The notes beneath the pieces were generated by a model. It had not been told where the DNA came from. It was given only the letters and a program-made list of their open reading frames with translations, and ran no database searches. Position numbers and translations under genes: made by a program. Positions 1 through 64,000 of a stretch of DNA of 64,000 nucleotides are shown here, in pieces. The number at the start of each line of letters is the position of its first letter. Within the stretch, counting starts at the first letter, position 1. The stretch spans positions 655,568 through 719,567 of the forward strand of contig NZ_KQ948424.1 of the NCBI RefSeq assembly GCF_001514065.1. Direction: 5' to 3'. The DNA is from Streptomyces antibioticus. GTDB lineage: Bacteria; Actinomycetota; Actinomycetes; Streptomycetales; Streptomycetaceae.

Positions 1-119
1 CGGGGCGGCCGCCGTATGGGGGTACCGACTTGGCCGGACTCCCGTGGGGGTACGGTTCGCGTGCCCACGATTCGTCCGGCCATGCCTGCGGCCCCGAAAT
101 TCTTTTCAGCCGCGGGCGG

Positions 120-1367
120 CTACGAGGTGCACCCCTTCGTCCCCGCCGCCAGCGTCGCGCAGGCCTTCGCCTCGCCGGCGTCCTTCACCGCCACCATCGG
201 GGTGTACGCGATCGTGTCCCCGGCCGCGGTGATCGAGCCGGTCTGCTGCTTGCCCTTCCCCACGGTCACGGCGACCTTGTCGCCCTGCGCACCCCCGGTG
301 ATACGGCCCCACGCGGTACCGCACGTCTTGCTGTAGCGGACCTCCACGACCGTGGTGCCGACGGTGGCGGTCTTGGCGGTGGTCACCAGGTCGCCGCTGC
401 ACCCCATGCTCTCCGCGTCCTTGCCCGTGCAGGAGTCACCGCTGCACTTGACCCCGGCGGGGAGGTTCGCGGGCGCGGAGGCGGTCGGGGACGGCGAGGC
501 CTTGCCGCCCTCGTTCTTCTTGTCGCCGCGGCCCTCGGTGACGAAGTACGCCGCGGCGATGACGACGAGCACGCCGACGACCCCCGCGAGGAACATCGTC
601 AGCCGCCGCTTGCCGCCGGTCCCACCGGAGCCGGGCGCACCGGAGCCGGGTGCGCCCGCACCGGACCCACCGGCCGGACGCGGGCTCTGCGCGGGTTCGC
701 CGTACGACGGCTGCCCGGGTTCGCCGTACGACGGCTGCGCGGACGGCGACCAGGCAGCTCCGTCGGGAGCGCGTCCGCCCGCCGACGAGGGCCCGGCGTA
801 CCCGGCGAGCCCCCAGGAGTTGACGCCGCTCTCCCGGCTCCCCTGCGACGACTCGGCGCGCGAGCCCGACGCGGTGGACGTGCCCTGCGAGTCCCGCACC
901 TCCGGCGAGACCGGCTGCGGCGGCACCGTCGGTGCCACGCCCGCGGGCCCGGCCACCCCCGGCGTCGCCGTCGCGCTGCCGCTCCTGCGGGCGGTCTTGC
1001 CGCCCTTGGCATTGGCGGGCGGCGCCCCGAACTCCCCGAGCGCGGCGCGCGCCTGGGAGATCCGGATGGCCTCCATGGTCATGTCGTGGCGCATCTCCGA
1101 GCGGCTCCAGGCGCGCTCGGCGAGCTCCCACATCGTGGTGAGATGGATGGGATTGGTACCGGTGACCTCGGCCAACGCCACGATCGCGCCCTTGGGCGCG
1201 AGGAGTCTGCCGTTGAGGTAACGCTCCCAGGACGTCTTGCTGTAACCCGTGCGGTCGGCAACCGACGCGATACTCAGTCCGCTGCGGTCCACGAGCCGCC
1301 GCAGCTGGCTGGCGAACTCCCTGACCTGCGGATCCAGTTCATCCGGCAAGGCCCTCCAACGAGGCAT
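120..1367 (-). CDS. Membrane-anchored XRE-type HTH regulator with DUF2690 C-terminal domain
   Basis: Length 415 aa, ATG start. Residues about 12-70 form a helix-turn-helix of the Xre/Cro class (core SVADRTGYSKTSWERYLNGR). They are followed by a long Pro/Ser/Gly-rich linker, one membrane segment at about 256-278 (FLAGVVGVLVVIAAAYFV), and a C-terminal domain with four cysteines that resembles DUF2690. The layout predicts a cytoplasmic DNA-binding head and an extracytoplasmic Cys-rich tail, so it may sense an envelope signal. The linker carries a duplicated QPSYGEP block encoded by a 24-nt direct repeat (about 693-740). The HTH resembles that of the next gene upstream (1709-2170), so the two look like duplicates. 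DNA target and signal are unknown. Confidence 0.85.
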   Translation of the reverse strand: MPRWRALPDELDPQVREFASQLRRLVDRSGLSIASVADRTGYSKTSWERYLNGRLLAPKGAIVALAEVTGTNPIHLTTMWELAERAWSRSEMRHDMTMEAIRISQARAALGEFGAPPANAKGGKTARRSGSATATPGVAGPAGVAPTVPPQPVSPEVRDSQGTSTASGSRAESSQGSRESGVNSWGLAGYAGPSSAGGRAPDGAAWSPSAQPSYGEPGQPSYGEPAQSPRPAGGSGAGAPGSGAPGSGGTGGKRRLTMFLAGVVGVLVVIAAAYFVTEGRGDKKNEGGKASPSPTASAPANLPAGVKCSGDSCTGKDAESMGCSGDLVTTAKTATVGTTVVEVRYSKTCGTAWGRITGGAQGDKVAVTVGKGKQQTGSITAAGDTIAYTPMVAVKDAGEAKACATLAAGTKGCTS

Positions 1368-1708
1368 TGCTTCCCCCCTCTTTCCCCCCGGTCGTGCTGG
1401 CTCTTGCTGCGTTTCCCCGTGCGTGGTGCCCTCTGCCGAGTCCCCGTCTGGCTACCCACAGGGATGCGCCCGACAAGGATCTCAGTTCCCGGGGTGGGGG
1501 CGCACGGGTGCATCGGGGCCGAGGGCATGCACCGTTGCACGCCGACCCTGCCGCGGTCCAGTTCTTCAGCAACGGGACGTCCCGGACCGTCCCGATCGGT
1601 CACGGTAACCCTCTTATCGAACGGCTTCGTTGCAAATCCGCGAACTTGTCAACACATCGACACATGGGGCGCGCACCACCCGTAACGCGCGCCACTCGGA
1701 TACGAAGC
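1368..1708. other. Intergenic region upstream of the DUF2690 HTH gene
   Basis: 341 bases without a convincing gene, between two minus-strand HTH genes. Overlapping ORFs here have no family resemblance and look like shadows. On the minus strand a TTGACA-like hexamer lies at about 1646-1651, but I see no well-spaced -10. The segment probably carries the promoter of the 415-aa regulator. Confidence 0.5.
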
Positions 1709-2170
1709 TCACCCAAGCACCACGACACCGACGCCCGCGACGAGCACCAGTACGAACAGCAGCAGTACGGCGGCCAGCAGCATCCGGTTCGGGCCGGGCG
1801 ATGCCTTCGACGGCGGCGGCTCCTCCCACCACGGCAGGGTGGGATCGTCCTCGTACTCCTCGGCCGCCGCGGGCTGTTCGGGGGCCGTCGCCGGGCGGGG
1901 CCAGGCCTGGACGGCGAGTTCCCAGCGGACGCCGACGCGCTCGGCCTCCGGGACGCCGAGCCCGGCGATCCGGCACAGGGCGCTGACGGCCTGCCGAGGG
2001 GGCGGCTGCGTGGCGTTGAGATAGCGGTGCCAGGAGGACTTGCTGTACGCGGTGCGCGCGCCGAGCGCGGCCAGGCTGAGGCCGGTCACGTCCTTCAGCC
2101 GCCGCAGCTGCTCCACGAAGTGCCGCACCTCCGGCGGCAGATCCTCCGGCAGCGACTGCCAGGCGCCCAT
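1709..2170 (-). CDS. Small tail-anchored HTH protein
   Basis: Length 153 aa, ATG start. Residues about 8-60 form an Xre-type HTH (LSLAALGARTAYSKSSWHRYLN) very close in sequence to that of the 415-aa protein downstream. A disordered acidic/proline segment follows, and a C-terminal hydrophobic stretch of about 20 residues ends at the last residue. This suggests a tail-anchored membrane protein with a cytosolic DNA-binding head and no extracytoplasmic domain. It is probably a duplicated and shortened relative of its neighbour. Function unknown; the gene call is supported by the HTH and by codon bias. Confidence 0.8.
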   Translation of the reverse strand: MGAWQSLPEDLPPEVRHFVEQLRRLKDVTGLSLAALGARTAYSKSSWHRYLNATQPPPRQAVSALCRIAGLGVPEAERVGVRWELAVQAWPRPATAPEQPAAAEEYEDDPTLPWWEEPPPSKASPGPNRMLLAAVLLLFVLVLVAGVGVVVLG

Positions 2171-2337
2171 CGCTCACCTCCACGGTGTCGGACGACACCC
2201 GGCCGGTGATCGGTTCCCCGCACCGTCCCCGCCGTGACAGGGCCCGGACACCGTAGCGGAATGGTCACTTCCGCGGCACAGCGTGCTGACAGGCGTTGAA
2301 CAGCGTCTTCGTCGTGCACCAGGGTTGACGCAGACAG

Positions 2338-2371
2338 CGGCCCGTCCTTCCTCGGGGGAGGGGACGGGCCG
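2338..2371. terminator. Bidirectional hairpin terminator downstream of the DUF3017 gene
   Basis: A perfect 10-bp stem, CGGCCCGTCC (2338-2347) with GGACGGGCCG (2362-2371), and a 14-nt loop. It lies just past the stop codon of the folD/DUF3017 operon. There is no U-tract, as is common in Streptomyces terminators. Confidence 0.75.
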
Positions 2372-2391
2372 CCGTCATGGGGAGCCAGGGG

Positions 2392-2859
2392 TCAGCTGCT
2401 GACCGTGAAGTGCAGCGCGTCCTTCAGGACCGGGATGACCAGCCACGGGTTCGGCTGGGCCATCATCGCCAGCAGCGCGATCGCGGCGCCCAGCACGCCG
2501 TACGTGACGATGTCGGTGAACCGGGAGCGCACCGCGAGCATGCCGACGTCCGGCAGCAGCCAGCGCAGCGCGCCGCCAACCAGCAGCCCGACGCCGACGA
2601 GCAGCGAGCCGACGCGGAACTGGTCGGTCGCGATCACCAGCAGGCCGACCCCGACCGTGGCCAGCACGGCGAGGATCGGCCACTGCCGGGCGGGCGCCGG
2701 GGCGTCACTCGGCGCGGCCCGGCCGCCGCCCTCGGGGCGGGCGGTGTCCCGGGTGAACAGCGGGAAGCGGCGGGTCGTCCGGCGCGGCTTGCCGTCGGCG
2801 TCGGGCGCGCTGATCGGGTCCCGGACCTCGATGTCGTTCTCCTCGCGGTCAGGCGACAC
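2392..2859 (-). CDS. DUF3017 family membrane protein
   Basis: Length 155 aa. A charged N-terminal tail of about 60 residues precedes three hydrophobic helices (about 65-83, 86-106 and 117-138). The sequence and its position directly after folD match DUF3017 proteins of Actinobacteria. Its start codon overlaps the 3' end of folD by 11 nt, so translation is probably coupled. No enzymatic motif is visible and the role is unknown. Confidence 0.88.
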
Positions 2860-3703
2860 TGCGCTCCGCCGCCTCGACCACGTTGACCAGCAGCTGGGCC
2901 CGGGTCATCGGGCCGACACCGCCGGGGTTCGGGGAGATGAAGCCGGCCACCTCGGCGACACCGGGGTGGACGTCGCCCACGATCTTGCCGTCGGCGCCGC
3001 GCGAGACACCGACGTCGAGGACGGCGGCGCCCGGCTTCACGTCCTCGGGACGGATCAGGTGGGCGGAGCCGGCGGCGGCGACGATGATGTCCGCGCGCTT
3101 GAGGTGCGAGGACAGGTCGCGGGTGCCGGTGTGGCACTGGGTCACGGTGGCGTTCTCGCTGCGCCGGGTGAGCAGCAGCGGCATCGGGCGGCCGATGGTG
3201 ACACCGCGGCCGACGACCACGACCTCGGCGCCCTTGATCTCGACGCCGTACTGGCGGAGGAGGGTGAGGACGCCGTTGGGGGTGCAGGGCAGCGGGGCCG
3301 GCTCGTTGAGCACCAGACGGCCGAGGTTCATCGGGTGCAGGCCGTCGGCGTCCTTGTCCGGGTCCATCAGTTCCAGGATGCGGTTCTCGTCGATGCCCTT
3401 GGGCAGCGGCAGTTGGACGATGTAACCGGTGCAGGCGGGGTCCTCGTTCAGCTCCCGCACCACCGCCTCGATCTCCTCCTGCGTGGCCGTCTCCGGCAGT
3501 TCGCGCTGAATGGAGGCGATGCCGACCTGCGCGCAGTCGCGGTGCTTGCCGGCGACGTACTTCTGGCTGCCGGGGTCGGTCCCGACGAGGATCGTGCCGA
3601 GGCCGGGCGTGACGCCCTTCTCCTTCAGCGCCGCCACGCGGGCGGTCAGATCGGACTTGATCGCGGCTGCGGTGGCCTTGCCATCGAGAATCTGGGCGGT
3701 CAT
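2849..3703 (-). CDS. folD: Bifunctional methylenetetrahydrofolate dehydrogenase / cyclohydrolase FolD
   Basis: FolD is a cytosolic enzyme that interconverts 5,10-methylene-THF, 5,10-methenyl-THF and 10-formyl-THF. It supplies formyl groups to PurN and PurH, both encoded nearby. Length 284 aa, as usual for the family. The start at [19 protein letters not shown] is chosen because homology begins there, although the frame stays open upstream. Visible motifs are the catalytic Tyr-Lys region ([13 protein letters not shown]), the substrate loop VQLPLPKG and the NADP-binding motif [11 protein letters not shown], where many homologs have GRS instead of GRG. It overlaps the DUF3017 gene by 11 nt. Confidence 0.96.
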
Positions 3704-3963
3704 GCCCCCATCCTCGCGGATGACCGGCCCCCGGTTCCAATCCGGGCCCCCGGGGACTGTCCGTCGTATCCGACCATGATCGGTTCTGTTGCACTTGCAC
3801 AACACATGCGGAATGCGGCTGGACAACGCACAAGTGGCTGAAGAACGATTGTTCGGCACAGTGCCGCGGGCTGTACCGGGGGGACGAACCGCATCTGTTG
3901 AACCTTCCTCCGAGCGTGCCGCTCGTCGTCCCCGCACATTCGGCAAACGGAGGAAACCCCGCC

Positions 3964-4632
3964 ATGAGTTTCGGCGATCCGAACAACCCCTACGGGCCCC
4001 CGCCCCAGCAGCCGCCGGCCGCTCCCGGTTACGGCTACCCCCAGCAGGCCCCGCCCGGCGTCCCGCCGCAGCAGCCCTACGGCGCTCCCCAACAGCCCTA
4101 CGGCGCCTACCCGCAGGCGCCCGCGTACCCCGGCTACCCGGGCGCGAACATGGTGCCGCAGTCGATGCCGGGTCTGCTGGTGACGGCCCGCGTCTTCCTC
4201 TACATCATCTCCGCGGTGCAGATCGTCCTCGGCCTGATCTACCTGTACGTCGCCGCGTTCGTGAACGACGTCTCGGACTCCGCGGACTCCCTGAGCTCGT
4301 CCTCCGACGACCCTTTCAGCGACATCAGCGACTTCGGTGACGCCGCGGCCGGTCTCATCGCCGGTATCGCGATCTTCGTGCTCGCGCTGGCGGCGCTGTC
4401 CATCACGCTGGGCGTCAAGTTCGGCCGCGGCGGCCAGGGTGTCCGCATCACCACGGTCATCTACGGCGCGCTCGGCACCATCGTCGGCCTGCTGCTGCTC
4501 TTCGTCGGCCTCGACTCGGGCATGGCCTCCGCGGTCATCTTCCCGCTGCTGTGGGTCGTGTTCGGCGCGATCATCACGGCCGCGCCGGTGGTACCGAGCG
4601 GCACGGCCTGGTTCGCGCGCCCGCGTTACTGA
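3964..4632 (+). CDS. Proline/tyrosine-rich N-terminal, four-helix membrane protein
   Basis: Length 222 aa. The ATG at 3964 follows a good ribosome site (GGAGG about 10 nt upstream); the longer frame from 3898 has none. Residues 1-55 are low complexity, rich in Pro, Gln, Tyr and Gly (repeats of the [14 protein letters not shown] type). Four hydrophobic segments follow. The acidic Ser-rich loop between helices 1 and 2 is probably extracytoplasmic. Such proteins are frequent in Streptomyces and are usually annotated only as integral membrane proteins. The gene is monocistronic and ends in a strong terminator shared with purH. Confidence 0.88.
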
Positions 4633-4648
4633 GGCAATCCCCGCACCC

Positions 4649-4699
4649 CACACCGACGAGGGCCCCCCGACGCACGGTCGGCGGGCCCTCGTCGGTGTG
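4649..4699. terminator. Strong bidirectional terminator between the membrane protein gene and purH
   Basis: A 17-bp perfect stem (4649-4665 pairing with 4683-4699, core CGACGAGGGCCC / GGGCCCTCGTCG) lies between two convergent genes, 17 nt after one stop codon and 8 nt before the other. Confidence 0.9.
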
Positions 4700-4707
4700 G
4701 GAGCGGC

Positions 4708-6282
4708 TCAGTGGAAGAAGTGCCGCGTGCCCGTGAAGTACATCGTCACGCCGGCCTTCTTCGCCGCCTCGACCACCAGCTCGTCACGGACCGAACCACC
4801 CGGCTGGACGACCGCCTTCACGCCGGCCTCGACGAGGATCTCCAGGCCGTCCGGGAAGGGGAAGAACGCGTCGGAGGCCGCGTACGACCCCTGCGCGCGC
4901 TCGGCACCGGCGCGCTCGACGGCCAGCTTCGCGGAGTCGACGCGGTTGACCTGGCCCATGCCGACGCCGACCGAGGCGCCGTCCTTGGCGAGGAGGATCG
5001 CGTTGGACTTGACCGCGCGGCAGGCCTTCCAGGCGAAGGCCAGCTCGGCGAGCTCGGCGTCGGACAGCGCCTCGCCCGTGGCCAGCGTCCAGTTCGCCGG
5101 GTCGTCGCCGTCGGCCTGGAGGCGGTCGGTGACCTGGAGGAGGACACCGCCGTCGACGGGCTTGACCTCGACCGGGTTGGCGGGGGCGCCCGCGGCCTTC
5201 AGGACCCGGATGTTCTTCTTCTTGGCGAGGGCCTCAAGAGCCCCCTCCTCGTAGTCCGGCGCGACGATGACCTCGGTGAAGATCTCCGCGACCTGCTCGG
5301 CCATCTCCTTGCTGACCGGCCGGTTCACGGCGATCACGCCGCCGAACGCCGACAGCGGGTCGCACGCGTGCGCCTTGCGGTGCGCCTCGGCGACGTCCGC
5401 GCCGACCGCGATGCCGCACGGGTTGGCGTGCTTGATGATCGCGACAGCCGGCTCGTCGTGGTCGTACGCGGCACGGCGGGCGGCATCCGTGTCCGTGTAG
5501 TTGTTGTACGACATCTCCTTGCCGTGCAGCTGCTCGGCCTTGGCCAGCCCGGCACCGGAGGCGTCCACGTACAGGGCGGCCGGCTGGTGCGGGTTCTCGC
5601 CGTAGCGCAGGGTGTTCTCGCGCTCCCAGGTGGCGCCGAGGAAGTCGGGGAACTGCGACTCGTCCACCGGCGCGTAGGAGGAGGCGAACCAGGAGGCGAC
5701 GGCCACGTCGTACGACGCCGTGTGCTGGAACGCCTCGGCGGCGAGCCGCTTGCGGGTGGTGAGGTCGAACCCGCCGTCCTGGACGGCGTGCAGCACGTCC
5801 GCGTACCGGGCGGGGCTGGTGACGACGGCCACCGACGGGTGGTTCTTCGCCGCCGCGCGGACCATCGAGGGACCGCCGATGTCGATCTGCTCGACGCACT
5901 CGTCGGGCGAGGCGCCGGAGGCGACCGTCTCGCGGAACGGGTACAGGTTCACGACGACCAGGTCGAACGGCTCGACACCCAGCTCGGCCAGCTGCCGCTG
6001 GTGGTCCTCCAGGCGCAGGTCGGCGAGGATGCCGGCGTGCACGCGCGGGTGCAGCGTCTTGACCCGGCCGTCCAGGCACTCGGGGAAGCCGGTGAGCTCC
6101 TCGACCTTGGTGACGGGGACGCCGGCGGCGGCGATCCGGCCCGCGGTGGACCCGGTGGAGACGAGTTCGACGCCGGCCTCGTGCAGCCCGCGGGCAAGCT
6201 CCTCCAGCCCGGTCTTGTCGTAGACGCTGACGAGCGCGCGACGGATGGCCCGCTTGCCGCTCTCGATGCTCTCGGCGGTCAC
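4708..6282 (-). CDS. purH: Bifunctional AICAR formyltransferase / IMP cyclohydrolase PurH
   Basis: PurH catalyses the last two steps of IMP synthesis: formyl transfer from 10-formyl-THF to AICAR, then ring closure. Length 524 aa, typical for the family. The N-terminal MGS-like IMP cyclohydrolase domain covers about 1-200 ([37 protein letters not shown]). The AICAR transformylase domain fills the rest ([26 protein letters not shown]). The GTG start overlaps the purN stop (GTGA, 6279-6282), so purN-purH is a translationally coupled operon. The formyl donor comes from FolD, encoded 1 kb away. Confidence 0.97.
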
Positions 6283-6893
6283 TGGATAACTACCTTTCGT
6301 CCCTCAATGCGATAGCCGTTGCGGGCGAGCCGCCCCACGACCTCGACGAGCAGCCTTCGCTCGACTTCCTTGATGCGCTCGTGCAGAGCGTCTTCGTCGT
6401 CCTCGTCCCGGACTTCCACCACGCCCTGAGCGATGATCGGTCCGGTGTCGACGCCGTCGTCGACGAAGTGGACGGTGCAGCCGGTGACCCGGGCGCCGTA
6501 CGCGAGCGCGTCACGGACACCGTGGGCGCCGGGAAAACTGGGGAGAAGCGCGGGGTGGGTGTTCACGAAACGCCCGCCGAAGCGCGCGAGGAACTCCTTG
6601 CCCACAATCTTCATGAACCCGGCGGAGACGACCAGGTCGGGCTCGTACGCGGCGACGGCCTCGGCGAGCGCGGCGTCCCACTCCTCGCGCGTCCCGAAGT
6701 CCTTGACCCGCGTGACGAACGTCGGCAGCCCGGCGCGCTCGGCGCGGGCGAGCCCTTCGATGCCCGCGCGGTCGGCTCCGACGGCCACGATCTCGGCGCC
6801 GTAGGCCTCGACGCCGGTCTCCGTGATGGCGTCGAGGAGCGCCTGGAGGTTGGTGCCGGAACCGGAGACCAGCACGACAAGGCGCTTAGCCAC
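6279..6893 (-). CDS. purN: Phosphoribosylglycinamide formyltransferase PurN
   Basis: PurN transfers a formyl group from 10-formyl-THF to GAR in purine synthesis. The GTG at 6893 gives 204 aa starting [26 protein letters not shown] lies 6 nt upstream of it, and the upstream in-frame extension has no homology. Motifs are the GSGTNLQ phosphate loop, [15 protein letters not shown] (catalytic Asn/His region) and [17 protein letters not shown]. It is the first gene of the purN-purH operon. A TTCGTACGAA palindrome sits 36 nt upstream of the start. Confidence 0.96.
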
Positions 6894-6928
6894 GAGGGGC
6901 CCTTTCTCGGGAACATGCGGTATGTACG

Positions 6929-6938
6929 TTCGTACGAA
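6929..6938. promoter_or_regulatory. Palindromic operator candidate TTCGTACGAA upstream of purN
   Basis: A perfect 10-bp palindrome preceded by TATGTAC, 36 nt upstream of the purN start. The same TATGTAC-(1 or 3 nt)-TTCGTACGAA arrangement recurs upstream of the HTH/sigma-like gene at 10250, so it may be a shared operator. The regulator is unknown. Confidence 0.35.
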
Positions 6939-7159
6939 TGCATCGCGCCCCCGGATACGGGGAAGTCTACGAAGCGGCCGAACGTCAGCAACGATACCGG
7001 CACTCCGGACGGCCCCCACGGGACGGGGGCGTGGCCGGAAGGTAGCGTCTGGGAGGGCTCGACTCGGGAACGTGGTCGTCGTGCGGTGCGTTTCCGAAGG
7101 GAGAGCTCACGTCAGCTCACGCCAGACAGCCGTATCACCTAGGGGAAGACGCTCACTTG

Positions 7160-7960
7160 ATGCCGGACCGCAGCCTGCGACTCCTCACGCTCCCCCCGCA
7201 GTCGATGCAGGGAGGGGAGCGCCGCGGCGTGCTGCTGCGGGAGCGCCCCGCGTCCCCGCCCGACGCGCCCTCGGACGACCAGCCCGACAGCAAGCCGGGC
7301 GGCGACAGGCCGGACGCCGGGTCGGGAGGCTCCGCCGGGGACGACAACCCCTTCGCCCCGCCGCCGGAGGGCACGCCCGACCGGCCGTGGCAGCCGCGTC
7401 GCCCCAGCGGTGACTCCGACGACGACTCCGGCTCCCCGTGGGGCAGCCAGTGGAGCGACCGCCAGCCCGGCCGCTCCTCCGGCGGCTTCGGCGACCGTCC
7501 CGGCGGCTCCGGCCCCGAGGGCGGCCAGGGCAACGGCGGCGGCTCCGGCACCGGGATGCGCTGGGACCCCACCGACCCCACCCAGCGCCGGGCGCGGTAC
7601 TCGCTCCTGAGCGGTATGTGGGCGTTCTTCTTCGCGCTGTTCAGCTGGCCGTACGTCGCGCTGCTGCTCGGTGCGCTCGCCCTGTACTGGGGCATCAGCG
7701 CCCTGCGCGCCAAGCCCCGCCCCACCGACCCCGACACCCCGGCGCCGGACACCTCGGGCTCCCGCCCCCAGACCACGGCGGCGATCAGCGGCCTGGTCAC
7801 CGCGTCCCTGGCGGTCGTCCTGGTCGGCGCGGGCTTCACGGCCCAGCTCGTCTACAGCGACTACTACACCTGCACGAACGACGCGCTCACCAACCAGGCG
7901 AAGCAGTCCTGCAGCGACCTGCTCCCGAAGGAACTCCGCGGAATCCTGGGCACGAGCTGA
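7160..7960 (+). CDS. DUF4190-like membrane protein with long disordered N-terminus
   Basis: Length 266 aa from ATG 7160; a TTG one codon earlier could also serve, and AGGGGAAG lies 10-14 nt upstream. Residues 1-135 are Pro/Gly/Asp/Ser-rich and probably disordered. Two hydrophobic hairpin regions follow ([24 protein letters not shown] and [25 protein letters not shown]) with a short Cys-containing tail (YYTC...SC). The arrangement resembles small DUF4190-type membrane proteins. The gene converges on the DUF6350 gene with only 3 nt between stop codons and no terminator. Confidence 0.82.
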
Positions 7961-7963
7961 CAC

Positions 7964-10153
7964 TCACTCGGTATCCGACACCTCTTTGAGCACGGCCCAC
8001 CGCGCTGCACGGGAGGCGTCGTCGTCGTGCCAGGGGCTGGTGGACGGGGGCGGGGTGGGGTTGGCGATCGGGGGCGGGGTGACGGACGGGTTCGCGGCTG
8101 GGTGCGGGTCGGCGGGCAGGAAGTCGTAGGGCTCGAAGGCGGCGTCGTCGGCGTCGAGTTCGTACGGGGTGGAGGGTGCTGCGGCTGCTCGGCTCGTGCG
8201 CGGCTTGCGGGAGAACCAGCGGTCGGCGGAGCGCTTGGGGGTGACGGCCTCGGGGGCAGGGGGCTCGGCTGAGGACGTCCCGGCGCCTGAGGTCGTGGGG
8301 GTGGGGGCGGGCGTCTCGGGGCCGGAGGTCACAAGGCCTGAGGTCATAGGGCCTGAGGTCTCGGGACCGGAGGTCATGGAGCCGGGGGTCTCGGGACCGG
8401 AGGTCATGGAGCCGGAGGACTCGGCGCCGGAGGTCATCGAGCCGGAGGCCATGAGGGCTGCGCCCCGAACGTCGCGCTTCCGCCGCGAGAACCAACGCCC
8501 CGAGCGAGCTGCCGTCGCCTCCGGCGCATCCCCAGCCCCTTCGAAGCCCACCGGCTCCCAGGCACCGACCTCACCCTTCGGCGCCGCTCCCCGCGACCCG
8601 CCAGAGGAGACCGCGCCCTCTGGCCCCGCCACCTGTCCCCGCGTCCCGCCCTGCGACACCGGGACCTCTCCGCCCGCCCCAGCAACCGTCACCGTCCGCG
8701 CCCGCCGTACCTTCCGCTCCCGCCGCTCCCGGCACCGCCAAGCCCGCAGCCCCAGTGCCGTCGGGATCGCCAGTGCCGCGGTCCACAGGAGTGCCGCTCC
8801 TCCCGTCAGCCACCAGACCGGTCCGAACCAGGCCAGTGCGGCCACCCCGAGCGGTCCGCCCGCGAGCGCGGCGAGCAGCGCTACCGAGGCCGCGCAGAGG
8901 GCGGCCGCGAGGCCGGCGGTACCGGCTGTCCGGCCCCGCGTCCAGGCCGCGGCCTGCCGCCCCGCCCGCACCCCGGCACCCCTGCCGCGCCCAGCGCCGG
9001 CCGCTCCCGACAGGCCGTCGCCCCCACCGGCTCCACCGACGTGCCGTGTGCCGGATGCCTCAGCCCCGTCCACACCGCCCCGCCCCTTCCGGCCTCTCGC
9101 CCCACTCGCCGCCCCCGCCACGAACCACCCCACCGTCACCCCGGCCACCACCGGCAACGACCCGGCCACCCAGTTCATCCAGGTGCCCGCCCCCGCCTCC
9201 GGCACCGCGGCCAGCAGGGGGAACGGGGGGAGCAGCGGGGCCGGTGCGGAGGAGAGGGGGCCCACCACATGGCCCGCGCCCAGCTCGAAGCCAGGGCCGA
9301 GGGCGTACGACAGGGACCAGACCGCCGCGTTGGGCACGAGCGCGACGCACAGCAGCAGTACGGCGAACCGGCCCGACCACCCCTCCGTCAGCCGGAGGAA
9401 GGAGAGCCGCGCGTCGCCGCCGTGCCAGACCAGGGACGACGCCAGCAGCAGCGCACCGCCACCCACCAGCAGAGCCACCCCCGCACCGGCCGCCCGCGCC
9501 GCCACTCCGAGCCGCTGCCGGGCATCCGGCCCGAGGACGAGACGGCGGACCGACGCCGGCAGCAGGAGCAGGACGCTGTCGACGGGGCCGCGCGGGCGGC
9601 CGTACGCCGTCCAGACGCCCGCGCCCGCCGCCACCGTCACCACGGCCGGCACGCACACCCCCGTCGACACCCACGAAGGCCGCAACTCCCCGCCCGCCGC
9701 ATACAGCGCCACTCCCGCGCCGACGGCGAGATAGCCGAGGACCACGCCCGCGAACGCCGTCCACCCCGCCGCCCCGGCGGTGTCCTCGTCGTCGGCGACC
9801 ACGTCCCGGGCCGCCCGGTGCACCAGCCACACCGGCAGCACCAGCAGCAGCAACGGCGTCACCCCGACGGGCGCCGGCACCCCGGACAGCGTGTCCGTGC
9901 GGACCAGTTCCGCCCCGTGCGCGAGCAGCCACAGCGCCGCCGCGACATGCAGCGCACCACCCGGCCCGCTGTCCGGATACGGCGAACTGATCCACAGCAC
10001 CATCACCAGCACGGCGAGCGAACCGAGCCCCAGCCCCGCCGCGAGCACCCCACTCACCACGCTCGCGGCCAGTCCGGGCGAACGGTCACGCAACCGGGTG
10101 AGCAGGGACGACAGGGGCGATCGGCGAACGGTCATCTGGATCACGACCGTCAT
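7964..10153 (-). CDS. DUF6350 / PerM-like polytopic membrane protein
   Basis: Length 729 aa. About nine or ten hydrophobic helices fill residues 1-480, starting with [20 protein letters not shown]. This matches the DUF6350 family, often labelled cell division protein PerM in Streptomyces and usually found beside purN. The start could be the first ATG or the internal MTVRRSP six codons later. The last 230 residues are low complexity and hydrophilic. Residues of the [10 protein letters not shown] type recur about six times (nt about 8310-8455), a degenerate 30-nt tandem repeat that is probably length-variable between strains. The biochemical role is not established. Confidence 0.85.
8310..8455. 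repeat. Degenerate 30-nt coding tandem repeat in the DUF6350 gene
   Basis: About five imperfect copies of a unit encoding roughly [10 protein letters not shown] on the minus strand; several core 10-15 nt blocks (for example gggaccggaggtcatggagc) are identical. It lies in the hydrophilic tail, where length changes should be tolerated. Confidence 0.65.
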
Positions 10154-10229
10154 GCTGCCAACGACACGCGCTTTCTCGTCGTAACAGGCGAAGTTATGCC
10201 GTGTCGCTCAATATATGACTATGTACCTT

Positions 10230-10239
10230 TTCGTACGAA
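10230..10239. promoter_or_regulatory. Palindromic operator candidate TTCGTACGAA upstream of the HTH/sigma-like gene
   Basis: A perfect palindrome 10 nt upstream of the GTG start at 10250, in the AT-rich divergent region between the DUF6350 gene and this regulator. TATGTAC precedes it by 3 nt, as it does at the purN site. Its position over the ribosome-binding region fits repressor binding. Confidence 0.35.
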
Positions 10240-10249
10240 GGGGCGCCCT

Positions 10250-11317
10250 GTGACGCAGAGCCCTGCAACCCCGCTCCCCCCGCCCAAGGAGCGCCGACGC
10301 CTGCGCGAGGCCGGGTCGCTGACGGAGGCTCAGCTCGCCGAACGGGTGGGAGTCACCCGGAAGACGGTCCGCGCGTGGGAGTCAGGCCGTACGAATCCGC
10401 GCGGCCGCAAGGGGGAGGCGTACGCGAAGCTGCTGAGCACGTTGGTCCAGGAGGAGCCGCCGCTCGCCGAGGTGACGGCACCTCAGTTCCATGAAGAGCC
10501 CCTCGCGGAATCCCCTGCGCCCCTGACGCCCGCTCAGGCCTTCGACGCGCTGTACGCGTTCTGCGCACCCGCCCTCGTACGGCAGGCCTATCTGCTCACC
10601 GGACGGCGTGAACTCGCCCGCGAGTCCGTCGAGCGGGCCTTCCAACTGGCCTGGCAGCGCTGGCCGGAGGTGGCGGTCGACCGCGACCCGGCGGGCTGGG
10701 TGCGGGCCACGGCGTACGAGTACGCCCTCTCCCCCTGGCACCGCTTCCGCCCCCGCTACCGCACCCCGGAGGCGCCACCCGCCGACGCCTCCGACCGCGC
10801 CCTGCTGGCCGCGCTCCTGCGCCTGCCGCCACCGCAGCGCCGCACCCTCGTGCTGTACGACGGTGTCGGCCTCGACCTGCCGGAGACGGCGGCCGAGACG
10901 GAGGCGAGCACCCCGGCGGCGGCGGGGCGGCTGATGAGCGCGCGCGAGACGATCGCCGCGCACCTGCCGGACCTCTCCGACCCCACCCGACTCCACCGCC
11001 GCCTGGCCGAACTCGCCGCCACGGAGCGCTTGCGCGCGGCGAAGCCGCCGGTGGTGCGGACGGGCAGCGAACGCAGGGCCCGTTTCTGGACGAGGGCGGC
11101 GATCGCGTTCACGGTGGCGTTGATCGGCACGACGGCGATGACCGTCCGGACGGCTCCGACGCACTACGAGCCGCCGATCGCACCGGGCGCGGAGATCCAA
11201 GGGGTGCCGGAGCGGGTGGCACAGGGACCGTTGTCGGAGGCGGAGAGGCAGCTGCGGGAGAAGCTGCGGGACGAGATGACGAGCGGTCCGGTGAGACTGG
11301 CACCGCTGACCCGCTGA
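10250..11317 (+). CDS. Hybrid HTH / ECF-sigma-like membrane-anchored regulator
   Basis: Length 355 aa from GTG 10250, with AAGGGG about 7 nt upstream; homology does not extend further upstream. Residues about 10-65 are an Xre-type HTH (LTEAQLAERVGVTRKTVRAWESGRTNPRG). Residues about 90-160 look like sigma-70 region 2 of ECF factors (FDALYAFCAPALVRQAYLLTG...AFQLAWQRWPEV). Residues about 180-235 resemble a degenerate region 4 (LLRLPPPQRRTLVLYDGVGL). A single hydrophobic helix (AAIAFTVALIGTTAM, about 285-300) and a short outer tail end the protein. It may be a membrane-tethered regulator derived from a sigma factor. It is unclear whether it still binds core RNA polymerase. Confidence 0.78.
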   Translation: MTQSPATPLPPPKERRRLREAGSLTEAQLAERVGVTRKTVRAWESGRTNPRGRKGEAYAKLLSTLVQEEPPLAEVTAPQFHEEPLAESPAPLTPAQAFDALYAFCAPALVRQAYLLTGRRELARESVERAFQLAWQRWPEVAVDRDPAGWVRATAYEYALSPWHRFRPRYRTPEAPPADASDRALLAALLRLPPPQRRTLVLYDGVGLDLPETAAETEASTPAAAGRLMSARETIAAHLPDLSDPTRLHRRLAELAATERLRAAKPPVVRTGSERRARFWTRAAIAFTVALIGTTAMTVRTAPTHYEPPIAPGAEIQGVPERVAQGPLSEAERQLREKLRDEMTSGPVRLAPLTR

Positions 11318-11391
11318 CCCGCTGACACGCTGACCCGCTGAGCCTGCGGGCCGTCGTGCCGCTGGGGCGGCACGGGTGAGCGGAAAACGCC

Positions 11392-11425
11392 GGTGGCCCG
11401 CCCCCACCCCGGGGAACGGGCCACC
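11392..11425. terminator. Bidirectional terminator downstream of sucD
   Basis: A 9-bp perfect stem, GGTGGCCCG (11392-11400) with CGGGCCACC (11417-11425), between convergent sucD and the HTH/sigma-like gene. Confidence 0.8.
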
Positions 11426-11446
11426 CACGTTCAGCTGGGACGCTGC

Positions 11447-12331
11447 TCAGCCCGCGAGGATCTCGCGCGCCAGCTTCGCCGTCTCGGTCGGGGTCTTGCC
11501 GACCTTGACGCCCGCGGCCTCAAGGGCCTCCTTCTTCGCGGCAGCCGTGCCGGAGGAACCGGAGACGATGGCACCGGCGTGGCCCATCGTCTTGCCCTCG
11601 GGAGCCGTGAAGCCCGCGACGTAACCGACGACCGGCTTGGTCACGTTCTCCTTGATGAACGCGGCCGCGCGCTCCTCGGCGTCGCCACCGATCTCACCGA
11701 TCATCACGATCAGGTCGGTGTCGGGGTCGGCCTCGAACGCGGCGAGCGCGTCGATGTGGGTCGTACCGATGACCGGGTCGCCACCGATGCCGACGGCCGA
11801 CGAGAAGCCGATGTCACGGAGCTCGTACATCATCTGGTACGTCAGCGTGCCGGACTTCGAGACCAGACCGATGCGGCCCGGCTTCGTGATGTCGCCCGGG
11901 ATGATGCCGGCGTTGGACTGGCCGGGGGTGATGAGACCCGGGCAGTTGGGGCCGATGATCCGCGTCTTGTTGCCCTTGCTGACCGCGTAGGCGTAGAAGG
12001 CGGCGGAGTCGTGGACCGCGATGCCCTCGGTGATGACGACCGCGAGCGGGATCTCGGCGTCGATCGCCTCGACCACGGCGGCCTTGGCGAAGGCCGGCGG
12101 GACGAAGAGGACGGACACGTTCGCGCCCGTCTTCTCGATCGCCTCGGCGACGGTGCCGAAGACCGGGATCTCCGTGCCGTCGACGTCCACGGACGTGCCC
12201 GCCTTGCGCGGGTTGACGCCACCGACGATGTTGGTGCCGTCGGCGAGCATGAGCTTGGTGTGCTTCATGCCCGTGGAGCCGGTCATGCCCTGGACGATGA
12301 CCTTGCTGTCCTTGTCGAGGAAGATAGCCAT
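11447..12331 (-). CDS. sucD: Succinyl-CoA ligase (ADP-forming) alpha subunit
   Basis: SucD binds CoA and carries the phosphohistidine in the succinyl-CoA + ADP + Pi to succinate + CoA + ATP reaction of the TCA cycle; the active enzyme contains SucC. Length 294 aa, the usual size. The N-terminal Rossmann CoA-binding domain shows [20 protein letters not shown]. The central part has [12 protein letters not shown]. The active-site histidine lies in [22 protein letters not shown] near residue 250. It is encoded 21 nt after sucC and cotranscribed with it. Confidence 0.97.
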
Positions 12332-12352
12332 GGCTTGTCTGTCCCTCTTCCC

Positions 12353-13531
12353 TTACTTCGCAGCCGCGAGCTCGGCGGCCTTGTCGGCCGCGCCGTCCAT
12401 GGTGTCCACGCGCTGGACCAGCGGGTGGTTGGCGTCGGAGAGGATCTTGCGACCCAGCTCGGCGTTGTTGCCGTCCAGGCGGACGACGAGGGGCTTGGTG
12501 ACTTCCTCGCCCTTGTCCTCCAGGAGCTTCAGCGCCTGGACGATGCCGTTGGCGACCTCGTCACAGGCGGTGATGCCACCGAAGACGTTGACGAAGACCG
12601 ACTTGACGTCGGGGTCGCCGAGGATGATCTCCAGGCCGTTCGCCATGACGGCGGCGGAGGCGCCACCACCGATGTCGAGGAAGTTGGCCGGCTTCACGCC
12701 ACCGTGGTTCTCACCGGCGTACGCGACGACGTCCAGCGTCGACATGACCAGACCGGCACCGTTACCGATGATGCCGACCTCGCCGTCGAGCTTGACGTAG
12801 TTGAGGTTCTTCTCCTTGGCGGCGGCCTCGAGCGGGTTGGCCGCGTCCTTGTCCTGGAGGGCCTCGTGCTCCGGCTGGCGGAACTCGGCGTTCTCGTCCA
12901 GGGAGACCTTGCCGTCGAGGGCGATCACGTCACCGGAGGCGACCTTGGCCAGCGGGTTGACCTCGACCAGGAGGGCGTCCTCCTCGACGAAGGTCTTCCA
13001 CAGGGTGACCAGGACGTTCGCGACCTTGTCGGCGACCTCGGCCGGGAACTTCGCGGCCTCGACGATCTGGCGGGCGACCTCGGGGGTCACACCGACGTTG
13101 GCGTCGATCGGCGTCTTGGCGACGGCCTCGGGGCGGGTCTCCGCCACCTCCTCGATCTCCATGCCGCCCTCGACGGACGCGATGGAGAGGAAGGTGCGGT
13201 TGGCACGGTCCAGGAGGAAGGAGACGTAGTACTCCTCCACGATCTCCGGGGCCGTCTCGGCGATCATCACCTTGTGGACCGTGTGGCCCTTGATGTCCAT
13301 GCCGAGGATGTTGGTCGCGTGCTCGACCGCCTCGTCGGCGGTGGCGGCGAGCTTGACGCCACCGGCCTTGCCGCGGCCGCCGACCTTCACCTGCGCCTTG
13401 ACTACGGACTTGCCACCGAGACGCTCGGTGGCTGCGCGGGCCGCCTCAGGCGTGTCGATGACTTCACCGGCCAGCACCGGTACATCGTGCTTGGCGAAGA
13501 GGTCCCTCGCCTGGTACTCGAACAGGTCCAC
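12353..13531 (-). CDS. sucC: Succinyl-CoA ligase (ADP-forming) beta subunit
   Basis: SucC supplies the nucleotide (ATP-grasp) and succinate sites of succinyl-CoA synthetase. Length 392 aa, GTG start. The N-terminus is canonical ([20 protein letters not shown]). The ATP-grasp fold follows with [18 protein letters not shown], and EVNPLA and the C-terminal ligase-CoA motif [17 protein letters not shown] are also seen. It is the first gene of the sucCD operon; about 450 bases of spacer separate it from the next upstream gene. Confidence 0.97.
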
Positions 13532-13795
13532 GCGCTTCCGTCCCTATCAGTGATCTCGCGGTTCGTTGTCTGCGTGGGCGTGCCGCGAGGGCAACGTGAC
13601 GTCCGACCACTGTCTGTGTCACAAGGGAGGCGCACACGGTGTCCGAGCGCGCGGCATGTCCGTCTCGCAGGTTATCGCTGCTTGCAGGGGGCCCCTAAAT
13701 CGAGGGTCACACCTGAGCGGTGATACCTGTCACATGATGCCGCCCTCACTGGCACGGCGTGCCGGAAGTGAGGCCTTCGGAACACAGGCGAAAGA
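13532..13795. other. Intergenic region upstream of sucC
   Basis: 264 bases without a supported gene. It should contain the sucCD promoter. I see no convincing -35/-10 pair and no RNA motif. Confidence 0.45.
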
Positions 13796-13827
13796 GCCTC
13801 ACCGGGCTGGGGTTGACCCGGTGAGGC
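13796..13827. terminator. Hairpin between sucC and the secreted repeat-protein gene
   Basis: An 11-bp perfect stem, GCCTCACCGGG (13796-13806) with CCCGGTGAGGC (13817-13827), loop 10 nt. It probably ends transcription coming from the repeat-protein gene before sucC. Confidence 0.7.
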
Positions 13828-13896
13828 CCCCTGCGCAGCCCCTTCGGGGGCGCGGAGCCGATGATCCCCACCCCAATGAGGACCGCCCGGCTCCGA

Positions 13897-13958
13897 CCGC
13901 GAGGGGTCACGCCGGACGGACCGACGGCTTTCGGCCGTCCGGGCGTGCTTCCTCGCGG
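13897..13958. terminator. Large nested hairpin just downstream of the repeat-protein gene
   Basis: The outer stem pairs CCGCGAGG (13897-13904) with CCTCGCGG (13951-13958). The inner stem pairs CACGCC-GGACGG (13908-13919) with CCGTCC-GGGCGTG (13935-13947), with one bulged G. It starts 23 nt after the stop codon of the minus-strand gene and is probably its terminator, backed up by the hairpin at 13796. Confidence 0.65.
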
Positions 13959-13980
13959 AGTCGGGTGGGGGTGAGGCGGA

Positions 13981-15471
13981 TCAGACGTCGAATCCGGGGG
14001 TGACGGACCGGCCGACCCCCTGAAGACCGGTGACGGCATTCCCCGCGAGGGGAGCGACGCCGACGACGGTGTGCCCGACAACGGGCACGACCCCGTCGAC
14101 GGTCCCCCGCACGTCCCCCGTCACGCCGTGTGCGAAGGGGGCGACGTCCTGGGTGACGCCGTACGCGAAGGACTCGGCACTGCCGCCGACGCCCGCCACG
14201 ACCGGCTGGACGAGACCGACGACCGGCTGGACGGCACCGGTGACGCCGTACGCGAAGGGCGCGACGTCCTGGCTCACGCCCTCGGCCAGCTCGCCCGCGT
14301 GCCCGGCCACGCCGTACGCGAGCGGCGCCACCTCACCGACGGTGTGCCGCACGTCCCCCGTCACGCCGTGCGCCAGCGCCCCCGCGTCGACGACGGCCTG
14401 CTCCGCGACGGGGACGACCCCGTGCACGGCGGTGTTCACGACGGGCGGGAGCACGCTCCCGGTGACATCGCCGGCGACCTGCCCGACAAGCCCGGTGGCG
14501 TACGGCGGAACGCCACCGACGACACCGTCGGCGACCGGGGTGGCGCCGTGGACCACGCCGGTGGCGAGGTCCTGCGCGTCGGCGGCGACGCCGGCCGCGA
14601 CGGGCTGGACGTCGGCGACGAGCCCGTAGGCGAGTGCGGTGGCCGCGCCGACGGCGTGACGGGCGGTCCCGCTCACCCCGGCGACGGCGTCGGTGGCGAG
14701 AGGGGCGACGCCCTCGGCTGCGCCGGTGACGACGGGCGTGGCGCCGTGCACCGCGGCGGTGGCCAGCGGGGGGACGGCCGCGGCGGTGGTGTCGTTGGTG
14801 ACGGACGTGGTGGCGGATGTGGTGGCGGATGTGGTGCGGCCCGCGGTCGCGACGACCGGCTGCGCCTTCGTCCGTACGACGCCGTCGACGCCCTGCGCCT
14901 GCGTGCGCGCCGCCGACTGCACGCCCTGGAGCTTGGTCTGGACGCCGGCGAGGGCCTGCTCCAGCTCCGGGGCGAAGACGGCGAGGGGGCCGAAGAGGTA
15001 GTCGACGTCGTCCTGCGGGGTGCCCGCGTCGGAGACGGTGGTCCGCGCGGCGGCGACCGTCTCACCGGCCGTGTCCCGAGCCGTCGCGTCGAGCTGCGTC
15101 TGCGCGGCACGGGCGGCGCGGGCGGCCTTCGCGCCCTGGATGGCGGCGGCGCCCTTGATCTTGGTGGCCTTGGAGGTGGCGGGGGTGGTGGAGGTGGTTG
15201 CGGTCTTGGTGGCCTGCGGGGTGGTGACCCTCGTGCCGGCGGTCGTGTCGGCGGGGGCCGTCTTCGTGGCCGTGTCATCGACCGTGTCGGTCACGCCGGT
15301 CAGCGTGTTCGTGACGTCGGCCGTGACGCCCTCCGTGAGGTCCGTCGTCGTGTCCGACACGGAGAGGGAGGAGGCGGGCAGCTCGTCGGCGCTGGCTGCC
15401 GTGGAGCCGAGCGCCCACGCGCCGGTGACGCCGGCGGCTAGGACGATGGAGCGGCGGATGCTCTTGTTCAT
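13981..15471 (-). CDS. Secreted Ala/Val-rich repeat protein
   Basis: Length 496 aa from ATG 15471, where GAGGACC lies about 10 nt upstream and a signal peptide begins (MNKSIRRSIVLAAGVTGAWALG, cleavage likely after TAASA). After a Thr-rich segment and a basic Ala-rich segment (about 90-140), residues about 230-496 consist of degenerate 13-20 residue repeats of the type VAPLAYGVTGDVxPVVxGV. I count some fifteen AYGV, AHGV, ATGV or ATDAV blocks. No enzyme domain or sortase signal is visible. It may be a surface or aerial-envelope structural protein. It is transcribed toward sucC and followed by two hairpins. Confidence 0.82.
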   Translation of the reverse strand: MNKSIRRSIVLAAGVTGAWALGSTAASADELPASSLSVSDTTTDLTEGVTADVTNTLTGVTDTVDDTATKTAPADTTAGTRVTTPQATKTATTSTTPATSKATKIKGAAAIQGAKAARAARAAQTQLDATARDTAGETVAAARTTVSDAGTPQDDVDYLFGPLAVFAPELEQALAGVQTKLQGVQSAARTQAQGVDGVVRTKAQPVVATAGRTTSATTSATTSVTNDTTAAAVPPLATAAVHGATPVVTGAAEGVAPLATDAVAGVSGTARHAVGAATALAYGLVADVQPVAAGVAADAQDLATGVVHGATPVADGVVGGVPPYATGLVGQVAGDVTGSVLPPVVNTAVHGVVPVAEQAVVDAGALAHGVTGDVRHTVGEVAPLAYGVAGHAGELAEGVSQDVAPFAYGVTGAVQPVVGLVQPVVAGVGGSAESFAYGVTQDVAPFAHGVTGDVRGTVDGVVPVVGHTVVGVAPLAGNAVTGLQGVGRSVTPGFDV

Positions 15472-15627
15472 GGGTACGTCAGGTCCTCGGGAACTGGGCG
15501 TCCGAAGCCCACGGAGACAGGAACAGGAAGGAGTGCCGGTCCTGGGGCTCGGACGGATACGGACGACTGGGGAGATGTCCCGTGCCACCCCCGCGCCACG
15601 GATCGGCGGCAGGGGTGAGCGTCCCCT

Positions 15628-16455
15628 CTAGGCCGGGGAAACCGGAATGTCCCGGTGCCTGTCCCGGGTGCCGTCCGCGTCGGTGCGCACCACGCCGCCG
15701 GGCACCAGCCTCAGCGGGGCGCGGTCGTTCAGGGACACGGCCTGTGCGTCGCCGTGCCGCGGCGAACCGTTGTCCACGCCGGGCCGGTTGGCCACAGCCC
15801 CGCCCAGGTCACCCGCGGGCGCCGGGTACGTGGGGACGTACCCGACCGGCTTCGCGGCACGATGCCGGTCGGCCTTGGCAGCCGTACCCCTGACCGGGGA
15901 ACCGGAAGCGTCGCCGGACGACGGGCCGTACTCATCGCTGACCCTGGCCGCCCTCGCCTTGTGGGAGCTGCGGGGGCTGCGGGAGTCGGCGGAGCCGTGT
16001 CCACCGGTCGAGTCGTCCGCCGGAGAGCCCGGCTGCGGCGTCGCCGTGACCGGCGCCGGCAAGGTCTGCCCCGGCAGCCCGGGAACCTCCGGGGGCACCG
16101 GGAACTCGGGCACGGCCGGGATGGCCGGCAGGCTCGGCAAGTGCGTTTGGGCCTGCGCCTGTGCCTGCACCTCGGTGAGATGCTCGGTGGCCATCTCCAC
16201 GAGGTCCCCGACCGGCTGTACGGCCTTGCCGCCGTCCACCGGCACCCCAGAAGTCACCGGGACCACCGGGACCACCGACGCGACCTCATGAGACGTCACC
16301 GTCGGCACGCCCTCCGCCGCACTCGCCCGTTCCCCGCAGAGGAACCCGAGCGCGAACAACCCGCCCACCAGCACGACCACTTGCAGCGCACGCCGCCCGG
16401 CCGCCGTGCGCAACATGCGCAGAGCGGCACCGGGCAGAGCGGCTGAGGAGATCAA
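15628..16455 (-). CDS. Secreted or membrane-anchored proline-rich protein
   Basis: Length 275 aa if it starts at TTG 16455, which has GGGAGGA 11 nt upstream. ATG 16416 or GTG 16506 are alternatives. The N-terminus is a signal peptide or anchor (LQVVVLVGGLFALGFLCGERASA), with Ala-Ser-Ala as a possible cleavage site. The mature part has a QAQAQAQ segment, then a Pro/Val-rich stretch and a basic Ser-rich tail. No recognisable domain. Together with the 496-aa secreted protein downstream it may form an envelope gene pair, with 156 nt between them. Confidence 0.72.
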   Translation of the reverse strand: MISSAALPGAALRMLRTAAGRRALQVVVLVGGLFALGFLCGERASAAEGVPTVTSHEVASVVPVVPVTSGVPVDGGKAVQPVGDLVEMATEHLTEVQAQAQAQTHLPSLPAIPAVPEFPVPPEVPGLPGQTLPAPVTATPQPGSPADDSTGGHGSADSRSPRSSHKARAARVSDEYGPSSGDASGSPVRGTAAKADRHRAAKPVGYVPTYPAPAGDLGGAVANRPGVDNGSPRHGDAQAVSLNDRAPLRLVPGGVVRTDADGTRDRHRDIPVSPA

Positions 16456-16661
16456 GAGGGGGTGGGTCCTCCCGTGCGGCGGAACACGGCACGCGTGACG
16501 AGCCACGCGTCGACGCGATGCTGAAGAGGCGACGCTGAAGTGGCGACGCTGAGTGGCGTCGATACTCGCACGGGAGTGCGGAGGTTGCGCAAGCCCTCCG
16601 TTACCGATGGGTAGTCATGTCCCTTTTGCTGCCTGAAGCCGGTAGTCACCGGGTCGACATA

Positions 16662-17828
16662 TCACCCCTCCGGCACCGGAATCGGCCGCTTCTCGATCGC
16701 CGCCGCCATCACCTCCGGGAACAGGTCCGGCGTACAGGCGAAGGCCGGTGCGCCCAGCGCGGCGAGCGCGGCCGCGTGCTCCCTGTCGTAGGCCGGCGCT
16801 CCCTCGTCGGACAGCGCGAGCAGCGTCACGAACTGCACGCCCGACGCCTTCATCGCCGCGACCCGCTTGAGCATCTCGTTGCGTATGCCGCCCTCGTACA
16901 GGTCGCTGATCAGCACGACCACCGTGTCCGCGGGCCGGGTGATCTGCGACTGGCAGTACGCGAGCGCCCGGTTGATGTCAGTGCCGCCGCCGAGCTGGGT
17001 GCCGAAGAGGACGTCGACCGGGTCGTCGAGCTGGTCGGTGAGGTCGACGACCGCGGTGTCGAAGACAACGAGGCGGGTGTTGATCGACCGCATGGAGGCG
17101 AGCACCGCCCCGAACACGGACGCGTACACGACCGACGCCGCCATCGACCCCGACTGGTCGATGCAGAGGACGACCTCCTTCTTCACTGACTGCGAGGCCC
17201 GTCCGTAGCCGATGAGCCGCTCGGGCACGATCGTCCGGTACTCCGGCAGATAGTGCTTGAGGTTGGCCGCGATCGTGCGGTTCCAGTCGATGTCGTGGTG
17301 CCGGGGCCGGCTGACGCGGGCGCTGCGGTCGAGGGCGCCGGTGAGGGTGGCCCTGGTCCGGGTGGCGAGCCTCTTCTCGAGGTCCTCGACGACCTTGCGC
17401 ACGACCGCCCGTGCCGTCTCCTTCGTCGTCTCCGGCATCGCCTTGTTCAGCGAGAGCAGCGTGCCGACCAGATGCACGTCGGCCTCCACCGCCTCCAGCA
17501 TCTCCGGCTCCAGCAGCAGCGTGGCGAGGCCGAGCCGGTCGATGGCGTCACGCTGCATCACCTGGACGACCGAGGACGGGAAGTACGTCCGGATGTCGCC
17601 GAGCCAGCGCGCCACGGACGGCGCGGAGGCCCCCAGCCCCGCGGAACGGTCCCGCCCCGACTGTCGGCCCTGCCCGTCCCCCTTCCCGTACAGCGCGGCC
17701 AGCGCCCCGTCCATCGCGGCGTCCCGTCCACCGAGCACACACCCGGTCCCGTCCGCCGCGTCCCCGCCGAGCACCAGCCGCCACCGGCGCAACCGCTCCT
17801 GCGCCGGATCCAGCATGTCGCCGCTCAT
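16662..17828 (-). CDS. VWA domain protein of the MoxR/DUF5682 operon
   Basis: Length 388 aa starting MSGDMLDPAQERLRRWRL. The start overlaps the stop of the small ORF upstream (ATGA, 17825-17828). The C-terminal half is a von Willebrand A domain of the CoxE type with an intact MIDAS motif (VLCIDQSGSMAASV near residue 222, then GGGTDIN and VLISDLYEGG). VWA proteins commonly act as substrate adaptors or co-chaperones for MoxR AAA ATPases, and a MoxR gene heads this operon. The N-terminal helical half has no name I recognise. It is the last gene of the four-gene operon MoxR, DUF5682, small ORF, VWA. Confidence 0.92.
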   Translation of the reverse strand: MSGDMLDPAQERLRRWRLVLGGDAADGTGCVLGGRDAAMDGALAALYGKGDGQGRQSGRDRSAGLGASAPSVARWLGDIRTYFPSSVVQVMQRDAIDRLGLATLLLEPEMLEAVEADVHLVGTLLSLNKAMPETTKETARAVVRKVVEDLEKRLATRTRATLTGALDRSARVSRPRHHDIDWNRTIAANLKHYLPEYRTIVPERLIGYGRASQSVKKEVVLCIDQSGSMAASVVYASVFGAVLASMRSINTRLVVFDTAVVDLTDQLDDPVDVLFGTQLGGGTDINRALAYCQSQITRPADTVVVLISDLYEGGIRNEMLKRVAAMKASGVQFVTLLALSDEGAPAYDREHAAALAALGAPAFACTPDLFPEVMAAAIEKRPIPVPEG

Positions 17829-18169
17829 ACGCCGGCCCCCTCGAGGGACCGGACCGTCGCCGGTCGTCGCGCGGCCAGGGACCACCCCGGCTCTTCGGGC
17901 TCCGCCAACGGCCGCGCCCAGAGCGGCATCACCCGCACGCTCGCCCTCGGCCGCCTCTCTGTCGGAAGCTCCGTCGGGATCTCCGTCGAGAGCTCTGTCG
18001 GGAGCTTCGTCGGGATCTCCGTCGAGGGCTCTGCCGGGAGCTCCGCCTCCTGCCAGTCCGTCACCGCGCCCGCCCCCTCGATCCGCTCCCCCACTCCACT
18101 CATCCGCTCCCCCGCCCCACCGATCCGCTCCCCCGGCCCACTCAGCCCACTCACCCGCTCGGTCGTCAT
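17825..18169 (-). CDS. Small repeat-containing ORF coupled between the DUF5682 and VWA genes
   Basis: Length 114 aa, ATG start. It overlaps the DUF5682 stop and the VWA start by 4 nt each, so it is coupled on both sides, which argues that it is translated. The middle carries a 12-residue tandem repeat (STEIPTKLPTEL / STEIPTELPTE) encoded by a 36-nt DNA repeat. The C-terminus (LWARPLAEPEEPGWSLAARRP) looks folded. No family is recognised. A longer frame reading through into the VWA gene exists but lacks homology in this part. Confidence 0.62.
   Translation of the reverse strand: MTTERVSGLSGPGERIGGAGERMSGVGERIEGAGAVTDWQEAELPAEPSTEIPTKLPTELSTEIPTELPTERRPRASVRVMPLWARPLAEPEEPGWSLAARRPATVRSLEGAGV
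17974..18045. repeat. 36-nt coding tandem repeat, two copies
   Basis: The block tcgggatctccgtcgag recurs at 17974 and 18010, and the 19 bases after it differ at only a few positions. It encodes the Thr/Glu/Pro-rich repeat in the small ORF and is likely length-variable. Confidence 0.75.
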
Positions 18170-20586
18170 CTCGCCACCCCCGCAAGCTCGTTGTCGTCCG
18201 CGTCCCTACGACCAGGTACGCCGTCCAGCCCCACCCCCAGCAGCAGCCGCACCACCGGCAGCACCGCGTCCGCCCGCGCGGCATCGAGGTCGGTCGCGAA
18301 GCCGGGCAGGCCGGCGCCGCTGCCGGCGGGCCCACCGCCGGCCTTCTCGCCCGGTCCCCGCCGGACCAGTTCGCCGAGCGTGCGCCGGACCCCCGCCTCG
18401 TACGCCGAGAACGTCCTGCGCAGCAGCGGCAGCACATCCGTGAAGGCGTCCGCCGGCACCCCGGTCAGCCAGGCGTCGACCAGCCCGAGCAGCCGCTCGT
18501 CGTGCACCAGCAGCATCCCGCCCCCGGCGCCCCCGCCGACGAAGCCCTCGATCCAGGCCGCCGCGTCCGCCGGCGGTGTCCCCGGCGACAGCACGAGCCC
18601 CATGAGCCGCGCGGCCTTCTCCTGCCCCAACTCCCCGTCGTCGAGCAACAACCGCACGGCCCGGCCCCGAATGACACCGGGCACGCTCTCCCGCCCGCAC
18701 AACACCCGCAGCACGGAGTGCCAGCGACCCCTCAGGGGACCCGCGCCTCTCTCCGCCCCGTCCGTTGCGGGACCGGCCGCCGCTCCCGCCGCGGTCGCGT
18801 CCCCCAGCAGCCCCACCGCCCCGTGCACCGCGTCCACATGGCGCCGTATCTCCTCCGCGGCGTCCGCGTCGAGGGCGGCGCAGGCCGGCGGAAGGCCGAC
18901 GAAGATCCGCTCGGCGAGGCCCTCGGCGACCTCCGTGAGGGCGTGGGTGTCGGTGCCGCGGACGTCGCCGTACCGCAGGGAGCGGACCAGTGCGGGCAGG
19001 GCCTGGGCCAGGTGGCCGACGTCCGTGTCCAGGGCCGCGCGGTCGGCGAGGACCTGCATCACCACCGGGAGGGCGTCCGGGAGTTCGGCCAGCAGACAGC
19101 GCTCGGCGAGCGCGGTGACGTCGGCGAGGCTCGGCGCGCCGACGGCGTCCGCCTCAGCCTTGGCCGTCGCGGCCGCGGGCACCGTCGTGCCCCACACGCC
19201 CGCCTCCGCGACCCGCACCGCCAGCTCCGGCTCCCAGCGCAACCGCCACGTCTCCCGGAACGTGCCCGTGCTCCCCCGCGACGCCACCGGCTCGCCCCAC
19301 GCCACGCCCAGCAGCCGCAGCCGGTGCAGCAGTCTGCTGCGGCCGGCGTCGATCTCCTTGCGCAGATCGAGCTCCAACTCCCGCTCCAGCGCCTCCGGTT
19401 TGAGCCGCAGCCTGCGCTGTGCCCGGTCGAGGTCCCGCTGCAACGGCACCGCGGGTGCCCCCTGCGGCACCTCGCCGAGCACGTCCCCGACCACGAGCCG
19501 GTCGCGCACCAGCGACAGCGGTACGTCCGAGCCCTCGCACATCACCGCCCGCACCGCGTCGGTGGTCTCGCCCAGCCCCGCCAGCGGGCGTCCGCGCATC
19601 GCCGCGAGCGTCTCCGCAAGCCGGACCGCCTCGATGACATGCGCCGAGGAGACGAGCCGGTCCTCCTCCCGCAGCAGCCCCGCCACCTTGGTCATCCACC
19701 GCTCGATCGGCCGGTCCGGCGCGGCGAACAGATGTCCGTACCACCCGGGTGAGTCGATCCCCGCCCCGTAGCCGCTGACCCGGGACAGCCTGCGATGCGT
19801 CCACGGCACCCATGTCATGTCCGCCTTGACCTTCGGCAGCCCCTTCAACAGGGCCCGGTCGGCGGCCACGGACGCCTTCCGCCGCAGCGCGGGCACATGC
19901 CACGCCCCGCACACGACGGCCACCCCAGCTCCGAACTCACGCTGCGCCGAACGCATTTGGAGCCGCATGTACGCCTCCCGCACGAGGTCCTTGTCGTGCC
20001 CCCCGTGCCCGTACGTCTCCCGAAGCGCCCCCATCGCCTCCTCCAGCGCGAGGAACGGCCCGAACACGTCCCCGGTGCCGCCGCCCCGATGCTCGACGAC
20101 GTCCTCCCACCAGCGCTCGGGATCGTCGTAGCCGGCCGTCTCGGCGAGCACGGCGAGGGGATCGATCCGGACGTCGACCGGATCGGCGGTTTCAGTCCCG
20201 TCAGTCCCGTCACCCCCCGCATCCCTCCCCCACGCCAGCGAGTGCGTCGCCGGCAAGTCGATGAAGCGGGCCGGGACTTCCCACTCAAGCGCCCAGCGCA
20301 GCGCCACCCACTCCGGGGAGAACTCGGCCAGCGGCCAGAATGCCGACCGGCCGGGCTCGTCCACCGCGTGGGCCAGGAGGGCGACCGGCGGCCGCATGTC
20401 CGCGTCGGCGGCCAGCGGGATCAGGGCGTCGGCCTCGGGCGGACCCTCGATGAGGACGACCCGCGGCCGGGCCGCGTCGAGCGCCGCCCGCACCGCGCGG
20501 GCCGACCCGGGCCCGTGATGCCGTACGCCGAGCAGCAACGGCTCTCCACCGACCGCCCCGCCCTCGCCCCCGTCAATGCCGGTCAC
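18166..20586 (-). CDS. DUF5682 family protein of the MoxR/VWA operon
   Basis: Length 806 aa from GTG 20586, which has a very strong ribosome site (AGGGGAGGGGA). The longer frame upstream is low complexity and rejected. The N-terminus (LLLGVRHHGPGSARAVRAALDAARPRVVLIEGPPEAD) is the hallmark of DUF5682, large proteins found next to MoxR and VWA genes; the HHGPGS and EGP motifs resemble ChaN/TraB-like hydrolase loops, though this is only a resemblance. No membrane segments. It overlaps the next ORF by 4 nt. It probably works with the MoxR ATPase and VWA protein in an uncharacterised remodelling system. Confidence 0.9.
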   Translation of the reverse strand: MTGIDGGEGGAVGGEPLLLGVRHHGPGSARAVRAALDAARPRVVLIEGPPEADALIPLAADADMRPPVALLAHAVDEPGRSAFWPLAEFSPEWVALRWALEWEVPARFIDLPATHSLAWGRDAGGDGTDGTETADPVDVRIDPLAVLAETAGYDDPERWWEDVVEHRGGGTGDVFGPFLALEEAMGALRETYGHGGHDKDLVREAYMRLQMRSAQREFGAGVAVVCGAWHVPALRRKASVAADRALLKGLPKVKADMTWVPWTHRRLSRVSGYGAGIDSPGWYGHLFAAPDRPIERWMTKVAGLLREEDRLVSSAHVIEAVRLAETLAAMRGRPLAGLGETTDAVRAVMCEGSDVPLSLVRDRLVVGDVLGEVPQGAPAVPLQRDLDRAQRRLRLKPEALERELELDLRKEIDAGRSRLLHRLRLLGVAWGEPVASRGSTGTFRETWRLRWEPELAVRVAEAGVWGTTVPAAATAKAEADAVGAPSLADVTALAERCLLAELPDALPVVMQVLADRAALDTDVGHLAQALPALVRSLRYGDVRGTDTHALTEVAEGLAERIFVGLPPACAALDADAAEEIRRHVDAVHGAVGLLGDATAAGAAAGPATDGAERGAGPLRGRWHSVLRVLCGRESVPGVIRGRAVRLLLDDGELGQEKAARLMGLVLSPGTPPADAAAWIEGFVGGGAGGGMLLVHDERLLGLVDAWLTGVPADAFTDVLPLLRRTFSAYEAGVRRTLGELVRRGPGEKAGGGPAGSGAGLPGFATDLDAARADAVLPVVRLLLGVGLDGVPGRRDADDNELAGVAR

Positions 20587-20712
20587 TCCGTCCCCTCCCC
20601 TCGGGAACCGCCGATCCCTGGCCCCCGCCCGAGCCACCCGACCCACCGGAGCCGCCCGACCCACCGCTTCCCTGGCCCCCGCCAGGCTTCCCCCACCCCA
20701 GGTCCTCCCCGC

Positions 20713-21843
20713 TCACGCGCTCACCTCGCGGCACGCGCGGTAGAAGTCCGTCCAGCCGTCGCGCTCGCGCACGACCGCTTCCAGGTACTCCTGCCAGACG
20801 ACGCGGTCGGCCGCCGGATCGCGGACGACGGCGCCGAGGATGCCCGCGGCCACGTCACCGGCGCGCAGCACGCCGTCGCCGAAGTGGGCGGCCAGGGCGA
20901 GGCCGTTGGTGACGACGGAGATGGCCTCCGCCGTCGACAGCGTGCCGCTGGGCGACTTGACCTTCGTACGGCCGTCGGCCGTGACCCCGTCGCGCAGCTC
21001 CCGGAAGACGGTCACCACGCGGCGGATCTCGTCGATGCCCTCCGGTACGGCGGGCAGGTCGAGCGAGCGGCCGATCTGGTCGACGCGCCGCGAGACGATG
21101 TCGACCTCGGCCTCGACGCTCTCCGGCAGCGGCAGCACCACCGTGTTGAAGCGGCGGCGCAGGGCGCTGGAGAGGTCGTTGACCCCACGGTCGCGGTCGT
21201 TGGCCGTGGCGATGAGGTTGAAGCCGCGGACGGCCTGCACCTCCTGCCCCAACTCCGGTATCGGCAGCGTCTTCTCGGACAGGATCGTGATGAGCGTGTC
21301 CTGGACGTCGGCGGGGATACGGGTCAGCTCCTCCACCCGCGCCGTCATCCCCTCCGCCATGGCCCGCATGACGGGGCTGGGCACCAGCGCGTCCCGGCTC
21401 GGGCCGTTCGCCAGCAGCTGCGCGTAGTTCCAGCCGTACCGGATCGCCTCCTCCGGGGTGCCGGCCGTGCCCTGCACGAGGAGGGTCGAGTCGCCGCTGA
21501 CCGCGGCGGCCAGGTGCTCGGAGACCCAGGTCTTCGCGGTGCCGGGCACGCCGAGCAGGAGCAGGGCGCGGTCGGTGGCGAGGGTGGTGACGGCGACCTC
21601 GACGATGCGGCGCGGCCCCACGTACTTCGGGGTGATCACGGTGCCGTCGGGCAGGGTGCCGCCGAGCAGGTACGTCGCCACCGCCCATGGCGACAGCTTC
21701 CAGCGGGCTGGGCGCGGGCGGTCGTCCTGTGCGGCCAGCGCCGCGAGTTCGGCGGCGAAGGCATCCTCGGCGTGCGGTCGCAACGCTTGGGCAGGCGTCG
21801 TCTCCCCTGTTTCCACGGGCATCGGCTCAATGGACACAGACAT
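20713..21843 (-). CDS. MoxR-type AAA+ ATPase
   Basis: Length 376 aa from ATG 21843, preceded by GGAGGGGG; the longer frame to 21909 overlaps the promoter motif. Walker A is GVPGTAKTW near residue 108. Sensor 1 is IATANDRDRGVNDL and an arginine-rich ALRRRF follows, both typical of MoxR-family AAA+ proteins. A 40-residue acidic N-terminal extension precedes the ATPase. It is the first gene of the operon with DUF5682, a small ORF and VWA, and it is divergent from the SWIM gene. Its upstream region has a TTGTCAGTG element like DNA-damage promoters (21901-21921). Confidence 0.94.
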   Translation of the reverse strand: MSVSIEPMPVETGETTPAQALRPHAEDAFAAELAALAAQDDRPRPARWKLSPWAVATYLLGGTLPDGTVITPKYVGPRRIVEVAVTTLATDRALLLLGVPGTAKTWVSEHLAAAVSGDSTLLVQGTAGTPEEAIRYGWNYAQLLANGPSRDALVPSPVMRAMAEGMTARVEELTRIPADVQDTLITILSEKTLPIPELGQEVQAVRGFNLIATANDRDRGVNDLSSALRRRFNTVVLPLPESVEAEVDIVSRRVDQIGRSLDLPAVPEGIDEIRRVVTVFRELRDGVTADGRTKVKSPSGTLSTAEAISVVTNGLALAAHFGDGVLRAGDVAAGILGAVVRDPAADRVVWQEYLEAVVRERDGWTDFYRACREVSA

Positions 21844-21897
21844 GGCGAAGTCCCCCTCCAGGCTCGGCCGGTTGTGCCGTTCTCGGATCTGGCACCC

Positions 21898-21921
21898 ACC
21901 TTGCACCACACCACTGACAAT
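21898..21921 (-). promoter_or_regulatory. PafBC-like (RecA-NDp) DNA-damage promoter of the MoxR operon
   Basis: On the minus strand TTGTCAGTG is followed by 8 nt and CAAGGT. The published PafBC/RecA-NDp consensus is about TTGTCRGTG-N8-TAnnnT; the extended -35 part matches fully, while the -10 deviates in the first base. It is the mirror image of the SWIM-gene site. Confidence 0.6.
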
Positions 21922-21978
21922 CGCTCTGACCTGCGGAAATTCACTCTCAGCAGCGCTCAGCGGACCGATTGTCAGTGG
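21911..21978. repeat. 13-bp perfect inverted repeat in the divergent MoxR/SWIM promoter region
   Basis: CCACTGACAATCG (21911-21923) and CGATTGTCAGTGG (21966-21978), separated by 42 nt. Each arm contains TTGTCAGTG pointing outward toward one operon, so the repeat is two back-to-back promoter elements, not a hairpin. Confidence 0.9.
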
Positions 21979-21991
21979 GGGGATCTACCGT
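21969..21991 (+). promoter_or_regulatory. PafBC-like (RecA-NDp) DNA-damage promoter of the SWIM gene
   Basis: TTGTCAGTG (21969-21977), exactly 8 nt, then TACCGT (21986-21991): a full match to TTGTCRGTG-N8-TAnnnT. A start site about 7 nt past the -10 would fall at or next to the ATG at 21999, so the mRNA is probably leaderless; the GGAG 3 nt before the ATG is too close to be a normal ribosome site. Confidence 0.75.
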
Positions 21992-21998
21992 CGGAGAC

Positions 21999-23348
21999 AT
22001 GACTCAGCAGGGGGTGCGCTGGACTGCGGACCAGGTGCTGGCACTGGCGCCTGACGCCGCGTCACGCAAAGCGGGAAGCAAACTCGGGGCGGCGGGGCCG
22101 TGGTCCGGGACGGGGAGTTCCGACGAGGGGACGGTGTGGGGGCAGTGCAAGGGCAGTGGCAGCAAGCCGTATCAGACGGTCGTGGACATCGCGGACGTGT
22201 CCGGGCCCGCGTACAAGTGCAGTTGTCCGAGCCGGAAGTTCCCGTGCAAGCACGCCCTCGGGCTGCTGCTGCTCTGGGCGGGCGAGGACGGTTCGGTGCC
22301 GTCGGGGCAGGCGCCGGACTGGGCGGAGCAGTGGATAGAGGGGAGAAGACAGCGCGCGCAGGAGAAGAAGGCCGGGGGCGCGTCACCGTCCTGCTCCGGT
22401 GATCCGGAGGCGGCGCGGCGCCGGGCGGAGCGCCGGGCCGAGCGGGTCACCGCGGGGGCGACGGAGCTGGAGCAGCGCCTCGCCGACCTGCTGCGCGGCG
22501 GGCTGGCCGGCGCGGAACAGGCGGGATACGGGCTGTGGGAGGAGACGGCGGCCCGCATGGTCGACGCCCAGGCCTCCGGACTGGCGGCGCGGGTGCGGGA
22601 GTTGGGGGCGATCCCGTCCTCCGGTCCCGGCTGGCCGGTGCGCCTGCTGGAGGAGTGCGCTCTCCTCCACCTCCTGGACCAGGGCTGGCTGCGGCGCGAC
22701 CACCTGCCGAACGGCCTGGCGGCGACGGTCCGTTCCCGCGTCGGCCTGCCCGCCTCCGCGGACGGCCCGCCGGTGCGGGACCAGTGGCTGGTACTGGCCC
22801 AGTACGACACGGCGGACGCCCGCCTGACGACCCGCCGCATCTGGTTGTACGGCACCGGCTCCGGCCGCAGTGCCCTGCTCCTTTCCTACGGCGCCGCGGG
22901 CCGCGCCCCTGAACTCGCCCTCCCGGTGGGCCTGGCTCTGGAGGCGGAGCTCTCCTCGTACCCGGGCACCGGGCAGCTGCGCGCGGCCCTGGGCGAGCAG
23001 TTCGCGCCACCGGCCCCGTCCTCCGTACGTCCGCCGGGGATGACGACGTCCGAGGCCGCCGCCCACTACGGCGAGGCGCTCCGCGACGACCCGTGGCTCG
23101 ACTCGGTCCCGGTGACCCTGGACCAGGTCGTCCCGACCCCGGACGCCGACGGCTGGCAGCTCGCGGACGCCGACGGCGAGGCGGCCCTGCCGCTCACGCC
23201 CACCGCCCGCACCCGCCCCGGCCTGTGGCGGCTGGTCGCGCTGTCCGGCGGCGCCCCGGTCAAGGTATTCGGCGAGTGCGGCCACCGCGGCTTCACACCA
23301 CTGACGGCCTGGCCGGAGGGTGCGGGCGAGCCGGTCCGCCTGTGCTGA
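21999..23348 (+). CDS. SWIM zinc-finger protein
   Basis: Length 449 aa from ATG 21999; the frame upstream overlaps the promoter. The SWIM motif C-x-C-x6-C-x-H is seen at about residues 74-86 (YKCSCPSRKFPCKHALG). It is a zinc-binding fold linked to DNA or protein binding and frequent in recombination-associated proteins. An Arg/Ala-rich helical segment follows and the rest has no named domain. It is divergent from the MoxR operon and shares its regulatory region. The DUF5691 gene lies 214 nt downstream on the same strand, so both are probably part of the same system. Confidence 0.92.
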   Translation: MTQQGVRWTADQVLALAPDAASRKAGSKLGAAGPWSGTGSSDEGTVWGQCKGSGSKPYQTVVDIADVSGPAYKCSCPSRKFPCKHALGLLLLWAGEDGSVPSGQAPDWAEQWIEGRRQRAQEKKAGGASPSCSGDPEAARRRAERRAERVTAGATELEQRLADLLRGGLAGAEQAGYGLWEETAARMVDAQASGLAARVRELGAIPSSGPGWPVRLLEECALLHLLDQGWLRRDHLPNGLAATVRSRVGLPASADGPPVRDQWLVLAQYDTADARLTTRRIWLYGTGSGRSALLLSYGAAGRAPELALPVGLALEAELSSYPGTGQLRAALGEQFAPPAPSSVRPPGMTTSEAAAHYGEALRDDPWLDSVPVTLDQVVPTPDADGWQLADADGEAALPLTPTARTRPGLWRLVALSGGAPVKVFGECGHRGFTPLTAWPEGAGEPVRLC

Positions 23349-23349
23349 C

Positions 23350-23430
23350 CTCTCCGCCGCACCCGACCACCCTGCCCTCTCCGCCGCACCCGACCACCCT
23401 GCCCTCTCCGACGTACTCGACCGACCTGGG
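23350..23430. repeat. 27-nt tandem repeat between the SWIM and DUF5691 genes
   Basis: Two identical copies of a 27-nt unit starting ctctccgccgcacccgacca (23350-23376 and 23377-23403), then a diverged third copy (23404-23430). It starts 2 nt after the SWIM gene stop codon. The units keep an open frame in more than one reading, but no protein is convincing. Confidence 0.88.
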
Positions 23431-23562
23431 AGTGCCTACGTACACCACCGGCCGCGCCGCGTTCACCGTCCGCACCACGCACGACGACGACAACGTCCAC
23501 GCCACGTACGCGCCCAGCGCCGCCCATGCCACCGCACACGCGCGTCGACGAAAGGCACTCGT

Positions 23563-25209
23563 ATGAACAGGACACCCACCCAGGCGACGCCCACATCGGC
23601 GCTGCCCACACCCATGACGTCCCAGCCCACCTGGGAAGACCTCGTCACCACCGCCCTCCTGGGAACCGACCGGCGACCGCCCGCGGCCGGAGCACCCGGC
23701 CGGGCGGCCCCCGTCGCGCTGCTGGACGCGGCCGCCGCGGAGACCGTACGACGGCGGGCCGGGCTGCGCCCCGCGCGGGCGGCGGCGCGCCCCGACCCGG
23801 CGCCCGCGGACCCGCGTCCCGCGCTGCCCGCCGCCGCGGCTCGCAGGTTGGCGATGCTGCTGGCCGACCGCCCCGGCGCGGGTAGCGGCGGCCGCAGGGG
23901 CACGGCACCGGACCTCATGGAACTGCTGCCCCAGTGGCTCGCGGCGGCGAACGCCCGGGGGTTCGCGGCGCCCGCGGAGCTGCTCCCGGCGCTGCTGGAC
24001 GCGGCCCGGGGGCGTACGGATCTGCGGCCGGCGGCGCTGGCGTTCGCCGGCCCGCGCGCGTTGTGGCTGGCCCGGCTCAATCCGGACTGGCGGTTCGCCC
24101 TGCGCGCGGCACCGGGCGGGGACGCGGCGCTGCCACGCCCCGAGGACGGGGAGGGGGTGCGGCGGCTGTGGCAGGAGGGCCTGTTCGCCGAGCGGGTCGC
24201 CCTGCTCGCCGCGATACGGGCCCGCGAGCCCGCCGCCGCGCGGGAGTTGCTGGCGACGACGTGGGCGACGGAGCGGGCCGAGGACCGGCTGATGTTCCTG
24301 GACTCGCTGCGGACGGGGCTGGGCGCGGCCGACGAGCCGTTCCTGGAGCAGGCGCTGTCGGATCGCAGCCGCAATGTCCGGGCGACGGCGGCCGAGTTGC
24401 TCTCGGCGCTGCCGGGCTCGGCGCTCGCCGCGCGGATGGCGGTCAGGGCGGCGGCGTGTGTGGCGGTGGACCGTACGCGCGAGGTCCCGTCGATCGTGGT
24501 CGAAGCGCCGCACGAGTGCGATTCGAGCATGGAGCGGGACGGTGTCGTACCCAAGGCTCCGGCGGGACGGGGTGAACGGTCATGGTGGTTCGGCCAGTTG
24601 ATGGAGGCCGCCCCGCTGGGCACGTGGTCGGCGCGGCTCGGTGGGCGGACTCCCGAGGAGATCGTGGCGCTGCCGGTGATGGACGACTGGCGGTCCGAGC
24701 TGCACGCGGCGTGGTGCCGGGCGGCGGTGCGGCAGCGGGACGCCGGCTGGGCGCGGGCGCTGCTCGGGGCGCCCGCGGCGCCGGAGGCCGGTGGCCCGGG
24801 CGCGGTGTCGCTGGCCGAGCGGGCCAAGCTGCTGGGGACGCTGCCGCCGGGCGAACGGGCCGACTGGGTGGCCGGGTTCATCGCGGCGCACGGCCTGTCG
24901 GAGGCGTTTCAGCTGCTCGGCGGCTGCGCGGTGCCGTGGTCGGGGCCGCTCGGGCGGGCCGTGGTGGACGCACTCAACATCGCGCGGGACGCGGGGAGTT
25001 ATCCATGGAGTTTCAGTGGCGTGATGGGGCTGGCCGAGCGGTGCCTCGACCCGGCGGAGGCGAGCCGGCTGGACGGCCTGCTGGCGGTGCCGGACGAGAC
25101 CGAGGATGCCTCGCCGGGTGCCGGCGGGTACTGGGCGGAGGCCTTCCAGCGACTGGGCACGACGCTGCGGCTGCGGGCGGCGATGCTCGACGAGCTGGGG
25201 ACGGCGTAG
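23563..25209 (+). CDS. DUF5691 family protein
   Basis: Length 548 aa from ATG 23563, with AAAGG 8 nt upstream. The N-terminus TWEDLVTTALLGTDRRP is typical of DUF5691. The protein is rich in Ala/Leu/Arg helices, with a HEAT-like stretch at about 230-300 (DRLMFLDSLRTGL..DRSRNVRATAAELLSALPGS). No catalytic motif. DUF5691 genes travel with MoxR, SWIM, DUF5682 and VWA genes, as here, so it is probably a scaffold or substrate-recognition part of that system. Confidence 0.9.
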   Translation: MNRTPTQATPTSALPTPMTSQPTWEDLVTTALLGTDRRPPAAGAPGRAAPVALLDAAAAETVRRRAGLRPARAAARPDPAPADPRPALPAAAARRLAMLLADRPGAGSGGRRGTAPDLMELLPQWLAAANARGFAAPAELLPALLDAARGRTDLRPAALAFAGPRALWLARLNPDWRFALRAAPGGDAALPRPEDGEGVRRLWQEGLFAERVALLAAIRAREPAAARELLATTWATERAEDRLMFLDSLRTGLGAADEPFLEQALSDRSRNVRATAAELLSALPGSALAARMAVRAAACVAVDRTREVPSIVVEAPHECDSSMERDGVVPKAPAGRGERSWWFGQLMEAAPLGTWSARLGGRTPEEIVALPVMDDWRSELHAAWCRAAVRQRDAGWARALLGAPAAPEAGGPGAVSLAERAKLLGTLPPGERADWVAGFIAAHGLSEAFQLLGGCAVPWSGPLGRAVVDALNIARDAGSYPWSFSGVMGLAERCLDPAEASRLDGLLAVPDETEDASPGAGGYWAEAFQRLGTTLRLRAAMLDELGTA

Positions 25210-25244
25210 CTGTTCGGCCACGCCGTTCCTCGCCGGCGGACGTC

Positions 25245-25661
25245 CTACGCCCCCGCCGACTCCCGCACGTTCTCCCTGACCCACTCCACGATCGCCTGCG
25301 TCGTCGCCCCCGGCGTGAAGATCTCCGCGACACCCTTCTCCTTCAGCGGTGCGATGTCCGCCTCCGGGATGATGCCGCCGCCGAAGACCAGGATGTCCTC
25401 GGCCTCGCGCTCCTTGAGCAGGTCGATCACCGCGGCGAAGAGCGTGTTGTGGGCGCCGGAGAGGATGGACAGACCGATCGCGTCGGCGTCCTCCTGGATC
25501 GCGGTGTCGACGATCTGCTCGGGCGTCTGATGGAGGCCGGTGTAGATGACCTCCATACCGGCGTCGCGCAGCGCCCGCGCGATCACCTTCGCCCCGCGAT
25601 CGTGGCCGTCGAGCCCCGGCTTCGCCACCACCACGCGGATCGGACCGGCTGCCACACCCAT
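25245..25661 (-). CDS. icmB: Stand-alone cobalamin-binding subunit, isobutyryl-CoA mutase small subunit type
   Basis: Length 138 aa from ATG 25661, chosen because GGAGG lies 5 nt upstream; an ATG four codons earlier is possible. The whole protein is the B12-binding Rossmann domain of acyl-CoA mutases, with the base-off motif DGHDRG (DxHxxG), then [11 protein letters not shown] and [10 protein letters not shown]. In Streptomyces, IcmB is a separate small protein of this length that pairs with IcmA to interconvert isobutyryl- and n-butyryl-CoA. No large subunit is encoded in this window, so the partner must be elsewhere. Ethylmalonyl or other mutase partners cannot be excluded. Confidence 0.88.
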
Positions 25662-26167
25662 CACTGCCTCCATGAAGCGCCTTCGGCTTCCTCACACCAC
25701 ATTGTGCGAGGAAGTGAACGAACGTTATCTCCAGCATCCCGCAACCGGCAGTTTCGCGGTGCGGACCGAGGGGGAAATCACACGGTGGGACACGTTCGCC
25801 GCGCACCGTTCCGAGTCTCTGCGGCACACGGACCGCAGACCCCTGCGGCCCTCGTACCGCAGCGGGAGCAAGCGCAAAGGGAGCCGCAACGAGGTCGCCG
25901 TACCACCGCGCCGCGGGCCGCGCGCCGGGGCGGTGCGGCGTGCCGACGGAGGCACGCAGGGCACGTAGGGCAGGTAAGGCACGACAGCGGGGAGCCTCGT
26001 CGCCACACCGGCAGGGAGTCTCACCTCGTCATCGGCGCGGTACGCGCCATCCGCCGAGCTCACCCCACGCGCCCTCCGCATGCCCCGCCGGCCGCCTCCG
26101 GCCCGGCCTCCCACGAGGGCACACGGGGGACAGAGACGTCCTCATGCGTGCCGACAGGAGGTCGGCC
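25662..26167. other. Divergent intergenic region between icmB and the lipase gene
   Basis: 506 bases without a supported gene. Close to icmB there is a hairpin or operator-like inverted repeat TTCCTC (25688-25693) / GAGGAA (25708-25713), with a partial inner CAC/GTG match. The rest is locally less GC-rich and contains only shadow ORFs. Both promoters should lie here. Confidence 0.5.
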
Positions 26168-27034
26168 ATGAAGGTCACCCGGGCAGTGGAGCCCCTTCTT
26201 CCGCTCTGTCAGCGCCTGCTCCCGAGCAGACTGGCGGGACTGTCCGCGGCGCTGCTGAAGGCCACCGCCCTGGAGATCGCGATCCTCGCCGGCCACCTCC
26301 TGCTCTACCCCTCGGGCGTCTTCCAGGAACGCCGCGCGCCGGCCGCCCCGCTCCCTTCCCGGGACGGCCCCGCGCAGCTGCCGACGGAGGCCAAGCCCCC
26401 GGTCGTCCTGCTGCACGGCTTCATCGACAACCGCTCGGTCTTCGTCCTGCTGCGCCGCAGCCTCCTCCAGCACGGCCACCGGCAGCTCGAGTCGCTCAAC
26501 TACTCACCGCTGACCTGTGACATCCGCACCGCGGCCGAGCTGCTCGGCCGCCACATAGAGGAGATCTGCGAGCGCACGGGCAGCAAGCAGGTCGACATCG
26601 TCGGACACAGCCTGGGCGGGCTGATCGCGCGTTATTACGTACAGCGCCTCGGCGGCGATCTGCGCGTGCGCACCCTGGTGACGCTCGGCACCCCGCACTC
26701 GGGGACCCGGGTGGTCCCGCTGGCCGACGCCCACCCGATCGTGCGCCAGATGCGCCCCGGCTCCGACGTCCTCACGGAACTGACCCGGCCCGCGCCCGGC
26801 TGCCGTACGCATTTCGTGAGCTTCTGGAGCGACCTCGACCACCTCATGGACCCGCTGGAGACCGCCTGCATCGACCACCCCGACCTGATGGCGCAGAACG
26901 TCCAGGTGAGCGGGATCGGACATCTCGCCCTCCCGGTGCACCCGGCCGTCGCGACGGGGATACGCCAGGCACTCGACACGACGAGGGCAGGAGCCGCGAC
27001 CGAGGCCGGCACGGAGGGTCTGACGGTGGCGTAA
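26168..27034 (+). CDS. Alpha/beta-hydrolase lipase
   Basis: Length 288 aa from ATG 26168, with AGGAGGT 6 nt upstream; MRADRRS 25 nt upstream is an alternative. Residues about 15-45 are hydrophobic (signal anchor). The lipase fold shows PPVVLLHGFIDNRSVF (oxyanion loop), the nucleophile elbow VGHSLGGLIARYYVQ, and TLGTPHSGT; the late histidine is in GIGHLALPVHP. This matches class 2 / LipA-type triacylglycerol lipases or esterases. It is likely membrane-attached or secreted. Monocistronic. Confidence 0.9.
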   Translation: MKVTRAVEPLLPLCQRLLPSRLAGLSAALLKATALEIAILAGHLLLYPSGVFQERRAPAAPLPSRDGPAQLPTEAKPPVVLLHGFIDNRSVFVLLRRSLLQHGHRQLESLNYSPLTCDIRTAAELLGRHIEEICERTGSKQVDIVGHSLGGLIARYYVQRLGGDLRVRTLVTLGTPHSGTRVVPLADAHPIVRQMRPGSDVLTELTRPAPGCRTHFVSFWSDLDHLMDPLETACIDHPDLMAQNVQVSGIGHLALPVHPAVATGIRQALDTTRAGAATEAGTEGLTVA

Positions 27035-27154
27035 CCGTCGCCTGACAGTCGTCCGACATCGAACAATCTTCGAACACAAAGCCAAACTCGCGCCCGCAGT
27101 CCCCCGAAACACGGCCGAATGCCCGTTTCCTTCAGACGCGAAACCTGCCGAAGA

Positions 27155-27184
27155 TTGTCGCGCCCGCGTACCGCCGGGTACAGT
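27155..27184 (+). promoter_or_regulatory. Putative sigma-70 type promoter of the M23 peptidase gene
   Basis: TTGTCG (27155-27160) and TACAGT (27179-27184) with an 18-nt spacer, which would give a 5' untranslated region of about 40 nt before GTG 27233. Confidence 0.5.
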
Positions 27185-27232
27185 CACCGCACTGCTCTGG
27201 CAGCCCCTGTTGTCGAGGCGAAAGAGAAGTTG

Positions 27233-28708
27233 GTGAACGACCCGTACACGTCGGGGACCATGACCACCCCGGCTCCGGCTTCCGATGCCTCGTCGGCGCA
27301 CTATGCGTCGTACGGCACGCAAGAGGCCCAGTACGGCGACTTCGCGAGCTACGGCCACGACACGGGCGCGCACACCACGACCACGCACTTCGACACCGAC
27401 CCCCTGTTCGGCAGCCTCCCTGGTGACGGCGGCCAGAACACCGGGTCGTACGACGCCCAGCACTGGTCGACGGACAGTCACCAGGCCCTGCACTACGACA
27501 TGTACGCGGCCCAGCACCACGCCGCCTACGACACGGGCGCCTACGACACGACGGGCTGGACCGGTGAGCATCAGCAGCTCTCCGTGATCCCGCCGCAGGT
27601 CGGCGCGGTGGACGCGAGTGGCCAGTGGGACGCGGGTGCCTGGCTCCAGCCCGACCAGTCCGGGAACGCGGCCGACCAGACCCAGCACTGGCAGTGGGGC
27701 ACGCAGGCCTTCGACACCGGCGCCTACGACGCCACGCAGTGGAACTCCGACGGGGTCACGCCGGACCACGAGGAGCCCGTCGACCATCAGTCGACCGCGC
27801 TGTTCGAGCAGGTCGCCTACGACGAACCCGCCGCGCACGACACCGAGTTGAGCTCCACCGGCGAACTGCCCGCCCTCTCCGAGGACGACGGCGACGCCGC
27901 CCCGCTCCTCGACGACCAGGAAGACCCCGCCCCCGCCCCGGGCTCCCGCATGGCCGCCCGCAACGCGGGCCGTTCCCGCCGCCGTCCGCCCGCGAAGCGC
28001 TCCGCGCTGATGAAGATCGCGGTGCCCTCCGCGTGCGTCATGGGGGTCACGGGCATCGCGGCCGCCTCCATCGGCAGCATGAGCGACGGCAAGGACACCT
28101 CGACGACCGCGTCCGACGCGACGACGAAGTCCGTCAAGCCGTCCGCCGCGAACAACAAGCTGGACACCCAGCTCGAGTCCCTCTCCGCGGGCGCCGACGA
28201 CTTCGCCGACCGGGCCAGCCGGACGCAGGAGCGCATCGACCTCAAGGCCCAGCAGGAGGCCGAGAAGAAGAAGGCGGCGGAGGAGGCGGCCCGCAAGGAG
28301 CGGCTGCGCCCCAAGTTCGCCCTCCCGGTCGCCCAGCACGGCCTCAGCGCCTACTACGGCCAGGCCGGTGTCAACTGGATGTCCGTGCACACCGGCATCG
28401 ACTTCCCGGTCTCCTACGGCACCACGGTGATGGCCGCGACCGACGGCGTCGTCCGCACGCAGTGGAACAGCGCCTACGGCAACATGATGATCGTGACCGC
28501 GAAGGACGGCACGGAGACGTGGTACTGCCACCTCTCCAGCTACCGCGTCGCCTCCGGTACGACGGTCAAGGCCGGCGACCCGATCGCGTACAGCGGCAAC
28601 TCGGGCAACTCCACCGGCCCGCATCTGCACTTCGAGGTCCGCCCGGGCGGCGGCTCGGCGATCGACCCGCTGCCGTGGCTGCGCAGCCACGGCCTGAACC
28701 CGACGTAA
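27233..28708 (+). CDS. M23 family metallopeptidase with long low-complexity N-terminus
   Basis: Length 491 aa from GTG 27233 (VNDPYTSGTM); TTG 27230 or ATG 27260 are alternatives because the ribosome site is weak. Residues 1-220 are rich in Tyr, Asp, His, Gln and Thr (repeats like AYDTGAYDTTGW). A basic segment precedes a hydrophobic helix at about 262-285, then a coiled coil (about 310-360). The C-terminal domain (about 363-490) is a LytM/M23 endopeptidase with zinc ligands in HTGIDF and GPHLHFE. It probably cleaves peptidoglycan cross-links from a membrane-anchored position. It ends at a strong terminator shared with pcrA. Confidence 0.92.
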   Translation: MNDPYTSGTMTTPAPASDASSAHYASYGTQEAQYGDFASYGHDTGAHTTTTHFDTDPLFGSLPGDGGQNTGSYDAQHWSTDSHQALHYDMYAAQHHAAYDTGAYDTTGWTGEHQQLSVIPPQVGAVDASGQWDAGAWLQPDQSGNAADQTQHWQWGTQAFDTGAYDATQWNSDGVTPDHEEPVDHQSTALFEQVAYDEPAAHDTELSSTGELPALSEDDGDAAPLLDDQEDPAPAPGSRMAARNAGRSRRRPPAKRSALMKIAVPSACVMGVTGIAAASIGSMSDGKDTSTTASDATTKSVKPSAANNKLDTQLESLSAGADDFADRASRTQERIDLKAQQEAEKKKAAEEAARKERLRPKFALPVAQHGLSAYYGQAGVNWMSVHTGIDFPVSYGTTVMAATDGVVRTQWNSAYGNMMIVTAKDGTETWYCHLSSYRVASGTTVKAGDPIAYSGNSGNSTGPHLHFEVRPGGGSAIDPLPWLRSHGLNPT

Positions 28709-28723
28709 GCGCCGTATTCTTCA

Positions 28724-28752
28724 CGGGCCCCCACCTCTGAGGCGGGGGCCCG
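28724..28752. terminator. Bidirectional terminator between the M23 and pcrA genes
   Basis: A 9-bp perfect stem, CGGGCCCCC (28724-28732) with GGGGGCCCG (28744-28752), plus two further pairs inside; it lies between convergent stop codons. Confidence 0.9.
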
Positions 28753-28758
28753 TACTGC

Positions 28759-31242
28759 TTACAGCTTCTCCACCGGCGCGTACCGCAGCAGCAGCCGCTT
28801 CGGCTTGGCCTCACCGAAGTCGATCGTCGCCTCCGCGTTCGCACCCGTGCCCTTCACGGCCATGACCGTGCCGAGCCCGAACTGGTCGTGGGTCACGCGA
28901 TCACCGACGGCCAGCGAGACCACCGGCTTCTCCGACGAACGGCTCGTGGCGAAGCCGGACGCGCCCCGCGCCGAGGAGCGCGAGCGGGACGACGACAGCG
29001 TGGAGGCGACCCCGGACACCGGGCCCGCCGGGGCCGCGGTGGCGCCCGTGCGCTTCCACTCCACGTGCTGGTCCGGGATCTCCGACAGGAAGCGCGAGGG
29101 CGGGTTGTACGACGGCTGTCCCCAGGCGCTGCGCAGCGACGAGCGGGTCAGGTACAGCCGCTCCCGCGCGCGCGTGATGCCGACGTAGGCGAGCCGCCGC
29201 TCCTCCTCCAGCTCCTTGGTCTGGCCGAGGGAGCGCATGTGCGGGAAGACGCCGTCCTCCATGCCGGTGAGGAAGACGACCGGGAACTCCAGGCCCTTGG
29301 CGGTGTGGAGCGTCATCAGGGTGATGACGCCGGAGCCGTCCTCGTCCTCGTCGGGGATCTGGTCGGAGTCGGCCACGAGCGCGACCCGCTCCAGGAAGGC
29401 GGCGAGCCCGGGGGACTCCTCGCCCTCCGCGGTCTCCTGCTCGAACTCCAGGGCCACTGCGGCGAGTTCCTGGAGGTTCTCGATCCGGGTCTCGTCCTGC
29501 GGGTCGGTGGAGGCCTGCAACTCGGCGAGGTAGCCGGTGCGTTCGAGCACCGCCTCCAGGACGGTCGCCGGTCCCGCGCCGGAGTCGACGATCGTACGGA
29601 GCTCCTCCATCAGCACGTTGAACCGCTTCACGGCGTTCGTCGACCGCGCGGCCATGCCGTACGCCTCGTCGACGCGCTTGAGGGCCTGCGGGAAGCTGAT
29701 CTTCTCGCGCTGGGAGAGCGCGTCGATCATCGCCTCGGCGCGCTCGCCGATGCCCCGCTTGGGGACGTTGAGGATCCGGCGCAGCGGCACCGAGTCCTCG
29801 GGGTTGGCCAGCACCCGCAGGTAGGCCAGGACGTCCCGGACCTCCTTGCGCTCGTAGAAGCGGACACCGCCGACGACCTTGTAGGGCAGGCCGACGCGGA
29901 TGAAGATCTCCTCGAAGACTCGGGACTGGGCGTTGGTGCGGTAGAAGACGGCGACATCGCCGGCCTTCGCCTCGCCCGCGTCCGTCAGTCGGTCTATCTC
30001 CTCGGCGACGAACTGCGCCTCGTCGTGCTCGGTGTCGGCGACATAGCCGGTGATGCGCGCGCCGGCGCCCGCGTTGGTCCACAGGTTCTTGGGGCGGCGG
30101 GACTCGTTGCGCTCGATGACCGCGTTGGCGGCGGACAGGATCGTCTGGGTGGAGCGGTAGTTCTGCTCCAGCAGGATCGTCGTCGCGTTCGGGTAGTCCT
30201 CCTCGAACTGGAGGATGTTGCGGATCGTCGCGCCGCGGAAGGCGTAGATCGACTGGTCGGCGTCACCTACCACGCAAAGCTCGGCGGGCGGGAGGTCGAA
30301 CTCGTTCGGCGGGACGTCGACAGGGTGCTCGGAGGTACCAACCAGCTCCCTGACCAGCGCGTACTGCGCATGGTTGGTGTCCTGGTACTCGTCCACGAGC
30401 ACATGCCGGAAGCGGCGGCGGTAGTGCTCGGCGACATCGGGGAACGCCCGCAGCAGATTGACCGTCGTCATGATCAGGTCGTCGAAGTCGAGGGCGTTGG
30501 CCTCGCGCAGCCGCGACTGGTACATGGCGTAGGCCTGGGCGAGGGTCTTCTCGAAGCCGTCGGTGGCCTGGGCGGCGAAGTCCTCCTCGTCGATCAGCTC
30601 GTTCTTGAGGTTGCTGATCTTGGCGCTGAAGGACTTGGGCGGGAAGCGCTTGGGGTCGAGGTCGAGGTCGCGGCAGACCAGGGCCATGAGGCGCTTGGAG
30701 TCGGCGGCGTCGTAGATCGAGAAGGAGGACGTGAAGCCGAGCTTCTTGCTCTCCCGCCGCAGGATGCGCACGCACGCGCTGTGGAAGGTCATCACCCACA
30801 TCGCGTTCGCGCGCGGGCCGACGAGCTGCTCGACGCGCTCCTTCATCTCGCCCGCGGCCTTGTTGGTGAAGGTGATCGCGAGGATCTGCCCCGGGTGGAC
30901 GTTCCGCTCGGCCAGCAGATAGGCGATGCGGTGCGTGAGCACGCGCGTCTTGCCCGATCCGGCACCGGCCACGATGAGCAGCGGGGAGCCGGAGTGCACG
31001 ACGGCGGCCCGCTGGTTCTCGTTGAGCCCCTCGATGAGCGCCGCCGCGTCCAGGGCCGGGCGCGGGGCGCCGTCGCGGTAGTACGCGTCCCGGCCCGGCG
31101 GCACGTCGAACTTCCCGCCGAACAGATCGTCCGGAACGGGTTCCGGTCCGTGCTCGTCCTCGGGCGGCGGCGGGGGCTCTTCCTCGTGACCCTTGGGGGT
31201 CTGGAGGTCCGCCAGGAAGCTGTCGTCAAAGAGGCTGCTCAT
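28759..31242 (-). CDS. pcrA: ATP-dependent DNA helicase PcrA/UvrD
   Basis: Superfamily 1A 3'-5' helicase of repair and replication restart. Length 827 aa, ATG start. The N-terminal tail is acidic. Motifs in order: Q motif and Walker A AGAGSGKTRVLTHRIAYLL, motif II VDEYQDTNHAQY, motif III VGDADQSIYAFRGA, motif IV QNYRST, motif V TLHTAKGLEFPVVFLTG, motif VI VGITRARERLYL. The C-terminal GDRVTHDQFGLGTV is a Tudor-like domain that binds RNA polymerase in PcrA proteins. A PafBC-like promoter precedes it (31252-31274), consistent with damage induction. A PafBC site is known for some mycobacterial uvrD genes. Confidence 0.97.
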   Translation of the reverse strand: MSSLFDDSFLADLQTPKGHEEEPPPPPEDEHGPEPVPDDLFGGKFDVPPGRDAYYRDGAPRPALDAAALIEGLNENQRAAVVHSGSPLLIVAGAGSGKTRVLTHRIAYLLAERNVHPGQILAITFTNKAAGEMKERVEQLVGPRANAMWVMTFHSACVRILRRESKKLGFTSSFSIYDAADSKRLMALVCRDLDLDPKRFPPKSFSAKISNLKNELIDEEDFAAQATDGFEKTLAQAYAMYQSRLREANALDFDDLIMTTVNLLRAFPDVAEHYRRRFRHVLVDEYQDTNHAQYALVRELVGTSEHPVDVPPNEFDLPPAELCVVGDADQSIYAFRGATIRNILQFEEDYPNATTILLEQNYRSTQTILSAANAVIERNESRRPKNLWTNAGAGARITGYVADTEHDEAQFVAEEIDRLTDAGEAKAGDVAVFYRTNAQSRVFEEIFIRVGLPYKVVGGVRFYERKEVRDVLAYLRVLANPEDSVPLRRILNVPKRGIGERAEAMIDALSQREKISFPQALKRVDEAYGMAARSTNAVKRFNVLMEELRTIVDSGAGPATVLEAVLERTGYLAELQASTDPQDETRIENLQELAAVALEFEQETAEGEESPGLAAFLERVALVADSDQIPDEDEDGSGVITLMTLHTAKGLEFPVVFLTGMEDGVFPHMRSLGQTKELEEERRLAYVGITRARERLYLTRSSLRSAWGQPSYNPPSRFLSEIPDQHVEWKRTGATAAPAGPVSGVASTLSSSRSRSSARGASGFATSRSSEKPVVSLAVGDRVTHDQFGLGTVMAVKGTGANAEATIDFGEAKPKRLLLRYAPVEKL

Positions 31243-31251
31243 CGCTCTCCG

Positions 31252-31274
31252 AGTCTAGGCTGCCGCACTGACAC
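31252..31274 (-). promoter_or_regulatory. PafBC-like DNA-damage promoter of pcrA
   Basis: On the minus strand GTGTCAGTG, 8 nt, TAGACT. This matches TTGTCRGTG-N8-TAnnnT except for the first base. The -10 lies 9 nt before the ATG, so the transcript would have almost no leader. Confidence 0.65.
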
Positions 31275-31489
31275 CCCGCTGCCGCCCCGAGAAGTCGGGC
31301 CCTCTCACCCTCCAGGACCCTTCGGTCACGCTCCGTGAGAAATCGAGCGGTCTTCCCCTCTGCCCACCGAAGGTCACGAAAATGTATCGGGCCTATCGGA
31401 CATCAACCTTCACAGGGGCCACACCCGTTGGCTACCGTGCCGGTCAGGCCGTACGACCCCCACCGGCGAACGTCGCCGGGCCGCGCGGC

Positions 31490-31641
31490 CTCCGCCGAGT
31501 CCGGTGCGCCGCAGGGCAGCCGGAGCCGGGGACCCACACCGACCTTGGGGTGAATCGGCCCAACTCCCTTTCGGGGGACGGCCGTAGGGCACACCTTCCG
31601 AACCACCCGCCCGAACCCGACAGCTAACTCGGTAGGCGGAA
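31490..31641 (+). promoter_or_regulatory. ydaO-type c-di-AMP riboswitch
   Basis: The leader carries the conserved blocks of the ydaO-yuaA aptamer in order: CGCCGAGTCCGG, GGGGACCC (31528), GGGGTGAATC (31547), GTAGGGCA (31584) and CGAACCCGACAGCTAACTCG (31612-31631), then AGGCGG. The closing helix P1 would be TCCGCC (31491-31496) with GGCGGA (31635-31640). It ends 4 nt before the ribosome site of the NlpC/P60 gene. In Streptomyces such riboswitches control cell-wall hydrolases and respond to c-di-AMP. Confidence 0.85.
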
Positions 31642-31661
31642 CATGGAAGGAGTCGCCTCCC

Positions 31662-32801
31662 TTGGCGTCGCACGCAAGGCCGCGTCCTGCGGGAACGCGC
31701 GTAGCAGGCATACGCACCCCCGCACTCGCGACGGCCGCCCTCACCTCCGTGGCCCTGCTCTCCCAGACGGCCACCGCCGCCCCCTCGACCGACGACAAGC
31801 CGAGCCTGGAGGAAGTCGAGAAGAAGGTCGACGACCTCTACCGGCAGGCGGAGTCGGCGACCGAGAAGTACAACTCGGCCAAGGAGAAGACCTCCGAGCA
31901 GCGCAAGGAGGTCGACACCCTCCTCGACGACGTCGCCCGGCGCACCCAGAAGCTCAACGAGGCCCGCGAGGAGCTCGGTTCCTTCGCCGCGGCCCAGTAC
32001 CGCACCGGCGCCTCCGCGCCCGACACCGCGACCTTCCTGCTCGCGGACACCCCGCAGGACTACTTCGACCAGACGCAGCTGATGGGCCGCATGACGGACC
32101 GTCAGAAGGGCGCGGTCGACGACTACATCAGCGCCCAGTCGGCGACGATGAAGAAGCGCCAGGAGGCCACCAGGAGCCTGGAGACGCTCACCGACTCGCA
32201 GAGCGACCTGAAGACCGCCAAGGCGACCGTCCAGCGCAAGCTCTCCGCCGCGCGCGAGCTGCTGTCGCAGCTGACCGCCGAGGAGAAGGCGCGGCTCGCG
32301 GCGATCGAGAAGAAGAAGCAGGAGGAGGCCGCCCGCAAGGCCGCGGAGCTGGCCGAGCAGCAGAAGGCCGCGGAGCAGACCGCGGCGGCGGAACAGGAGG
32401 CGAGCACTCCGGACAGCTCGGCCCCGGCGGACTCCTCGTACGCCACCAAGGCCGACAAGGCGCTCGCCTTCGCCCGCGCGCAGGTCGGCAAGCCGTACGT
32501 CTGGGGCGCCACCGGCCCCGACTCCTACGACTGCTCCGGCCTCACCCAGGCCGCCTGGAACGCCGCCGGCATCACCCTCCCCCGCACCACCTACGACCAG
32601 GTGAACTTCGGCACCACGGTCTCCCTCGCCCATGCGCAGCCCGGTGACCTGGTCTTCTTCTACGACGACGTCAGCCACGTCGGCCTCTACATCGGCAACG
32701 GCATGATGATCCACGCGCCGAAGCCGGGGGCGTACGTCCGCGAGGAGTCGATCTACTACGACGGCGAGTCGGCGATCCACAGCGTGGTGCGCCCGGCCTG
32801 A
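31662..32801 (+). CDS. Secreted NlpC/P60 cell-wall hydrolase under riboswitch control
   Basis: Length 379 aa from TTG 31662, with GGAAGGAG 9 nt upstream. Signal peptide residues 1-40 (LATAALTSVALLSQTATAA). A long coiled coil fills about 45-245 (many EKxxxEEA heptads). The C-terminal NlpC/P60 domain (about 265-379) has the catalytic Cys in YDCSGLTQAAW (about 290), His in SHVGLYIGN (about 340), and IHAPKPG. It is a D,L-endopeptidase type peptidoglycan hydrolase similar to RipA. It sits behind a c-di-AMP riboswitch and has a paralog 2 kb downstream. Confidence 0.95.
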   Translation: MASHARPRPAGTRVAGIRTPALATAALTSVALLSQTATAAPSTDDKPSLEEVEKKVDDLYRQAESATEKYNSAKEKTSEQRKEVDTLLDDVARRTQKLNEAREELGSFAAAQYRTGASAPDTATFLLADTPQDYFDQTQLMGRMTDRQKGAVDDYISAQSATMKKRQEATRSLETLTDSQSDLKTAKATVQRKLSAARELLSQLTAEEKARLAAIEKKKQEEAARKAAELAEQQKAAEQTAAAEQEASTPDSSAPADSSYATKADKALAFARAQVGKPYVWGATGPDSYDCSGLTQAAWNAAGITLPRTTYDQVNFGTTVSLAHAQPGDLVFFYDDVSHVGLYIGNGMMIHAPKPGAYVREESIYYDGESAIHSVVRPA

Positions 32802-32840
32802 GGCGTCGCGCGGGCGTCAGTGACGGCCGCGGTTCTCCAC

Positions 32841-32883
32841 CGTGGGCGCGGGCACAGAGGGCCGGCGCCCACGCTCTTTTCTT
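32841..32883 (+). terminator. Intrinsic terminator after the NlpC/P60 gene
   Basis: A 9-bp perfect stem, CGTGGGCGC (32841-32849) with GCGCCCACG (32865-32873), followed by CTCTTTTCTT. It is one of the few here with a real T-tract. Confidence 0.88.
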
Positions 32884-32940
32884 CATGCCCGCGCGCGTGC
32901 CCCGCTCTCATCCCCCCGCGTGCTCCTTAGCATCGCTTTC

Positions 32941-33933
32941 ATGCCCGAGACGCCCCATACCTCCCCCTTCCGTACCTGGTGGGCGCAGCGCCCGCCCGCC
33001 GCCGGTTCCGCGGTGATGGCGACCGGCATCGTGTCGGTCGCCCTGCATCTGACGGGGTACGAGGTGATGTCCCGCATCGCCCTGGCACTGGCGTGCGTGG
33101 CCTGGGTGGTGCTGGCCGCCGACTTCGCCGTACGGCTGCTGCTGGAGCGGTCGCGCTGGGTGGCGGAGGCCGAGACGCCGGGCGCGCTCACGGCGATCGC
33201 GGCGACCACGGTGCTGGGCACCCGCTTCTCCGCCCTGGGCTGGCAGCGGCTCGCCGAGGCGCTGCTGGCGCTGTCCACGGTGCTGTGGCCGGTGCTGATC
33301 GTGCTGGTCATGGGGCACTGGAAGCGGCGGATGCCGGGCGCGGTGTTCCTGACCTGCGTGGCGACGCAGGGTTTGGCGGTGCTCGGCGCGACGCTCGCGA
33401 GCGCGATCTCGACGGCGTGGCTCGCGCACGCGGCGCTGGTGCTGTTCTGGCTGGGCCTGGTCCTCTACGGCCTCGCCCTGGCCCACTTCGACCTGCGCCA
33501 GGTGCTGACCGGTGCCGGGGACCACTGGGTGGCCGGCGGGGCGATGGCCATCTCGGCGCTGGCGGGGTCGAAGCTGACCGCGGCCGACAGCGCGAGCCTG
33601 TACCTGTGGAACGCCGACGACCGCGGCGTGCTGCGCGCGGTGACCGTCGCTCTGCTGATCCTCGACCTGGCCTGGTACGTCGTCCTGCTGGCCGCCGAGT
33701 TCGGGTGGCCGCGGCCGCACTACGACGTCCGGCGCTGGGCGACGGTGTTCCCGATGGGGATGACGTCGGCGGCGACCTTGTCCGTCGCCACCGCGCTCGA
33801 CGTGTCCTGGCTGAAGACGCCGGGTGAGGTGCTGCTGTGGATCGCGGTGGCGGCGTGGCTGGCGGTGGCGGCGGGGGCCGTCGGCGCGGCCCGCGCGGAC
33901 ATCGGCGCTCTCAGCTCCACAGAGTCGCGATGA
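32941..33933 (+). CDS. TDT-family (TehA/SLAC1-like) transporter
   Basis: Length 330 aa from ATG 32941. About ten hydrophobic helices, starting PPAAGSAVMATGIVSVALHLTGY; the MATGIVS motif is typical of the tellurite-resistance/dicarboxylate transporter (TDT) family. Members export C4-dicarboxylates, sulfite or anions; the substrate cannot be told from sequence. The 3' end overlaps the convergent gene by 23 nt. An in-frame extension upstream lacks homology. Confidence 0.87.
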   Translation: MPETPHTSPFRTWWAQRPPAAGSAVMATGIVSVALHLTGYEVMSRIALALACVAWVVLAADFAVRLLLERSRWVAEAETPGALTAIAATTVLGTRFSALGWQRLAEALLALSTVLWPVLIVLVMGHWKRRMPGAVFLTCVATQGLAVLGATLASAISTAWLAHAALVLFWLGLVLYGLALAHFDLRQVLTGAGDHWVAGGAMAISALAGSKLTAADSASLYLWNADDRGVLRAVTVALLILDLAWYVVLLAAEFGWPRPHYDVRRWATVFPMGMTSAATLSVATALDVSWLKTPGEVLLWIAVAAWLAVAAGAVGAARADIGALSSTESR

Positions 33934-34264
33934 GGACGTTCACGACGACGAGTGCGGGAACCGCGCTGAACAGCGCCTTGTCCACCCGTGTCTCGTCCCG
34001 CTTCACATAGACGAGGCCGAGGATCACGACCAGCACGGCCAGTTTCACGGCGAGCTTGACGCTGTTGAGGGACTGGTCGTCGGCCTTGTTGAGGGCGACG
34101 AGGATCACGCCGGTCCCCAGCATGGCCAGCGCACCACGGAGCATCAACGGACTGAAACGGGCGGTCCCCTGGTTCATCGCCTTCACCTGGGTGAGGAAGC
34201 CGCCGAGCAGCACGACGATGCCGACGAAGTGCAGTACGAGGAAGACAGAGATGAGTACGTCCAT
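33911..34264 (-). CDS. Small four-helix membrane protein
   Basis: Length 117 aa from ATG 34264 (MDVLISVFLVLHFVGIVVLL). Four hydrophobic segments cover most of the protein and only short basic loops are polar. Similar proteins are conserved in Actinobacteria as integral membrane proteins without assigned function. It overlaps the transporter gene tail-to-tail by 23 nt. An upstream extension to 34372 lacks membrane or family features and is not used. Confidence 0.82.
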   Translation of the reverse strand: MDVLISVFLVLHFVGIVVLLGGFLTQVKAMNQGTARFSPLMLRGALAMLGTGVILVALNKADDQSLNSVKLAVKLAVLVVILGLVYVKRDETRVDKALFSAVPALVVVNVLIATLWS

Positions 34265-34767
34265 GGCTCCGGAGCCTATTTCAGGGCCACTTGAGTAACC
34301 CTGGACCGCCCCCGCACCCCGCTGCACCCTCTCCCATCCGTCTTGCATATATGCGCCATAGCACTCGGCCAACCACCCCCATCAGGAAACCCGCACTTCG
34401 GTCATCCCCCCGCGCGAAGTCGGCGGAGACGCAACGGGATCGTGGTCGTATCCGGTCACCCGGCGGCTGCCTGAGAGCAGTTCCGCGCAACCCGTTACCC
34501 CCACGACACACACAGGTTTAGCGTCCTCCACCAGGTGACCGGCTCCCCACCGCCGCCCGGGCCAGGGGCGGCAGTCGATCACCACCGCCGAGAAGGTCCG
34601 GCGGTGGCCCGCTCCCCCTGTGTGGGCCGCCGCCGGACGCGTCACCGCCCCGGGCGGCCGTACGACGCTCCCCCTGGCGTCGGCATGGCCGGTGACGGCC
34701 CGGGGCGGCCATCCGGTCCGTCGGACCAGGCGGTAGCTCGTACGGTACGAAAGGACGTGCAGTCCAC
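34265..34767 (+). other. Long structured leader region upstream of the second NlpC/P60 gene
   Basis: 503 bases without a supported protein gene. A promoter-like TTTAGCGT lies at about 34517-34524. Downstream of it the leader has an 11-bp perfect inverted repeat (CCGCCCCGGGC, 34645-34655; GCCCGGGGCGG, 34698-34708) and several GGCCG-rich blocks. The ydaO signature blocks present upstream of the paralog are absent. Confidence 0.45.
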
Positions 34768-35823
34768 GTGGCAGCGCACCGCAAGCCCAGGCAGCGCTCG
34801 GTAGGCGGCAGTACGGCCCGAACAGCGGCGACGATCGCCCTGGCGGGCGCGGCGACCGCGACGGCATTCGACGGGACCGGGCACGCCGAGCCGAACCTGA
34901 CACCGGCTCAGGTGAAGGCGAAGGTGGACAAGCTGTACCAGGAGGCGGAGGTCGCCACCGACCAGTACAACGGCGCGAAGGAGAAGGCGGACGCGGCCGA
35001 GGAGCGGCTGAGGACGCTGCGCGACGAGGCGGCCCGCAAGACGGACAAGCTCAACTCGGCGCGGGACGCGCTGGGTTCGATGGCGGCGGCGCAGTACCGG
35101 GAGGGCGGTCTGGACCCGTCCCTCCAACTGGCCCTGTCCTCCGACCCCGACCACTACCTAGACAGCGCGGAGTTCGTAGACCGCGCCGGCACCCGCCAGG
35201 CGGCGTCGGTGGCGAGCGTCCGCAGACAACTGCGCGAGATCGAACAACTCCGAGGCGCCGCCCACATCGAACTGGCATCGCTCAAGTCCCGCCAGGCGGA
35301 ACTGAAACGCCACAAGAAGACCATCACGGCGAAGCTGGACGCGGCGCGCCGCCTGCTGTCCCAACTCCCGGCGGAGGACCGCGCGACCGACACCCAGCAC
35401 GTGTCGCGGGGTTCGAGCACGGGCGCCACCCGCGACACCCTGACCCCCACCACGGGTTCCGTCCAGGCCCCCAACTCCCGTGCCGCAGCGGCCGTTTCCT
35501 ACGCCTACTCCAAACTCGGCAGCCCCTACGTCTGGGGCGCCACCGGCCCCGACGCCTTCGACTGCTCGGGCCTGACCCAGGCCGCGTACCGCTCCGCGGG
35601 CATCTCGCTCCCCCGCACGACGTACGCCCAGATCGACGCGGGCCGCCGAGTCTCCCGCTCCGAACTCCAGCCGGGCGACCTCGTCTTCTTCTACTCCGCC
35701 ATCTCCCACGTCGGCCTCTACATCGGCAACGGCCAGATGATCCACGCCCCGAACCCGACGGCACCGGTGCGGATCGCGCCCATTGACGAGATGCCGTTCG
35801 CGGGGGCGACGCGGGTGGTGTGA
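34768..35823 (+). CDS. Secreted NlpC/P60 cell-wall hydrolase
   Basis: Length 351 aa from GTG 34768. The signal peptide is short (TAATIALAGAATATAFDG). A coiled-coil region (about 40-215) is followed by the NlpC/P60 domain, with catalytic Cys in DCSGLTQAAY (about 266) and His in SHVGLYIGN (about 314). The sequence is close to the 379-aa hydrolase at 31662, including the VDKLYQEAE/VDDLYRQAE coiled-coil start, so the two are paralogs. This copy has a long leader without the c-di-AMP aptamer, so regulation differs. No terminator is evident before the DUF4062 gene 70 nt on. Confidence 0.95.
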   Translation: MAAHRKPRQRSVGGSTARTAATIALAGAATATAFDGTGHAEPNLTPAQVKAKVDKLYQEAEVATDQYNGAKEKADAAEERLRTLRDEAARKTDKLNSARDALGSMAAAQYREGGLDPSLQLALSSDPDHYLDSAEFVDRAGTRQAASVASVRRQLREIEQLRGAAHIELASLKSRQAELKRHKKTITAKLDAARRLLSQLPAEDRATDTQHVSRGSSTGATRDTLTPTTGSVQAPNSRAAAAVSYAYSKLGSPYVWGATGPDAFDCSGLTQAAYRSAGISLPRTTYAQIDAGRRVSRSELQPGDLVFFYSAISHVGLYIGNGQMIHAPNPTAPVRIAPIDEMPFAGATRVV

Positions 35824-35893
35824 CCAACAGGGCTACTCCGGGACTTTGTCGCCGGTACCTTGTCCTCACCGCGTGAGGAGCGAGGTACGCAGG

Positions 35894-37600
35894 GTGAAGG
35901 TCTATCTGTCGTCGACATGGTCCGATCTGAAGGAGTGCAGGGCCAAAGTCCTGACCGCACTACGACGGCTCTCACTGCCCGTCGGCACCATGGAGGACTA
36001 CACCGCAAGCGAAGACCGTCCATTGAAGAAGTGCCTGGACGACGTGGCGGAGTGCGACCTCTATGTCGGGATTTTCGCCTGGCGCTACGGTTTCGTGCCC
36101 GCACAGGGACCGCTGAACCCGGACGGACAGAGGTCGATCACCGAGCTGGAGTACCGCAAGGCCGGCGAGGCAGGGCGCCCGCGTCTGATCTTCCTCCTTG
36201 AGGACGGCGCCCCCTGGCCCACCGACCGCATCGACGCCATGGACCGCTCGGGCAAGGTGTCCGGCGAGAACATCGAGCGGCTGCGCGCAGAGCTGGCGGA
36301 CTCACATGTCATCGACTGGTTCCGCACCCCCGACGAGCTCGCGACGAAGGTCGCCACAGCCGTCGCAGCCCACCTGAGCCTGCCCGTGGCCGCCGCCCCG
36401 CCCAAGCCCGTCGCCGAACCACCACATCCTCGGAAGCTGGTCCACGACCTCCATCTGCTGCATGCGCCCAAGGACCGTGAGACGGCAGCCCAGTTGGCCG
36501 CGGCGGTGGCGGCGACGTGGAAGGTCACCACGTCCTCCACCGACCTCCTCACCGTCACTCCTCAGGAAATGCTCGCCTTGGACCGTGCCGTGACCGCGAC
36601 CCGCACGGTCGGCCTCCTGCTGTCCCCGCCGCTGACGACCATCCTCGACGAGAACCCCGACCGCACCCAGCGCGTCCTGGACCTGGCTCGCGCCCGCACC
36701 GCACGCCCTCTGCTCGGCATCGCCGCACCGGGCTCGGACACCGGGGTGGCCACCTCCGACGCCGAGCGATGGGGCATCACCGAGGTACTCGCCGAGTCTC
36801 TGACCCGGACACTGCCGAACCAGTTGAACGCGTCCCTCATGCAATCCGTCGGCTTTCACCGCCCCGACCACGAGATAGGCCTCCCTGTCGTGGTGGTCGC
36901 CATGACCGGTGCGGAGGCGGATGACCTGCTCGGTACGGCATCCGGGCAGGTGAGGGACATCCTCGATGGGTTCGGCCTGCCTCCGAAGTCGATCCGCGCC
37001 CGGTACGGCACGACACGGGCGGACTGGAAGCCGTTCGGCGACGAGAGCCGCACGATCACTGAGGTCCTGGAGACCGCGGTGTCCGGAGTCAACGCCCCCG
37101 ATCTGCGCCTGCGCGGCAGAAAGATCAGACTCCAGCCGTACCTCTTCGACGACCTGCTTTCCTACGACGTCGCCTATTCCCTCGTCTTCCAGGACATCTC
37201 CCGCAACGGCTGCCTGGTGGTGGCCGACGAACTCTCCTTGCTCCATCAGGACTTGGATCGAGCCTTCCGCGCTTCCCCCCTCTACGAAGGACCCCAGGTC
37301 TCCTTGATCACCCTCTCCCCCGGAGACCCGGCCGCAGGCACCCCGCACGAGCTCATCAGACAGGTACTGGCCGGACGCCTCCACCACCCCCACCACCGTT
37401 TCGGCGACGCGCTCGACCCCCTTTGCGAGATGAACGTCGCCAGCAGGCGCCACCTGGACCGCTGGCTGCGCGCCAGCCTCCCCCCGACCCTCGACGCCTA
37501 CCGCAATGCCCGCCCGAGCGCCGACAAGGCCCGGCGGCTGGAAGAGGAACTCGGCACCCGTCCCAGCGGCGCCATGGCCCGGCTCGTCACGGAAGGCTGA
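35894..37600 (+). CDS. DUF4062 / TIR-like signalling protein
   Basis: Length 568 aa from GTG 35894, with GAGG about 9 nt upstream. Residues 1-95 are DUF4062, a TIR-like fold (KVYLSSTWSDLKECRAKVL, CDLYVGIFAWRYGFVP). Residues about 185-285 look like a second, divergent TIR-like domain (LHLLHAPKDRETAAQLAAAV, TVGLLLSPPL). The last 250 residues have no name I recognise. No membrane segments. The next gene, 5 nt after the stop, encodes a KGGVGR/TIR/STAND protein, so the two form an operon. A role in nucleotide-triggered defence or signalling is inference from domain company. Confidence 0.85.
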   Translation: MKVYLSSTWSDLKECRAKVLTALRRLSLPVGTMEDYTASEDRPLKKCLDDVAECDLYVGIFAWRYGFVPAQGPLNPDGQRSITELEYRKAGEAGRPRLIFLLEDGAPWPTDRIDAMDRSGKVSGENIERLRAELADSHVIDWFRTPDELATKVATAVAAHLSLPVAAAPPKPVAEPPHPRKLVHDLHLLHAPKDRETAAQLAAAVAATWKVTTSSTDLLTVTPQEMLALDRAVTATRTVGLLLSPPLTTILDENPDRTQRVLDLARARTARPLLGIAAPGSDTGVATSDAERWGITEVLAESLTRTLPNQLNASLMQSVGFHRPDHEIGLPVVVVAMTGAEADDLLGTASGQVRDILDGFGLPPKSIRARYGTTRADWKPFGDESRTITEVLETAVSGVNAPDLRLRGRKIRLQPYLFDDLLSYDVAYSLVFQDISRNGCLVVADELSLLHQDLDRAFRASPLYEGPQVSLITLSPGDPAAGTPHELIRQVLAGRLHHPHHRFGDALDPLCEMNVASRRHLDRWLRASLPPTLDAYRNARPSADKARRLEEELGTRPSGAMARLVTEG

Positions 37601-37605
37601 GCGAC

Positions 37606-40431
37606 GTGATCGTCACGTTCTACTCCTACAAGGGTGGCGTCGGCCGCTCCATGGCCCTGGCCAACATCGCCGACCAGCTGGCGAGAAGCGGCATGCGGGT
37701 GCTGATGGTCGACTTCGACCTGGAGGCGCCGGGACTGGAGCACTTCTTCCCGATCGATCACGAGCGTGTGAGGAGCCGGGAAGGCCTGCTGGACCTGCTC
37801 CTGGCCTTCAAATACGCGCTGTCCGTGGCTTCTTCGGCCTCGGAGGAGGGCGAGGAGGACGCCTACCGCGACCTCGACCGCTACATCTCCACGATCTACC
37901 CGTCCCGTTCTGACGGCGGCCGCCTGGACCTGATCCCGGCCGGGTTGCGTCTGACGAACGACCAGATGACCCGCTACGGCGCCGAGTTGCGCCGCTTCGA
38001 CTGGCAGGACTTTTACTACGTCTGGTCGGGCGAGCTGTTCTTCGAGTGGTTCCGCAGAACGTGTGCGGAGCGGTACGACGTGGTCCTGGTGGACAGCCGT
38101 ACGGGCGTGACGGAGCTGGGCGGGGTCTGCGCGTATCAACTTGCCGACGTCATCGTGGCTTTGTGCGCGGCCAACCTGCAGAACGTCCAGGGCACGGAGT
38201 GGATGGTCCGGCATTTTCTGTCGCCGCAGGTGCGGGCGGTACGAGGTGACCGCCCTCTGGAGGCGCTGGTGGTACCGGCGCGGATCGACCAGCAGGACGC
38301 GGGCCTCCTGGACGACTTCGCGAACCGCTTCCGCCGGAGCTTCGACTCGTACACGCCGGAGGCACTGGAGGAAGCAGGCCTGGGTTTCTGGGAGTTGCAG
38401 GTTCCGTATGTGCCTGCGTATGCCTTCGACGAGCAGGTGATCACGGATCCGGGGAGGGTGGAGGAGCGGCGAGCATTGGTGCGGGCGTACGACAGTCTCC
38501 GCAACGCCATCGCTCTGCTGGCGCCGCCGGACAGCCGGCTGTCGGAACTGCGGCCGGAGCCGACACGCGTGGGCGAGCGTGGGCGCGCGGTGGAGCCGAT
38601 CGAGACGCAGTACGACCCCACGTCCCGGTTCGCTCCGGCGGATGTCCTGTTGTCGTACCGCAGCAACGACAGAGAAACTGCAGGCAAGATCCGTGAGTGG
38701 CTGACGAGCCGCAACGTCCGCGTTGCCGAAACCGAGAGTGGCCGTCTCTACGACGAGATCCCCCGGGCGAAGGTCAACCTGTTTCTGGTCAGCCAACCGG
38801 GTGGACTGAGCGCCTGGCAGCAACGCGAGTTCGCGATCCTCACAGCCAGGGAGGACTCGCAACTCCTGCCGGTGCTGCTGCCCGGGGTCAGCCGACCGCC
38901 GGAGGAGTTGAGGGAGTTCCAGCTTCTCGACTTCAGGGATGGGCTGGACCGACTTCTACTGGAAATGAACGTGGCAGCGAGCCTGGCACAGCAGGCGGCG
39001 GCACGGCCGGAATCGGGCCGCGGGGACCGCTGTCCCTACCCTGGGCTCGAAGCCTTCTCAGAGACCGATGCCGACTATTTCTTCGGGCGCAGTGGGCTGA
39101 TCGACCAAGTCCTGTCCTCGCTGTACACGGACGGGACGTGCACGATCGTCGGCGGTGCCGCCAGCGGCAAGACAAGTCTCGTGAACGCGGGTGTACTCCC
39201 GGCTCTGCGCGAGGGCATGCTGCGCGGGAGCTCCCTCTGGCCAATCGTCAGGATCGACCATCGCAGCGGTACCGAGCAGTTGGAGTCGCTTCGCCTTCTT
39301 GCGCGTGACCGGCGCATCGTCGTCGTGCTCGACCACTTCGAGGAGCTGTTCACTCTCGCCGGCACTGCCCAACGCGACGAAATCATCGGGCTGTTGCGGG
39401 ATCTCCCCGAGGAAGGCGACAACCAGGCGCTTCTCATCACGGTCCTGCGTGCCGACTTTTTCGTCCAAGCCCTGGAGCACGCTCCCTTCCTCATGGAGCA
39501 CATCCTGAACGTGCCGTCGATGTCCGAACGCGAGATGCGAGAGGCGGTGGAAAGGCCGGCTCGGGCCGCCGGACTTCAACTGGAACCAGGCCTCACCGAG
39601 AGCCTGCTCCAGGACATGGGGGACGAACCCGGCGCTCTGCCGCTCCTACAGTTCACACTCCGCAAAATGTGGGAGCAGCGGGAGGACGGCTACCTCACTC
39701 ACCGGTCGTACCTGGAAGCCGGCGGGATCAAGGGCAGCCTGGCGCACACGGCGGAGCAGGTGTTCACCTCCTTCTCCGAGGACGACAGAGACCGGGCCCG
39801 CAAGCTCCTCCTGCACCTCGTGACAGTCGACGCCGACGGCGGGTACTGGCGACGGCCTCTCCCCACCGCTTCCCTCGCAGCCATGGACACCGAGGGAGTG
39901 TGTGAGCGGATGGTGCAGCAACGGCTCCTCGTCATCTCCGCCGAAGCCGGGGACGAACCTCAGGTCCTGCTCGCGCACCACGCTCTGATCAACGCGTGGC
40001 CCCGACTCCTGGACTGGGTCGGCCAGGTCAGGACCGAGCTCGCACTGCGCCAGCAGCTGTCGGCCGCCGCGAAGGACTGGGACCGCTCAGGACGTCGTCG
40101 GGAGGGACTGCTCCTTGATCCGATCCGGCTGGTCCGAGAGGACACAACATGGATGAGCATCAGCGCTCCGCTCGAGACGGAGTACGTGTCAGCGTCGCTG
40201 GCGGACGTCAGGAGAACGCGCCGCATCATGAACTTGTTCATCGGCCTGTTGATCGCCGCCTTGGCAACGTCGCTCATCGGCATGAGCTTCCTGGTCAGCG
40301 GTTCCGCAACACTCTGGCCGTCGATCCTGGCGTCCCTGGGCCCTCTCTTCTCCTTTACGGGCTTTGGGATCTTGTTGCATCGCTTGCGTAGAGGCGGACG
40401 CCGCTCCCTCACACCAACTGTCGAGCCGTAG
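37606..40431 (+). CDS. KGGVGR ATPase - TIR-like - STAND NTPase - membrane protein
   Basis: Length 941 aa from GTG 37606, 5 nt after the DUF4062 stop, with GGAAGG 9 nt upstream. Residues 1-320: ParA/MinD-like ATPase with the variant Walker motif YKGGVGRS (K9) and MVDFDLEAPG. Residues about 343-460: TIR-like domain (ADVLLSYRSNDRETAGKI); the helix with SAWQQREF matches the place of the catalytic Glu in TIR NADases. Residues about 475-800: STAND-type NTPase (YPGLEAFSETDADYFFGR, Walker A GGAASGKTS, Walker B VVVLDHFEELF). Two membrane helices (about 874-897 and 905-925) end it, where relatives often have WD40 or TPR sensors. Possible membrane-damaging or surface-sensing immune protein; not proven. 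Overlaps the next gene tail-to-tail by 23 nt. Confidence 0.85.
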   Translation: MIVTFYSYKGGVGRSMALANIADQLARSGMRVLMVDFDLEAPGLEHFFPIDHERVRSREGLLDLLLAFKYALSVASSASEEGEEDAYRDLDRYISTIYPSRSDGGRLDLIPAGLRLTNDQMTRYGAELRRFDWQDFYYVWSGELFFEWFRRTCAERYDVVLVDSRTGVTELGGVCAYQLADVIVALCAANLQNVQGTEWMVRHFLSPQVRAVRGDRPLEALVVPARIDQQDAGLLDDFANRFRRSFDSYTPEALEEAGLGFWELQVPYVPAYAFDEQVITDPGRVEERRALVRAYDSLRNAIALLAPPDSRLSELRPEPTRVGERGRAVEPIETQYDPTSRFAPADVLLSYRSNDRETAGKIREWLTSRNVRVAETESGRLYDEIPRAKVNLFLVSQPGGLSAWQQREFAILTAREDSQLLPVLLPGVSRPPEELREFQLLDFRDGLDRLLLEMNVAASLAQQAAARPESGRGDRCPYPGLEAFSETDADYFFGRSGLIDQVLSSLYTDGTCTIVGGAASGKTSLVNAGVLPALREGMLRGSSLWPIVRIDHRSGTEQLESLRLLARDRRIVVVLDHFEELFTLAGTAQRDEIIGLLRDLPEEGDNQALLITVLRADFFVQALEHAPFLMEHILNVPSMSEREMREAVERPARAAGLQLEPGLTESLLQDMGDEPGALPLLQFTLRKMWEQREDGYLTHRSYLEAGGIKGSLAHTAEQVFTSFSEDDRDRARKLLLHLVTVDADGGYWRRPLPTASLAAMDTEGVCERMVQQRLLVISAEAGDEPQVLLAHHALINAWPRLLDWVGQVRTELALRQQLSAAAKDWDRSGRRREGLLLDPIRLVREDTTWMSISAPLETEYVSASLADVRRTRRIMNLFIGLLIAALATSLIGMSFLVSGSATLWPSILASLGPLFSFTGFGILLHRLRRGGRRSLTPTVEP

Positions 40432-41320
40432 CCACCGTACGGATCAACGCCCGTACCTCCGCTGCCCGTTCCTGCACAGTGGCGGATCGCGTCACGGCCC
40501 GCTGCGCCGACCCACCGTCACTCCCGCCTCGACAGGCCCGGCACAGGCCTCCGGGAAGCGCCTCCGGCCGCCCGACCACACCGCAGTCGGTGCACTCCAT
40601 CAGCGTGCGAGGTTCTCGCGCAAGCACAGCGACGGGCCTCTCGGGCGGCATCCTGTCCGTGAGCCGACGCCGCAGGAAGGCGCGGGGCGCGTGCACCGGG
40701 TCCGGGAGCCCGGCGACGAGGATGCGCGTCAGCTGGTCCGGCAGCACGCCTCGCGCCAGCCATTCCGCGGCCAGCGGTTCGAGCGCGGCGCAGTCGACGG
40801 AGGAGAGGGCCAACCGGGGTTCCTGGAGTCCGAGTCGGGCGAGGGTGACGTAGGCCTCGGAGGGCGGCGGTACGTCGTCCACGGCGACGACCTCGGTCTC
40901 ATGCTCGCCCTCAGGCGGCGCGTCACCTTCGAGGGCCCCGGCCCACCATTCGTCGCCACGTGCGGTACGTGACCAGAACGTGTGAAACACCCACCGCGTG
41001 CCGGTCTCGCCCTCGCCCGGCGGGATACGACGTCGTACGCGCCGCAAATGCCCAGCGCGCCCGAGTTCGTTGAGTGCCGAGCGCACAGCCTGCTGCCCGT
41101 AGAGGGGCTGGGCCTTGGCGAGGGTCTTGGCGTCCATCGCCGCGTTCTCGGGAAGCTGGTCGATGAGGCTCGCGAGATAGGCCTCGCGGGGTGGCAGTTG
41201 TGCGAAGTCGCCGGTGCGGGACCTCTGCTGGTCCGGTGCGGAACGTTTGCCGTAGCCGGGCTTGGCCATGGGATGGGCTGCGGGCGTGGGCAGGGCAGCG
41301 TTAGAGTTTTCGTAAGCCAC
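40409..41320 (-). CDS. Winged-helix regulator with C-terminal zinc ribbon
   Basis: Length 303 aa from GTG 41320 with AGGA 9 nt upstream; ATG 41269 is less likely because it lacks a ribosome site. Residues about 45-115 look like a winged helix (AYLASLIDQLPENAAMDAKTLAKA...SALNELGRAGHLRRVRRRI). The C-terminus has a CxxC-x13-CxxC zinc ribbon (CTDCGVVG...CRACRGG). Proteins of this type are common in Streptomyces, often several copies per genome, and are annotated as MarR-like or helix-turn-helix proteins. A hairpin with a T-rich flank sits just upstream (41351-41384). Confidence 0.8.
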   Translation of the reverse strand: MAYENSNAALPTPAAHPMAKPGYGKRSAPDQQRSRTGDFAQLPPREAYLASLIDQLPENAAMDAKTLAKAQPLYGQQAVRSALNELGRAGHLRRVRRRIPPGEGETGTRWVFHTFWSRTARGDEWWAGALEGDAPPEGEHETEVVAVDDVPPPSEAYVTLARLGLQEPRLALSSVDCAALEPLAAEWLARGVLPDQLTRILVAGLPDPVHAPRAFLRRRLTDRMPPERPVAVLAREPRTLMECTDCGVVGRPEALPGGLCRACRGGSDGGSAQRAVTRSATVQERAAEVRALIRTVATARQLV

Positions 41321-41350
41321 GAGATCGGTCCTGTCGATCTTGAGGGTGAG

Positions 41351-41384
41351 ACCCCGGCGGGTGTTGGTAGCACCCGACCGGGGT
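41351..41384. promoter_or_regulatory. Hairpin in the leader of the winged-helix gene
   Basis: ACCCCGG (41351-41357) pairs with CCGGGGT (41378-41384), with an inner GGGTG/CACCC pairing; on the plus strand TTGTTTGTTG follows. On the gene's own strand it lies 31 nt before the start codon and could act as attenuator or operator. Confidence 0.45.
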
Positions 41385-41558
41385 TGTTTGTTGTCGCGAA
41401 CGCTAGAGGGTCGCGACTGTGTGTCGCAAGCCGATCACGAAATGTCATCTCGACCGGTGCGCGGGCGAGTTGGCGCGGGGAGGGTGGGAGGGTGGGTGGA
41501 TTCTTTCCGCCCATTCCTTGAAAGAGGAGCTCGGATCTCGACGCCCGAAGCCCGGGGC

Positions 41559-41747
41559 TCAGGCCTCGTGGGAGGCGTACGCGACGAAGGCGGCCCAGGC
41601 ATCGGCGTTCACGTCGAAACGGGGGCCTTGTGCTCCGAGCTTCGAGTCACGGACGTGGGCGGCGTGGGGGTGGAGGGCGACTTCGAGGCAGGCGCCGCCC
41701 TGGGAGTCGCTGTAGCTGGACTTGACCCACGTCAGCTCAGTCTTCAT
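41559..41747 (-). CDS. DUF397 family protein
   Basis: Length 62 aa. The opening TWVKSSYSDSQGGACLEVAL and VRDSK are the signature of DUF397, small Streptomyces proteins encoded next to XRE regulators, as here. The start overlaps the stop of the XRE gene by 4 nt (ATGA). Together the pair belongs to the Scr1/BldB-WhiJ-like regulator-partner class, in which the small protein modulates the DNA-binding partner. Confidence 0.93.
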   Translation of the reverse strand: MKTELTWVKSSYSDSQGGACLEVALHPHAAHVRDSKLGAQGPRFDVNADAWAAFVAYASHEA

Positions 41748-42541
41748 AGCTCCTGTGCCACCTTCCTGATGAACGCAGCTGACTCCTCAACTCCGAGAGC
41801 CTGCATGCGGATCATGCCATGCGCCTGTGCGAGGTCACTGACCTTGTGCGCATCAGCGTGGAGCGCACTGGTCTCCGGGCTCTCAACGTAGGCGAAGTGC
41901 TCACGGTCAGCCGTCTCCAACAGAATGAACGACCCGTTGAGTGCGAGGCCCCCACACTTGCCAAAGGGCAGCACCTGGATCGAGACGTTCCGCCGCGTGC
42001 CCACCTCCGTGAGGTGGAGCAGTTGCTCTCGCATGACCTGTGGCCCGCCAACTCCCGTATGCAGCGCGGCCTCATAGATGACGAAGCCGTACACCGTGCC
42101 CGCCCGCCGCCTCAACGCCTCCTGCCTCGCCAACCGCCCGCGAACCCGCTCCTCCACCGTCTCGTCGTCCAACGGCGGACAGCTCTCGCCGATCAGAGCA
42201 GCGGCGTACTCCCGCGTCTGCAACAAACCCGGAATCAGCCCCAGCGAATAGTCGTGCACGGCGATCGCCTCGGCCTCAAGCTCCATGTACTCCTGCGACC
42301 GCGCCGGAAACGGTTCCGGCTTCAGGAACTCATGCCCCGCCAGCAACTTCCCCCGCGCCCCGCACATCTGGTCCGCGACCTGCAACAACCGCAACGTCGG
42401 CCGGCGCCGCCCGCACTCCATCGACTTGACGTACTCGTAGTCGTACCCGGCCTCTTCGGCGAGCGCCTGACGGCCGACCCCCGCCTCCTCGCGCCACAAC
42501 TTGACCTGCCCGCCGCAGTACCGCCAGTTCGGCTGAGTCAT
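41744..42541 (-). CDS. XRE-family regulator with DUF5753 domain
   Basis: Length 265 aa from ATG 42541 (MTQPNWRYCGGQVKLWREEA). HTH at about 10-65 (RQALAEEAGYDYEYVKSMECGRRRP). The rest is the DUF5753 domain (SLGLIPGLLQTREYAAALI, MREQLLHLTE, NVSIQVLPFG). This is the WhiJ-type regulator partnered by a DUF397 protein, overlapping it by 4 nt. Such pairs are numerous and strain-variable in Streptomyces. TGTACACA repeats 35-57 nt upstream are a plausible operator. Confidence 0.93.
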   Translation of the reverse strand: MTQPNWRYCGGQVKLWREEAGVGRQALAEEAGYDYEYVKSMECGRRRPTLRLLQVADQMCGARGKLLAGHEFLKPEPFPARSQEYMELEAEAIAVHDYSLGLIPGLLQTREYAAALIGESCPPLDDETVEERVRGRLARQEALRRRAGTVYGFVIYEAALHTGVGGPQVMREQLLHLTEVGTRRNVSIQVLPFGKCGGLALNGSFILLETADREHFAYVESPETSALHADAHKVSDLAQAHGMIRMQALGVEESAAFIRKVAQEL

Positions 42542-42575
42542 CCTGCGCGCCCACCCGTCTCCCGCCGACACCCCG

Positions 42576-42598
42576 TGTACACACACCCTCTGTACACA
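42576..42598. promoter_or_regulatory. Candidate operator repeats of the XRE/DUF397 pair
   Basis: Two direct copies of TGTACACA (42576-42583 and 42591-42598) spaced 15 nt start to start, upstream of the XRE start. Each contains the palindrome TGTACA. Confidence 0.4.
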
Positions 42599-42684
42599 CC
42601 CCGACACTCCCCGAGGTTACGCGGCAACCACCAGCCTGATCACGGCAAATGACGGAGAACCACCCGCAAGGAAGAGAACCGCGC

Positions 42685-43092
42685 ATGCCCGAGGAAGCAG
42701 TCGAGTGGCAACTGCCCCGCCACCCCCGCAGCGTGGGCCGCGCCCGCGCCCTGTTCCGGGAGCAGGCTGCCGACTGGAAGCTCCCGGACGAGGTCACCGA
42801 AACCGCGGTACTGCTCCTCAGTGAGCTGATGACGAACGCCTATCGGCATGCGCACGTCCCCCCAGGCAGGGAGATCAGGGTCCGGTGCGCGCTGGGCGGC
42901 GACCGGCGTCTCCGCGTCTCGGTGACCGATGCGGACGACACCATGCCGACGTTCCGGAATCCGTCCGCGGAGGACGAGTCGGGGCGGGGCCTGATCCTGG
43001 TCACCCTGCTGGCCGAGACGTGGGGCACCGCCCCGCGCGCAGACGGCGTCGGCAAGACGATCTGGTTCGTTACACCAACCGTCGCGCCGTAG
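42685..43092 (+). CDS. Anti-sigma-type ATP-binding protein (HATPase, RsbW-like)
   Basis: Length 135 aa from ATG 42685, which has AAGGAAGAG upstream; ATG 42649 is possible. The fold is a GHKL ATPase: N box LLLSELMTNAYRHA, G1 VSVTDADDTMP, G2 GRGLILVTLLAETWG. It has no histidine box, so it is of the RsbW/SpoIIAB type frequent in Streptomyces, which bind sigma factors or anti-anti-sigma partners. No partner is adjacent; the XRE gene upstream is divergent. Some such proteins are encoded near XRE/DUF397 pairs, as here. Converges with the LuxR gene with 23 nt overlap. Confidence 0.9.
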   Translation: MPEEAVEWQLPRHPRSVGRARALFREQAADWKLPDEVTETAVLLLSELMTNAYRHAHVPPGREIRVRCALGGDRRLRVSVTDADDTMPTFRNPSAEDESGRGLILVTLLAETWGTAPRADGVGKTIWFVTPTVAP

Positions 43093-43771
43093 CCCACCGC
43101 GTCAGCTCATGCCGGTTCGACAGCTGCAACTTCCGCAGGACCGCCGACACATGGGACTCCACGGTCTTCACGGAGATGAACAGCTGCTTGGCGATCTCCT
43201 TGTAGGCATAGCCGCGCGCGATCAGCCGCAGCACCTCGCGCTCGCGCTGCGTGAGGCGGTCCAGGTCCTCGTCCACCGGGGGTGCGTCCGTCGAGGCGAA
43301 GGCGTCCAGGACGAAGCCGGCCAGCCTCGGGGAGAACACCGCGTCGCCGTCCTGGACACGGAAGATGGAGTCGACCAGGTCCGTGCCGGTGATGGTCTTG
43401 GTGACGTAGCCCCTCGCTCCGCCCCGGATCACGCCGATCACGTCCTCCGCCGCGTCCGAAACCGACAGCGCCAGGAACCGCACCGGCTGCTCCGCGTCCG
43501 CCATCAACGGGGCGCAGCGGCGCAGGACTTCGACTCCGCCGCCGCCGGGGAGGTGGACGTCGAGGAGGACCACCTCGGGGCGGGTGGCGGTGATGACCGT
43601 GACCGCCTGGTCGACGTCGGCGGCCTCGCCGACGACCTCCACGCCGGTCTGCTCGGTCTGGCCGATCTCGGCCTGGACGCCCGTACGGAACATTCGGTGG
43701 TCGTCGACGAGGACCACTCGCACCCGGCGCTCGCCCGTCGCTGTGTCGTTCGCCTCGGTCGGGTCACTCAT
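43070..43771 (-). CDS. NarL/LuxR-type response regulator
   Basis: Length 233 aa. The N-terminal receiver has the phosphoacceptor Asp in VVLLDVHLPGGGG, the early acidic pair VLVDDH, and a late Lys in GYVTKTI. The C-terminal LuxR HTH is LTQREREVLRLIARGYAYKEIAKQLFISVKTVESHVSAVLRKL. The start overlaps the kinase stop by 4 nt (43768-43771), so both form a coupled two-component system with the PspC histidine kinase. Its PspC neighbours suggest envelope-stress sensing. Confidence 0.95.
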   Translation of the reverse strand: MSDPTEANDTATGERRVRVVLVDDHRMFRTGVQAEIGQTEQTGVEVVGEAADVDQAVTVITATRPEVVLLDVHLPGGGGVEVLRRCAPLMADAEQPVRFLALSVSDAAEDVIGVIRGGARGYVTKTITGTDLVDSIFRVQDGDAVFSPRLAGFVLDAFASTDAPPVDEDLDRLTQREREVLRLIARGYAYKEIAKQLFISVKTVESHVSAVLRKLQLSNRHELTRWATARRLV

Positions 43772-45063
43772 GACGTCTTCTCCGCCCTCTCCATCTCCAG
43801 CTCGACCTCCGTGCCGCCGCCCGGCACCGCACGCAGGCGGGCCGTGCCGCCGTGGCGCTCCATGCGGCCGATGATCGATTCTCTGACACCCATGCGGTCG
43901 GCGGGTATCGAGTCGGGGTCGAAGCCGGGGCCGCGGTCCCGGACCGACACGAAGACCGTCTTTCCCTCGACTTCGGCGTAGACCTGCACCGCGCCGCCCT
44001 CGCCACCGTACTTGGCCGCGTTCACCATCGCCTCGCGCGCGGCCTGCATCTGTGCGCCGATCCGTTCGTCGAGGGGGCAGTCGCCGACGATGACGACCTC
44101 CAGGGGGACGCCGTGCTTGTCCTCGACCTCGGCCGCGTTGCGCCGGACCGCCTCGGCGAGGGTGTCGGGTTCGTCGGCCTCGTCCTTGCCCGTGCCCTCG
44201 GGTTTGTAGAGCCAGGTGCGCAGGTCGCGCTCCTGGGCGCGGGCGAGGCGGCGCACCTCGCCGGCGTTCTCCGCGTTGCGCTGGATCAGGGTCAGGGTGT
44301 GCAGCACGGAGTCGTGGACATGGGCGGCGACCTCGGCGCGCTCCTGGGCGCGGATGCGCATCAGGCGCTCCTCGGAGAGGTCCTGGGTCATGCGCACGAG
44401 GTAGGGGCCGGCGAGAAGCGTGATGCCGACCAGGACCGCGAGGGCCGCCTGGAGGACGGAGCCGAGGTGGGCGGCCGAGCCCTGCATGACGAAGATGCCG
44501 GACACACCGGCCGTGACCAGCAGGACGCCGCCCGCGGCGCGCAGCAGGCTGAGGGTCCGCCTGCGGCGGCCGACCTCGGCCCAGCGGGCCCGGCGGGCGT
44601 TGTCGGCCTGGCGCCAGACCAGGGCCACACCGGCGCCGACGAGCACGGCGGGCCAGAGGTAGGCCTTCGCGCCCGTGCCCAGGTTGACGTTGCCCACGAA
44701 GACCATGGCCACCACGACCATGAGGAGCAGGGCGACGATCTGGCCCTTGTCCGGTCTGCGGGCGACGAGGCGGCGGCGGCCGTCGGGCGAGGTCTCGGTG
44801 GTGACGAAGGACGGGGGCTTCTGGCCGCTCACGCCTCCGACGCCGAGCGGCACGAAGAACCAGAAGGCGGCGTACAGCAGGGCGCCGAGGCCGTCCGCCA
44901 TGAACAGCCCGGCGAACACGAGCCGCACCCAGATCACAGGCAGCCCGAGATGCCCTGCGAGCCCCCGCGCCACACCCCCCAGCCAGCGTCCGTCACTGCT
45001 GCGGTAGAGCTTGCGCGGCGGCCGCGGTTCGACGAGTGGCGCTGCTGCGGCTGCTTCCGGCAT
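43768..45063 (-). CDS. PspC-domain histidine kinase
   Basis: Length 431 aa from ATG 45063 (MPEAAAAAPLVEPRPP); the upstream extension is rejected for lack of homology. N-terminal PspC domain with two helices (about 20-75: LYRSSDGRWLGGVARGLAGHLGL). About four further membrane helices follow to about residue 210. The kinase core has the phosphorylated His in EVAAHVHDSVLHTLTLIQ and HATPase boxes (AREAMVNAAKYGG, DRGPGFDPDSIP). It is the partner of the LuxR regulator downstream. Divergent from another PspC protein gene, with which it may form an envelope-stress circuit. Confidence 0.94.
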   Translation of the reverse strand: MPEAAAAAPLVEPRPPRKLYRSSDGRWLGGVARGLAGHLGLPVIWVRLVFAGLFMADGLGALLYAAFWFFVPLGVGGVSGQKPPSFVTTETSPDGRRRLVARRPDKGQIVALLLMVVVAMVFVGNVNLGTGAKAYLWPAVLVGAGVALVWRQADNARRARWAEVGRRRRTLSLLRAAGGVLLVTAGVSGIFVMQGSAAHLGSVLQAALAVLVGITLLAGPYLVRMTQDLSEERLMRIRAQERAEVAAHVHDSVLHTLTLIQRNAENAGEVRRLARAQERDLRTWLYKPEGTGKDEADEPDTLAEAVRRNAAEVEDKHGVPLEVVIVGDCPLDERIGAQMQAAREAMVNAAKYGGEGGAVQVYAEVEGKTVFVSVRDRGPGFDPDSIPADRMGVRESIIGRMERHGGTARLRAVPGGGTEVELEMERAEKTS

Positions 45064-45253
45064 GCTATCGATGTTCACACGGCGCGACGGCCGAAGCATC
45101 AGGGTCGGCCCCCTAGACTCCCCTGATCTTCGAGACGCGCAGAAACGGCACGGCCCTCGCGCGTCTCCCCGGCGTCGGGTCAGGGGCGATATCAGGGTCC
45201 GGCCAGGGTCGTTCCGACTCCCGTCGCGGCAGCTCGCCCGTCACCATGGACCC

Positions 45254-46777
45254 ATGACAGATCACCAGCACGCCGCGGACCCGGCGCCCGACGAGGGCGC
45301 CTCGTCCGCCGCGCCCTCCGCGACCGCCGCCGGTGAGGAACCGCGCGCGCACGGGCGGGCGGGTGCGCGGAAGGAAGAGGAGCGGCCGGGCGCGGCTGGA
45401 CCGACGGGCGGCCGCGACGGGCTTGGTCCTCCTGGCGCGGACAGGGTTCGTTCTGCCGGCGAGGACGGGGGCCGTCCGCCCGGCGAGGGGGAAACGGCCG
45501 CGCCGCCGTCGAAGTTCCGCCGCGACCGGCAGCACAAGACGTTGGCGGGCGTGTGCGCCGGGCTGGGGCGGCAGTACGACATGGACCCGGTGATCTTCCG
45601 GATCACCCTCGCCGTGCTCTCCGCGACCGGCGGCATCGGCCTCATCTTCTACGGCTTCGCCTGGCTCTTCGTGCCGTACGAGGACGACGAGGAGAACGAG
45701 GTCCGCAAGCTGCTGACCGGCCGTGTCGACGGCCAGGCCCTGACGGCCGTGCTGTTCGCGCTGGTCGGCTGCGGCGTGTTCCTGACCATGCTGAACAACG
45801 GCACGGTGCTGGCCTTCGCCGTCGTCGTCTCCCTGCTCCTCGCGGGCGCCGGGTACTGGTCGCGGCAGCGCGGCACCCCCGACACCGACCCGCTGGCCGC
45901 CCAGGCCGCCGCCGACGCCCCGCCGGAGGCCCAGGCCCCGCCGGTCAGCGTCACCTACCCCTCCTGGTGGCGCGACCCCATCGTCAAGGACGGCACCCAC
46001 GAGGGCGGCACCGGCTATCTGTGGGGCCCGGGCGACGCCCGCACCCGCGACATCGCGGACGCCATCGACTTCAGCCTGGCCCGTGGCTACGGCCACGCCG
46101 GTGCGGACCTGCGCACCGCCCGCCCGCAGCCCTCCAGGCAGCGCGGCCCGCGCTGGATCGGCGGCTGGATCTTCCTGCTCGCCCTCCTCGCGGCCGGTCT
46201 CGGTACGGGGCTGACATGGGACGAGCACCCGCTCGGCACCAGCCTCCAGACCGGTCTGGCCTGCGCGCTGATCGTCCTGGGCCTCGGTATCGCGGTCAGT
46301 TCGTTCCTCGGGCGTACGGGGGCGGGCTCGATCTTCCTGGCGGTGCTCACGGCGGGTCTGCTCGCCGGGGCGGCCGCCGTGCCCAAGGACATCGGCACGG
46401 ACTGGGTCCGGGAGAACTGGCGGCCCGCCGCGGTGGCGGACGTCCAGCCGAAGTACAACCTGGGCACCGGCGTCGGCACGCTCGATCTGAGCAGGCTGGA
46501 CCTCACCAAGGCGCGGACGGTGGCGACCAGGGCCGAGGTCGGGGTCGGCAAGCTGAAGGTGATCGTGCCGAAGGACGCGACGGTGAAGGTCCACATCGAC
46601 GTGGGCGTGGGCGACATCCAGCTGCCCGGTGACAACCAGGAGGACGTGGACGTGGAACCGGGCAAGTACAAGGAGGCCACCTTGACCCCGGCCAAGGGCG
46701 TGAAGCCCTCCGGCACCCTCGACATCGATCTCCAGGTCGGCGTCGGACAGGCGGAGGTGAGCCGTGCTGCGTCATGA
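45254..46777 (+). CDS. PspC-domain membrane protein with LiaF-like C-terminus
   Basis: Length 507 aa from ATG 45254. Residues 1-85 are disordered and charged. PspC follows (FRRDRQHKTLAGVCAGLGRQYDMDPVIFRITLAVL). About four or five more membrane helices lead to a C-terminal beta-rich part (about 400-507: GVGTLDLSRLDLTKARTVATRAEVGVGKLKVIVPKDATVKV), which resembles the LiaF/DUF2154-type toast-rack domain. LiaF-like proteins repress LiaRS-type kinases, so it may tune the divergent PspC kinase. The next gene overlaps by 14 nt. Confidence 0.9.
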   Translation: MTDHQHAADPAPDEGASSAAPSATAAGEEPRAHGRAGARKEEERPGAAGPTGGRDGLGPPGADRVRSAGEDGGRPPGEGETAAPPSKFRRDRQHKTLAGVCAGLGRQYDMDPVIFRITLAVLSATGGIGLIFYGFAWLFVPYEDDEENEVRKLLTGRVDGQALTAVLFALVGCGVFLTMLNNGTVLAFAVVVSLLLAGAGYWSRQRGTPDTDPLAAQAAADAPPEAQAPPVSVTYPSWWRDPIVKDGTHEGGTGYLWGPGDARTRDIADAIDFSLARGYGHAGADLRTARPQPSRQRGPRWIGGWIFLLALLAAGLGTGLTWDEHPLGTSLQTGLACALIVLGLGIAVSSFLGRTGAGSIFLAVLTAGLLAGAAAVPKDIGTDWVRENWRPAAVADVQPKYNLGTGVGTLDLSRLDLTKARTVATRAEVGVGKLKVIVPKDATVKVHIDVGVGDIQLPGDNQEDVDVEPGKYKEATLTPAKGVKPSGTLDIDLQVGVGQAEVSRAAS

Positions 46778-47012
46778 ATTCCGCCCGGGCAAACTCATCG
46801 CCGGCTTCTTCCTGGCCCTGGCAGGCATCATCTACGCCGGAGACGCGGGCGGCGCCTGGGAAACCCCGTGGTTCGCGATCATCCCCGTGGTCACGGCAGG
46901 CCTGTGCCTGGCGGGCGCGGTGGGACTGCTGACCCGGTCGGTCCGACGCCGCCGCAGAACGGCCGGCGGCACGGGGACACCGGAGGAGTCGTCGCCGGAG
47001 ATACCCGGGTAG
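46764..47012 (+). CDS. Small two-helix membrane protein of the PspC operon
   Basis: Length 82 aa from GTG 46764 with GGAGG 6 nt upstream, overlapping the PspC gene by 14 nt. Two hydrophobic helices (KLIAGFFLALAGIIYAGDA and IIPVVTAGLCLAGAVGLL) and a basic, then polar, tail. It is probably an accessory subunit of the PspC/LiaF system. No family name. Confidence 0.8.
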   Translation: MLRHEFRPGKLIAGFFLALAGIIYAGDAGGAWETPWFAIIPVVTAGLCLAGAVGLLTRSVRRRRRTAGGTGTPEESSPEIPG

Positions 47013-47028
47013 GCCCGAACCTCCCCGC

Positions 47029-47052
47029 CACCGCACGGCCGGCCGTACGGTG
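47029..47052. repeat. 24-bp near-perfect palindrome upstream of the PASTA gene
   Basis: CACCGCACGGCC (47029-47040) and GGCCGTACGGTG (47041-47052) with a single mismatched pair and no loop. It sits 5 nt before the PASTA start codon and 17 nt after the previous stop. It could be a terminator arm or an operator. Confidence 0.55.
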
Positions 47053-47057
47053 TGGGG

Positions 47058-47312
47058 ATGGGTGAGTGGCCGGCGAGTGTCGAAGTTCCCGACCTGGTGG
47101 GTTTGACGGGGCAGGAAGCCCGGGCGGTCTGCCGCGATCTCGGGCTGTTCCTGGGTTACTACAACATGGACCAGCAGCTGCCGCGGAGCATGGTGATCGC
47201 TCATCAGGAGCCGCCGCCCGGAACCATGGCGGAGCGTGCCGCGGCGGTCAGGATCTGGACGACGCTGGATCCGCCGCCCGCCGACCGGCGGCGACCGGAC
47301 GAGGCCGGCTGA
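47058..47312 (+). CDS. Small single-PASTA-domain protein
   Basis: Length 84 aa from ATG 47058; a GTG two codons earlier is possible. The sequence is one PASTA domain (VEVPDLVGLTGQEARAVCRDLGLFLGYYNM...VIAHQEPPPGTM). PASTA domains bind peptidoglycan fragments or beta-lactams in PknB-type kinases and PBPs. No signal peptide is seen, so this copy may be cytosolic. Function unknown. Confidence 0.82.
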   Translation: MGEWPASVEVPDLVGLTGQEARAVCRDLGLFLGYYNMDQQLPRSMVIAHQEPPPGTMAERAAAVRIWTTLDPPPADRRRPDEAG

Positions 47313-47333
47313 CGGCGGGCAGCAGCGCCCCCG

Positions 47334-47870
47334 TCACCAGGCCGAGGCCGCGCTCCGTTCTCGGCGTCGGTTTCTGATCAGCGCGTCCAGCGACAGATAG
47401 GGCGCCCCGGCCAGCACCAGCGGCAGCCAGGCCATCAGATAGGCGAGGTCGTTGCCGTAGTAGTAGGGCTCCGCGGCCCAGCTCATCGTCAGCCAGAGGC
47501 TGAGGGAGATCAGGGCTCCGCCCAGGGCGGCGAGGCGGGCCAGGAGGCCGAAGAGGGTGCCGAGGCCTACGGCCAGTTCGCCGAAGGCGATGGCGTAGCC
47601 GAAGCCGACGGGGTTGTTGAGGGCCATGTCGACCATGGCCGGGATCGCCGACGACTGCTTGACGTTGCGCATCTGGTCGCCGATCGAGCCCACGCCCGAG
47701 TCCTTCATGAAGGCGCTGTCGGTGAGCTTGTCCAGCCCGGCATAGATGAAGGTGACGCCCAGGAAGACGCGGAGCGGGAGCAGCGCGTAGTGGGTGGCGG
47801 TGTCGCGCCAGCTCCGGCCGCCGCCGTCGAAGTAGGGGGTGTGCGTGTCCGTACGAAAACCGTGAGTCAT
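47334..47870 (-). CDS. DoxX family membrane protein
   Basis: Length 178 aa from ATG 47870 with AGGAG 4 nt upstream. Four helices; the DoxX signature is LLPLRVFLGVTFIYAGLDKL and FGYAIAFGELAVGLGTLFGLLARL. DoxX proteins are linked to thiosulfate:quinone oxidoreductase or redox-homeostasis complexes. No partner genes (ThiF-like, SseA) are adjacent. Monocistronic. Confidence 0.9.
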   Translation of the reverse strand: MTHGFRTDTHTPYFDGGGRSWRDTATHYALLPLRVFLGVTFIYAGLDKLTDSAFMKDSGVGSIGDQMRNVKQSSAIPAMVDMALNNPVGFGYAIAFGELAVGLGTLFGLLARLAALGGALISLSLWLTMSWAAEPYYYGNDLAYLMAWLPLVLAGAPYLSLDALIRNRRRERSAASAW

Positions 47871-47981
47871 CGCTCCTAGCCGCCTCTCACCCAGCGTGCC
47901 GTGACCCCTCAAAAGACCATACGCACGAAAGGGAGATGCCGCTCAATGCTGACGGAGGCGTTTTCGGTGGGGTTCAGAGGC

Positions 47982-48446
47982 TCAGATGTGAGCCCGGATC
48001 TGCCGTACCGGGTGCCCCAGTGCCGTTCCGACGGCTGCGAGTTCCTCGTCGCTGAACCAGATGAGTCCCGGGTTCCAGGCGGCGATCTCGAAACGGGCGA
48101 ATCCGCAGGGCCAGTCGAAGTCCAACTGGTCCAGCGAGACGGCGGCCCCGCAGCAGGGAACCGTCGCGTCGAGGGTCGGGAAGCCGTCCTCGTGGTCCTC
48201 GATGAGGTCGGCCCACCAGTCGAGGTCGATCGCATCCCGGCAGCGCGGACAGCCGATCCGCTCCAGGTTCTGCGCGCTGTCGACCACGGAGGGCAGGTCG
48301 TACCAGTCGACGTCGATCTCGACGTCCGTGTCGGGGTCGAGGCCGCCGACCAGCTCGGTCACGAGAGCCTCGGCGCGGAGGGCACCTGCCTCCTGGGGCT
48401 GCCAGTGCGGGTCGACGGGGATGACGGACAGCACGTCTTCACTCAT
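47982..48446 (-). CDS. Uncharacterised protein with CxxC and CC motifs
   Basis: Length 154 aa, acidic, no membrane segment. Cysteines occur as CPRC near residue 66 and CC near residue 98, which may bind zinc. A very acidic DPDTDVEIDVDWYDLP precedes the first motif. Similar proteins occur in Streptomyces as hypothetical proteins. Downstream of the IPT-like membrane protein gene on the same strand with 57 nt between them, possibly cotranscribed. Confidence 0.75.
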   Translation of the reverse strand: MSEDVLSVIPVDPHWQPQEAGALRAEALVTELVGGLDPDTDVEIDVDWYDLPSVVDSAQNLERIGCPRCRDAIDLDWWADLIEDHEDGFPTLDATVPCCGAAVSLDQLDFDWPCGFARFEIAAWNPGLIWFSDEELAAVGTALGHPVRQIRAHI

Positions 48447-48503
48447 GAATCAGGCCTCTCCCCCGGTCGTCATGGCTCGGGCTTCTCCGCTGGGCGTCAC
48501 CGC

Positions 48504-49781
48504 TCAGTCCGTCACATCGATGGCGTACCGGTTCGTCTCCACACCCGCCGCGGTGATCACCTGGACCTCGACCCGGCCCGGTTCCACGTCCGCCGGGACG
48601 GGGACGGTCAGGACGGCGTCCGTGGGGTTGCTGAAGCCGCCGGTCACCGGGACGAGCGGGACATGGACGTGGACGGTGCCCACGCGGACCGTCATGCGGG
48701 ACAGCCGTTCCGCGCCCTGGGCGCCCGGCGGCACGAATCCGGCGCCGCGGATCTCGATGTCGTCGCCGGTGCGGATCGGGGCGTCGAGGTCGCCGGCCTC
48801 GCGGGCACGGACGACGGAGAGGATGACGGGACGGCCGCCCTCGGCGTACTTGCCGGCCAGGTAGGTCGCGGCCGAGATGAGGACCACGACCGCCAGCCCC
48901 CAGGGGAGGTCGGGGAGTTGGTCGGGGCGGCGGGCCAGCCGTACCGCGGCGAACAGCAGGGCGACCGCGCCGATGACGACGTACTGGATGTCGGCGAAGG
49001 TGCCGCGCCCGGCGTCGTCGGTGAGCAGGTCGGCGGCCCTGGGGCGGTCGGCGCGCACCTTCTGGAGCCGTTGCCCGAGCACCCGCAGCCCGACCACGCG
49101 CCGCACCAGCACCGCGATCCCGCAGACCACGGCGAGGACGGTCACCACACCGGCACCGCGGGCGAGTTCGAGCCCGGAGATCAGCGTGTCGCGCTCGGCC
49201 GGGTCGGACGCGGCGGCGAGACGACCGACGAGGACGAGCACCGCGTACACGACGAACAGCACCCAGGCCACGGCGACCACGCGGGAGGTGGAGAGGCGGT
49301 TGTCCTCGCCGATCACGGGGGCCAGCGCGCCGCCCCGGGCGCGATGGAACCAGGAGGCCGCGGTCAGGGCTCCGGCGGTCAGCACGGCGGCCAGCAGGCC
49401 GGCGGTGCGGGCGGCGGTCCAGCCCGCGCCGATCGCCGTCAGCGCCTGGACGAGCAGGAGGACGACCACGCCCGCCCACACCGTGCCCGCGGTGCGGGTC
49501 CACAGCCGGGCCAGCCACGCCTCGCCCTCGGCGCGGCCGCGTTCGGCGACCAGTTCCGCCGACTGGGTCAGTTCCTCCGACACCCACTGCCGGGAGGCCG
49601 AGGCCGAGTGGGCCACGGCGGCCGGCAGGCCCTGTCCGGCGGCGAACTCGTCCCGTTTCACGAGGAATGCGGCGACCGCCCGCCGATGCCCCTCCCGCGC
49701 CCCGTGCGGACAGTCCCCGCAGGTGCAGCCGCCTCCGTGCGCGCCCGCATCCGCGCTCTGTCTCGCCTCCTGCACCGCCAC
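48504..49781 (-). CDS. Membrane protein with IPT/TIG-like C-terminal domain
   Basis: Length about 425 aa if it starts at GTG 49781 (VAVQEARQSADAG); the start is uncertain and the frame is open further upstream. A cysteine motif CTCGDC lies near residue 20. About seven hydrophobic helices follow (TRTAGTVWAGVVVLLLVQAL and onward to about residue 330). The C-terminal 95 residues look like an immunoglobulin-like IPT/TIG domain (DDIEIRGAGFVPPGA...VTGGFSNPTDAVLTVPVPADVEPGRVEV). Topology and role unknown. Divergent from the DUF4429 gene. Confidence 0.72.
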   Translation of the reverse strand: MAVQEARQSADAGAHGGGCTCGDCPHGAREGHRRAVAAFLVKRDEFAAGQGLPAAVAHSASASRQWVSEELTQSAELVAERGRAEGEAWLARLWTRTAGTVWAGVVVLLLVQALTAIGAGWTAARTAGLLAAVLTAGALTAASWFHRARGGALAPVIGEDNRLSTSRVVAVAWVLFVVYAVLVLVGRLAAASDPAERDTLISGLELARGAGVVTVLAVVCGIAVLVRRVVGLRVLGQRLQKVRADRPRAADLLTDDAGRGTFADIQYVVIGAVALLFAAVRLARRPDQLPDLPWGLAVVVLISAATYLAGKYAEGGRPVILSVVRAREAGDLDAPIRTGDDIEIRGAGFVPPGAQGAERLSRMTVRVGTVHVHVPLVPVTGGFSNPTDAVLTVPVPADVEPGRVEVQVITAAGVETNRYAIDVTD

Positions 49782-49968
49782 GCCCGACGCCCGCCTTCCC
49801 CGCGATCTCCACGCTGCGCGGCCCCTGCCGAGGTCTCGGCGGCCGCTCTGCAACTCCCGTGCGATGACAGCGAATTGTGCCCTACGCCACGGCGGGCTCG
49901 TCCGGCAGGTCTGGTCAGGGCGGGTGAAGCCGGGGTTGCCGTGTTGACCTGGCTGCGAGAATTTCTGT

Positions 49969-50847
49969 ATGGCCGAGATCATCCAGCGCGACGGGACCTG
50001 GGCCTTCGACGGCACGACGGTCAGGATCACGCCGGGACTTCACCGTTCGGTGCCGCTGTTCCGGCAGACGTACGGGGAGATCGCCGTGCCTCTGGAGGCC
50101 GTCTCGGGTGTCGTCTTCGAGCCCGAACGCAAGCGGGGGCGGCTGCGGATGCGGCTGCGCGAGGGCGCCGATCCGCTGTTGCAGGCGACCGGGGGGCGGT
50201 TGCCGGACGCGGCGGACCCGTACCGCCTTGCGGTGGACATCGACCGGGCCGGGGTCGCGGAGTACGTGGCGGAGGAGATCCGGCATGCGCTGCTGCTCGA
50301 CCAGATCCCCAAGGACGCGACGAAGACGTATCTGCTGTCGGGGCCGCCGGTCCCGGTCTCCGTGCGCTCCTCCGACGGCAGCGTCTCCTTCGACGGCCTC
50401 CAGGTCCGCATCGACTGGGCCGACACCTCGGACCGGGTGAAACGGGCGACCGGCCCGCGGATCATCGCGCTCTCCGACCTGGTGGGCGTGGAATGGCTGC
50501 CCAACTCTGGTTACGAGGACGGTTTCCTGCGGTTCGTGACCCGCGAGACGGCGTTCTCCAAACTCCCGCCCGAGAAGGACCCGTACGCCCTGGACCTGTG
50601 GGGCAGCGCCCGCCGCGACCTGCTCACCGCCCTGGTGGCGACCGCGGTCACCGCCCGCCTCCCGCACCCCTCCACCCGCACGGGCGGCGACCAGCCGCCG
50701 CAACTCCCGCCGACGGTGCCGTCCCAGGCCGACCACCACGACGTACTGCTGCGCAGGCTGCGGGAGCTGGGCGAGCTGCATCGCGAAGGGGTGCTGACGG
50801 ACGAGGAGTTCGCGATGACCAAGGCGGTGATACTCAGAGGCTTCTAG
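49969..50847 (+). CDS. DUF4429 and SHOCT domain protein
   Basis: Length 292 aa from ATG 49969. Two DUF4429 repeats: about 1-100 (AEIIQRDGTWAFDGTTVRITPG) and about 125-220 (VSVRSSDGSVSFDGLQVRIDW). The C-terminal about 35 residues are a SHOCT motif (LLRRLRELGELHREGVLTDEEFAMTKAVIL), a short helical module often involved in oligomerisation. It is soluble. After the TAG stop, the same frame stays open for 25 codons of Glu/Gln-rich repeats up to a second TAG at 50925. Confidence 0.9.
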   Translation: MAEIIQRDGTWAFDGTTVRITPGLHRSVPLFRQTYGEIAVPLEAVSGVVFEPERKRGRLRMRLREGADPLLQATGGRLPDAADPYRLAVDIDRAGVAEYVAEEIRHALLLDQIPKDATKTYLLSGPPVPVSVRSSDGSVSFDGLQVRIDWADTSDRVKRATGPRIIALSDLVGVEWLPNSGYEDGFLRFVTRETAFSKLPPEKDPYALDLWGSARRDLLTALVATAVTARLPHPSTRTGGDQPPQLPPTVPSQADHHDVLLRRLRELGELHREGVLTDEEFAMTKAVILRGF

Positions 50848-50856
50848 GGCCCGTCC

Positions 50857-50922
50857 GAGGAACAGGCCCTGCCCGAGGAACAGGCCCAGGCCGAGGAACA
50901 GGCCCAGTCCGACGAAAAGGCC
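50857..50922 (+). repeat. 18-nt tandem repeat directly after the DUF4429 stop codon, in frame
   Basis: Units of 18 nt built on GAGGAACAGGCC start at about 50857, 50875 and 50893, with a degenerate fourth (GACGAAAAGGCC) at 50911. In the frame of the upstream gene they read EEQALP/EEQAQA/EEQAQS/DEKA and end at TAG 50923-50925. Confidence 0.85.
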
Positions 50923-51731
50923 TAGCTCAGCAGATCCGGCTCGCTCCGGCTGATGTCCTGCCACAGCGGCTGGTAGTTGATCCATGCGACCAGGTCGCCG
51001 CCCAGCTGCTCCCGGGTCGCGACCGCCGCCTTGTGGTCGATCAGGATCGGGCGGCCCGCTGCCCTGGCCGTCAGCTGGACCTGGGCGGAGCGTTCCATGG
51101 AGAGGAACCACCAGGCCGCCGCGTCGACCGAGTCGCCGACGGTCAGCAGGCCGTGGTTGCGCAGCACCAGGCCCTTCCCGGAGTCCAGGGCGGCGGCGAT
51201 CCTGCGGCCCTCGGCGGCGTCCACGGCGACGCCCGAATACGCGTCGTACACCGCGTGGTCCTCGTAGAAGGCGCAGCTCTCCTGGGTGATCGGGTCCAGG
51301 AGGTCGCCGAGGGCGGAGAGGGCGCGGCCGTGCACGGAGTGGCAGTGGGCGACCGCGACCACATCGGGCCGGGCGGCGTGGACCTGGGCGTGCACGGTGA
51401 AGGCGGCCTGATTGACGTGGTAGCGGCCCTCGATGACCTGTCCGTCGGTGTTGGCGAGGACCAGGTCGCTGACGGTGACGTGTTTGAAGGGCATGCCGAA
51501 GGGGTTGACCCAGAAGCAGTCGGTGAACTCCGGGTCGCGTGCGGTGATGTGGCCGGAGACCCCGTCCTCGAAGCCCTGCCGCCCGAAGATCCGCAGCGCG
51601 CCCGCCAGCCGTTCCTTGCGGTGCCGGCGCTCGTCCTCGACCGAGTCGTGCATCGGCGGCATCGCGAACCGGAGGCTGTCGGTGGGCAGGGGGGCCGGCG
51701 GGGTCGGTCCCGGTTCATACGTCCCGTGCAT
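50922..51731 (-). CDS. Class II aldolase/adducin family protein
   Basis: Length 269 aa from ATG 51731 with GGAGGA close upstream. The fold is the zinc-dependent class II aldolase/epimerase family (GVSGHITARDPEFTDCFWVNPFG, VAVAHCHSVHGRALSAL with two zinc His, LVLRNHGLLTVGDSVDAA with the third). Members include fuculose-phosphate aldolases and ribulose epimerases, but proteins of this length in Actinobacteria mostly lack an assigned substrate. Its stop overlaps the second stop codon of the DUF4429 frame on the other strand. Divergent from the 211-aa gene. Confidence 0.92.
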   Translation of the reverse strand: MHGTYEPGPTPPAPLPTDSLRFAMPPMHDSVEDERRHRKERLAGALRIFGRQGFEDGVSGHITARDPEFTDCFWVNPFGMPFKHVTVSDLVLANTDGQVIEGRYHVNQAAFTVHAQVHAARPDVVAVAHCHSVHGRALSALGDLLDPITQESCAFYEDHAVYDAYSGVAVDAAEGRRIAAALDSGKGLVLRNHGLLTVGDSVDAAAWWFLSMERSAQVQLTARAAGRPILIDHKAAVATREQLGGDLVAWINYQPLWQDISRSEPDLLS

Positions 51732-51911
51732 CGGTCCTCCAGCACTGGGGTGGCTTTACGGGGCGGAAGTTACCGTCGGTCAGCGCAGGAGAACAGGCGT
51801 CTGAGGTAACGATGCCGTGTGCAACCCTTCCGGCGGCTCGGCGGTCTGGTGTGCGGAACGAATAGTTCCCGACACTCCAGCACCAGTTTTGAGTCACCCC
51901 CGGAGCCCTCC

Positions 51912-52547
51912 TTGAGCCTCGTCGAACGTCACCTCAGCTCCCTCATGCGGCAGCTCGCGACCCAGGACCACGTCGAGCTGGTCCACCCCTTCGCCGAGCA
52001 CAAGCTGTTCGGAGCGCTGGTCTACGTCGCCGAGTGCTTCGGCTTCCGCTACGCCGGGGTCCGCCTCGTTGGCCGCCACAAGATCCTCCACGTCCACCTG
52101 GTCCGCGACACCCACCCCGCGGCCCAGCAGCGCGCCGCCGCGAACCTCGCCGCTTTCCCGCAGGTCGGCGCGGGTGGCACGGTCCCCGGCATGTACCTGA
52201 ACTCGCTCACGCCGGTCCCCGAGGCCCAGGCCGACGTCGACCTGATCATCGCGCTCATCAAGTACGACGCCCTGGTGGAAGCGGGCAACCCTCGGCAGCT
52301 CAGGACCATCGGCTGGGGCGCCGCCGCCCTGTTCCTGCTGATGGCCCCGCTGACCGGCGCGTACGCCGTCCTCCTGCCGCTCGCCGTGCTGATGCCGGCG
52401 TTCATGTACGGCGCCCTCCGCATCAACACGGTCCGCCGCGCCAAGCTGGCCGCGCAGCTGACGGCCGGCGGCTGCACGCAGGTGCGGGACGACGCGGGAC
52501 GGGAGAGGTACGTGCGCCCGCTGCCGTACGCCGTGCAAGACGCGTAA
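51912..52547 (+). CDS. Uncharacterised protein with C-terminal membrane hairpin
   Basis: Length 211 aa from TTG 51912, where GGAG lies about 6 nt upstream; ATG 51945 is possible. Residues 1-125 are soluble with a sequence starting SLVERHLSSLMRQLATQDHV. Two helices follow at about 134-175 (TIGWGAAALFLLMAPLTGAYAVLLPLAVLMPAFMYGAL). No family is recognised. The PNPOx-fold gene follows after 42 nt on the same strand. Confidence 0.72.
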   Translation: MSLVERHLSSLMRQLATQDHVELVHPFAEHKLFGALVYVAECFGFRYAGVRLVGRHKILHVHLVRDTHPAAQQRAAANLAAFPQVGAGGTVPGMYLNSLTPVPEAQADVDLIIALIKYDALVEAGNPRQLRTIGWGAAALFLLMAPLTGAYAVLLPLAVLMPAFMYGALRINTVRRAKLAAQLTAGGCTQVRDDAGRERYVRPLPYAVQDA

Positions 52548-52589
52548 TACCGGACAGCAGGCGTCGGGTATCGGCGCCACACTCGTCGT

Positions 52590-53063
52590 ATGACTGCGAA
52601 CTGGTCCGCCTTCACCGCCGCCGAACCCGATCTCGCCCGGCTCGTCGAAGACCGCTTCGGCGCCTTCACGCACCACACCCTCGCGACCCTCCGCAAGGAC
52701 GGCTCGCCCCGCACCAGCGGCCTGGAGGTGCGGTTCCTGAACGGCGAGCTGTGGCTCGGCATGATGCCGGACTCGCTCAAGGCCCGCGACCTGCTCCGCG
52801 ACCCGCGGTTCGCGCTCCAGGCGAACCCCGGGGAGGGGCAGTCGTTGGGCGGCGGCGACGTACGGATCGGCGGGCGGGCCGTCGAGGTCGTCGATGCGGC
52901 GACCAAGGCCGCGTACGGCGAAGAGGTGGAACCGCCGGAGCCGTTCCACCTCTTCCGCACCGAGCTGACGGAGGTCGTCAGGACCTACGTCGAGGACGAC
53001 AAGTACCTCGTCGCCCAGGTCTGGAAGCCCGGAGAGCCGGTGCGGACTCTCAAGCGGACCTAG
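52590..53063 (+). CDS. Pyridoxamine 5'-phosphate oxidase-fold (split-barrel) protein
   Basis: Length 157 aa. The split-barrel FMN/F420-binding family is indicated by HTLATLRKDGSPRTSGLEVRF, LWLGMMPDSLKARDLLRDPRFAL and the C-terminal LTEVVRTYVEDDKYLVAQVWKPG. Actinobacterial members often bind F420 or heme, and the substrate cannot be given. It lies 27 nt from the guaA stop (convergent). Confidence 0.9.
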   Translation: MTANWSAFTAAEPDLARLVEDRFGAFTHHTLATLRKDGSPRTSGLEVRFLNGELWLGMMPDSLKARDLLRDPRFALQANPGEGQSLGGGDVRIGGRAVEVVDAATKAAYGEEVEPPEPFHLFRTELTEVVRTYVEDDKYLVAQVWKPGEPVRTLKRT

Positions 53064-53090
53064 GAAGACCTAAAAGACCTAAAGGGAGGC

Positions 53091-54668
53091 CTACTCCCAC
53101 TCGATCGTGCCCGGCGGCTTCGAGGTCACGTCGAGGACGACCCGGTTGACGTCCGCGACCTCGTTGGTGATCCGGGTGGAGATCTTCGCGAGCACCTCGT
53201 ACGGCAGGCGCGACCAGTCGGCCGTCATCGCGTCCTCGGACGAGACGGGGCGCAGGACGATCGGGTGACCGTAGGTGCGGCCGTCGCCCTGGACGCCGAC
53301 CGAGCGGACGTCCGCGAGCAGGACGACCGGGCACTGCCAGATGTCCCGGTCGAGGCCGGCCAGCGTCAGCTCCTCGCGGGCGATGGCGTCGGCGTCGCGG
53401 AGCAGGTCGAGCCGCTCCTTGGTCACCTCGCCGACGATCCGGATGCCGAGGCCCGGGCCGGGGAACGGCTGGCGCTGGACGATCTCGTCCGGCAGACCCA
53501 GCTCCTGGCCGACCATCCGGACCTCGTCCTTGAACAGCTTGCGCAGCGGCTCGATCAGCTTGAACTCGAGGTCCTCGGGGAGGCCGCCCACGTTGTGGTG
53601 GGACTTGATGTTCGCCGTGCCGGTGCCGCCACCGGACTCGACCACGTCCGGGTAGAGCGTGCCCTGCACCAGGAACTCCACCGCCGGACCCTCGTCCGCG
53701 ATGATCTCCGCCTGGGCCTGCTCGAAGACCCGGATGAACTCGCGGCCGATGATCTTCCGCTTCTCCTCGGGGTCCGAGACACCCTTGAGGGCGGTGAGGA
53801 AGCGCTCCTCCGCGTCGACGACGACCAGCTTGACGCCGGTCGCGGCCACGAAGTCCTTCTCGACCTGCTCGGTCTCGCCCTTGCGCATCAGACCGTGGTC
53901 CACGTACACGCAGGTCAGCTGGTCGCCGATGGCACGGGCCACGAGGGCCGCGGCCACCGCGGAGTCGACGCCGCCGGACAGCCCGCAGATGGCGCGCTTG
54001 TCGCCGACCTGCTCGCGGATGGCCGCGACCTGCTCCTCGATCACGTTGCCGGTGGTCCAGTCGGGCTTGAGGCCCGCGCCCCGGTAGAGGAAGTGCTCCA
54101 GGACCTGCTGGCCGTGCGTGGAGTGCATGACCTCGGGGTGGTACTGGACGCCGTAGAGCTTCTTCTCGTCGTTCTCGAAGGCGGCGACCGGGACGACGTC
54201 CGTGGAGGCCGTGACGGAGAAGCCCTCGGGGGCGGCGGAGCAGGCGTCGCCGTGCGACATCCACACGTGCTGCTCGTCCGGGGTGCCCTCGAAGAGGGTG
54301 GAGGACGACTTCGACACGTGCAGGTCGGTGCGGCCGTACTCACGGGCGCCGGTGTTGTCCACCGTGCCGCCGAGGCTCTGCGCCATCAGCTGGAAGCCGT
54401 AGCACATGCCGAAGACGGGGACGCCGGCCTCGAAGAGCGCGCGGTCGAGGCGGGGGGCGCCCTCCTCGTAGACCGACGAGGGGCCGCCGGAGAGGATGAT
54501 CGCCGCCGGGTTCTTGGCGAGCATCTCCTCGACCGGCATGGTGCTCGGCACGATCTCGCTGTAGACCCGCGCCTCGCGGACGCGACGGGCGATGAGCTGG
54601 GCGTACTGCGCGCCGAAGTCGACGACCAGGACGGTGTCGGGGGCGGCGGCGGGGGTCGCTGATGACAC
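53091..54668 (-). CDS. guaA: GMP synthase (glutamine-hydrolysing)
   Basis: GuaA aminates XMP to GMP with glutamine and ATP. Length 525 aa, GTG start, GGAAGG 7 nt upstream. The N-terminal glutaminase (1-200) has [20 protein letters not shown], nucleophile Cys in [11 protein letters not shown], and His-x-Glu in YHPEVMHS. The ATP pyrophosphatase P-loop is [15 protein letters not shown]. The C-terminal dimerisation domain ends in KPPGTIEWE. It acts downstream of the IMP made by PurH. A TAGAAT -10 candidate lies at 54709-54714. Confidence 0.97.
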
Positions 54669-54733
54669 GGGGTGCCTTCCGGCGGTTTGGGCGAGGGCTG
54701 TGAGGCCGATTCTAGCGGGGTGCGGCCGCGCCC

Positions 54734-54840
54734 CCTCCCGGCCGGTGACCCCGGCCCCTCCCGGCCGCCGTCTCCGGGCCCTCCCGGCCGGTGACCTCGC
54801 CCCCTCCCGGCCGCCGTCTCCGGGCCTTCCCGTCCGGTGG
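54734..54840. repeat. 46-nt tandem repeat, 2.3 copies
   Basis: Copies at 54734-54779 and 54780-54825 differ at only a few positions; a third partial copy runs to 54840. Each unit itself holds two CCTCCCGGCCG blocks and two gccgccgtctcc-type segments. Confidence 0.9.
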
Positions 54841-54851
54841 CTGGACCCCGG

Positions 54852-54880
54852 TTGGACAGGATCGGGAGCGCGTGCATACT
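54852..54880 (+). promoter_or_regulatory. Promoter of the chorismate mutase attenuator transcript
   Basis: TTGGAC (54852-54857) and CATACT (54875-54880) with a 17-nt spacer. The expected start site falls at the A of the leader-peptide ATG (54887), so the leader peptide would be translated from a leaderless mRNA. Confidence 0.7.
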
Positions 54881-54886
54881 GCTGCC

Positions 54887-54958
54887 ATGCTCACGCACCC
54901 GACCTTCCTCTTTACCTATGGCAACCGGCCCACCGGCTGCCATGGTCGTGCTGCTTGA
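54887..54958 (+). CDS. 23-codon Phe/Tyr leader peptide of chorismate mutase
   Basis: Reads [20 protein letters not shown] then RAA and TGA. Two Phe codons and one Tyr codon lie within five residues (FLFTY), matching the end products of the chorismate mutase branch. The ATG is at the predicted transcription start. The first hairpin (ATGGCA 54918-54923 with TGCCAT 54938-54943, inner CCGG/CCGG) begins right at the Tyr codon. A ribosome stalled for charged tRNA-Phe or tRNA-Tyr would block it. Translation is predicted, not proven. Confidence 0.7.
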
Positions 54959-54978
54959 GCTACTGACAAGCGACTTCC

Positions 54979-55020
54979 CAGGCGCCCCGGGCCGACAAGG
55001 TCCGGGGCGCCTGTCGTTTC
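54979..55020 (+). terminator. Attenuator terminator hairpin upstream of chorismate mutase
   Basis: A 12-bp perfect stem CAGGCGCCCCGG (54979-54990) with CCGGGGCGCCTG (55002-55013), loop 11 nt, followed by TCGTTTCCTTCC. It sits 20 nt after the leader-peptide stop and 60 nt before the gene. A competing pairing CGGCCC (54926-54931) with GGGCCG (54989-54994) could act as antiterminator. Confidence 0.85.
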
Positions 55021-55072
55021 CTTCCGGATCTTGCCGCTCCGGGGCAGCCCTCCCAAAAACCGAGGAGCCCCC

Positions 55073-55336
55073 GTGACAACGACCACCACCACCCCCGAAG
55101 CCGTCATCGCCGACGCCCGCGAGCGCATCGACGCCATCGACGACCGGATCATCGGCCTCATCCAGGAACGGGCGGCCGTCTCCGCCGTCGTGCAGCAGAC
55201 CCGTATCGCCTCCGGCGGACGGCGCGTGCACCTCGCGCGCGAGATGGAGGTCCTCAACCACTTCAGCGAGGCGCTCGGCAAGCCCGGCACCTCCCTCGCG
55301 ATGACCCTGCTCGAACTGTGCAGGGGTCGCATCTGA
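55073..55336 (+). CDS. Chorismate mutase (AroQ type, short)
   Basis: Converts chorismate to prephenate, the first committed step to Phe and Tyr. Length 87 aa from GTG 55073, GGAG 6 nt upstream. All-helical AroQ fold with the family pattern ARERIDAIDDRIIGLIQERAAV, Lys/Arg-rich site residues (R..VHLAREMEVLNHF) and GTSLAMTLLELCRGR. It is as short as the AroQ-delta class and probably is active as a dimer, possibly with a partner enzyme. Its expression is apparently controlled by the upstream Phe/Tyr leader and terminator. Confidence 0.93.
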   Translation: MTTTTTTPEAVIADARERIDAIDDRIIGLIQERAAVSAVVQQTRIASGGRRVHLAREMEVLNHFSEALGKPGTSLAMTLLELCRGRI

Positions 55337-55822
55337 GTTCGGGCCCCGTCTCACCCGTACGGCGCGTGACCGCATCGCGGACCGCTTCGTTGGTGGTGGT
55401 GTCCGTGCCAGCCAGGGGCGGGCCCGACAGAACCACGCGTGGCTCGCTGGAGCGATGAGACGTTCGGATCTTGCCGTACGTCGTGGGACCTCGCTCCAGG
55501 TAAGTGACCGGACGGCAGGGGACAGCAGCCCGGTCACCCAAGAGAACGGTCGGCTCCGGGGACGCCCGGGGCCGACCGGCCGGAACACAAGGCTGGACCA
55601 AACGGTTGCGGAGGCCGGGTCCGTCCAGCACGATGCCTACAAAGCCCAAGTCCCCCTGTACACACCCACATTGTCTGTGCGTTCCGGCCCTGCCAGAGGT
55701 CGATACCATCCGCGCGCCCCGAATGCGCCGGGGCGCCGACCCGGGCATCCAGGACCAGCGGCGCAACCCCCCGGCGCCGCTCCCCAGGCACCGGCGCTGC
55801 CCTGACGCCGGTGCTGACGAAA
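55337..55822. other. Intergenic region with several strong stem-loops, possible RNA gene
   Basis: 486 bases between convergent genes without a convincing protein. Stems: TCGGGCCC/GGGCCCGA (55339-55346; 55420-55427), CTGGAGCGA/TCGCTCCAG (55447-55455; 55491-55499), GTGACCGG/CCGGTCAC (55504-55511; 55530-55537) and an extended stem (55547-55578). They could form a structured RNA. The small frame from 55632 runs into the next terminator and is not supported. Confidence 0.45.
55547..55578. repeat. Strong stem-loop, 8+5 bp
   Basis: CGGTCGGC (55547-55554) with GCCGACCG (55571-55578) and inner CCGGG (55556-55560) with CCCGG (55565-55569); tetraloop GACG. No T-tract follows. Confidence 0.75.
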
Positions 55823-55857
55823 GAAGGGCCCCGCGGTTCCGTCCCGCGGGGCCCTTC
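55823..55857. terminator. Strong terminator of the 380-aa gene
   Basis: A 14-bp perfect stem, GAAGGGCCCCGCGG (55823-55836) with CCGCGGGGCCCTTC (55844-55857), 30 nt beyond the minus-strand stop codon. Confidence 0.92.
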
Positions 55858-55886
55858 GCATGCCGGTCGGACACGGTCACCGGGGG

Positions 55887-57029
55887 TCAGGTCCGGGAGA
55901 CCGTGCCGCAGGCCTTGTCCTCACCGATGTCCCGGCTGCGGTCGTACGGGTCCGTCGTCGGGCCCGTCGGCGCCGCGCCCGTGGGCTCGGCCGACCGGAA
56001 GTGCGGGTGCAGAAAACCGTCGTAGACGTCGCAGGCCGAGTTCCCGATGTCCTGGTCGTACTTCACGACGCCGATCCTGCCCGGCGTGACCCGGTACTTG
56101 GCGGGGTCGGAGAGTTCGAGGTCGAGGACGCGGCGGACGATGGTGCGGGCCACGTCGGTCGTGCCGTCGGTACGGACCACCGGGTAGACGAAGGTGTAGT
56201 CGGCGTGGACGCGGACCGCGGCGCCCTCGCCGGCCTTGAAGGTCATCCGGCCGCGGGTCTTCACTACGTCACCGACGAGCCGGACCTCGGCCGGGTCGAA
56301 GCGGCTGAACATCACCAGCGGATCGTGCTTCTTGTCCGGCTTGCTCAGGGCCTTCTTCAGGAAGCCGGGCACGTTCTGCTGCGGCTCCAGCACTTCGAGC
56401 GCCGTCTCCGGACGTTGCCCGCGCAGGGTCGCCGGGTCCAGGTTCGCGTCGATCAGCAATTTCCGGGTCAGCTCCAGGGCGTGCGCGACATCCGCCTTGC
56501 TCCGCCCGCCGACCGCCTTCGCCTCCGGCACGACGATGCCGGCCTCGCCGTCGGCCCAGCGCTTGGCGGGCGAACCGGCGAACGGGTCGTCCAGGGTGGC
56601 GATCGCCGGTGCCGCCGTCGAGGGCGGGGCGGTCGGCGCCGCCGTCTCCGCGGGCAGGGTCTCGGTCGCCTCGTCGGCGGAGCCCGAGCCGAAGGGGTCA
56701 CCGGGCAGCAGCGACGGCTTGAGCGCCACGACGGCGACGGCCACGGCGAGCAGCACGCCGAGGGCCGTCCACGCTCCGCGGCCGCGCTTCTTCTCCTGCC
56801 GGGCGGGACCCGTGCGCCACCCCTCGGGCAGCTCGCCCCGGGCCTCCTGCTGACGGAGCCGTTCCGTCACCATGCGGGCGCGGGCGGAGGGCTCCTTCGG
56901 GGCGGCCTGTTCGTTGGCGCGCGCGAACTGTTCCCAGACGTCGTCCGGGACTTCGGGGGTCGAGGGGGAGTCCTCGGCGGGCTTGTCAGACACGATCGTC
57001 AGTTCTATGGGTTCGGAAAGCGCCTTCAC
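55887..57029 (-). CDS. Single-pass membrane protein with conserved extracytoplasmic domain
   Basis: Length 380 aa from GTG 57029; no good ribosome site is seen, so the start is provisional. A cytoplasmic charged part (1-85) precedes one membrane helix at about 85-103 (GAWTALGVLLAVAVAVVALKP). A Thr/Pro linker follows and then a globular domain (about 150-380: DLELSDPAKYRVTPGRIGVVKYDQDIGNSACDVYDGFLHPHF) with two late cysteines. Similar proteins are conserved in Streptomyces but I know no function. The promoter region is shared with the divergent LAXTG protein gene. Confidence 0.82.
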   Translation of the reverse strand: MKALSEPIELTIVSDKPAEDSPSTPEVPDDVWEQFARANEQAAPKEPSARARMVTERLRQQEARGELPEGWRTGPARQEKKRGRGAWTALGVLLAVAVAVVALKPSLLPGDPFGSGSADEATETLPAETAAPTAPPSTAAPAIATLDDPFAGSPAKRWADGEAGIVVPEAKAVGGRSKADVAHALELTRKLLIDANLDPATLRGQRPETALEVLEPQQNVPGFLKKALSKPDKKHDPLVMFSRFDPAEVRLVGDVVKTRGRMTFKAGEGAAVRVHADYTFVYPVVRTDGTTDVARTIVRRVLDLELSDPAKYRVTPGRIGVVKYDQDIGNSACDVYDGFLHPHFRSAEPTGAAPTGPTTDPYDRSRDIGEDKACGTVSRT

Positions 57030-57078
57030 AAGGAAAATCCGACGGGATACGGATGTGACTCAGGCCACATAAGAATTC

Positions 57079-57104
57079 TGTGAATGCGAGTGCAACCGTT
57101 CACA
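57079..57104. promoter_or_regulatory. Inverted repeat TGTGAA-N14-TTCACA in the divergent region
   Basis: TGTGAA (57079-57084) and TTCACA (57099-57104) between the divergent 380-aa and LAXTG genes. The spacing is too long for a CRP site; another dimeric regulator is possible. Confidence 0.3.
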
Positions 57105-57219
57105 CCCCTCGCGGATCTAACCATGCGTACCAAGGGTCACAGCCGCGCCCCACACGCGAGACCCACTGCCCCACTCGCGTGCTGCGAGGCGCAGCACACC
57201 GGACGCCTTGAGGTCTTTC

Positions 57220-58242
57220 ATGAAGCTTCGCCGTGCCATGGCCGCAGCGGCTGCGACGGCTGTCATAGCCCCGCTCGCACTGCTGTCCGCGCCTGCCGCG
57301 TTCGCGGACGAGACGTCGTCGCCCACCCCCACCGAGACGGTGACCGAGACGCCGACCGACACGGCCTCGCCGACGACCCCGACCGAGGTCCCGAGCGACA
57401 CCACCTCGCCGAGCGACACCACGTCACCGACGACCTCCACCTCGCCCAGCGACACCGCCTCGCCGACCGACACCGCTTCGCCCACCGACTCCACCGAGCC
57501 CAGCGAGTCGGCCGAGCCGAGCGAGGAGCCGACCGACCCGGACGTCCCGTACTGCGACGACCTCGACGAGGACTTCACGGACGCCAAGGTCTCCGCGGAC
57601 ATCAAGGGCCTGCCCGGCAAGATCGTCGCCGGTGACGGCTTCCACGGCTTCAAGCTGGTCGTCACCAACGACTCCGACACCACGGTCGACGGCGTGGCCT
57701 TCTACGCCGAGGTCGAGAACGACGAGCTCGACCAGGCGAAGTGGCTCAGCCCGTACGTCGACCTGGAGTTCAAGAACCCCGAGACGGGTTCCTGGGACCG
57801 CATCGGCAACGACGACTGGGCCGGCGACTACTTCTTCTACGTCGACGAGCTGAAGGCGGGCAAGAGCAAGTCGGTCGACCTGCGCGTCAGCATCGACGCC
57901 AAGGCCCCGGCCAGTGACGCCTACACCTTCGGTTCCGGCGCCTACCTCGACAACGTCGACGGCCAGGACTGCATCGCCGAGGGCTGGGCCGCGTACGACT
58001 TCTCGGTCCTCAAGGCCGGCTCCAAGAACGACGACCCGGGTGAGGCCACCCCGAGCGACCACGACAAGGGCTCGGTGAAGAAGCCGCAGGGCGACGTCTC
58101 CGACCTCCCGACCGGCAACCTCGCCGACACCGGCTCCAGCTCCGCGCTGCCGACCATCGGCCTCGTGGGCGGTGTCGCGATCGTCGCCGGTGCGGGTGCC
58201 GTCTTCGCGGTGCGTCGCCGTAAGGCCGGCACGCAGGCGTAA
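57220..58242 (+). CDS. LAXTG sortase-anchored surface protein
   Basis: Length 340 aa from ATG 57220 with GAGG 6 nt upstream. Signal peptide 1-30 (AAAAATAVIAPLALLSAPAAFA). A Thr/Ser/Pro/Glu spacer of about 75 residues follows, with short TASPTD-type repeats. A globular domain fills about 105-270. The C-terminus has the sorting signal NLADTGSSS, a hydrophobic helix and a basic tail (RRRKAGTQA). LAXTG is the target of class E sortases of Streptomyces, so it is likely covalently attached to peptidoglycan. No sortase gene is in the window. Confidence 0.93.
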   Translation: MKLRRAMAAAAATAVIAPLALLSAPAAFADETSSPTPTETVTETPTDTASPTTPTEVPSDTTSPSDTTSPTTSTSPSDTASPTDTASPTDSTEPSESAEPSEEPTDPDVPYCDDLDEDFTDAKVSADIKGLPGKIVAGDGFHGFKLVVTNDSDTTVDGVAFYAEVENDELDQAKWLSPYVDLEFKNPETGSWDRIGNDDWAGDYFFYVDELKAGKSKSVDLRVSIDAKAPASDAYTFGSGAYLDNVDGQDCIAEGWAAYDFSVLKAGSKNDDPGEATPSDHDKGSVKKPQGDVSDLPTGNLADTGSSSALPTIGLVGGVAIVAGAGAVFAVRRRKAGTQA

Positions 58243-58277
58243 CCAAAGCTGCGTAACCAGAGCCAGTTGCAAGAAAA

Positions 58278-58319
58278 CGAGAAGGACCTGCGTTCGGAGG
58301 GGGATGCAGGTCCTTCTCG
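58278..58319. terminator. Bidirectional terminator after the LAXTG gene
   Basis: A 14-bp perfect stem, CGAGAAGGACCTGC (58278-58291) with GCAGGTCCTTCTCG (58306-58319), between convergent genes. Confidence 0.92.
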
Positions 58320-58336
58320 CTGTCCGCGGTCAGGTG

Positions 58337-60115
58337 TCAGGCCTTGGGCGGCACCGCCGGCATCCCCAGGAACGGCAGCCGCAGCGCGCCGAACGCCTCC
58401 GCCGGGACCGCCGGTGACAGCGGCTCGACCGGCTTCAGACGCTCGTACGCCGCCCCCTGTGCCGGCCGCGGGTCGGCCTCGCCGTTGTTGGGCCAGTACG
58501 ACATCGCCCGCTCGGCCTGCGCGGTGATCGTGAGCGACGGGTTCACGCCCAGGTTGGCGGAGACCGCGGCGCCGTCGACGACCGAGATGCCGGGGTGGCC
58601 GTAGAGACGGTGGTAGGGGTCGATGACCCCGTCCTCCGGGCTCGCCCCGATCGGGCAGCCGCCCAGGAAGTGGGCCGTGAGCGGAGTGCCCATCAGCTCG
58701 CCGACGTTCGAACCGGCGAAGCCGTTGATCTCCGCCGCGATCGCGGACGCGGCCTCCGAAGCGGCCCTGATCTGCTTGGGGTTGGGGGCGCCATGGCCCT
58801 GCCGGGCGGTCAGCAGCCCCTTGCCGACCCCGTCCGGCTTCAGGTACGTCGTCAGGGAGTTGTCCAGCGACTGCATGACCAGGCCGATGATGGTCCGCTC
58901 CGACCAGCGGCGGTTGGAGAGGGACCGCAGGACGAGCAGCGGATGCCGGGCCGCGTTCGCCAGCCAGGCCGCGACCCTGGACGAGCCCTCCGCGTACGGC
59001 ACTTGGAGGATCGACAGGCCGCCCATCGAGTTGGAGCCCTTGCCGTAGCGGACCGGCTCGATGTGGGTGTTCTCGTCGGGGTGGATGGACGAGGTGATGG
59101 CGACGCCCTGCGTGAAGTCGGGCTTGGCCGAGCCCGTCGCCCTGCGGTAGCGCCGGTTGTCGGTCTGCGCGCCGACCAGCGCCTCGGAGTTGGTGCGCGT
59201 CAGCTCGCCCAGCTTGCCGGAGATGTACGGGAGTTGACCGCCCGCCTTCATGCGGTGCAGCAGTGTCTGGGTGCCGTAGGTGCCGGCGGCGATGACGACC
59301 CGGCGGGCCTTGAAGGTCCGGCCCTCGCCCTTCTTCCTCCGGTCCGTGGGGAGGGTGGCGATCGCGTACCCGCCCTGCGAGTCGTCCGTGACCGACACGA
59401 CCGTGGTCATGGGGTGCACGACCGCGCCCGCCTTCTCGGCGAGGTGGAGGTAGTTCTCGTTGAGGGTGTTCTTCGCGCCGTGGCGGCAGCCGGTCATGCA
59501 CTCGCCGCACTCGGTACAGGCCTTGCGGTCCGGTCCCGCGCCCCCGAAGTAGGGGTCGGCGACCTGCTCACCGGCCTTCGCCCGCACCGACCCGTCGGCG
59601 TCCTTGCCGTCGCCGAAGAAGACACCGACGGGCGCCATGTGGAAGGTGTCGCCGACGCCCATCCGCTGGGCGGCGGCCTTCAGATGGACGTCGGACGGGG
59701 TCATCGTCGGGTTGAGCCGTACGCCGAGCATGCGCTGCGCCTGGTCGTAGTACGGCTTCAACTCCTCCTCCCAGTCCGTGATGTCACGCCACTGCGGGTC
59801 CTCGAAGAACGGCTTCGGCGGTACGTAGAGGGTGTTGGCGTAGTTGAGGGAGCCGCCGCCGACCCCGGCGCCCGCGAGCACCATGACGTTGCCCAGCAGA
59901 TGGATGCGCTGGAGGCCGTACATGCCGAGCTTGGGGGCCCAGAGGTAGTTCTTGAGGTCCCAGGAGTTCTTGGGGAGGGACTCCCTGGTGAAGCGGCGGC
60001 CCGCCTCCAGGACGCCCACGCGATAGCCCTTCTCGGTGAGGCGAAGGGCGCTGACCGAACCGCCGAATCCGGAACCCACGACGATGACGTCGTAGTCGTA
60101 GTCGTCCTGTGGCAC
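58337..60115 (-). CDS. GMC family FAD-dependent oxidoreductase
   Basis: Length 592 aa from GTG 60115 with GGGAG 8 nt upstream; the longer frame is a shadow of the dehydrogenase gene. N-terminal FAD site YDVIVVGSGFGGSVSALRL, then GAGVGGGSLNYANTLYVPP, and a C-terminal GMC part (GGCPIGASPEDGVIDPYHRLYGHPGISVVDGA). This matches cholesterol-oxidase-like GMC enzymes. It also has a Cys cluster CTECGECMTGC, typical of a ferredoxin-type site, in the middle. It starts 11 nt after the dehydrogenase stop, so the two are an operon. Confidence 0.93.
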   Translation of the reverse strand: MPQDDYDYDVIVVGSGFGGSVSALRLTEKGYRVGVLEAGRRFTRESLPKNSWDLKNYLWAPKLGMYGLQRIHLLGNVMVLAGAGVGGGSLNYANTLYVPPKPFFEDPQWRDITDWEEELKPYYDQAQRMLGVRLNPTMTPSDVHLKAAAQRMGVGDTFHMAPVGVFFGDGKDADGSVRAKAGEQVADPYFGGAGPDRKACTECGECMTGCRHGAKNTLNENYLHLAEKAGAVVHPMTTVVSVTDDSQGGYAIATLPTDRRKKGEGRTFKARRVVIAAGTYGTQTLLHRMKAGGQLPYISGKLGELTRTNSEALVGAQTDNRRYRRATGSAKPDFTQGVAITSSIHPDENTHIEPVRYGKGSNSMGGLSILQVPYAEGSSRVAAWLANAARHPLLVLRSLSNRRWSERTIIGLVMQSLDNSLTTYLKPDGVGKGLLTARQGHGAPNPKQIRAASEAASAIAAEINGFAGSNVGELMGTPLTAHFLGGCPIGASPEDGVIDPYHRLYGHPGISVVDGAAVSANLGVNPSLTITAQAERAMSYWPNNGEADPRPAQGAAYERLKPVEPLSPAVPAEAFGALRLPFLGMPAVPPKA

Positions 60116-60126
60116 GTGTGCTCTCC

Positions 60127-61740
60127 CTACCGGAACCGGAACGCCTTCATCAGCCTCAGGCTGCGGCTCATGAACTGGGCGTACTTCTCGTCGTCCATCC
60201 CCAGTGCCGGGGCCATCGGCAGCAGCCGCTGCTGGGCGACCGTCTGGGCCTCGGTGTACTTGAGGATGCCCTCGGAGCCGTGCCGGCGGCCGAGACCGGA
60301 GTCCTTCATGCCGCCCATCGGGGACTGGACGCTGCCGTAGGCGGGCGCGTAGCCCTCGTTGACGTTGACCGTGCCGGTGCGCAGCCGGGCGGCGACCTCG
60401 CGGCCGCGCCTGCCGTCCTTCGTCCAGACCGAGGAATTCAGGCCGTACGAGGTGGAGTTGGCCTCCTTGACGGCCTCGTCCTCGTCCTTGAAGCGGTAGA
60501 TGGACACCACCGGGCCGAAGGTCTCCTCGGCGCAGATCGCCATCGGCTCGGTCACGCCGTCGAGGATGGTCGGCTCGAAGAAGTACGGGCCGATGTCCGG
60601 ACGGGCGACGCCACCGGCGACGACCTTGGCGCCCTTGGCGACGGCCTCCTCCACGTGGCGGGTGACGGTCTCCAGCTGCCGCTCCCCCACCAGGGAGCCC
60701 ATGTCGGCGCCGTAGGCGAGGGACTTGCCGAGCCGCATGGCCTTCGTGCGGGCGGCGAAGCGCTCCAGGAAGGCGTCGGCGACCGACTCGTGGACGTACA
60801 ACCGCTCGATGGAGATGCAGAGTTGGCCCGCGGAGGAGAAGCAGGCGCGGACGGCGCCGGCCGCGGCCTTCTCGATGTCCGCGTCCTCCAGGACCAACAT
60901 GGCGTTCTTGCCGCCGAGTTCGAGGGACACGCCGACCAGCCGGGCCGCCGCGCCTTGAGCGACCTCGCGCCCGGTACGGGTGGAGCCGGTGAACGAGACG
61001 TAGTCGGCGTGCCGGACGACCTCGGGGCCGACGACCGGGCCCTCGCCGAGGACGACCTGGAAGACGTCGGCCGGCAGGCCCGCCTCTATGAGCAGGTCGC
61101 GCGCCCACAGGGCGGTCAGGCAGGTCTCGGTGTCGGGCTTCATGACGACGGCGTTGCCCGCGACGAACGCCGGGAGCGCGTCGCCGACCGAGAGCTCCAG
61201 CGGGTAGTTCCAGGGGGCGATCTGACCGACCACACCGCGCGGGTGGCGGAGTTCGGTGACGCGGGTGAGCGTGGGCATGGCGCCCGCGTGCCGCTTGGGC
61301 CGCAGATAGGAGGGCGCCTTGCGGCCGTAGTGCCGGGCGGCGACCGCGACGGCCTGCACCTCCTCGTGGGCGTGCAGCCGGGCCTTGCCGGTCTCCAGCT
61401 GGATGAGGTCGAGGACCTCCGCCTGGCGTTCGAGCACCAGGTCGTGGAAGCGGAGCAGCACGGCCGCGCGCTGCCGTACGGGCGTCTGCGCCCACACCGC
61501 CTGCGCCGCGCGGGCCGCCTCGAAGGCCTTCGCCACGTCCTCGGGCGTCGACTCGGGCAGGTCGGCCAGCTTCTCGCCGGTGAACGGCGTGTGGTTGGCG
61601 GTACGACCGGAGCCGACCACGCCCTTGGTGAGCTGCGCGACCAGCTCCGGGGTGACCACGTCGGCGGCGGTACGGGCGCCCTCCGGGGCGGGGGCGAGGG
61701 GGTTGGTGCCGGTCAGTTCCGGGGCCTGCGAGTCCGTCAT
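60127..61740 (-). CDS. Succinate-semialdehyde dehydrogenase (NADP+), GabD2-like
   Basis: Length 537 aa. Aldehyde dehydrogenase fold: IAPWNYPLELSVGDALPAFVAGNAVVMKPD, NAD site VSFTGSTRTGREVAQ, general base Glu in SLELGGKNAML, catalytic Cys in SSAGQLCISIERLYV, EETFGPVVSIYRF. Closest family is the GabD2 type of Actinobacteria, oxidising succinate semialdehyde to succinate; other aldehydes are possible. Cotranscribed with the GMC oxidoreductase, which may produce its aldehyde substrate. Confidence 0.92.
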   Translation of the reverse strand: MTDSQAPELTGTNPLAPAPEGARTAADVVTPELVAQLTKGVVGSGRTANHTPFTGEKLADLPESTPEDVAKAFEAARAAQAVWAQTPVRQRAAVLLRFHDLVLERQAEVLDLIQLETGKARLHAHEEVQAVAVAARHYGRKAPSYLRPKRHAGAMPTLTRVTELRHPRGVVGQIAPWNYPLELSVGDALPAFVAGNAVVMKPDTETCLTALWARDLLIEAGLPADVFQVVLGEGPVVGPEVVRHADYVSFTGSTRTGREVAQGAAARLVGVSLELGGKNAMLVLEDADIEKAAAGAVRACFSSAGQLCISIERLYVHESVADAFLERFAARTKAMRLGKSLAYGADMGSLVGERQLETVTRHVEEAVAKGAKVVAGGVARPDIGPYFFEPTILDGVTEPMAICAEETFGPVVSIYRFKDEDEAVKEANSTSYGLNSSVWTKDGRRGREVAARLRTGTVNVNEGYAPAYGSVQSPMGGMKDSGLGRRHGSEGILKYTEAQTVAQQRLLPMAPALGMDDEKYAQFMSRSLRLMKAFRFR

Positions 61741-61871
61741 GACGCGCAGGGTATGCCGGGTCGGGGACTTTGGGTACCCGGCGGTAACAGGGATTCACCG
61801 ACCGCACACACGGCGCCAGCGATCACTGGCGGAGAACCTGCTGATCAGGGCGTTGTACGAGGACGATCACC

Positions 61872-63497
61872 TCAGGACGCCGGTTTTCCGATCTCGAGCC
61901 GGTCCCGGGCCGTCTTGAACACCGAGGTGCCCTCCTTCTCGTCGGGGGTGCCCTTGGGCATGTCGACGCGCAGCTCGTACATCCGGCCGTCGTCGGTCAG
62001 GACCGTCAGCTGCATGACCCGGGTGGAGCCGAAGCCCTCGTCGTCGTAGGTGGTGTCGGCGAGGATCGCGGCGTAGCCGTCCAGGCTGGTGTCGGTGATC
62101 TGCGTGTCCGCGTCCCCGTGCGAAGCCCACTCCAGCTTCTGCTGCTGCTTCCGCATCTCCAGAGAGACGGGGGCCTTGTCCCACTGGCTGAGGCGGACCC
62201 CGATGTCCCCGGACTCGAAGATCACGATCCTGGGCTGGTCGTTCGGGCTGCCCTGCCGCACGGACTCCTGGTACCGGCTCGGCACGGAGAGGATCGCGTT
62301 CATGTCCTTCTCCCGATGCCGGGTCCAGGACTCGTCGGCGATGTCCGTGGCGCTCACGGCGGAATGGGTGGCGTTCATCTCCCTGGGGTCCGCGGGTGCC
62401 GGGTCCGCGAAGAACCAGGAGGTCCCGGCCCACGCCCCGCCGACGAGCGTGACGGCGAGGAGCGCGGCGAGGAGGGGGTGGCGCAGGGGGCGGGGCTTGT
62501 GGTGCGGTGGCGTCGGTACCGCGGTGGTGTCCGACGCGGCAACCGGTGCGGCCTCGGGCCCGCGCAGCCGTACGGTGCCGGAGTCCTCCCCCAACTCCGT
62601 CATTCGGTCGGGTTTCTGGACGACCGGCGACGGTTCCGGCTCGGCGAGCTTCGGCACCGGCCACCCTTCCGCCGCCGCCTCCAGCACCTTGGCGGCCTCC
62701 TCGGCGTCGGGCCGCGCGTCGGGGTCCTTGGCCAACAGCCCGGTGATCAGCGGGCCGAGCGATCCGGCGCGCCCCGGCTCGGGCGGATCGTGGGAGAGGA
62801 CCGCGGCGAGGGTGGACTCCACCGTCGTACGCCGGAAGGGCGGCTCCCCTTCGACGGCGGCGTACAACAACACACCCAGGGACCACAGATCGGAGGCCGG
62901 TCCGGCCCCCTTCCCGGACATCCGCTCGGGCGCGACGAAGTCGAGCGAGCCGATGAACTCGCCGCTGACGGTGAGGGATTCCTCGCCCTGGACATGGGCG
63001 ATGCCGAAGTCGGTGAGGACGACCCGGCCGTGGGTGCCGAGGAGGACGTTGGCGGGTTTCACGTCCCGGTGGACGATGCCGACGGAGTGCGCGGAGCGCA
63101 GCGCGCCGAGGACGGCGAGACCGATACGGGCGGCCTCGGCCGCGGCGACGGGCCCGCGTCGGAGCGCCTCGTCGAGGGACTCGCCCCGGACCAACTCCAT
63201 GACGATCCAGGGCAGTCCGTCCTCCACGACGACGTCATGGATGGAGACGGCGGCGGGATGGTCGACCCGGGCGGCGGCACGGGCCTCGCGGTACAGCCGG
63301 TGCGAGGCCCGCTGATGCACTTCGTCCTCGGGATCGCCGGGCAACCTCGGCTGCTTGACCGCGACTTCACGGCCGACCAGCTCGTCGAGCGCCCGCCAGA
63401 CGGTACCCATCCCGCCCGACCCTATGCGCTCGACGAGCCGGTAACGGCCGCCTATGAGTCGCCCCTTGGGGCTGGTCCCGCCCCCGTCGTTGCTCAT
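61872..63497 (-). CDS. PknB-like Ser/Thr protein kinase with extracytoplasmic domain
   Basis: Length 541 aa, ATG start. Kinase 15-275: glycine loop RIGSGGMGTVW, VAVKQP (Lys), HRDVKPANVLL, DFG in LTDFGIAHVQG, and SLDFVAPERM. A linker to about 330 precedes one membrane helix (HPLLAALLAVTLVGGAWAGTSWFF, about 342-365). The outer part of about 175 residues is not PASTA and has no name known to me. It probably senses an extracellular cue. Upstream is the LamG protein gene on the same strand, 61 nt away. Confidence 0.94.
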   Translation of the reverse strand: MSNDGGGTSPKGRLIGGRYRLVERIGSGGMGTVWRALDELVGREVAVKQPRLPGDPEDEVHQRASHRLYREARAAARVDHPAAVSIHDVVVEDGLPWIVMELVRGESLDEALRRGPVAAAEAARIGLAVLGALRSAHSVGIVHRDVKPANVLLGTHGRVVLTDFGIAHVQGEESLTVSGEFIGSLDFVAPERMSGKGAGPASDLWSLGVLLYAAVEGEPPFRRTTVESTLAAVLSHDPPEPGRAGSLGPLITGLLAKDPDARPDAEEAAKVLEAAAEGWPVPKLAEPEPSPVVQKPDRMTELGEDSGTVRLRGPEAAPVAASDTTAVPTPPHHKPRPLRHPLLAALLAVTLVGGAWAGTSWFFADPAPADPREMNATHSAVSATDIADESWTRHREKDMNAILSVPSRYQESVRQGSPNDQPRIVIFESGDIGVRLSQWDKAPVSLEMRKQQQKLEWASHGDADTQITDTSLDGYAAILADTTYDDEGFGSTRVMQLTVLTDDGRMYELRVDMPKGTPDEKEGTSVFKTARDRLEIGKPAS

Positions 63498-63558
63498 GTC
63501 CCATCAGTACCCTGCGACGTGGCGGGTTGTCGACGCGGGGCGGCCGGGCCACCGTCCG

Positions 63559-64000
63559 TCAGGTGATGTCGACGCCGCCCAGCCGCAGCATCGCCAGCTG
63601 TGTCCGGTTCAGCACACCGGCGTAGGTGTGCAGTTCGTCGACCTCGCCGGTCAGGTACTCCCCGGCCGTGCCGCGTCCGACCTGGAGGTCGCCGGTCGGC
63701 GTCCAGGTGTCCGCGCCCGTCACGCTCGCCGTGGCCGCCGGGTACGTGTCGTCGACGTAGAGCCGCAGTTCGTCGGTGCGCTCGTCGTAGACCACGGCCA
63801 GGAACTCGTCGCCCGCCGAGGAGCCCACGTCGTAGCGGGCCTCGACCGTGGTGGTCGGCGCGTCGGCGCGGTCCTCGTGGGCCACGGTCGCCTGCCAGGT
63901 CCGGGAGGCGGCGAGGTAGCGCAGGGTGAACAGGTCGGTGTGCTCGCCCGGCTGGGAGAGCACCGTCATGTCGCGGGTCACGGTGTCCGGGTCGATGCGC
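63559..64000 (-). CDS. LamG/jellyroll-domain protein, 3' end only
   Basis: The frame is open to the window edge (reading RIDPDTVTRDM into the next residues), so the gene is truncated upstream by the window. The last about 147 residues form a LamG-like concanavalin fold (FTLRYLAASRTWQATVAHED...DTYPAATASVTGADTW, GEVDELHTYAGVLNRTQLAML). Such domains occur in secreted carbohydrate-binding or adhesive proteins. The beginning must be sought beyond the window. Confidence 0.85.
   Translation of the reverse strand, partial: RIDPDTVTRDMTVLSQPGEHTDLFTLRYLAASRTWQATVAHEDRADAPTTTVEARYDVGSSAGDEFLAVVYDERTDELRLYVDDTYPAATASVTGADTWTPTGDLQVGRGTAGEYLTGEVDELHTYAGVLNRTQLAMLRLGGVDIT

Follow-up and report, generated by a model that had tools for sequence, protein, structure and literature searches.

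The DNA between a MoxR-type ATPase gene and a SWIM zinc-finger gene in the window (the whole 64-kb stretch of Streptomyces DNA that was analysed) appears to hold a pair of distinct promoters, pointing away from each other, that belong to the RecA-NDp (PafBC-dependent) class. Assignment of both sites to the RecA-NDp class is almost certain, and we consider it likely that two PafBC-class promoters would fire both operons upon DNA damage. The MoxR/DUF5682/VWA-SWIM/DUF5691 machine encoded by these operons probably belongs to the damaged-DNA response.

The region is marked by a 13-bp inverted repeat. A sequence check showed that its left arm (CCACTGACAATCG, positions 21911-21923) and its right arm (CGATTGTCAGTGG, positions 21966-21978) are perfect reverse complements, which bears out the claim of a perfect repeat with outward arms made in an earlier, sequence-only reading of this DNA. 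Each arm carries the −26 element TTGTCAGTG, at 21969-21977 on the plus strand towards SWIM and at 21912-21920 on the minus strand towards MoxR. The RecA-NDp consensus quoted in PMC5656591, tTGTCRgtg followed by 8 nt and TannnT, comes from M. tuberculosis, and it is this mycobacterial consensus that we applied to a Streptomyces host. The SWIM side, which reads TTGTCAGTG-N8-TACCGT-N7-ATG with the −10 element at 21986-21991 (plus strand) and the ATG at 21999, satisfies TTGTCRGTG-N8-TAnnnT. Because only 7 nt separate TACCGT from the ATG at 21999, the SWIM start is predicted to be leaderless; this placement agrees with that of other sites of the class in the genome, and the earlier description of this side as a full consensus with a leaderless start was correct. 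On the minus strand, the MoxR side consists of TTGTCAGTG at 21920-21912, N8, CAAGGT at 21903-21898, N54 and the ATG at 21843, and the 54-nt leader includes a ribosome-binding-site-like stretch, GGAGGGGG, ahead of that ATG. The TTGTCRGTG core and the 8 nt to the −10 are present here too, but CAAGGT departs by one base from the published TAnnnT, and we class the MoxR-side site only as a variant that looks as if it worked like RecA-NDp/PafBC promoters. The earlier description of the MoxR side as an identical core plus CAAGGT stood, but not its '-35' label, since the position is that of the −26 motif of the PafBC literature (PMC11804915). LexA boxes of the forms GAAC-N4-GTTC or CGAAC-N4..6-GTTCG were absent from positions 21701-22100 in a search for these exact patterns, which a degenerate box would escape.

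The MoxR-side genes lie on the minus strand and encode a MoxR-type AAA+ ATPase of the AAA_5 type (376 aa, starting with ATG; 20713-21843; Pfam PF07728, E 3.8e-37), a DUF5682 protein (832-aa ORF; 18166-20664; PF18934, E 1.5e-299) and a CoxE-like VWA protein (16662-17828; PF05762, E 2.6e-62 on the longer ORF, which is open to 18437, the start at 17828 being our choice). On the plus strand follow the leaderless SWIM zinc-finger gene (449 aa; 21999-23348; PF04434, E 4e-6), whose product shares 98% identity with its counterpart in Streptomyces sp. GKU 895, and a DUF5691 gene (23320-25209; PF18944, E 3.7e-177) whose ORF overlaps the SWIM stop. The MoxR AAA+ and VWA genes run in series on one strand, as in a MoxR/VWA pair. 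RavA-ViaA and NorQ-NorD are pairs of this kind, and the locus shares with them the AAA_5-type MoxR ATPase and the CoxE-like VWA protein but adds DUF5682, SWIM and DUF5691; none of the partner genes of RavA-ViaA or NorQ-NorD was recognised at the locus. The VWA protein matched ViaA weakly (20.9 bits against a cut-off of 500), and bpMoxR (PF20030), the family of MoxR-vWA-beta-propeller ternary conflict systems, reached 23.1 bits, below its cut-off of 27. An anti-phage defence system was considered and rejected, as PADLOC gave 0 families at E 0.001 for all seven proteins submitted.

Structure prediction pointed to helical architectures. The AlphaFold2 model of the DUF5682 protein (mean pLDDT 81.2) has a long helical C-terminal part, and the protein contains two conserved stretches, EGPPE and GAWHVPAL, which we take to resemble a TIKI/TraB-like hydrolase. 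Foldseek returned no match to the DUF5682 fold below E 0.001, the best ones being helical-repeat proteins, and the sequence profile gave two weak matches, both to designed repeat proteins; because neither search lent it support, a TIKI/TraB-like fold stays unproven. The DUF5691 model, of moderate confidence (pLDDT 71.4), is mostly helical and had no structural match below E 0.001, its best matches being Integrator and importin-type repeat proteins.

Within the window TTGTCRGTG occurred twice, against a shuffle mean of 0.55, and 8 of 100 shuffles held two or more matches; the window by itself is weak evidence against chance. Across the 10.1-Mb genome, TTGTCRGTG-N8-TAnnnT matched 45 times and its reversed control never. 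Freeing the spacer to 4-13 nt raised the count to 50 (control, 1), with a spacer of exactly 8 nt in 45 of the 50. Two divergent elements separated by 30-60 nt were found a single time in the genome (control, 0).

Left unconstrained, the first base of the −10 gave 93 matches (control, 1), made up of 45 with T, 31 with C, 14 with G and 3 with A; the CAnnnT form thus accounted for 31 genome matches, against one in its reversed control. An ATG or GTG lay 6-7 nt past the −10 at 23 of 45 TAnnnT sites and 17 of 31 CAnnnT sites (at exactly 7 nt for 17 of the 45 consensus sites), while every other offset up to 60 nt was represented by at most four sites of either −10 class. Since CAnnnT sites are leaderless about as often as TAnnnT sites, CAnnnT looks like a variant −10; leaderless initiation would be common at both forms, and CAAGGT on the MoxR side is in keeping with a genuine CAnnnT variant.

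The sequence-only reading had proposed a search of orthologous loci, where absence of the paired motif would speak against it. We examined 80 named Streptomyces loci picked through the SWIM protein, without use of the motif, as the best 80 out of at least 543, and both elements were found in 79 of them: the left one was exact in all 80 and the right one in 79, the sole exception, L125, having lost one base of the right element. The right −10 conformed to TAnnnT in all 79 loci having the right element and the left −10 to CAnnGT in 80 of 80. Agreement with the commonest base was 49% at 7-25 nt upstream of the right element and 88% in the 8-nt spacer, and the sequence beyond the left −10 was in large part conserved in the 80 loci. 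These data bear on the possibility that the SWIM-side promoter alone is damage-controlled, with CAAGGT as a vestige or a weak start site and MoxR under some other control. Such an arrangement would account for the off-consensus first base of the MoxR-side −10 and for the 54-nt MoxR leader with its ribosome-binding-site-like stretch, unlike the leaderless pattern. It is, however, quite unlikely in view of the invariant CAnnGT and the largely conserved DNA behind it in the 80 loci, the 31 CAnnnT matches against one in the control, the start codon 6-7 nt further on at 17 of these 31 sites, and the excess of C over G at the first −10 base (31 versus 14). We therefore retain two promoters.

Because the 80 named loci are the closest relatives, 150 genomes drawn evenly across the genus were also searched. 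A close pair (gap 34-64 nt) was present in 93 of them, and the reversed control in one. Among the 57 genomes that had no close pair, 48 contained a SWIM match, and in all 30 of those 48 loci that were read both elements were present with at most one mismatch. The left element was exact in 28 (26 from reading upstream of MoxR, plus L258 and L276 from reading on the SWIM side) and had one mismatch in 2; the right element was exact in 26 and had one mismatch in 4. In 17 of the 30 loci the two elements are no longer close, the left arm lying outside the 130 nt searched yet present upstream of MoxR, and in the eight such parted loci that were measured the MoxR-SWIM gap was 576-845 bp, with each element staying beside its own gene. 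The same eight loci (L268, L275, L266, L269, L287, L272, L278 and L286) have a small frame of about 137-183 aa between MoxR and SWIM, with a lipoprotein-like start as judged by eye, and both promoter elements intact. The wider search thus upheld the earlier expectation for the orthologous loci read.

The parted loci also decide how the inverted repeat is to be read. It could be a palindrome that serves one dimeric regulator as its operator, with the RecA-NDp likeness secondary, and the perfect 13-bp arms, the symmetric layout and the discrete arm spacings described below would suit such an operator. But each arm has retained a −10 of its own, 8 nt away, and the 44 other consensus sites of the genome stand singly. 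Above all, since the parted loci keep each element with its own gene, the elements belong to two genes and not to one operator; a single palindromic operator is very improbable and we reject it on these loci. Two separate outward promoters remain the preferred reading.

Genes behind the motif were called with a crude GC-frame script for 42 of the 45 TAnnnT sites and 27 of the 31 CAnnnT sites. Protein families were scanned for 40 of the 42 (L164 and L166 left out) and 21 of the 27 (L190, L191, L192, L197, L200 and L201 left out), the first 20 TAnnnT genes against NCBIfam and the remainder against Pfam, some against both. By our own tally, made without comparison to the genome background, DNA repair or replication families accounted for 14 of the 40 TAnnnT-type and 6 of the 21 CAnnnT-type genes. 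The former comprised RecA, UvrA, UvrB, RuvC, RadA, Nth, MgsA/RarA, DnaX, a RecD2-like protein, a Helicase_C_2 helicase, a methylguanine methyltransferase (MGMT), a uracil glycosylase (UDG), an AlkZ-like protein and ThyX; the latter comprised LigA, an AlkZ-like protein, the delta and delta' subunits of DNA polymerase III, DinB and GyrA/ParC. The sites of recA and uvrB are among those placed as leaderless promoters. Non-repair genes made up the other 26 of 40 and 15 of 21 and included an ABC transporter, a sigma factor, SUKH proteins, a CoA transferase and proteins without a match, a majority that is as expected for a broad regulon plus some chance matches. The SUKH-family genes (SMI1_KNR4 and SUKH-4) stand behind RecA-NDp-class sites at L139 and L004. 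Elsewhere in the genome, a PafC-like protein (HTH_PafC, WYL, WCX) adjoins a WYL/WCX protein on the stretch that also encodes the Pup ligase PafA, and this neighbour is taken as PafB by its place and domains. Repair genes such as recA, uvrA, uvrB, ruvC, radA and nth behind the motif, together with PafB- and PafC-like genes near PafA, support the earlier view of the motif as a damage-type one.

In mycobacteria, PafBC is described as being activated by binding ssDNA in its WYL domains and as inserting between domain 4 of sigma-A and the promoter, with PafB reading the −26 motif (PMC11804915). The sites studied here share with such promoters the core, the 8-nt spacing, the −10 (on the SWIM side), the repair genes behind the motif and the PafB- and PafC-like genes; they differ in the back-to-back pair with discrete spacing, CAnnnT on the MoxR side, the element GCAGGTCRGA and the uncharacterised targets. 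Promoters of the RecA-NDp class might alternatively be driven by another regulator, for example ClgR, which has been put forward for the motif in mycobacteria, or be mostly constitutive. ClgR recognises the P1 promoter region according to a study cited in PMC5656591, and the discussion of PMC9380542 (2022) states that a PafBC-type response in Streptomyces remains to be shown. Against this, PMC11804915 and PMC8223512 describe PafBC as the mycobacterial activator at the motif, and here PafB- and PafC-like genes are present and many repair genes lie behind the motif. We regard another regulator or constitutive expression as unlikely, PafBC as the likely activator at both putative promoters, and induction of both operons by DNA damage as equally likely.

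For Streptomyces itself, published indications point in two directions. Under the heading 'SCO6735 Is UV-inducible', PMC5087735 reports RecA-NDp promoters for SCO6735 and for orthologues in several Streptomyces. This macrodomain gene of S. coelicolor offers a UV-inducible precedent within the genus and the motif class, although it has a single promoter and encodes another protein. According to PMC9380542, a first search pointed to a lack of conservation of the PafBC motif of M. smegmatis in S. venezuelae. We counted 40 consensus sites in another Streptomyces genome, against 45 in the genome of the window; these counts, made in genomes other than that of S. venezuelae, agree with PMC5087735.

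A further conserved element, TTCCGCAGGTCAGA, lies just behind the MoxR-side −26 element (21925-21938, minus strand). Its general form GCAGGTCRGA was found in 30 of 61 Streptomyces genomes and its reversed control in none, mostly 4-5 nt behind the −26 element, and it points towards MoxR in some species and towards SWIM in others. The form TTNCGCAGGTCRGA directly precedes some RecA-NDp −26 elements, at 21925-21938 (minus strand) of the window and at L180, L204 and L252. Within the genome of the window GCAGGTCRGA also accompanies a HEPN_SAV_6107 gene and a SWIM-like/DUF7824 pair; the HEPN_SAV_6107 site (L204, C11:419493) combines a CAnnnT-type site, the element GCAGGTCAGA and a MoxR-like leader of 48 nt.

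Related systems in the genus carry the same promoter class. A second DUF5682 locus in the genome of the window (L051 2092-14492, contig C1) encodes DUF4132, a very large frame, MoxR, a DUF5682-VWA fusion and a 621-aa protein that had no Pfam match and in which a SWIM-like CxC...CxH stretch is visible by eye; a TTGTCAGTG-N8-TAACGT site lies 85 nt ahead of the DUF4132 start. In a set of nine paralogous DUF5682 loci (this one and eight from eight other Streptomyces genomes) the motif was exact in seven and had one mismatch in two, with TAnnnT in all nine; two of the nine, L217 and L218, represent a third type that encodes a large DUF4132 protein, in one case with WGR. Because the paralogous loci carry the motif too, independent copies of the machine within one genus share a promoter class. 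Elsewhere in the genome of the window, a DUF4132-DUF7737 gene has a CAnnnT-form site, and a 477-aa protein adjoining a DUF7824/7825 gene has a TAnnnT-form site and matches SWIM at 17.7 bits against the Pfam cut-off of 19.6. Weaker third DUF5682 matches were seen in genomes G023 and G153. At L218 6888-6947 (genome G123) DUF4132-DUF7737 and WGR-DUF4132 genes are separated by divergent motifs at a gap of 42, one arm being mismatched, and a second motif pair with a gap of 42 occurs in G413.

Outside Streptomyces the promoter was absent from all 12 DUF5682 loci read (L039-L050), and for this reason the link between promoter and system is drawn for Streptomyces only. Core 9-mers at L040 (1555 and 11821) and L050 (8639) were rejected as promoters, as they lie inside predicted coding frames and have no TAnnnT. 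Among 13 non-Streptomyces genomes searched, all had a PafC-type HTH match (weak in G224), 11 had no consensus site, and G214 and G049 had 12 and 5, none of them at the DUF5682 operon. A control search also found a DUF5682 protein in E. coli, in the locus that we take to be yehL-M-P-Q.

The distance between the arms falls into discrete classes. In the 79 named loci plus the window the gaps were 36-38 (33 loci), 48-49 (22) and 60-61 nt (25), and none lay between. In the genus draw, a partly overlapping set with 75 pairs listed of 93 genomes, 71 of 72 gaps belonged to these classes and the other was 50, three second pairs of a genome (42, 48 and 62) being left out; uniformly distributed gaps would place 23% in the classes. 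Gaps of 26-27 occurred in other lineages and gaps of 71, 84, 92 and 107 at single loci. On a SWIM tree of 96 rows (a quick tree with many weak forks, on which the 26-27 class was lumped with 36-38) at least 21 class changes were counted and no intermediate length was seen among 95 gaps. The best-fitting period was 11.4-12.05 bp.

Two accounts of this spacing compete. One is that two PafBC-polymerase complexes have to stand in helical phase with each other. The repeated class changes without intermediate lengths favour it, as do the 71 of 72 gaps within the classes (among the pairs listed), a period near the helical repeats of 11.60 and 11.08 bp fitted to lac loops in vivo (PMC1762422), and the swapping of the upstream element from side to side with unchanged spacing. 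However, the classes were set after the data had been seen, gaps of 71, 84, 92, 107 and more than 500 bp exist as well, and the divergent pair of G123, with its mismatched arm, has a gap of 42. The other account, in which a 12-bp repeat is gained and lost and has no functional role, draws on the self-similarity of the spacers at lag 12 (z of 7.8 each for the 48-49 and 60-61 classes and of 2.1 for 36-38). Because the longer spacers are self-similar at this lag, gain and loss of 12-bp units would explain the steps at least partly. Pure helical phasing is thereby weakened as a full explanation, and we keep a phase requirement as a possibility somewhat short of an even chance.

In Deinococcus radiodurans, DRA0166 (DUF4132) and DR2173 (WGR) were up after mitomycin C in the wild type and not in an irrE mutant, and are damage-induced in a DdrO/IrrE-dependent manner; MolR is described there as a member of the LexA regulon (PMC8533742). 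The E. coli and Deinococcus systems differ from the present one in being under other regulators, and we read the Deinococcus data as support by analogy that concerns related proteins and does not extend to the machine as a whole. Levels of MoxR1 and MoxR2 (MSMEG_3147 and MSMEG_3148) were lowered in a pafBC deletion of M. smegmatis (PMC5656591). We know of no link between these two proteins and DUF5682. A word search of a literature collection found DUF4132 or DUF7737 in three papers and DUF5682 or DUF5691 in none, and searches on yeh/DUF4132, MoxR, WGR and SWIM had no study of the system among the papers listed.

Taken together, we propose that ssDNA accumulating after damage would lead the MoxR-DUF5682-VWA and SWIM-DUF5691 operons to fire together, with Streptomyces PafBC acting at both sites. 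The presence of a VWA partner for MoxR suggests an AAA+ remodeller, and the product may consist of this MoxR/VWA remodeller, a SWIM zinc-finger partner and helical scaffolds, in which the SWIM finger and the helical-repeat proteins would supply targeting. The remodeller might work on protein or nucleoprotein targets in repair. Remodelling of targets during repair is a tentative assignment that we hold to be a little less than evenly probable, and a chaperone role on damaged nucleoprotein complexes is no more than consistent with the observations. More doubtful still is a general and hitherto unnoticed effector arm in bacterial responses to DNA damage, in which MoxR/VWA/DUF5682 would be combined with SWIM, helical-repeat and DUF4132/WGR proteins, under PafBC in Streptomyces and, for DUF4132/WGR, under DdrO in Deinococcus, with helical-phase coupling of two PafBC-polymerase complexes at the present locus, by which the two halves of the machine would be produced jointly.

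New here are the discrete arm spacings, the GCAGGTCRGA upstream element and the placing of an uncharacterised system in the damage regulon. CAnnnT sites are invisible to the published consensus and, if real, would add 31 sites to the 45 of this genome. The consensus sites bear on the question, left open in the discussion of PMC9380542, of a PafBC-type response in Streptomyces. An uncharacterised five-gene system would gain a physiological address, the LexA-independent DNA-damage regulon.
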